Below, in pieces: positions 1 through 23,050 of a stretch of DNA of 23,050 nucleotides. Origin of the DNA: a virus; IMG/VR virus record IMGVR_UViG_3300045284_000275, positions 1-23,050 of that record, one strand, 5' to 3'. The notes under the pieces were generated by a model, which was not told the DNA's origin, searched no databases, and worked only from the letters and a program-made list of their open reading frames with translations. The position numbers and the translations under genes were made by a program. Numbering within the stretch: position 1 is the stretch's first letter; the number at the start of each line of letters is the position of its first letter.

Positions 1-66
1 TAATGCACAATCTAAATCCCTCCAAATCTTATCTAATTTCTTAGTCAATTCATCAATAGTCATCAT
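1..66 (-). CDS. Start of a small gene, cut by the left end of the window
   Basis: Only the first 22 codons are visible; the frame is open to the window edge. The protein begins MMTIDELTKKLDKIWRDLD and looks alpha-helical and charged. The ATG at 66-64 overlaps the TGA of the upstream gene as ATGA, and AAGGA lies about four bases upstream of the start, so the start is well supported. It is the last visible gene of the leftward operon. No function can be assigned from so short a piece. Confidence 0.6.
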   Translation of the reverse strand, partial: MMTIDELTKKLDKIWRDLDCAL

Positions 67-218
67 TTCATCCTTATGAGAAAAAGAAGATTATCTCTAT
101 CAGCACTAATACTAACCCCAGAAACTCTAGAATAAAAGTAGTCCATGTAGTCATATTTTGGGGCATATAGCCATTCGATGAATCGATTGTCTAGATTTTC
201 CAATAGAATTTTAATCAT
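63..218 (-). CDS. Small hypothetical protein, 51 aa
   Basis: An open frame of 51 codons begins at ATG 218-216 and ends with TGA at 65-63. The product is rich in aromatic residues (around WLYAPKYDYMDYFYS) and has no Cys cluster, signal peptide or clear membrane segment. Its start overlaps the previous stop as TAATG and its stop overlaps the next start as ATGA, so it is coupled on both sides to neighbours in the leftward operon. I do not recognise the family. The coupling is the main argument that it is real. Confidence 0.6.
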   Translation of the reverse strand: MIKILLENLDNRFIEWLYAPKYDYMDYFYSRVSGVSISADRDNLLFLIRMK

Positions 219-394
219 TATTTTTCCATTAATTTATCAATAAAATCTACTAATGATGTTCTTGCAATATTTAAATTAGTATGATTATTTCCATATCCTT
301 CAATATTGTCATGAATTGTTTTTATTTTTTGTTCAACAAAATCTTCAAAATAAGATACTAAATTAATAATTTCATTAATATTTAATTCAGTCAT
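218..394 (-). CDS. Small hypothetical helical protein, 58 aa
   Basis: The frame starts at ATG 394-392, inside the last codons of the nuclease gene (8-base overlap), and ends with TAA sharing one base with the next ATG. The protein is acidic and probably all-helical (MTELNINEIINLVSYFEDF at the N-terminus), with no recognisable motif. Its place directly behind the nuclease in a coupled operon suggests early expression. No function is claimed. Confidence 0.65.
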   Translation of the reverse strand: MTELNINEIINLVSYFEDFVEQKIKTIHDNIEGYGNNHTNLNIARTSLVDFIDKLMEK

Positions 395-1337
395 TAGTCA
401 CATCCCACGCCCTACCCTTGATAAAGTGAAGTTTCATAGTTTCTTCTCTCATTCCTGGATCAGATGCACAAACTTCATTGAATGCGCATTTGCCATATTT
501 ATTTTCACAATGAGTGAAATTTGGGGGCCAGTAGCTGGTTTGAGAATATTTAATCATTTCATTAGCCCAATACGGCACAATTACATTTTGCCATTCATCT
601 AATCTGGCTTTAGAATAACTCATCATCGCTCTTTCAAACTTTTCTTGTGGTTTAAGAGAAGTTTGAAAACCAATCTTATTAATCACCATATTTCGTGATT
701 TCATAAGAATACATTGACCCATAAATTGATTATTTAAACTCAATGAGTCACGTTTTTGTTTCATCGTTTTATGATCAATGGAGAGAATTTGCTGATTGGT
801 ATCAACGATTAAATCGAATTTGGCTTTCCATAAAACTCTAAGAAATTCATTCTCGAATATCACTTCACCTTTAGTATGCTCAGAATGAAGTGGTGTCCAT
901 GCATCACTAGTCCATCTAACTAAGTATTGTAAACAAGTATCCAAACAATGATCGTAACCAATATAATCTCTAATTCCATGACCAATATCTTGCTTTCCAG
1001 ATTTTTGTGGAGTATTTTTAACACCGATGTAATCTCCGATTTTGTGTCCGCATGAAGGTGTTCCAACGAAATCTATTGGAAGATCCTTACATACTGGACA
1101 ACCATTTATGAATAATTTGGCCGCGACTACGCCTAAATCAACTGAATCAGATTTACTTTTACCATCAATAATTCCTTGGTAATAATATTCAAGAAATGCG
1201 TGGACGATAGAACCTGCTTCTAGTGAATTAGATTTACCTTCTTTATCGACTAAATCATGATTGAATCGATTATCTGTCATTCTTCCGCAAGACATGAGAG
1301 AAGATAGAATTGTGGCGTCCATTACTACGTTATTCAT
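387..1337 (-). CDS. Cas4/RecB-like PD-(D/E)XK nuclease with probable 4Fe-4S cluster
   Basis: This 316-aa protein shows the layout of Cas4- or AddB-like RecB-family nucleases. An N-terminal Cys (C17, in MSCGRM) is followed by the GSIVH motif (H46). The catalytic core has D175 in KFDLIVD, then D188 and K190 in IDHKT, and the QFMGQ motif near Q204. Near the C-terminus a Cys triad (C277, C284, C290) could form a 4Fe-4S cluster with C17. Such nucleases resect DNA ends in phage recombination or replication. Between H46 and the catalytic Asp lies an extra Cys/His-rich stretch (C80, C83, C96, H98), which may bind zinc and is not part of the minimal fold. The gene starts inside its upstream neighbour (8-base overlap) and is part of the leftward early operon with the SNF2-type helicase. 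The superfamily call is firm; Cas4-like versus generic phage RecB-like is less so. Confidence 0.85.
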   Translation of the reverse strand: MNNVVMDATILSSLMSCGRMTDNRFNHDLVDKEGKSNSLEAGSIVHAFLEYYYQGIIDGKSKSDSVDLGVVAAKLFINGCPVCKDLPIDFVGTPSCGHKIGDYIGVKNTPQKSGKQDIGHGIRDYIGYDHCLDTCLQYLVRWTSDAWTPLHSEHTKGEVIFENEFLRVLWKAKFDLIVDTNQQILSIDHKTMKQKRDSLSLNNQFMGQCILMKSRNMVINKIGFQTSLKPQEKFERAMMSYSKARLDEWQNVIVPYWANEMIKYSQTSYWPPNFTHCENKYGKCAFNEVCASDPGMREETMKLHFIKGRAWDVTND

Positions 1338-1518
1338 TAGTCAAATCCAATAATTCTTTAGAATCAATTTTCAAAAGATGAGCGCGCGAAAATGATTCTT
1401 CAAATACTTTTCTAGTGATTGATACTGCTATATCTTCTGCTTCAAATATTTTAAAATCAGTAACTGAATCAACATCAATAGTAAAAACTACTTTGATTTT
1501 TACTCTAGAACTTTTCAT
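1330..1518 (-). CDS. Small hypothetical protein, 62 aa
   Basis: The frame starts at ATG 1518-1516 and ends in TAA at 1332-1330, overlapping the nuclease start by 8 bases. The N-terminal half is beta-rich (VKIKVVFTIDVDSVTDF) and the C-terminal half helical and acidic. It contains no Cys and no recognisable catalytic motif. It is immediately upstream of the nuclease and translationally coupled to it, so a joint role is possible but only inferred from position. Confidence 0.7.
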   Translation of the reverse strand: MKSSRVKIKVVFTIDVDSVTDFKIFEAEDIAVSITRKVFEESFSRAHLLKIDSKELLDLTNE

Positions 1519-1675
1519 GATTCACCAAAGAACCAATAATACTTCGTTTATTCTTGTAAACATATCTTCGTTTACATTTAGCTGTGCAAAAATTATCTGC
1601 TCTCTTGTTTACTGATTCATCAATCAATCGACCGCATTGATAACAATATTTTGATTTGGTTATTGTTCTGTTCAT
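1505..1675 (-). CDS. Small FCS-like zinc-finger protein, 56 aa
   Basis: The frame runs from ATG 1675-1673 to TAG 1507-1505. The protein has a four-Cys finger: C11-x2-C14 in YCYQCG, then C30-x3-C34 in FCTAKCKRRY. This resembles FCS/MYM-type short zinc fingers, which often have an FCS-x2-C-type second half. The C-terminus is basic (KRRYVYKNKR), compatible with nucleic-acid binding. The ATG overlaps the previous TGA as ATGA, and its 3' end overlaps the next gene by 14 bases. The zinc finger is visible; the DNA- or RNA-binding role is inferred. Confidence 0.7.
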   Translation of the reverse strand: MNRTITKSKYCYQCGRLIDESVNKRADNFCTAKCKRRYVYKNKRSIIGSLVNHEKF

Positions 1676-1761
1676 TTCGTACCAAATGTAAAAACTATTA
1701 GTACAACTAGAATAATACCTATTGCAAAACCAAATAAAAATGTGTAGACATAGCTAGTCAT
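1672..1761 (-). CDS. 29-aa single-pass membrane peptide
   Basis: A 29-codon frame from ATG 1761-1759 to TGA 1674-1672 encodes a peptide that is almost entirely one hydrophobic helix of about 20 residues (from FLFGFAIGII through VLIVF), ending in GTK. Both ends are coupled by ATGA overlaps to adjacent genes. The coupling and clean transmembrane composition support a real gene despite its length. It could be a small inner-membrane modulator; nothing in the sequence gives the target. Confidence 0.6.
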   Translation of the reverse strand: MTSYVYTFLFGFAIGIILVVLIVFTFGTK

Positions 1762-1877
1762 GATTCAATCGCCTCAATAATCTTGAATGCCAAATTAACT
1801 GTATCTTCAACTGTTAAATTTGGAAATCTATTCTTGAGAATCTTACAAACTGCTGTTACTTTTTCTGATTGAGTCAT
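1758..1877 (-). CDS. 39-aa hypothetical phage protein
   Basis: A 39-codon frame from ATG 1877-1875 ends with TGA at 1760-1758, overlapping the next ATG. The product (MTQSEKVTAVCKILKNRF at the start) looks like a compact two-helix protein: basic first helix, then a Pro-containing turn and a second amphipathic helix ending EAIES. It starts three bases after the stop of the 83-aa gene. No known function. Confidence 0.65.
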   Translation of the reverse strand: MTQSEKVTAVCKILKNRFPNLTVEDTVNLAFKIIEAIES

Positions 1878-1880
1878 GAT

Positions 1881-2132
1881 TTACCTACGGCGAATCACAT
1901 TAACTAAAGTATCCTTCAACACAATAAAACTTTTAGAAGTATGATTTGGATAAACTAATTCGATTTCGACTAATTCGCCTCGATGAATCATATCGAAAAT
2001 GATATCCATTACTTCATTTTGCGTAATCTCTAAATTAAGAGACATCATTCGCAGAATCAAATCTTGGCCCTTTAAGCCATAATTTACCGAAATAAGGCTA
2101 ACAATCTTATTTTCTAAATCTAATTTAGTCAA
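1881..2132 (-). CDS. 83-aa protein, possible winged helix, TTG start
   Basis: The frame begins with TTG at 2132-2130; the next Met is residue 29, which would cut into the predicted core. AAGG lies six bases upstream of the TTG, inside the end of the previous gene (8-base overlap), so TTG is the likely start. Helices around GQDLILRMMS and QNEVMDIIFDMIHRGELVE followed by a beta strand (VEIELVY) are consistent with a winged helix-turn-helix, which would make it a candidate DNA-binding regulator or replication accessory protein. The fold is inferred from residue pattern only. Confidence 0.7.
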   Translation of the reverse strand: MTKLDLENKIVSLISVNYGLKGQDLILRMMSLNLEITQNEVMDIIFDMIHRGELVEIELVYPNHTSKSFIVLKDTLVNVIRRR

Positions 2133-2337
2133 CTTGTACCTTGTAATAACTATAATTCGGTTCAGGATGAAAATTCTCTCTAGGATAATTTAACTCATCT
2201 AATTGATTTAGCATCTCATCTAATGTAGCTTCTCTTAATACAATGAATGAAACTATAGTCCATTCTAATTGAATATCTGTAACTTTACCTAAATATTTTC
2301 CACCTATAATGAATGGATCTTCTGTTGCTATAATCAT
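2125..2337 (-). CDS. 70-aa hypothetical protein
   Basis: The frame starts at ATG 2339-distal side, i.e. 2337-2335, preceded by AAAGGA about nine bases upstream, a good ribosome binding site. The protein has a beta-rich start (EDPFIIGGKYLGKV), a helix (TLDEMLNQLDELNY), and an aromatic C-terminus (NYSYYKVQVD). It re-starts the gene chain after a 54-base gap holding a hairpin and overlaps the next gene by 8 bases. Unrecognised family. Confidence 0.7.
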   Translation of the reverse strand: MIIATEDPFIIGGKYLGKVTDIQLEWTIVSFIVLREATLDEMLNQLDELNYPRENFHPEPNYSYYKVQVD

Positions 2338-2355
2338 TTAATTAATTCCTTTAAT

Positions 2356-2377
2356 CAACCCTCGGCTAAGAGGGCTG
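2356..2377 (-). promoter_or_regulatory. Intra-operon hairpin
   Basis: Read on the minus strand, CAGCCCTC and GAGGGTTG can pair as an 8-bp stem (one G-U in RNA) around a 6-base loop. It sits in one of only three gaps in the leftward gene chain, about 19 bases upstream of the 70-aa gene start. It is not followed by a U-tract, so a processing, stability or translational role is more likely than termination. Confidence 0.5.
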
Positions 2378-2391
2378 ACTGAAACAATTAA

Positions 2392-2634
2392 TTATTCTTT
2401 TCCAGCAATTGTTTCTAATGCTTCATTTACTTGTTTTCTAAAATCACATTCATTACATTTCCAAACAGTTGTTAAAAGATAATGTTCACGTTTAACAATA
2501 TCTGCTGCTGCAATTGTTGCATGTTTTTCATCAATATGACCAATTACAGTTATGTATACACCAAAACGAATTTCTTTGGCTTCTTTTAAACCATTATAAG
2601 CTATAAATTTCCAATGATAATGTGGTTCAATCAT
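2392..2634 (-). CDS. 80-aa hypothetical protein with one CxxC
   Basis: The frame starts at ATG 2634-2632, overlapping the previous stop as ATGA. The sequence is His-rich at the N-terminus (EPHYHWKF), has a beta segment (FGVYITVIGHID), then a helix, and one CxxC knuckle (C60, C63 in WKCNECDF). Two more ligands for zinc could come from His residues, but this is not clear. It is the last gene before the 2338-2391 gap. Function unknown. Confidence 0.7.
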   Translation of the reverse strand: MIEPHYHWKFIAYNGLKEAKEIRFGVYITVIGHIDEKHATIAAADIVKREHYLLTTVWKCNECDFRKQVNEALETIAGKE

Positions 2635-2810
2635 TCTACAAACTCATATTCATCATCTGTCATTATTTTATCATTTTCATCAGCCATTGGTAAATCAGTT
2701 AAACACCAATTAGTTGTGCCTCTGATTGTTATGTAGTGCATAGCTTTGGTTAATGAACTAAATCGAAAATATTTCGATTCTGTTTCGTATTGAATTTCTA
2801 GATAGATCAT
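2631..2810 (-). CDS. 59-aa hypothetical protein
   Basis: A 59-codon frame from ATG 2810-2808 to TGA 2633-2631, coupled by ATGA at both ends. The N-terminal half looks like a small beta-alpha unit (YLEIQYETESKYFRF then LTKAMHYITIRG), and the C-terminus is very acidic (ADENDKIMTDDEYEF). An acidic tail of this sort may act as a DNA mimic or partner-binding segment, but this is conjecture. No family recognised. Confidence 0.65.
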   Translation of the reverse strand: MIYLEIQYETESKYFRFSSLTKAMHYITIRGTTNWCLTDLPMADENDKIMTDDEYEFVE

Positions 2811-2977
2811 TCTTTTTTCCTTCCATATGGTGAATTTGTTTCTGCTATTTGTTCTAGTAAAGATTCTTTTTGTTCTTCATTATCACATTGTTCTAATAAA
2901 TGATTAATTAATTTACTATGAAGATTGTAATATTTTTCTTTTAATTCATAAACTTTATCAAAATCTTTAGAATTCAT
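2807..2977 (-). CDS. 56-aa helical charged protein
   Basis: A 56-codon frame from ATG 2977-2975 to TGA 2809-2807. GGGGGAAGAA immediately upstream, within the end of the helicase gene, is a strong ribosome binding site, and the ATG overlaps the helicase TGA as ATGA. The product is highly charged and probably a helical hairpin (KVYELKEKYYNLHSK, then EEQKESLLEQIAE). It is stoichiometrically coupled to the helicase by position, so it may be a partner; this is inference. Confidence 0.65.
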   Translation of the reverse strand: MNSKDFDKVYELKEKYYNLHSKLINHLLEQCDNEEQKESLLEQIAETNSPYGRKKE

Positions 2978-5028
2978 TTCTTCCCCCTAACCAATGCTTC
3001 AATCAATTCACTAATAATACTGCTCTGGTTCCATTTCGGAATTTCACCTTTATTCATTACAGCATGAAATTGTCTTCTTTTAGTCTCTACAATTCCATCA
3101 AGATGAGTATCAGTTGTATTCTCTGCATGAACATACGTGCAATTAACTGAATTACTATCTTGACCAATTCGGATTAATCTATCTTCAAGTTGTTCTTCAT
3201 TCATGGGATTCCATTGTCTCTCATGAATAATCATATCTGAACAAACTTTTTGTAATCCGTCTGTTCCCTCGCCAGCACTAAGTGTAGAAGCAACTAGAAT
3301 TGCGCGTGGTAAATTAATAAATCGGTCTTTAATTCGCTGATTTTCTTCATCTGTTAGACCAGCAGTTAATGCTAGTACTTCTACTTGATTTAAATTCTTC
3401 AATTGCTGAGTTAGAATAATTCCAACATCTTTATGATGCACACCAATAACTAAATGACGATCACATTCATCTAAAAATTCTTCAACAAATTCAACTGTTG
3501 ATGGAATCTTGGCTAAACCAAGAATATGTCTCATACGTTGTAATCTAGCAATTGCCTCGCCTTCAGTTTTGCCAGAATCTTCTTCGCCTGATATAACTAA
3601 TTCGTTATACCATTTAACAAATTCGGAAACCTCATCATCGTATGCTTTTCTACTAGAATCTTCAATTTCAACAGTTAACTTCATTCGATTAACTGTCGGT
3701 AAATCTGGCATTACATCGTTGCGCTCTCGCCTGATTGCAATATCTTTAATTGCTTCCCTGAATGCCGGGATATTACGAATACCACCCATTTTGGATACAT
3801 TACCATGCATATAGTAATCTACCCAGGTATTCAGGAAATGCTGATATGAATAAAACTTTTGCGGATTAAGCATATTCAGCACAACGAAAAATTCACTACC
3901 ACGATTTTTCCATGGCGTACCGCTCAATGGAATGATGTGTGGAACTTTGCTTAAAACCTTACGAACCTCTTGAGTCCTAGTTGAATCTGGATTCTTAATT
4001 GACTGAACTTCATCAATTACTGCACATTTGATTCCTAATGCTTCAAATTTTGCTTTAGGAATTCGTCTAAGCAAGTCAAATGATGTGATATAGCATTTCA
4101 TTCCCGGCATGAAACCTTGCTTTGAATCACTGATTACCTGAGCAAAGTATTTCTCTCCGAGCCAACGAATAATTTCTTTCTGCCACTGAAATTTGAGTTT
4201 TGATTTAACGATAAACAAAACTGGTAAAACTTCAGGATGAAATTTAATGTAAGCTAATGCTTGAACTGTCTTTCCAAGACCCTGCTGATCGAATACTGCT
4301 GCTCTACCATTTGATTTTTCTAAAAAGCGCGCGCCTTCTACTTGAAATGGAAACAAACGAAATTCATCACACTTCGTACATTTGTTTTTATCAAACTCAT
4401 GCTTGCAATTAACTACATGTTCTTTCCAAAAATTACTAACAATCAAATCAAATGGTGATTGCGAATCGTGATTGATGATTCTTACATGCCCGCACTCAAG
4501 TGTGATTAGCTTCTTAAGAATTCCTTGACTTCTAAATTCTTTAGTTGATTTCTCTTTTGCTACTTTACCACAAACGTCGCATTTATCCTGATAACGAGTT
4601 ACTTTATACTTTGGTTCTCTGACAATTTGTTCTTCTTCTACTAAAACTTTCCTTTTAACTTCAACATAATCTACTTCGAGAATATCACCTGAACGAATTG
4701 CATCAATTGCGCGTGGGTCAAGAATATATGTTACACATGCTTGACCCGAACTACCTAATTCAATAGCTTTATTTCGCCATATCACATCATGCCCGTGATA
4801 AGGTGTTAGCGCGTGTGCTATCTCATGATTTATTGTATCGCGCACTTCAATTTCAGGATGAGTATCAATATGAAATGTATTCAAATAAATTATCTTGAGT
4901 TTTGAATCACATTTACCTAGAAATACTTGTTTACCTGATTCATATGAAACTAACTTAATTTTCCAATCAGTTAGATTGAATTCAGTTAGGCGACTACGGC
5001 AATAATCTGTCGCTTCTTGTCTTGTCAT
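2974..5028 (-). CDS. SprT-like metallopeptidase fused to an SNF2-type helicase
   Basis: This 684-aa protein (ATG at 5028) joins two enzyme families. Residues ~1-115 look like a SprT/Spartan-type zinc peptidase: HEIAH (68-72) with a following GH (H80) as likely third ligand. Residues ~150-220 hold two zinc-ribbon-like clusters (C150/C153/C179; C208/C217/C220). From ~225 on lies a superfamily 2 helicase/translocase of SNF2 type: GLGKT (250-254), DEVQ (339-342), SGTPW (369-373), and the final Q-x3-R-x2-R-x-G-Q signature (613-623). SprT proteins cut DNA-protein crosslinks; SNF2 motors move on double-stranded DNA. A joint role in removing proteins from DNA is inferred. A TTG at 5040-5038 in frame is an alternative start, but the ATG lacks neither length nor domain. 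The ATG sits at the end of a GCGAAGC hairpin, and the 3' end is coupled to the next gene. Confidence 0.88.
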   Translation of the reverse strand: MTRQEATDYCRSRLTEFNLTDWKIKLVSYESGKQVFLGKCDSKLKIIYLNTFHIDTHPEIEVRDTINHEIAHALTPYHGHDVIWRNKAIELGSSGQACVTYILDPRAIDAIRSGDILEVDYVEVKRKVLVEEEQIVREPKYKVTRYQDKCDVCGKVAKEKSTKEFRSQGILKKLITLECGHVRIINHDSQSPFDLIVSNFWKEHVVNCKHEFDKNKCTKCDEFRLFPFQVEGARFLEKSNGRAAVFDQQGLGKTVQALAYIKFHPEVLPVLFIVKSKLKFQWQKEIIRWLGEKYFAQVISDSKQGFMPGMKCYITSFDLLRRIPKAKFEALGIKCAVIDEVQSIKNPDSTRTQEVRKVLSKVPHIIPLSGTPWKNRGSEFFVVLNMLNPQKFYSYQHFLNTWVDYYMHGNVSKMGGIRNIPAFREAIKDIAIRRERNDVMPDLPTVNRMKLTVEIEDSSRKAYDDEVSEFVKWYNELVISGEEDSGKTEGEAIARLQRMRHILGLAKIPSTVEFVEEFLDECDRHLVIGVHHKDVGIILTQQLKNLNQVEVLALTAGLTDEENQRIKDRFINLPRAILVASTLSAGEGTDGLQKVCSDMIIHERQWNPMNEEQLEDRLIRIGQDSNSVNCTYVHAENTTDTHLDGIVETKRRQFHAVMNKGEIPKWNQSSIISELIEALVRGKK

Positions 5029-5043
5029 TTTGCTTCGCAAAAA
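5028..5043 (-). promoter_or_regulatory. GCGAAGC mini-hairpin at the helicase start
   Basis: On the minus strand TTTTTGCGAAGCAAAA forms a 6-bp stem with a GAA loop; the last A is the A of the helicase ATG. The core GCGAAGC is known as an exceptionally stable DNA mini-hairpin. The same 16 bases recur on the plus strand at 9538. It fills the 28-base gap between the 40-aa gene and the helicase and may control translation of the latter. Confidence 0.6.
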
Positions 5044-5056
5044 TTAGCTGAATTGA

Positions 5057-5179
5057 TTAATTGTAAAGAACATTATCTTGAAATGTGCGAAAGTAAATAT
5101 TCTTGCCAATCTTGATAGCTTTCCAATAATTTTGCTTCAACATTTTGGCAATGATTCGTTTGTTTTTGCAGATTTTCAT
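5057..5179 (-). CDS. 40-aa basic hypothetical protein
   Basis: A 40-codon frame from ATG 5179-5177 (ATGA overlap with the previous stop) to TAA 5059-5057. The peptide is strongly basic (MKICKNKRIIAKMLK, then KAIKIGKN) and ends YFRTFQDNVLYN, a pattern that could be a small nucleic-acid-binding or ribosome/RNAP-binding peptide. It precedes the helicase with a 28-base gap. The function is not known. Confidence 0.6.
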   Translation of the reverse strand: MKICKNKRIIAKMLKQNYWKAIKIGKNIYFRTFQDNVLYN

Positions 5180-5391
5180 TTCTTTTTATCCAATTTTTCT
5201 ATATTAATTAATACTGACATTGTAAAAATTTGTGGAAAACGAATTAACATAATTGAAGTGAATTGGAGATAAGCAAAATTGAATTCAACATCATTACGCA
5301 TTCTAGATGCAAGAATACGAATATTTTCATCTGTATTTGGATTCTCTGCTATTTTCTGCAAAAAATCATCATACATTTCGCCATTAGTCAT
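5176..5391 (-). CDS. 71-aa hypothetical protein
   Basis: The frame starts at ATG 5391-5389 with ATGA coupling to the 274-aa gene and ends coupled to the 40-aa gene. The first 40 residues look helical and charged (MYDDFLQKIAENPNTDENI); the second half is more hydrophobic (FTSIMLIRFPQIFTMSVLI), possibly a membrane-associated helix, before a Lys-rich end. No family recognised. Confidence 0.7.
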   Translation of the reverse strand: MTNGEMYDDFLQKIAENPNTDENIRILASRMRNDVEFNFAYLQFTSIMLIRFPQIFTMSVLINIEKLDKKK

Positions 5392-6212
5392 TTCTTCTCC
5401 GTTCTAGAAATTGCTGAATGAACTTTGCACAAACCCGGTGTTTCTGAACAAGTGCAATCATCTCTTAATTTGTTATCAATCATTCGCCTTGCTTGTTCAA
5501 TTGGAATTTTCATTATCTTAGCATAACTTTCAGCCATTTTATCACTAGCTGATTGCGCGGTTTTACGTGGTTTCGGCGCTGATTTGATAACTTGTGGAGT
5601 GTAATTCGGCGTATTCAGAGCAAATTCAGCGCGCAATTTCATGCGAAGCATCGGAATTGTTTCAGCCATGTAATGCTGAATTGATTTAATTTCGCCTGAC
5701 ATTTCGATTTGTGCATTGCGCGTTTGAAACAATACCATTGATAGATATTGCACTCGTCTTTTAAGAGCACTCATTAATGCGTAATGCTTATTTTCTGATT
5801 CAATACTTTCATCAGCATTAATAATTTCTTTTAATTCGGCTATATTTGGTATAGTTGCATTAAAGAAATCCGTGTATTGTTTGATGTTGCCTTGAATTGC
5901 TTGGTCGATTATGTTTTTAACACTTTCACCATCTTTATTCACAATTGCTTGTGTTTCGACGATTCTATCGACTTGATTCAATACTTGTTCTAACGAAAGT
6001 TTTTCTTTTTGCTCTAAACTTGGCCCGTGTACTTCTGTATTCTTATGCCTTTCTTGACAATCAGAACACATTACAATTTTACCAATTATTTCAATTGGTC
6101 CTTTATTCAGACAACATTCGCACTGCACGTCATTTCCATGAAGTGATTCCGGTCTAGCACATATATTACAGGCTTTTGCGGACCATTTAGCTGATTGAAA
6201 TGAGTGATTCAT
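5388..6212 (-). CDS. 274-aa zinc-finger and coiled-coil protein
   Basis: The N-terminal ~55 residues are Cys-rich (C15, C18, H25, C31, C33, C34, C49, C52), fitting one or two zinc-binding modules. The middle (~65-200) is charged and helical with likely coiled coil (EQKEKLSLEQVLNQVDRIV and following). A Pro/Lys linker (~203-222) leads to a C-terminal CTCSETPGLCKVH motif (C253, C255, C262, H265), a second possible metal site. The start is ATG 6212-6210 in an ATGA overlap. It may be a scaffold-like nucleic-acid-binding protein in the early operon. It is the largest non-enzymatic member of the Cys-rich set; no named family is claimed. Confidence 0.78.
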   Translation of the reverse strand: MNHSFQSAKWSAKACNICARPESLHGNDVQCECCLNKGPIEIIGKIVMCSDCQERHKNTEVHGPSLEQKEKLSLEQVLNQVDRIVETQAIVNKDGESVKNIIDQAIQGNIKQYTDFFNATIPNIAELKEIINADESIESENKHYALMSALKRRVQYLSMVLFQTRNAQIEMSGEIKSIQHYMAETIPMLRMKLRAEFALNTPNYTPQVIKSAPKPRKTAQSASDKMAESYAKIMKIPIEQARRMIDNKLRDDCTCSETPGLCKVHSAISRTEKK

Positions 6213-6457
6213 CTCTCTTCCAATGTGTAATTGTATTTAGCAATTTCTTCAGGAGTTAATAGCGCGAACCATTCAGCTCGCGTCATTCCAACATATTCTC
6301 TACATGAACATACGACATCATGTCCCCATATTCCGCATGTAGGACATTGATTTTTAATGCGCGCATCACATCCAACAAAACTATGTGATTGTGCGATATG
6401 CCCACAATTAGTGCATAGTGGCCATAAATTACCAATTTCTGAAATACTTCTAATCAT
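6209..6457 (-). CDS. 82-aa Cys-rich zinc-binding protein
   Basis: Starts at ATG 6457-6455 with GGAG five bases upstream. It has C15-x2-C18 with GHIAQSH, then C30, C38-x2-C41, H46 and C50-x-C52, enough ligands for two zinc sites. A C-terminal segment (MTRAEWFALLTPEEIAKYN) resembles a small helical pair. The pattern of CxxCGH...H...C is common in small phage proteins of unknown function. It is the first gene after a 90-base gap carrying a large inverted repeat, so its expression may be controlled there. Confidence 0.75.
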   Translation of the reverse strand: MIRSISEIGNLWPLCTNCGHIAQSHSFVGCDARIKNQCPTCGIWGHDVVCSCREYVGMTRAEWFALLTPEEIAKYNYTLEER

Positions 6458-6486
6458 TTAGTCTCCAAGAAATTAAATTCTTAATT

Positions 6487-6538
6487 CTATCCATTAACAA
6501 AAGTTTAATATGCGCCGGCGACTTCTGCTAATGGATAG
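6487..6538. repeat. 10-bp perfect inverted repeat around a GC core
   Basis: CTATCCATTA (6487-6496) and TAATGGATAG (6529-6538) are perfect inverted copies. Between them AAGT (6501-6504) and ACTT (6521-6524) can also pair with 4-base internal loops, and the centre holds the palindrome CGCCGGCG (6513-6520), rare in this AT-rich DNA. On the minus strand TATACT just upstream resembles a -10 element. It is an operator, replication or RNA-structure candidate within the operon. Confidence 0.55.
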
Positions 6539-6547
6539 TATAAAAAC

Positions 6548-6625
6548 TTAATATGGTGTGTATCTAGCACGATACCACATTTTGATAATCCAAAAACGAT
6601 ATTTAATATAATTTATGAATTTCAT
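6548..6625 (-). CDS. 25-aa basic aromatic peptide (possible)
   Basis: A 25-codon frame from ATG 6625-6623 to TAA 6550-6548 has GGGGAA five bases upstream, a strong ribosome binding site. The peptide is rich in Tyr, Trp, Lys and Arg (IKYRFWIIKMWYRARYTPY in the main part). A 10-codon frame (ATG 6657-6655) bridges it to the lipoprotein-like gene by ATGA and TAATG overlaps, continuing the coupling pattern of the operon. The length is short, so the call stays tentative. Confidence 0.4.
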   Translation of the reverse strand: MKFINYIKYRFWIIKMWYRARYTPY

Positions 6626-6653
6626 TATGTTCCCCAAACTATGTTATTATGAG

Positions 6654-6848
6654 TCATTTTTGCCAATCATCTAATTCAAAATTTCTACCATATCTACATG
6701 AATTTAAAATCATTATTGATTCTGTTCCGTCTACCCAATACATCTTAACCCGTTGAATTTGGCATCTTTCTGCTTTCTTTAATCTAATTCCGGTTTGAAT
6801 TGCGCATCCTGAATTGAGTAGCGCACAAATGATGATTAATTTCTTCAT
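6654..6848 (-). CDS. 64-aa small exported or lipoprotein-like protein
   Basis: Starts at ATG 6848-6846 in an ATGA overlap. The N-terminus is a short signal-like segment: MKK, then hydrophobic IIICALL, then NSGC with C15. The NSGC site deviates from the usual lipobox (Asn at -3) but could still be a signal peptidase II site. The mature part is about 50 residues with two further Cys and no clear domain. An o-spanin is possible, but no i-spanin partner is next to it and it sits in the early operon, so an envelope-directed early protein is just as likely. Confidence 0.7.
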   Translation of the reverse strand: MKKLIIICALLNSGCAIQTGIRLKKAERCQIQRVKMYWVDGTESIMILNSCRYGRNFELDDWQK

Positions 6849-7159
6849 TTATCTTCTTTCGGCATTACTTCATCTAGAAAATCTAGAATTTTTGCTTTTT
6901 TACTATTTTGAAGAATCTCACCAATTGATTGTAATGATGGCTTACAATCATTACATAATGGTTGATCATCTTTCATCTTATCTTCTGTTAAGATGAATTG
7001 ACCATCACATTTCCAACAAAGACTGGCTTTACCCGGTAATGTTTCTTCATATACATTTGGCATATGATGATTACATGTAGGTAATGCGCAAGCCCAAATT
7101 TGACCAAATTTTAATGTAATTCGATGATACTTATGAATGTGCTTAGGTTTTCTAGACAT
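6845..7159 (-). CDS. 104-aa zinc-ribbon phage protein
   Basis: I place the start at ATG 7159-7157 (MSRKPKH), overlapping the upstream gene by 8 bases like other pairs here; a TTG five codons earlier is the alternative. Three Cys pairs are visible: C24-x4-C29 (ACALPTCNHH), C48-x2-C51 (LCWKCDG) and C69-x2-C72 (LCNDC). The CALPxC...CWxCG layout recurs in small phage proteins and looks like a zinc ribbon with an extra knuckle. A helical acidic tail follows. Function unknown; nucleic-acid or protein binding is likely by analogy. Confidence 0.78.
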   Translation of the reverse strand: MSRKPKHIHKYHRITLKFGQIWACALPTCNHHMPNVYEETLPGKASLCWKCDGQFILTEDKMKDDQPLCNDCKPSLQSIGEILQNSKKAKILDFLDEVMPKEDK

Positions 7160-7358
7160 TTCTACAAGCTTCAATTAACTCGTTTAGTTTCACTTTTTGA
7201 TCTAAATTAGCGACTGTTGAGATAAGTTGAGCGCGTTTAACTATCTCATTAATATTTTCTTCAATTAATAGATTATGTTCAGGACACAACACGAATAGTT
7301 TATCACTAATTGGTTGTTTGCGTCCCGGTTTATTACAAATATCACATTTCTTAGCCAT
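7152..7358 (-). CDS. 68-aa zinc-finger protein
   Basis: C5-x2-C8 (KKCDICNK) and C25-x2-H28 (VLCPEHN) form a compact CCCH site in the first 30 residues. The remainder is a helical tail (EENINEIVKRAQLISTV onward). The start ATG 7358-7356 lies in the last codons of the 74-aa gene (8-base overlap). It is second in the leftward operon, so likely made very early after infection. The CCCH site is visible; any regulatory role is inferred. Confidence 0.75.
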   Translation of the reverse strand: MAKKCDICNKPGRKQPISDKLFVLCPEHNLLIEENINEIVKRAQLISTVANLDQKVKLNELIEACRNV

Positions 7359-7575
7359 GTTTTCGTTTCAATGCAGCTTTCTTAGCAGAATTAGAACGTT
7401 TCTTCCAAGCGCGCACACGTTCAATACAATTTTCACATGTATAAGCAAAATCAATATATTTTGGATTAGGTAATTCATTGAATCTACAACTTGTGCAATA
7501 TTTACCAGGTGTAAATTCAGGATTTTCCCAATCAAATGGTTTTTGTGTTTTTGGGTTAATACATGGATCAATCAT
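7351..7575 (-). CDS. 74-aa Cys-rich basic protein, first gene of the leftward operon
   Basis: The ATG at 7575-7573 lies about 70 bases downstream of the predicted start of transcription from the promoter at 7654-7682. Cys pairs C27-x2-C30 (YCTSCRF) and C47-x2-C50 (TCENCIER) can bind one zinc. The C-terminus is strongly basic (RVRAWKKRSNSAKKAALK), typical of a nucleic-acid contact. Being first in the operon with such a tail, it could be an early regulator. Another frame is open over nearly the same bases (7368-7571), but lacks Cys pairs and coupling. Confidence 0.75.
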   Translation of the reverse strand: MIDPCINPKTQKPFDWENPEFTPGKYCTSCRFNELPNPKYIDFAYTCENCIERVRAWKKRSNSAKKAALKRKHG

Positions 7576-7642
7576 GATTTATTTCTCAATAACTCGGTTT
7601 GGACACTGTGGCTAATTGACTACACTCCGTCCGTCCCTGTCT

Positions 7643-7657
7643 CGACTCCCCCGAGTC
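7643..7657 (-). promoter_or_regulatory. Inverted repeat GACTC-CCCC-GAGTC over the leftward -10
   Basis: GACTC (7644-7648) and GAGTC (7653-7657) flank four C. The right arm overlaps the -10 hexamer of the leftward promoter and the left arm covers its likely start site. On the minus strand it contains GGGGAGTCG (7651-7643), which also occurs on the plus strand at 8872-8880 behind another -10-like element. An operator or an early-transcript signal is possible. Confidence 0.4.
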
Positions 7658-7682
7658 TAGCATATCTGACCTGAAGTGTCAA
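7654..7682 (-). promoter_or_regulatory. Leftward sigma70-type promoter for the early operon
   Basis: Read on the minus strand: consensus -35 TTGACA (7682-7677), a 17-base spacer, and -10 TAGACT (7659-7654) preceded by TATGC, giving an extended -10 TGC. It points into the leftward operon, with the first ATG about 70 bases from the expected start. TATGCTAGACT is shared exactly with the rightward promoter at 7926-7954. Confidence 0.8.
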
Positions 7683-7860
7683 ACCGGACATAATATTATT
7701 TAGAGTATAATAAAAAAAAAAAAAAAAAATAAAAGGACAAAAGCAAGCTTCAAAACGTCAAGTCGTGGATTATATCCGGTGGGGGTCTAGTGGTTACAGA
7801 GAGAGAGGGACCGTCCACTTTTTCGGCCGATGAAAATCCGACTTTTCACCTGAGTGTCAA
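7669..7860. repeat. Two direct copies of ACCTGA(A)GTGTCAA
   Basis: ACCTGAAGTGTCAA at 7669-7682 and ACCTGAGTGTCAA at 7848-7860 differ by one inserted base. The first copy includes the -35 of the leftward promoter on the minus strand. The second has no good -10 at the right distance, so the motif may be a protein-binding site rather than a second promoter. Only the two short ends of this span are the repeat. Confidence 0.4.
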
Positions 7861-7948
7861 GGGAGAGAGCTTGCGAATCACCAAAAGGTGACAAAAATTT
7901 ATTTTCGAGTGTGGCTATTTAGCACTAGTCAGGGTTATCGAGGTATGC
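7683..7948. other. Noncoding divergent control region with an A18 tract
   Basis: No credible gene lies in this stretch, which separates the leftward operon from the rightward gene. It starts AT-rich, with TATAAT at 7706-7711 (plus strand; CGGACA 15 bases upstream is a weak -35) and 18 A in a row at 7712-7729. From about 7735 it is noticeably richer in G and C. Small inverted repeats include TGAAAA/TTTTCA near 7830-7847 and TCACC/GGTGA near 7877-7890. GTGGA near 7765 could pair with TCCAC near 7815 just before five T. This could hold operators, a short leader RNA or an origin; nothing decides between them. Confidence 0.45.
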
Positions 7949-7954
7949 TAGACT
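7926..7954 (+). promoter_or_regulatory. Rightward sigma70-type promoter for the 7997 gene
   Basis: TAGTCA (7926-7931, four of six matches to the -35 consensus), a 17-base spacer, and TAGACT (7949-7954) preceded by TATGC. The 11 bases TATGCTAGACT are identical to the leftward promoter, which strengthens both calls. The transcript would begin just before the hairpin at 7962-7979. Confidence 0.7.
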
Positions 7955-7961
7955 TATCTCA

Positions 7962-7979
7962 CGTCGGAATTACCCGACG
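7962..7979 (+). promoter_or_regulatory. 5' leader hairpin of the 7997 gene
   Basis: CGTCGG and CCGACG form a 6-bp stem with a six-base loop very close to the expected 5' end of the transcript. The ribosome binding site TTGAGG follows at 7985-7990. Such a 5' stem often protects an mRNA from decay, which would suit a highly expressed gene. Confidence 0.5.
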
Positions 7980-7996
7980 ATGAATTGAGGCACACA

Positions 7997-8338
7997 ATGA
8001 AGACTGAAACCGGCAAGGGCGAAGCGACTGTCAAGGATTTTTCCGAAGGGAAGGACGGTTCGCTGGAAGTTACGTTGTCCTACGATTTTTCTTTCAACGT
8101 TCTGGAAACTTCAGCAGAGCTCGCTAACGAATTTTCTCCCGCGCAGTTGCTCGACTTGGCCAATGCGCGTATCAAGTCTACTGCAAATTCTGGTGCGCGT
8201 CAGAAGGCAATTGCTCCGTATGCGCAAGACCCCAATTCACAGGCTGCAATTCGTGAACGTCTCATCAAGGATGCCGTCAAATATGGCAAGTCTCAGGAAC
8301 AGGCGGTTGCGTTTGTTGATTCACTTCTAAACGCGTAA
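7997..8338 (+). CDS. 113-aa isolated gene with own promoter and terminator, unknown function
   Basis: The start is ATG 7997, six bases after TTGAGG; an in-frame TTG at 7985 is part of that ribosome binding site and is unlikely to be the start. The protein begins MKTETGKGEATVKDFSEG, has a beta-rich first half (LEVTLSYDFSFNVLE) and a helical second half (SPAQLLDLANARI; AAIRERLIKDAVKYG). There is no Cys, signal peptide or membrane segment. Base composition is close to 50% GC, with many C-ending codons, unlike the AT-rich genes around it. It forms a one-gene unit between a promoter, a leader hairpin and a strong terminator, like a phage moron or a very highly expressed gene with optimised codons. 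I do not recognise the family. Confidence 0.85.
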   Translation: MKTETGKGEATVKDFSEGKDGSLEVTLSYDFSFNVLETSAELANEFSPAQLLDLANARIKSTANSGARQKAIAPYAQDPNSQAAIRERLIKDAVKYGKSQEQAVAFVDSLLNA

Positions 8339-8350
8339 TCAGTAAACGCA

Positions 8351-8391
8351 AAAATAGCCGGTTGTCTCGTATGTAGGCAACCGGCTATTTT
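8351..8391. terminator. Bidirectional rho-independent terminator
   Basis: A perfect 14-bp stem, AAAATAGCCGGTTG (8351-8364) with CAACCGGCTATTTT (8378-8391), surrounds a 13-base loop. A T-run follows on the plus strand and the complementary T-run on the minus strand. It lies between the convergent genes at 7997-8338 and 8395-8616 and should end both transcripts. Confidence 0.92.
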
Positions 8392-8394
8392 CTT

Positions 8395-8616
8395 TTATTC
8401 AGTGTGTGCGGTATGAACCAAACGTTTCAAAATAATCGGCCAACCAGACTTGATAACTTCACGCTCGGTGTTCCAATTGAAGTAAAAACGTTTGTGACGA
8501 ATCACCAGAACGTATGTTCCGCAAGCCGGACAATGATGGTGATGCGCGCATGGCATATGCCAATGTTCACAGATACCACATTGAATCAATTTGATTTTCA
8601 TATGCTGATTATACAT
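8395..8616 (-). CDS. 73-aa His/Cys-rich zinc-binding protein
   Basis: The frame ends in TAA at 8397-8395, directly beside the shared terminator. Cys and His are dense: C13-x2-C16 (QCGICEHWH), C23, H25-H28 and C29-x2-C32 (HHHHCPACG). This resembles the zinc-finger proteins of the leftward operon, and the gene has the same orientation although it lies across the divergent control region. The start is uncertain: ATG 8616 has AAGG only one base away, while ATG 8601 (MKIKLIQC) has no close ribosome binding site. A plus-strand frame covers almost the same bases, but the Cys pattern favours the minus strand. Confidence 0.68.
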   Translation of the reverse strand: MYNQHMKIKLIQCGICEHWHMPCAHHHHCPACGTYVLVIRHKRFYFNWNTEREVIKSGWPIILKRLVHTAHTE

Positions 8617-8821
8617 ACCTTAGAATTAAATACAAGCCACTAAATATAGTGCCGTAGGCACCCCCTATACACATCCTGTAGTGACTCCGGAGAGAGCGAA
8701 CCGGACGGGATATTGATCACTCCCAATATTCATTCCTAGATTTTCCTAATTTCTTCTTTTAAATAATTTGGATCCCCTATTTAGGTACCATATCTATATC
8801 TATACCTGCATAATAAATATC

Positions 8822-8850
8822 ATTATAGGTGAAACACCCCGATTTGACAC
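8822..8850 (-). promoter_or_regulatory. Leftward promoter for the zinc-finger gene
   Basis: Minus strand: perfect -10 TATAAT (8827-8822), a 17-base spacer and GTGTCA (8850-8845) as -35, four of six to consensus. It would give a leader of about 200 bases before the 8616 start, containing the small hairpins noted above. Confidence 0.55.
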
Positions 8851-8853
8851 GCG

Positions 8854-8862
8854 TGGTATACT
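8854..8862 (+). promoter_or_regulatory. Possible extended -10 promoter for the structural arm
   Basis: TGGTATACT is an extended -10 (TG, one base, then TATACT). No good -35 lies at 16-18 bases; a consensus TTGACA at 8844 is too close. The palindrome CACGCGTG (8848-8855) overlaps it and could be an operator. It is the only promoter-like signal just upstream of the TerS-like gene. Confidence 0.4.
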
Positions 8863-8928
8863 GAAGGTGGAGGGGAGTCGCGGCCTCTGAAATTCGAACT
8901 CATAACAATTATTATATCGGTAGCAATT

Positions 8929-9537
8929 ATGCCAATGATGGTTTTGTCTGATGACAAGTTTACAGAAGAAATGTCTAAATTTTGCTCTGGTTCTAGTAAA
9001 TTGGTTAATAGTAATGAAACTAAACCAAATTCAGATAAAGAACCAATCGTTGCGCGAACCGAACCCGGTGGTAAAGTCATAGATATTTTGCGAGGGCGCG
9101 GAACTAATCGAGTAGAAATACCAAATAGTGTTAGAATTTTAGTAGCTGAGGAAGCTATTAATGGTACCAAAGCAAAACAAGTTTCAGAGGCATTCGGAAT
9201 TAGTGAGTCTTCTATTAGCGCGTATAAACGAGACGCTACAAGCACAGCAAGCTATGATACGCCAAATAAAGATTTACAAGAAGCAAATAATATTGTTAGA
9301 GAAAACATTACAGAACAAGCTAGATCAAAACTTCTTTCCGCGTTAGCACATGTTACTGATGAGAAATTAGCCGAAGCTAAACTTCGTGATGTAGCAGCAG
9401 TCGCTAATTCGATGAGTGGCATTATTAAGAATATGGAACCGAATGGGCCTAGTCAAGTTAATAATACACAAGTTATCGTGTATAAACCGCGCATGAGAGA
9501 TGAAGATGAATTTGAAGTTATCACGGTGAATGAATGA
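8929..9537 (+). CDS. terS: Terminase small subunit-like protein
   Basis: This 202-aa protein has a helix-turn-helix at ~66-105 (NSVRILVAEEAINGTKAKQV leading into FGISESSISAYKRD), followed by a helical region (~118-172) with KLLSALAHVTDEKLAEAKLR, and a short C-terminal tail with DEDEFEVITV. This order, DNA-binding helix-turn-helix then oligomerising helices and a tail that may contact the large subunit, fits phage small terminases, which bind the packaging site. The start is ATG 8929; ATGs at 8935 and 8938 are alternatives, and none has a clear ribosome binding site. The TerL gene is about 4.4 kb downstream, so the two are not adjacent, which lowers certainty a little. Confidence 0.7.
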   Translation: MPMMVLSDDKFTEEMSKFCSGSSKLVNSNETKPNSDKEPIVARTEPGGKVIDILRGRGTNRVEIPNSVRILVAEEAINGTKAKQVSEAFGISESSISAYKRDATSTASYDTPNKDLQEANNIVRENITEQARSKLLSALAHVTDEKLAEAKLRDVAAVANSMSGIIKNMEPNGPSQVNNTQVIVYKPRMRDEDEFEVITVNE

Positions 9538-9554
9538 TTTTTGCGAAGCAAAAA
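9538..9554 (+). promoter_or_regulatory. GCGAAGC mini-hairpin between two genes
   Basis: TTTTTGCGAAGCAAAAA forms a 7-bp stem with a GAA loop directly after the TerS-like stop codon and one base before the next ATG. Sixteen of these bases are identical to the hairpin at the helicase start (5043-5028, minus strand). Confidence 0.6.
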
Positions 9555-9555
9555 G

Positions 9556-9660
9556 ATGAAACTAGAAATCAAGACTAATAAAAAGAAGCCAGTTAAACCC
9601 TCTGGTATATCACCATCAATGCAAAAGATCGGTGATATGATTGCTAAAGGAAAGAAGTAA
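9556..9660 (+). CDS. 34-aa Lys-rich peptide
   Basis: A 34-codon frame from ATG 9556 to TAA 9660, whose last base begins the next ATG (TAATG). The first half is very basic (KTNKKKPVKPSGI) and the rest is a short helix (SMQKIGDMIAKGKK). The ATG directly follows the GCGAAGC hairpin, leaving only AAAAAG as a poor ribosome binding site, so translation may depend on coupling to the upstream gene. Function unknown; overlap with the next start supports it as real. Confidence 0.6.
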   Translation: MKLEIKTNKKKPVKPSGISPSMQKIGDMIAKGKK

Positions 9661-10682
9661 TGAAGAAACTTTTTATTAGTTTATTTCTGATTTCATGTTC
9701 TTTGCGCGCTTCAGCACAACCAATTACCGCATTACAACCAGCCATCGCATCATTAAGTCTCAACGCAAATAACACAGCTGCACCACAAGTCGGCCAAGCA
9801 TTTGCAATTCCACAATCTTGTAATACAATCAGTTGGATAACTTCATTCGGTTCGGCCCCCGCCTCAGTTAATACGAATCTTGAGTTCTCAAATGATAATT
9901 CGGTTTGGGAATCAGCTGATTCGTCAATTCTAACAACTGGTGAAACGCGCACTGTGTTTAGTGCTGCGAGATTCATTCGCGCAAATGAAACTGCTAGATC
10001 TGGTGGTTCAGCAGTTACAGTTTCAATTGTATGTAAAGCTGGTCAGATTGGAAATGTCACTAGTCCATTAAGTGGTGGATTATCAGTTACAGGAAATATT
10101 TCAGGAACTAGATTTTTAGGTGGTAATGGTACAGTAGCATTACCAACATTTAGTTTTACGAGTGAGCCAAATCTTGGTTTTTTCCGTCCCGGTGCGGGCT
10201 ATTTATCATTTGGCGAACTTGGTAATATGGATTGGACCACAGGTGGTGGCAATTTTATTATGACCTCTACTGAATCACTTGGTTTTGCTAATACTGCAAA
10301 TCCTTATTCTGGAGCAATGGATACAAAATTTTTACGTGCTGCTGCTGGTATATTAACTATTTCTTCTGCTGGTGTTGGTCCAGGAGTTGATATAAAAGTT
10401 GATGCCCTTCCTACAATCGCTTCAGGTTTTGGAACATCACCTAGTATAACTGCTGGTTCAACTCCTTTCGCGGGTTCAGTAAATGTTGGAACTGGTGCTA
10501 GTTCATCTGGAGTAATAAACTTTAATGGTACTGCTTTTCCTTCCGCTCCATTTTGTGTCGCTACTGATGATTCTTCAATTATGGCTGTGAAATCTTCTGC
10601 TTCCACTACACAATTAACAATAGCAGCTATCGCATTTACTGCATCAGATATTATCTCCTGGATCTGTGTTTCAGCGAAGTGA
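9660..10682 (+). CDS. 340-aa fibre-like or surface protein with a signal peptide
   Basis: The N-terminus is a typical Sec signal: MKK, a hydrophobic run (LFISLFLI), and an ASA-Q cleavage site after A19. The mature protein is rich in Gly, Ser, Thr, Ala and Asn, beta-structured and low in charge. It includes an early domain (~25-125), a middle region with collar-like repeats (VTGNISGTRFLGGNGTVALP), and a C-terminal domain (~260-340) with FCVATDDSSIMAVKSSASTT. This composition resembles phage fibre or adhesin tips. A signal peptide is unusual for a virion protein and suggests export during infection, or that the segment is a mimic. It heads a run of envelope-related genes. Confidence 0.7.
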   Translation: MKKLFISLFLISCSLRASAQPITALQPAIASLSLNANNTAAPQVGQAFAIPQSCNTISWITSFGSAPASVNTNLEFSNDNSVWESADSSILTTGETRTVFSAARFIRANETARSGGSAVTVSIVCKAGQIGNVTSPLSGGLSVTGNISGTRFLGGNGTVALPTFSFTSEPNLGFFRPGAGYLSFGELGNMDWTTGGGNFIMTSTESLGFANTANPYSGAMDTKFLRAAAGILTISSAGVGPGVDIKVDALPTIASGFGTSPSITAGSTPFAGSVNVGTGASSSGVINFNGTAFPSAPFCVATDDSSIMAVKSSASTTQLTIAAIAFTASDIISWICVSAK

Positions 10683-10688
10683 GGAATC

Positions 10689-11027
10689 ATGAAAAAACTT
10701 CTTCTCGTTTTCTTTTTATTAGTTCCATTAAGCGCGCAGGAGTTAGTTACTCTTTCAACTCCAATAATGAAGCCTAGTACATCATCATGTAATTTAGATA
10801 TGTTAAATTTAGATGTTACTCGTTCTACAATTGTAGTTAATCTAGTTTGCAATAATGGAGAACGAATTAGTAAGCAATATGATTCGTTCACTACACCAAC
10901 TGGTGCTGTTCTCCTACATCAGTTAAACATTGGAAATTTCTCGACAAATAGTTTAATGAAAGCAGTTTACAATCGTCTGATTACTGATGGTGTAATTGTT
11001 GGTACTATCTCTGGCGTGCCTCAATAA
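10689..11027 (+). CDS. 112-aa protein with a signal-like N-terminus
   Basis: GAGG lies a few bases before ATG 10689. Residues 1-16 form a signal-like sequence (MKKLLLVFFLLVPLSA, possible cleavage at LSA-Q). The mature part has two Cys (in SSCNLD and LVCNNG), which could form a disulfide after export, and a conserved-looking end (NSLMKAVYNRLITDGVIVGT) known to me from small virion-cluster proteins of uncultured phages without assigned role. Its stop overlaps the next ATG as TAATG. With the upstream gene it forms a pair of predicted exported products. Confidence 0.7.
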   Translation: MKKLLLVFFLLVPLSAQELVTLSTPIMKPSTSSCNLDMLNLDVTRSTIVVNLVCNNGERISKQYDSFTTPTGAVLLHQLNIGNFSTNSLMKAVYNRLITDGVIVGTISGVPQ

Positions 11028-11347
11028 TGAGCGATCCAACAATACCCGGCGGCGTAATTGTTCTTATTATAGGTGCGATAGCGGCTGCTGTTGTCGCAGT
11101 AATTAAAGCATTAGGCGAAAATAAAAAAGTTATTCAAACTGAAATTACACCAAAATTAGAACGTATTGAAATATTAGTTGATGGTCGTTATAGTGAAGTT
11201 CTCCAAGAATTAGCTGATCTTAAAGCTGTTATTGCAGATAAATCTGGAACAATGGTAGATAGACAATTAGCAAAAGCGGCTCAAATAAAAGCAGATGATC
11301 AACAAGCGCGCGTTACAGCAGCGCCTAAAGTGGAGAATAATAAATGA
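11027..11347 (+). CDS. 106-aa membrane-anchored coiled-coil protein
   Basis: One N-terminal membrane helix (VIVLIIGAIAAAVVAVIKAL, ~10-29) is followed by a long charged coiled coil (~32-75, including RIEILVDGRYSEVLQELADL) and a flexible tail. The topology (short N-terminus, single helix, helical cytoplasmic or periplasmic part) fits i-spanin-like or holin-accessory proteins. It overlaps its neighbours by TAATG and ATGA. The two genes behind it also encode small membrane proteins, so this group is the best lysis candidate in the window. No endolysin signature is adjacent except perhaps the 11571 gene. Confidence 0.75.
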   Translation: MSDPTIPGGVIVLIIGAIAAAVVAVIKALGENKKVIQTEITPKLERIEILVDGRYSEVLQELADLKAVIADKSGTMVDRQLAKAAQIKADDQQARVTAAPKVENNK

Positions 11348-11481
11348 TTCTTCTAATATTCGCATTCGTTCTATTTGTTCTAGCAGCGTTTCCATATCCA
11401 GATCCATATGAACCATATCGTTATAAATTAGTTGCAGCTGGTTTAGCTTGTTGGGTTGGTTCTCTTTTGTTTAAATTATGA
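11344..11481 (+). CDS. 45-aa membrane protein, one or two helices
   Basis: ATG 11344 overlaps the previous TGA as ATGA. The peptide has a hydrophobic helix (ILLIFAFVLFVLAAF), a short polar, Pro/Tyr-rich turn (PYPDPYEPYRYK), and a second hydrophobic helix (LVAAGLACWVGSLLF). A two-helix hairpin of this size suits a class II holin-type or accessory membrane protein. The stop is followed at once by the next ATG. Confidence 0.65.
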   Translation: MILLIFAFVLFVLAAFPYPDPYEPYRYKLVAAGLACWVGSLLFKL

Positions 11482-11592
11482 ATGAAAGATTTTCTTTGGC
11501 GATTGACCAAAGCATTATTAATTCTTGGTTCATTATCACTTCTGGCATGGAGTGAGATTTGGATAGAACGATGGATTCTGCGCTCTTTGTAG
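11482..11592 (+). CDS. 36-aa membrane peptide
   Basis: The frame starts at ATG 11482, immediately after the previous TGA, and ends in TAG at 11592, overlapping the next gene by 22 bases. One hydrophobic helix (ALLILGSLSLLAW, ~11-23) lies between a basic start (MKDFLWRLTK) and an aromatic, basic end (EIWIERWILRSL). A competing 25-codon frame starts at 11478 but is less hydrophobic. Probable third member of the membrane group. Confidence 0.5.
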   Translation: MKDFLWRLTKALLILGSLSLLAWSEIWIERWILRSL

Positions 11593-12806
11593 TTCATACA
11601 CAAGATGCCGAAGCTAAACCATTAGGAAATGTATTGATTCAAGCAACATCACCTAATGGTGATTGGCAAGCTATAACTAATTTATGTGGTGATTTTTATC
11701 CTACATTAGCATTCGGTTCATATCATGTAACTTTTTCTAAACAAGGTTATAAAACGCGCGAACTAGATTGGAATCTTGGCTCACTCAGTCAAGCTCCAAT
11801 TCTTGTAGGTCTTGAAAGAGAACAAAATGCTTTCCCTAATTATCCCACAAGAGAACAAGTATGTAACATCTTTTGTGGGTTTCAAGGTATTACTATTCAA
11901 ACAAAACAATACGGATCAATTCCAGCATTCGGGCCGGAATGTGGTTGGTTGAATGATGAGGATTGTATTTCATATTGCGCACAGATGAAACAACTTGGAT
12001 TCACTCATGTCGAATTTGATATAAGTGGACAATATAATGAACCTTCTTATCAATATCCAGTTCCTGGTAGAGACTTCTCACAATCACTAGATGAAGTTTG
12101 TGCGCGATGTGATTTGATAATCAGACAAGGTATGTTCATTAAATTCTCATTAGCTGGTGATGGAATGTCAGTTAATCAATCACCAGATTATAAAGAATAC
12201 AATGATCCACAAGGTTGGACATATGGATTTGAATGGTTAATGGATAATTTAGCGCGAATCATTGATCCATTAACTAATTATGAAGGGCATGATTTAACTC
12301 GCTTCATTTGTTTCGTGCCAGGATATGACGGAGTATTTTATGGTTGGGGAATTAATGGTGAAGTTCCAGATCATCAGCCTCAAAGAGTGATTGATTTTGG
12401 AAATAGATTTAGAACTTATTTACTAGAAGGAAATTTAGGATTAGAACATACAACAGGTAACATTCCAGTTGGTTCTGGTCCACCTGATTGGTTAGAACCA
12501 TTAGATGCTTATGACACATTATTAAGCGAGTATAATCCATTTAATTTGCATGAAGATTCAACATGGCAAGTTGTAGCGAGATGTAGTAGGCCATATGTTA
12601 GACCATCAGATCAACCATCAGGAGATGATCCTAATCCACCATTTTATTTAGTTGATTGTTCTCGTGGTAAACGCTTCTATATCATGTATGAACTCTTAAC
12701 TTATTTATGGGTACGCAATGAAGTATCTATTGAACAGTGTAATGAAACTTATGATTATTTTAAAGCAATGGCTCCATCAGCTACTTTATGCATGATTCGT
12801 CAATGA
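11571..12806 (+). CDS. 411-aa TIM-barrel-like enzyme with N-terminal beta-sandwich
   Basis: The start is ATG 11571, with GGAT about seven bases upstream; an in-frame TTG at 11559 is less likely. Residues ~1-85 resemble a carboxypeptidase-regulatory/PEGA-type beta-sandwich (LGNVLIQATSPNGDW, then YHVTFSKQGYKTRELDW), common in carbohydrate-binding or cell-surface proteins. Residues ~95-410 alternate strands and helices with acidic segments at strand ends (HVEFDISGQ, GWGINGEVPD, GLEHTTGNIPVG, LLSEYNPF), suggesting a glycoside-hydrolase-like (beta/alpha)8 barrel; E in NGEV and E in SEYN are candidate acids. It may degrade capsule or cell wall, as a depolymerase or lysin. The fold is inferred, not proven. 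Confidence 0.6.
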   Translation: MDSALFVVHTQDAEAKPLGNVLIQATSPNGDWQAITNLCGDFYPTLAFGSYHVTFSKQGYKTRELDWNLGSLSQAPILVGLEREQNAFPNYPTREQVCNIFCGFQGITIQTKQYGSIPAFGPECGWLNDEDCISYCAQMKQLGFTHVEFDISGQYNEPSYQYPVPGRDFSQSLDEVCARCDLIIRQGMFIKFSLAGDGMSVNQSPDYKEYNDPQGWTYGFEWLMDNLARIIDPLTNYEGHDLTRFICFVPGYDGVFYGWGINGEVPDHQPQRVIDFGNRFRTYLLEGNLGLEHTTGNIPVGSGPPDWLEPLDAYDTLLSEYNPFNLHEDSTWQVVARCSRPYVRPSDQPSGDDPNPPFYLVDCSRGKRFYIMYELLTYLWVRNEVSIEQCNETYDYFKAMAPSATLCMIRQ

Positions 12807-12813
12807 GGAGATA

Positions 12814-13536
12814 ATGAATCCAGTCATAACTGGTTTAGAAAATTCTAGAGTTTATGTAGCAGTTCCATGTGGTAAACATGCTGAATGTGATTCATTCTAT
12901 GATTGTCTATACAGCCTAGCATTACCTGAAGGATCACAAATTCAACGATTAAAATCAGGTTCAGTTTCTCAGAATTTAAATACAGCTGTTGAATTAGCTA
13001 GAGGTTTTGATTATATTTGCATCTTTGAAGATGATTCAATGTTTCATCCGAATACGGTTTTACAATTACTTTTGCATCAGAAAGATGTTGTAGCCGGTAT
13101 TTGTCCTAGTAGGACACCACCATTTAATGCTTATATTTATGATAAAGGTGATTCGCGCGGTTTACTTCGTAGAAAGATAGAAGATTCAGATGAGGGACTC
13201 ATTAAAGTAGATGCAATTGGAATGGGTGGAATTCTTATTAAAATGTCGGTGTTCGATAAATTAAAGAAACCATATTTTGAAATTAAATTTATTAATGAAG
13301 TTGAATGGGGTCAGGATATTTTATTTAATAAGCAACTTATTGCAGCAGGAATCGAAGTATATTGCGATACAGATGTTCCTATCTGGCACGCAACTAGATG
13401 TTCTTTGGGAACCATAAAGAAAAACGGCAAATGGTTAACTACAGTTCGAATCGGAACATTCAATATTGAGATTCCAATCGCTGAATTAGTTTCTCAATTC
13501 GAGATGGTGGAGCAAGAAAATGCATATAGCATTTGA
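12814..13536 (+). CDS. GT-A type glycosyltransferase
   Basis: GGAG lies just before ATG 12814. This 240-aa protein has an N-terminal nucleotide-binding strand (RVYVAVPCGK), an acidic metal site FEDDS (EDD at 72-74) standing in for DxD, the acceptor-loop segment DAIGMGGILIKMSVF (133-147), and EWGQDILFNKQL (164-175) with H192 as a likely further ligand. These mark the GT2-like, GT-A fold. Phage glycosyltransferases modify phage DNA, phage virion proteins or host surface glycans; the place between a putative barrel enzyme and TerL favours virion or cell-surface glycosylation, but DNA modification is not excluded. Confidence 0.8.
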   Translation: MNPVITGLENSRVYVAVPCGKHAECDSFYDCLYSLALPEGSQIQRLKSGSVSQNLNTAVELARGFDYICIFEDDSMFHPNTVLQLLLHQKDVVAGICPSRTPPFNAYIYDKGDSRGLLRRKIEDSDEGLIKVDAIGMGGILIKMSVFDKLKKPYFEIKFINEVEWGQDILFNKQLIAAGIEVYCDTDVPIWHATRCSLGTIKKNGKWLTTVRIGTFNIEIPIAELVSQFEMVEQENAYSI

Positions 13537-13669
13537 TTCAATAGATGAATTAGAGAAATTCATTAAGTGGGTAAATAAAGATAAAGATCAAATTATAAAG
13601 GAGGCATCTAACGAATTAAATAAAGAAACTGTTAAATTAAAAGAATCAATCAATCAGGAGAAAAAATAA
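13520..13669 (+). CDS. 49-aa coiled-coil protein
   Basis: The ATG at 13520 lies inside the end of the glycosyltransferase gene with GGAG seven bases upstream, and the TAA shares its last base with the next ATG. Beyond a short start (MHIAFDSIDELEKFIKW), the rest is a Lys/Glu-rich helix without hydrophobic core, likely a short coiled coil. No family recognised; coupling and ribosome binding site support it. Confidence 0.65.
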   Translation: MHIAFDSIDELEKFIKWVNKDKDQIIKEASNELNKETVKLKESINQEKK

Positions 13670-13902
13670 TGCCGAATCCAGTTTTAGCAGATTTAACAAA
13701 GTCAGTGAGTGATACTGTTGGTGTAATGCAGTCAGCTGAAGTTGCATTGAATGGCGTTGCGGCGCGCATTCAGGCAGCTGTTGATGCTGCAATTGCTAAT
13801 GGCGCAACGGCTGATGAATTAAAGCCAGTTCAGGATGAGGTTACTGCTCTCAATAATGAGAGTTCTAATCTGGCTGCCGCTGTAGCTAATCAGCCTAAGT
13901 AA
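13669..13902 (+). CDS. 77-aa Ala-rich helical protein
   Basis: CAGGAG precedes ATG 13669. The product is Ala-rich and helical (VMQSAEVALNGVAARIQAAV; ELKPVQDEVTALNNESSN), with a heptad-like pattern. Small Ala-rich coiled-coil genes next to terminase are common in phages, with no settled role. It ends three bases before the TerL start. Confidence 0.7.
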   Translation: MPNPVLADLTKSVSDTVGVMQSAEVALNGVAARIQAAVDAAIANGATADELKPVQDEVTALNNESSNLAAAVANQPK

Positions 13903-13905
13903 CTA

Positions 13906-15534
13906 ATGGCCACTACTGAATGGAAACCAATCAGCAAACCACAAGAAGATTTTCTTGCTTTGCCTGATTCGATTAAAGAAGGTTTTTTCGGTGGTGGAGC
14001 AGGTCCGGGTAAGTCCGAAATATTGTTCATGTATCCAATCGTGAGACAGTTTTATAAACATTCACGATTTAAAGCATTGTTCATGCGTCGGACTTACCCG
14101 GAACTTAAGCGAGAAATTATTCCACGCAGTCGAGAAATTTATACAGCATTCGGTGGTCATTTTAATAAATCAGATTTAGTATGGGAATTCTCATCAGGTG
14201 AAGGTGGTAAGTTTGGAGACAGGTCTCTTGGAATGGTTTTCTTTGGTCATTGTGAAAATGAGAATGATGTTCACAAATATGATTCAATGGAAATCAATCT
14301 TTTTTTACCTGATGAAGTTCAAACTCTTACAGAATTTATTTATATTTATATTGGATTTGAACGTGTTAGAACATCTGTTCCAGATTTACCTGCTATTATT
14401 CGCGGCGCAGGAATGCCAGGGAACATTGGTCATACATTTGTAAATAAAAGATTTATCAAACCTGCGCCGCGTGGTGGTAAGATAATTTATGGAAAAGGCG
14501 GAAATAAACGAATTTTCATTTTTTCGACATTAGCTGATAATCCAAAAATTGATCCGCTTTATGCTCAGTCATTAGAAATGATGCCTGAAGCAGAAAAGCG
14601 CGCAAAGAAATATGGCGATTGGAATTCTTATGAAGGCCAGGTATTTGAAGAATTCAGAGATATTAAATATCCTTCTGAACCAGATAACGCTATTCATATT
14701 GTTAAGCATTTTGATATACCTACTTGGTGGCCTAGAATTATTGTTATTGATTGGGGTTTTGCGGCTTGGAATTATGTTTCTTATACTGCTATATCTCCTA
14801 ACCGACGCGCCTACGTATATCGTGAACAGGCTTGGAAGAAAACAAAAATAGCAATTTGGGCGCCATATGTCAAAGAATTCTTGGATCGTGAGAATGTTAG
14901 AGTTATCAAAGTCTGTAAATCAGCAAAACAAGATCGTGGACAAGAACACACAATCCAACAACAAATAGAAGAAGCATTAGGTAGATCAATTCTTCTAACT
15001 GATAATTCTCCTGGTTCGCGTGTTGCTGGAAAATTACTTCTTCATGAATATTTAAGATGGGAATCTGTTTATACACCTATTGAAGAACAAGAACCTTATA
15101 ACGAAGAATTGGCAATGTGGATTCTGCGCAATCATGGTGAATCTGCTTATCGTTCTTATAAACTTCGTTTCGCTCCTGGAATAATTGAGACAACGCCGAA
15201 ATTACAAATTTTCGATGAATCACCAGAAGGCAAGAAAATCATACTTCTTCCAGAAGCAATTAAAAGTTGCGTTTACGATAAGACAAATCCTGAGGATGTT
15301 GCTGAATTTGATGGTGATGATCCTTATGATAATATTCGTTATGTGGTTGATGAAGTAGATAAGTATTTTGAAGAAGCTAAAAATGAATTAGCTGTAGTTC
15401 AACAACGAGAGGTGCTTGTTCAAGAATTTACAGAAACACAAGATTGGAACAAATTATTTAGGCGCGCACTTGCTATTGAAAATACACAAGTTGAATCAAA
15501 GGCTGTTTCTCGTTATCATCATAGGCGAAGATAA
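13906..15534 (+). CDS. terL: Terminase large subunit
   Basis: This 542-aa protein is the packaging motor and nuclease that cuts concatemeric DNA and drives it into the prohead through the portal. Walker A is GGAGPGKS (30-37), Walker B ends in LPDEV with D136 and E137, and FSTLADNP (206-213) fits the ATPase coupling region. The nuclease domain shows VIDWGFA (D282) and the late acidic DGDDPYDNIRY (D471, D472, D475), the usual metal ligands of the RNase H-like fold. Length is normal for the family. The stop overlaps the next start as TAATG. It is unusually far from the TerS-like gene. Confidence 0.95.
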   Translation: MATTEWKPISKPQEDFLALPDSIKEGFFGGGAGPGKSEILFMYPIVRQFYKHSRFKALFMRRTYPELKREIIPRSREIYTAFGGHFNKSDLVWEFSSGEGGKFGDRSLGMVFFGHCENENDVHKYDSMEINLFLPDEVQTLTEFIYIYIGFERVRTSVPDLPAIIRGAGMPGNIGHTFVNKRFIKPAPRGGKIIYGKGGNKRIFIFSTLADNPKIDPLYAQSLEMMPEAEKRAKKYGDWNSYEGQVFEEFRDIKYPSEPDNAIHIVKHFDIPTWWPRIIVIDWGFAAWNYVSYTAISPNRRAYVYREQAWKKTKIAIWAPYVKEFLDRENVRVIKVCKSAKQDRGQEHTIQQQIEEALGRSILLTDNSPGSRVAGKLLLHEYLRWESVYTPIEEQEPYNEELAMWILRNHGESAYRSYKLRFAPGIIETTPKLQIFDESPEGKKIILLPEAIKSCVYDKTNPEDVAEFDGDDPYDNIRYVVDEVDKYFEEAKNELAVVQQREVLVQEFTETQDWNKLFRRALAIENTQVESKAVSRYHHRRR

Positions 15535-15893
15535 TGAATTGGTTTCATAAGTTTTTAAATCCACATTGTCCTGATTGTAAAGATGATCAGATCAATATAG
15601 CAATTGAAACTCTTAGAAGTGAATTAGCTGCTGAGCGTTATAATAATCAACTTTTGATTAATGCTCTTATTCCTAAAACTCCTGAAGTAGTCGAAACTAG
15701 ACGAGAACAACCAATTGAAATAAATAATCGAAATCTTCCTTGGAGAGTTAAACAACAGATGTTAGAAGCTGAAGATCGTGCTAAGGCACAAACTAGTCGG
15801 AGGATTATTGAAGATAAGAAGGCAGCAGAACAAGCAGCAGCTAAATCAACAGATGAATTAGAAAAAGAACTTCTAGGAGATGAAAATGCCTGA
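15534..15893 (+). CDS. 119-aa small protein with N-terminal CPDC
   Basis: Starts by TAATG overlap with TerL. A hydrophobic start (MNWFHKFLNPHCPDCKD) with C12 and C15 leads into a coiled coil (~19-45), a Pro-rich linker, and a second charged helix (LPWRVKQQMLEAEDRAKAQT and beyond). Small genes with this plan lie between terminase and portal in many uncultured phages; their role is not known. One CxxC alone could make a shared zinc site in a dimer. Confidence 0.72.
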   Translation: MNWFHKFLNPHCPDCKDDQINIAIETLRSELAAERYNNQLLINALIPKTPEVVETRREQPIEINNRNLPWRVKQQMLEAEDRAKAQTSRRIIEDKKAAEQAAAKSTDELEKELLGDENA

Positions 15894-16104
15894 TCTAGTT
15901 ACGATTGCTGGTGTTGTTGGACCTGGTGATACACAGCCTTCTAAACAGTTTAGTGATGTTGTAGATATTGATATTAACTTAGCTAAGCAAGTTTTAACTT
16001 TATTTCGATCAGGTGGTCAGCGCGAAATTTATCTAGATTTGTTCGGTATCGCGACTGTAACTTATACTGTTTCTTCACATTTAGCTACGATTTCATTTAG
16101 TTAA
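15886..16104 (+). CDS. 72-aa hypothetical protein, beta-rich
   Basis: Two ATGs compete: 15880 and 15886. GGAG at 15875-15878 is seven bases before 15886, which I therefore choose. The protein (MPDLVTIAGVVGPGD onward) contains a helix (INLAKQVLTLF) and beta strands (REIYLDLFGIATVTYTVSSH). It overlaps the previous gene by 8 bases. Unrecognised, but likely a small virion or assembly protein because of location. Confidence 0.7.
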   Translation: MPDLVTIAGVVGPGDTQPSKQFSDVVDIDINLAKQVLTLFRSGGQREIYLDLFGIATVTYTVSSHLATISFS

Positions 16105-16107
16105 ATT

Positions 16108-16260
16108 ATGCCTGCTAAATCGGCTAAACAGTATCGGTTTATGGAAATGATTGCGCATGGAAAAAAGAAATCAGGTATTGGACCTAGTAAGAAAGTAGCT
16201 GAAGATTTCATCCATGCGACTAGTAAATCAAAACGATCAGAATTTATGAAAGGGAAATAA
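16108..16260 (+). CDS. 50-aa DUF3008-like basic protein
   Basis: A 50-codon frame from ATG 16108 to TAA 16260, the last A starting the next ATG. The start, MPAKSAKQYRFMEMIAHGKK, is very close to the MPAKSKxQQRFMG pattern of the small DUF3008-type proteins that are widespread in phages. The rest is basic with a conserved-looking SKKVAEDFIHATSK helix. The family's function is unknown; it is often found beside portal or terminase genes. Confidence 0.7.
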   Translation: MPAKSAKQYRFMEMIAHGKKKSGIGPSKKVAEDFIHATSKSKRSEFMKGK

Positions 16261-16613
16261 TGGCTAAAGGCGATTCAACTGCTCCAGTTGGTCAAGCACA
16301 GCAGCAACCAAAAATTGATCAATATTCTGTAATGCATAAGTTAATGGATGCATTTGGTGGTAATCCACCTAGTGTTGCACCATCACCTGATATGCAAATG
16401 CCTAATCCTGTTATGGCTGGTGGTTCTATGGCACCAGCGCCAACACAAATGCTTCCACAAATGGGTGGTAGATTTGGTGGTGGTATGGGATTACCACGTT
16501 CTGGTGGTTATAATCAAGGAAATCCTCCACCAAATGTTCCTATGATTGGACCAAGTGATCCACAAGCTGTTTTAAGAAATGGTATGAATGGAACAAGAAC
16601 ATTTGGTCAGTGA
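16260..16613 (+). CDS. 117-aa low-complexity Gly/Pro/Met/Gln-rich protein
   Basis: Coupled by TAATG to the gene before. A short helical part (QYSVMHKLMDAFGG, ~21-34) is embedded in low-complexity sequence rich in Pro, Gly, Met and Gln (MAGGSMAPAPTQMLPQMGGR and following). The protein is probably disordered. A conserved small helix in a disordered chain suggests a binding partner, perhaps the portal or scaffold, but there is no direct evidence. Confidence 0.7.
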   Translation: MAKGDSTAPVGQAQQQPKIDQYSVMHKLMDAFGGNPPSVAPSPDMQMPNPVMAGGSMAPAPTQMLPQMGGRFGGGMGLPRSGGYNQGNPPPNVPMIGPSDPQAVLRNGMNGTRTFGQ

Positions 16614-16614
16614 T

Positions 16615-16701
16615 ATGAAATCAATTAGACCAAGTTTTCATTTAAAGAAATTACCTAAACTAAAGTTGCCGAGTCTTAAGTTAAAGCCAAAAAGAAAATG
16701 A
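16615..16701 (+). CDS. 28-aa Lys/Leu/Pro-rich cationic peptide
   Basis: A 28-codon frame from ATG 16615, one base after the previous stop, to TGA 16701, which overlaps the portal ATG as ATGA. The peptide has only Lys, Leu, Pro, Ser, Arg, Ile, Phe and His, with repeated KLP and LKL units (KKLPKLKLPSLKLKPKRK) and a very high positive charge. The ATGA coupling is the main support. It resembles cationic amphipathic peptides; it may bind nucleic acid or acidic protein, such as the scaffold. Confidence 0.6.
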   Translation: MKSIRPSFHLKKLPKLKLPSLKLKPKRK

Positions 16702-18983
16702 GCGGATATAACGAATCGGCAGATGAATCTGAAAGAATTCAGTTACTTCTTAAGCAAGTTCTCGATCATTTTGCAAATGAGGACACTGCTGTTAGGGAGC
16801 GACAGATTCTTCAGTGGAAGAAATTAAAGTATTATTGGGCTGGATTTCAACGTCTGTGGTGGAGTGAAGTCGCGCATGATTGGCGTATTTTCGATGAAAC
16901 AACAAATAGTGAATCTAATGATGGATCGTATTACGACAAGCCAATCAATGTTTTCCGTGCTTATCTTGAATCAATCATTGCTGCTTTATCCATTACCATT
17001 CCAACAGTTAGATGTTATCCAGATGATGCCGATAATCCTCTTGATCTTCTTACTGCAAAAGCTGGAGATAAAATCAGTGAACTAATTGGTAAACATAACG
17101 ATGTTAGTTTACTTTGGCTTCATGCGCTTTTTATTTACTGTACCGAAGGTATGGTAGCGTGCTACAATTACACTAAAGAAGATTATAAATTCGGTGAATA
17201 TTCAGTTCCAAAACACGCTGATAGTGAAGAAGAAGTCGATGAACACGTTTGTCCAAACTGTGGAACAGTCATTCCACAACAGTTAGTGAATGATTTATTA
17301 GACCAGTTTGGACCTGATGATTCAGATATTACAATTGATGATCTTCTTCAATCTAATACATATTGTCCGCAATGTGAACAGGAAGTAACTACAGAAATTC
17401 AGAAAAAGAAAATTATCGTTACGCGCATGGTTGGAACTACCACCAAACCAAAATCACGTCAATGTATGGAATGTTACGGTGGTTTATTTGTCAAGGTTCC
17501 AAATTATGCACGTAATCAAGCAGATGTGCCATATTTGATTTTTTCATATGAAACACATTATTCAAATGCGTTAGAACGATATCATGATTCATTATATGAT
17601 AAAGTAACTAAAACACCTAAAATTAGTTCAGGTGATGCTGGAACTTCTACTGATTCATACGCAAGATGGGCGCGCATTTCTACGCAATATTATGGTGAAC
17701 AGCCAATCAATACTTGCACGATTCGGAATGCTTGGTTTCGTTTATCGGCATTCAATGTTCTTTCTAACGAAGAAGATGTTAAATTTCTTAAGAAAAAGTT
17801 TCCTGATGGCGCACGTGTAGTTTTTGTTAACGATTTATTCTGTGAAGCCGAAAATGAGTGTCTCGATGATTGTTGGACTATTACTCATAATCCTTTATCC
17901 GATTACATTCATTTCGATCCGCTTGGATTATTATTAACAAGTGTTCAAGAAATAACTAATGATTTAACTTCTCTTATCCTTCAGACAATTGAACATGGCA
18001 TTCCACAGACTTTTGTTTCACCAGATGTAGTAAATACTGATGCATATCGTCAGATGGAAGTTTCACCAGGTTCATTAATTCCTACTAAAGCAGGTAGTGG
18101 AAAACAAATTGGTGAAGCATTTTTTACAGTTAAAACAGCTAGTCTATCTGGTGAAGTTCTTCCTTTTACCCAACAAGTTCAGGAAGCAGGGCAACTTGTA
18201 TCGGGGGCATTGCCTAGCTTGTTTGGAGGAACTCAAGCCGGCGGTTCTAAGACGGCAGCACAATATTCCATGTCACGCGCACAGGCTCAACAAAGATTAG
18301 GAACGACATGGAAAATGTTCAATATATGGTGGAAGAATATTTTTGGTAAGGTAATTCCAGCATATATTAAAGAACTTAAACAAGATGAACGTTTTGTTGA
18401 AAAGGACAAAACTGGCGGATTCATGAATGTTTTTATTCGCACGGCAGAAGTTGAAGGTAAAATTGGTTCAGTTGAATTAGAATCTTCTGAAGAATTACCA
18501 GCAACTTGGGGCCAGCGAAAAGATGTAATTATGCAATTACTTCAGAGTCAGAATCCTGAAGTTATGGCAGCAATTACTTCTCCAGAAAATATTCCTTTCT
18601 TAAAAGAAGCAATTGGACTTGAAGATTTTGAGATTCCGGGTAATGATGATCGTGAAAAGCAATATGAAGAAATTAGATTACTTTTACAGAGCGGACCAAT
18701 TCCAGGAGGTGTAGGACCAGACGGACAACCTATTGAAGAATCTTCAGTTCCAATTGATCCAGATGTAGATAATAATGCTATTGAAGCTGATATTTGTCGT
18801 CGTTGGTTAGTTGGACCAATTGGGCGACAAACAAAAACTGATAATCCCGACGGATATAAAAACGTTCTTTTACATTTTAAAGCTCATAATGATGCTGCTA
18901 AAGCTACAATGATGCCACCAAGTCAGCCGACTAAACCAATGGCTGCTAAATTACCTATGGGAGCTAGTAATGCTGCTCAATAA
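16698..18983 (+). CDS. Portal protein with an inserted zinc ribbon
   Basis: This 761-aa protein forms the dodecameric gate at one head vertex through which DNA passes. Length and content suit the larger portal type of P22-like phages. An N-terminal helical region (1-60), a conserved-looking KPINVFRAYLESIIAALSIT (81-100), the stem/clip region, and a C-terminal Gln/Pro-rich tail are seen. The segment QEAGQLVSGALPSLFGGTQA and the following KTAAQYSMSRAQAQQRLGTT fit the crown-proximal helices. Unusual: an insertion at ~180-235 carries CPNCG (C185, C188) and CPQC (C223, C226), a zinc ribbon with an acidic loop. Start ATG 16698 is coupled to the peptide gene; the stop is overlapped by the next gene. 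Confidence 0.85.
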   Translation: MSGYNESADESERIQLLLKQVLDHFANEDTAVRERQILQWKKLKYYWAGFQRLWWSEVAHDWRIFDETTNSESNDGSYYDKPINVFRAYLESIIAALSITIPTVRCYPDDADNPLDLLTAKAGDKISELIGKHNDVSLLWLHALFIYCTEGMVACYNYTKEDYKFGEYSVPKHADSEEEVDEHVCPNCGTVIPQQLVNDLLDQFGPDDSDITIDDLLQSNTYCPQCEQEVTTEIQKKKIIVTRMVGTTTKPKSRQCMECYGGLFVKVPNYARNQADVPYLIFSYETHYSNALERYHDSLYDKVTKTPKISSGDAGTSTDSYARWARISTQYYGEQPINTCTIRNAWFRLSAFNVLSNEEDVKFLKKKFPDGARVVFVNDLFCEAENECLDDCWTITHNPLSDYIHFDPLGLLLTSVQEITNDLTSLILQTIEHGIPQTFVSPDVVNTDAYRQMEVSPGSLIPTKAGSGKQIGEAFFTVKTASLSGEVLPFTQQVQEAGQLVSGALPSLFGGTQAGGSKTAAQYSMSRAQAQQRLGTTWKMFNIWWKNIFGKVIPAYIKELKQDERFVEKDKTGGFMNVFIRTAEVEGKIGSVELESSEELPATWGQRKDVIMQLLQSQNPEVMAAITSPENIPFLKEAIGLEDFEIPGNDDREKQYEEIRLLLQSGPIPGGVGPDGQPIEESSVPIDPDVDNNAIEADICRRWLVGPIGRQTKTDNPDGYKNVLLHFKAHNDAAKATMMPPSQPTKPMAAKLPMGASNAAQ

Positions 18984-20184
18984 ATTCTTTTTTGCACCAC
19001 CGGATACCACATTAGAAACAGGCGGAGCCGATTTATCAATTAATGATATGATTGATGAAATGGCTAAGGAAGATCCAAAGGATGATAAAGAAACTGATTT
19101 ATTAGCTAAAGATAAAGAAATTCCTGAGAAAGAAGAAGAATTAGAATTAGAAAAAGAAACACCTGATGATGAAGAAGAAGAACCAAAAGAAATCGACGAA
19201 TTAGAATCAGTTGAAGAATTTTCTCGTAAGAATTTTCTTAAAGAATATCCAGATGCATTCAAAAAGTTTCCTCAATTAGAAGTAGCATTTTATCGAGAAA
19301 AGAAATATGCAGAAATGTTTCCAACAATCGATGATGCTAAAGAAGCACATGAGAAAGTTCAGAATTATAATAGATTTGAATCATCTCTTTTAAGTGGCGA
19401 TTTAGATACAGTTCTTAGTTCTGTTAAATCTAGTGATGAAAAAGCATATAATAAGATGGTTGATAACTATCTGCCAGCACTTGGCAAGGTAGATCAAGGT
19501 GCTTATTATCATGTTATCAATACAGTTCTTAAAAATACTATCGTCGCAATGATTCGTGAAGGTGATAATATTAAGAATGATGATTTAAAGGCTGCCGGAG
19601 TTATTCTTAATCAGTTTATCACTGGTAAATCTGATTTCGTTGCGCCAACCAATTTCGGGCCTCACAAAACTACAGAGCAACCAGACAACGAACAGACACA
19701 ATATCTTACTGATAGATTAGAATCAACAATTCAAGATTTGACAACTCGTTCGCAGAATATCATTAAATCAACAATTTCGAAACATATTGATCCGAAAGGA
19801 GTAATGACTGATTATGTGAAGCGAACTGCAATTAAAGATGCGATGGAAGAAGTTGATACTTTAATTGGTAAGGACACGCGCTTCACCGCAATTAAGGATA
19901 GACTTTGGCAAACAGCAATTAAAAACAAATTCGGTAAGGAACATCTTAGTAATATCGAGAAAGCATATCTCAATAAAGCCAAGACCTTGCTTCAGCAAGT
20001 TATTCAAAAACATAGGAATGAAGCCCTACGAGGTCTTGGTAAGCGTGTAAATGACGAAAAAGAAGAGCCTACGAAGAAGGGACTAATTTCTGTTGGCCGC
20101 AATGCTGGCGGCAGAGAAACCAGCAATAAAGAAGAAGTTGTCCCAAAAGGTATGAGAACATTGGATTTTCTTATGAAAGATTAA
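18970..20184 (+). CDS. Scaffold-like acidic protein
   Basis: ATG 18970 has GGGAG six bases upstream and overlaps the portal end. The 404-aa product begins MLLNKFFFAPPDTTLETGG, then has a strongly acidic stretch (~40-78, including EKEEELELEKETPDDEEEE), a helical middle and a basic C-terminal end (~340-400). Acidic, helical and located between portal and capsid genes are the usual marks of a capsid-assembly scaffold, with a basic C-terminus that can bind the capsid protein. No protease motif is seen. The scaffold call rests on position and composition. Confidence 0.72.
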   Translation: MLLNKFFFAPPDTTLETGGADLSINDMIDEMAKEDPKDDKETDLLAKDKEIPEKEEELELEKETPDDEEEEPKEIDELESVEEFSRKNFLKEYPDAFKKFPQLEVAFYREKKYAEMFPTIDDAKEAHEKVQNYNRFESSLLSGDLDTVLSSVKSSDEKAYNKMVDNYLPALGKVDQGAYYHVINTVLKNTIVAMIREGDNIKNDDLKAAGVILNQFITGKSDFVAPTNFGPHKTTEQPDNEQTQYLTDRLESTIQDLTTRSQNIIKSTISKHIDPKGVMTDYVKRTAIKDAMEEVDTLIGKDTRFTAIKDRLWQTAIKNKFGKEHLSNIEKAYLNKAKTLLQQVIQKHRNEALRGLGKRVNDEKEEPTKKGLISVGRNAGGRETSNKEEVVPKGMRTLDFLMKD

Positions 20185-20202
20185 CCTTTTGGAGCAAATT
20201 AA

Positions 20203-21495
20203 ATGAAGTGGATGAATCAATTTATTCAGTCCCCAGATGGTTTATACCATGCACTGGTGGAATCTCAGGTACAAGCATTAGAATTAGAACGAGTGATTCC
20301 CAAGGTTAGAGTTTTATTCGAAAGGGACGATAAGTTCTATGCTAATATCAAAAAGCGCGATGTTGAAAAAATTAGCAATAGACAGATGCGAGTTCCTCTT
20401 GAATTAAGACCTGGTGGAAGTTTCCAGTATTTTAATGCTGATGGTGGTGATTTAGGACGTGGTGGTGGCCCGACTTTTGATAAGGCTGTTTTAACTTCTG
20501 TATTCATGTCAGAGAATATTGAATACACTAAGTTAAGTCAGTGGGCCACTGATGATGAGAGAAAGGCCATTGTCAATTCTGTTCGTCGTTTAACTGCTAC
20601 AGCATTAGATGAATTGCGCAGGCAGTTAGATGCACAGATGATGCAGGATGGTTCTGGAACAATTGGTGTTGTTACTACAGATACTCCTGCTGGTGGTAGT
20701 AACGTAATTGTTTGTACAACTGATGGATTTGGTGTTCGCTTAATGCGATTCGGCCAAACTATTCAGATTTATGATACTACACTTGCTACATTAAAGGGAA
20801 GTGGAGTTATCACTCAGTGGGACGTTGAGAACAAGACTATCACAGTTACACCACAGATTGCTGGTGTTGGTGCTGGTGATAAGATTGTAACCAATGGTAT
20901 CACTGCTCCAGCTAGTTTGCCAGGATTATTTGGTGTTCCTTATCATGATTCTAATGCATCTACTGGAACATGGCTTGGCTTCAGTAGGTCAGCAACGCCA
21001 GAAATTCGTGCAAATCGTGTTAATGCGGCTTCTGCTGCATTGTCACTTCCATTGCCAAGACTTGCAATTAACAAGATTGGAAATCGTACTGGATTAGATA
21101 ATAATTTCAGTCCGAAAGCATGGATGCATCCCGCTCAGAAACAAGCATATGAAAACATTGGTCAGTTAGTATCTGTTATTTATAAGGATGCTAAGGAACA
21201 AGGTTTGGATATGTATTTTGATAGGATGCAGATGGCTGGTGCTCCTGTCAAAGAATCTTTCAATTGGGATAAGACACGAATTGACTTCGTTTCTGATGAA
21301 ATTTGGGGACGTGGTGAGATTCTTCCTATTGGTTTCTACAAGACTGATGGAAGGTCTATTTTCGAGATTCGTGGTGCATCTGGTGGTGTGGCAACTGCTG
21401 ATATTTTCTATATGGTTGTGGGTATGCAGACATTCGTGTCGAATCCTGCTGCGTGCAGCTATATTGATACATTAGCAGTTCCATCGGGGTACTAA
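20203..21495 (+). CDS. Major capsid protein, HK97-fold type
   Basis: GGAG eight bases before ATG 20203 gives a good start. The 430-aa protein has the layout of phage major capsid proteins: N-terminal arm, E-loop with PLELRPGGSFQYFNADGGD, spine helix ALDELRRQLDAQMM, a P-domain, and an A-domain with SVIYKDAKEQGLDMYFD and ILPIGFYKTDGRSIFEIRG. It follows a scaffold-like gene and precedes two decoration-like genes. No maturation protease was recognised between the portal and this gene, so maturation may not need cleavage. Confidence 0.85.
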   Translation: MKWMNQFIQSPDGLYHALVESQVQALELERVIPKVRVLFERDDKFYANIKKRDVEKISNRQMRVPLELRPGGSFQYFNADGGDLGRGGGPTFDKAVLTSVFMSENIEYTKLSQWATDDERKAIVNSVRRLTATALDELRRQLDAQMMQDGSGTIGVVTTDTPAGGSNVIVCTTDGFGVRLMRFGQTIQIYDTTLATLKGSGVITQWDVENKTITVTPQIAGVGAGDKIVTNGITAPASLPGLFGVPYHDSNASTGTWLGFSRSATPEIRANRVNAASAALSLPLPRLAINKIGNRTGLDNNFSPKAWMHPAQKQAYENIGQLVSVIYKDAKEQGLDMYFDRMQMAGAPVKESFNWDKTRIDFVSDEIWGRGEILPIGFYKTDGRSIFEIRGASGGVATADIFYMVVGMQTFVSNPAACSYIDTLAVPSGY

Positions 21496-21499
21496 TGTT

Positions 21500-21820
21500 A
21501 TGGGAAATAACCCAGCATTAAGCGCGCAAGGTGGATTCGATAATATTAACGTAGTATTTCCTGGTGCAGATGTAATTGCAGCAGCGGCAACTATTACTCC
21601 TAAGAGACTTTTAACAAGAATCACAGGAACAGTGCCAATTGCTACAATTACACCACCTAACAACTATTTCAATGGCCCATTGTATTTGTATACATCGAGT
21701 GCATCGGTGTTTACTACAGTTACAACTGGTAACATTGCAGTAGCTGTAACTGCTACCGTAAACAAGGCAATGGCCATGATTTACGATCCTAGCATTTCTA
21801 AGTGGCAACCTTTGTTTTAG
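21500..21820 (+). CDS. Decoration-like protein, copy 1
   Basis: This 106-aa protein begins at ATG 21500; an ATG at 21495 is in a different frame. It is beta-rich and low in charge, with LLTRITGTVPIATITPPNNY, VTTGNIAVAVTATVNKAMAM and a WQPLF end. It shares with the next gene the order TITP/IAPT, ITGTVPIATITPP, TTGNIA and MxMxYDP-like ends, so the two are paralogs. Its place immediately behind the capsid gene suggests a head decoration or fibre-base protein. No strong ribosome binding site is visible. Confidence 0.75.
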   Translation: MGNNPALSAQGGFDNINVVFPGADVIAAAATITPKRLLTRITGTVPIATITPPNNYFNGPLYLYTSSASVFTTVTTGNIAVAVTATVNKAMAMIYDPSISKWQPLF

Positions 21821-21830
21821 GAGAAAATGA

Positions 21831-22139
21831 ATGTCAGACTTACAGCAAGCAGATATTGATACTGTTGCAAGTAGTGTTCAACTTGCGCCAGCCACTATTG
21901 CATCATCGGCTGTAATTGCGCCGACAACATTCCTGAGTTTTATTTCAGGAAGTGTTCCATTGGCAACAATTACACCGCCAGTATCGGGTGCGCATCTTTT
22001 GGCATTTGTATTCACTAGTGCTTCACCAGGTGTTACAGCGACAACTGGTAACATTGCTATTGCAACAACTACAGTTCTTAGTAAGATGTTGCTAATGGCT
22101 TGGAGTCCGACTACTAACAAATATTATCCGAGTTATTAG
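21831..22139 (+). CDS. Decoration-like protein, copy 2
   Basis: GGAG precedes ATG 21831. The 102-aa protein is clearly related to its neighbour: FLSFISGSVPLATITPPVSG, ATTGNIAIATTTVLSKMLLM and the end NKYYPSY. The final KYYPSY or KWYPSY element is common in small beta-structured virion proteins of uncultured phages. A tandem pair is consistent with duplication and divergence to decorate different capsid sites, or to give a heteromer. Confidence 0.78.
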   Translation: MSDLQQADIDTVASSVQLAPATIASSAVIAPTTFLSFISGSVPLATITPPVSGAHLLAFVFTSASPGVTATTGNIAIATTTVLSKMLLMAWSPTTNKYYPSY

Positions 22140-22142
22140 GGA

Positions 22143-22232
22143 ATTGGGTGATGCTAATTTCTATGTTAGATAATCCTGTTTAACATAGTAAATAAATAAC
22201 CTGCCCAAGGTTAGCATCACCCAATATTTTTT
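22143..22232 (+). promoter_or_regulatory. Three-way-junction-like RNA element with U-tract
   Basis: ATTGGGTGATGCTAA (22143-22157) and TTAGCATCACCCAAT (22211-22225) are a perfect 15-bp inverted pair. Between them are CTATGTTA/TAACATAG (22161-22188, 12-base loop) and TAACCT/AGGTTA (22197-22213, 5-base loop). The last hairpin shares three bases with the outer stem, so RNA can form a three-way junction or swap pairings. Six T follow (22227-22232), then the ribosome binding site of the next gene. It may be a terminator, an attenuator or an RNA stability element after the capsid genes. Confidence 0.7.
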
Positions 22233-22246
22233 GAGGAAGGAATAAA

Positions 22247-22654
22247 ATGACTGAACCCGTTGTTACTGGACAAGTTACACATACTAATGCACCAGTTGTT
22301 TCTTCAGTTGCACCAGTTACCACAACTGAATCAGCAGAAGAAAAGGCATTAAAGGATGCAGAAGCAAAAGTAGAAAAGGCAAAAGCTGATTTAGTAGTAG
22401 CAGAACAAAAGAAGAAGGATGAAGCGGCTAAAAAGAAGTTAGTTGAAGATGAGAAAAAGGAAAAGGAACGTGTAGTAAACGAAAAGAAGGCTAAGGAAGA
22501 TTTTGAAAAGGCAAAATTAGAATTAGCTAAGGAAAAGGAAGAAACTCACGATAAGATTGTAGCAATTCTTCGATTACATGATAACAAGGAATCAGAAATT
22601 CCTTCAAATCATGAATATTGGAGTTTGCTAAATAAGTATCGTGGGATGAGGTAA
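22247..22654 (+). CDS. 135-aa coiled-coil protein with conserved C-terminus
   Basis: GAGGAAGG lies before ATG 22247. After a Thr/Val-rich start (~1-28), residues ~29-95 are a very charged Lys/Glu/Ala helix, a long coiled coil. The C-terminal 35 residues form a distinct motif (DKIVAILRLHDNKESEIPSN, HEYWSLLNKYRGM) seen to me in similar small proteins near capsid genes of uncultured phages. It is downstream of the RNA element, so its expression may be reduced relative to the capsid genes. Role unknown. Confidence 0.75.
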   Translation: MTEPVVTGQVTHTNAPVVSSVAPVTTTESAEEKALKDAEAKVEKAKADLVVAEQKKKDEAAKKKLVEDEKKEKERVVNEKKAKEDFEKAKLELAKEKEETHDKIVAILRLHDNKESEIPSNHEYWSLLNKYRGMR

Positions 22655-22694
22655 TCTAACAAGGGGATGCGCATCTTACACGCATGAGACAAAA

Positions 22695-23050
22695 ATGGAA
22701 CCATTAAACGAAATTAATCAACGTTTAGTAGATTACTTTGGAAAGGATATCATAACTAACTTACCAATTTGGCGAATTGTGTGGTCACATGATCAATTTG
22801 AAAAAGTTTTAAGAAATGTAACTGAAACTGGTATCGAATTACTTGAACCAATGATGATGGAAGTTCCTAAATACCGCTCTTATATTCATAATAAATGGAT
22901 TCTAGAACGTCTTGTAATAGTTCCTGAGCAACAACAGAAAGAATTAGAAACAGCAATTAGTTATGAACCAATTTTCGTATTTGAAACTGGTGAAGGTCAA
23001 TTTTTACCATATAAATGGGAAGCTGCTAAATTCGTGATTGATTCAGTTTA
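22695..23050 (+). CDS. Start of a virion-module gene, cut by the right end
   Basis: The frame is open from ATG 22695 to the window edge (118 codons). The protein begins MEPLNEINQRLVDYFGKDII, with IWRIVWSHDQFEKVL and a helical, aromatic-rich continuation that includes IHNKWILERLVIVPEQQ and FETGEGQFLPYKWEAAKFVI. This is a conserved pattern in head-module genes of uncultured phages with no named role. The ribosome binding site (GAGAC) is weak. Too incomplete for a function. Confidence 0.75.
   Translation, partial: MEPLNEINQRLVDYFGKDIITNLPIWRIVWSHDQFEKVLRNVTETGIELLEPMMMEVPKYRSYIHNKWILERLVIVPEQQQKELETAISYEPIFVFETGEGQFLPYKWEAAKFVIDSV

Follow-up and report, generated by a model that had tools for sequence, protein, structure and literature searches.

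In the 23,050-nucleotide stretch of viral DNA analysed here (the window; IMG/VR record IMGVR_UViG_3300045284_000275), sequence comparison establishes that the product of positions 2974–5028 combines a predicted SprT-like peptidase and an SNF2 ATPase in one polypeptide. The frame is open on the minus strand from an ATG at 5028 to a stop codon at 2974–2976 and encodes 684 residues, along which an N-terminal SprT-like zincin, a pair of Cys/His zinc sites and a full SNF2 ATPase follow one another. Residues M1 and R3 are conserved among relatives, supporting the start at ATG 5028. An initial annotation had proposed an SprT-type zinc peptidase joined to an SNF2 motor, with HEIAH, Cys clusters and SNF2 motifs in a single uninterrupted frame. 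The frame is as it described, on the minus strand, which it left unstated, and Pfam matches together with invariant residues bear out the joining of peptidase and motor. The fusion is a new domain architecture made from two already known families. Its features are located as follows:

2974..5028, minus strand: SprT–zinc–SNF2 fusion gene (684 aa plus stop; ATG at 5028)
4684..5028, minus strand: SprT-like metallopeptidase domain, residues 1–115 (Pfam SprT-like, phrog_1006, model)
4813..4827, minus strand: HEIAH active-site motif, H68–H72 (H68, E69, A71 and H72 invariant, 57/57)
4789..4791, minus strand: H80, probable third zinc ligand (HExxH-x7/8-H-x3-W spacing; 57/57)
4363..4596, minus strand: two Cys/His zinc sites, residues 145–222 (C150, C153, C179, H181; C208, H210, C217, C220)
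2977..4362, minus strand: SNF2 ATPase core, residues 223–684 (Pfam, PHROGs, Foldseek)
4267..4281, minus strand: Walker A, GLGKT, residues 250–254 (K253 57/57, T254 55/57)
4003..4014, minus strand: motif II, DEVQ, residues 339–342, replacing DEAH (D339, E340 and Q342 57/57)
3163..3192, minus strand: motif VI, residues 613–622 (R617 and R620 57/57)

Searching viral sequences for SprT–SNF2 fusions, a check suggested by the initial annotation, revealed a family that numbers no fewer than 94 distinct fusions in IMG/VR. Scanning IMG/VR with single-protein patterns detected full fusions at 76% (L001) and 47% identity (L003-5, L009), and a scan from an alignment, using helicase patterns only, found 112 relatives, 80 of which were kept. 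The 69 fused loci and the window gave 57 rows when made non-redundant at 90%. Residues H68, E69, A71, H72, H80 and W84 of the peptidase and K253, D339, E340, Q342, R617 and R620 of the motor were invariant in all 57; E69 and K253, which the initial annotation had singled out, are the correct residues. Because these relatives were found through helicase motifs, their intact protease motif is independent evidence. A chance frame or chance HExxH was ruled out by this conservation, and an assembly joint of two genes by the occurrence of the distinct fused sequences across many samples. When IMG/VR was scanned with the SprT part, 444 relatives were obtained; among the best 80, 79 continued in frame into an SNF2 domain, and the lone exception ended at a contig edge. 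Median identity was 58% for the SprT part and 52% for the motor, so that conservation of the former is no lower than that of the latter, and the distances of the two parts co-vary (Mantel r = 0.59; 0 of 2000 permutations). At the level of sequence, the putative protease and the motor are shown to be inherited as a unit.

The proposal of an SprT-like domain had been made to depend on alignment of the N-terminus to SprT-like families and on conservation of the zinc-peptidase residues in homologues, and both were found. Pfam SprT-like (PF10263) scored 3.6e-5 and 24.0 bits (24.0–25.0) against the window protein, just below the cut-off of 25.6, and matched all 32 N-terminal domains of family members at E < 0.01 (best 3.4e-12); three of the 32 additionally matched WLM (Wss1 family). 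Among PHROGs, residues 1–102 matched phrog_1006 best (8e-17), followed by further families of unknown function, and they also resemble phage genes annotated as "SprT-like protease". A profile of the N-terminal domains detected the minigluzincins MJ1213 (E = 0.001) and projannalysin (0.013), and weakly human SPRTN (6mdx, E = 0.027). W84 follows H80 in the window protein with the spacing given above, and H80 is probably the third zinc ligand. An AlphaFold2 model was poor with a 6-sequence input (pLDDT 65) and reached a mean pLDDT of 85 with a 57-sequence input. In this model, residues 1–90 (pLDDT mostly 84–95, except for a loop near 30–40) form a helix, three strands and the HExxH helix, a secondary structure that agrees with the SprT-like fold, and the linker at about 95–145 is the lowest-confidence stretch. 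A degenerate pseudo-protease was ruled out, as the motif is intact in every relative that has the N-terminal domain.

The motor matched Pfam SNF2-rel_dom (3e-26) and Helicase_C (7.5e-6) and contains SGTPWKN at residues 369–375 among its SNF2 motifs. Foldseek with the model detected CHD4 (1.6e-25) and also Isw1, SNF2H, CSB and ZorD; the top 50 whole-chain matches were SNF2 proteins only, which fill the list and mask any match to the SprT fold. The SNF2 core is shared with the defence proteins ZorD, DrmD and DpdE (PADLOC ZorD, 9e-32), but these match the motor only, far under the curated NCBIfam cut-offs, and the window protein is phage-encoded. Phage SNF2 helicases of phrog_62 share the motor (2e-85), whereas an SprT part was never found in the same gene among 801 phage records matching the helicase. 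Across 50,697 phage records no fusion was found, and not one record spans 80% of the fusion protein.

Stand-alone SprT-like proteases of phages (phrog_1006, 10840, 3768 and 6445; mycobacteriophage and T4-like) differ from the window's domain, which is fused to zinc sites and an SNF2 motor: the best of 849 matching records shared about 30–37% identity within residues 1–149, and none covered 80% of a 181-residue query. The closest arrangement is that of Micrococcus phage Olihed, where the gene directly after an SNF2 helicase gene is a separate one for an "SprT-like protease". Both functions are adjacent, but in two genes, in the reverse order and at 26% identity; the Olihed pair is an independent instance of the same SprT/SNF2 pairing. 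One pattern-seeded scan of 84,980 prokaryote species yielded neither a fusion nor a close relative (best 29%), as did a search of 72,556 plasmids, and no close relative was detected in 297 genomes of one phylum, in a search without a positive control. The terminase resembles those of Pelagibacter/HMO-2011-type phages only distantly (28%). No SprT–SNF2 fusion was found in the open-licence papers searched, in which it is apparently undescribed.

The fusion gene lies within a codirectional series of tightly packed ORFs in the window. Two neighbours have relatives linked to it in most of 65 loci:

387..1337, minus strand: PD-(D/E)XK RecB/Cas4-like exonuclease (PDDEXK_1 2.5e-6; phrog_1218 exonuclease 5e-11; linked in 59/65 loci)
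5388..6212, minus strand: ORF of 274 aa with a Cys-rich N-terminus (relatives linked in 60/65 loci)

The codirectional ORF 387–1337 corresponds to the RecB/Cas4-like nuclease that the initial annotation had placed in the same operon. The product of 5388–6212 had no PHROG match and no Pfam match above the cut-off; its relatives (about 244–274 aa) are nearly always encoded close upstream of the fusion gene, making it a candidate partner. Other companions across the 65 loci were a Sak4-like annealase (phrog_124; 49/65) and a 138-aa protein (37/65), and DNA polymerase A, an HNH nuclease and a DUF3987 primase lie downstream in the contig of one fused relative. Since the neighbours include a RecB/Cas4-like nuclease, Sak4, PolA and a primase, the predicted enzyme is assigned to the phage replication/recombination set. 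Uncultured phages commonly have SNF2 helicase and RecB-like genes near PolA (PMC6302109).

Several additional observations were made in these loci. The DNA polymerase A in the contig of L073 (L134:436-3000) has a uracil-DNA glycosylase domain at its N-terminus (UDG 1e-19; DNA_pol_A 3e-19), and the PHROG that matches it spans the N-terminal part too. The same contig has two more HExxH ORFs, L133:123-806 (227 aa, beside the terminase gene) and L134:4870-9960 (1696 aa), in which the surroundings of the motif are not SprT-like. In the window, the 15-base inverted repeat TTTTGCGAAGCAAAA occurs in exactly two mismatch-free copies, one at 5028–5042, across the point where the fusion gene begins, and another at 9539–9553, just after an HTH ORF (8929–9537); it is a possible operator.

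Taken with this genomic setting, the domain content suggests a motor-coupled protease that would rid phage DNA of protein roadblocks or crosslinks during replication and recombination, a reading to which we give about an even chance. The SNF2 motor would translocate along phage duplex DNA and push into, or loosen, bound or crosslinked proteins; the intervening zinc domain would keep the N-terminal SprT protease near the DNA; the protease would cut the loosened proteins; and replication and Sak4-type recombination would then pass. Proteolysis, its dependence on DNA, its link with the motor and the identity of the proteins cut are plausible inferences. The initial annotation's suggestion that the protein could strip and cut host nucleoid proteins, defence complexes or crosslinks off DNA is likewise plausible, given the two families and the replication operon.

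The closest functional comparison is with SPRTN/Spartan, in which zinc-binding elements likewise come after an SprT-type HExxH protease, and whose SprT domain pairs a protease with a zinc subdomain that binds DNA (PMC9240642). FANCJ translocates into a crosslinked protein and unfolds it so that SPRTN can cut, and in vitro SPRTN requires FANCJ (PMC12279946). In that system, which operates in human cells, the protease and the translocating helicase are separate, whereas the phage protein is one chain and its motor is of the SNF2 rather than the FANCJ type. By analogy, the fusion protein may act like an adduct-unfolding helicase (FANCJ) and a protease (SPRTN) placed in cis.

The SprT half is not present in all members of the family. 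At least nine distinct orthologues are without it (L002, L006/L008, L069, L078/L079, L083, L084, L085, L087 and L088); their N-termini practically coincide with the zinc sites, and precisely the SprT domain is missing. These helicase-only orthologues are interspersed among the fused ones on the motor tree, with 8 state changes, 7 of which are forced by well-supported branches, and the window's own close group contains one (L002, 65% identity). The tree is unrooted, so that the direction of the changes is unreadable from it; a single ancient fusion with repeated SprT loss is nevertheless suggested, because it is a simpler account of the co-variation of SprT part and motor than several acquisitions of a similar domain in one position. 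A profile search detected no second SprT elsewhere in the helicase-only contigs, and no HExxH ORF of at least 80 aa was present in four of them of 44–48 kb; a separate SprT gene was ruled out by these two scans. As at least nine orthologues have neither the SprT half nor another SprT match in the contig, this half is not essential in all hosts; it is useful yet conditional. The two Cys/His sets are conserved with at most one exception in the 57 fused rows, and they are also present in the helicase-only orthologues. The zinc sites may therefore serve the motor and not the protease.

Because repeated loss marks the protease half as conditional, there is room for other roles. One is host take-over or counter-defence, in which the protease would destroy varying host DNA-bound proteins, such as nucleoid proteins or DNA-tracking defence complexes, and the SNF2 motor would carry it there. 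The patchy occurrence of SprT, with its 8 changes on the tree, is as expected for a host-dependent accessory, and the SprT-like peptidases of some jumbo phages likewise have a limited and variable distribution (PMC7824862). However, the gene belongs to a core replication/recombination block and not to a variable accessory region, and SprT is strongly conserved where present, unlike fast-evolving counter-defence genes; we regard this role as unlikely.

The position at which the helicase-only orthologues begin, just past the SprT domain, also bears on processing. The SprT domain might clip the linker of its own chain, or a partner protein of the phage, and thereby release or switch the helicase; the linker is modelled with the lowest confidence, small gluzincins are the closest relatives of known structure, and SPRTN cleaves itself in trans (PMC9240642). 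A purely self-cutting domain, however, need not match the conservation of the motor over its length, and this explanation appears rather improbable. Finally, the protein could be an ordinary phage SNF2 recombination helicase whose SprT domain merely binds DNA or partners. Helicase-only forms do occur in near-complete contigs, and uncultured phages often carry SNF2 helicases near PolA/RecB-like genes (PMC6302109), but E69 and all ligands are invariant in 57/57 without any decayed copies, which leaves such a passive domain very unlikely.

Roadblock clearance by a motor-coupled protease remains our preferred reading. More broadly, we tentatively propose, a little short of even confidence, that a widespread group of uncultured phages evolved a single-chain, ATP-driven machine against protein roadblocks or crosslinks on DNA, in which the SNF2 motor would unfold or displace DNA-bound proteins and pass them to its own SprT protease, an optional module lost many times depending on the host. 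Little is known of the removal of protein adducts and roadblocks in phage replication, and animals use a helicase and a separate protease. The natural fusion makes motor–protease coupling testable in one recombinant protein, with the protease-less orthologues as natural controls, and opens a phage and bacterial route into a field so far mostly eukaryotic.

Variation at Walker A was observed in five relatives, all of which carry the SprT–SNF2 fusion. Three of them (L163, L183 and L188) have GLGKQ instead of GLGKT. The other two, L153 (ORF from 2950) and L191 (ORF from 2968), contain in-frame inteins of about 330 aa with a LAGLIDADG endonuclease, inserted within the motif (GLGK^T). The first residue of these inteins is G or A and not C/S, a Cys is present in CISV, and the end is THN, a pattern that looks like that of class 3 inteins.
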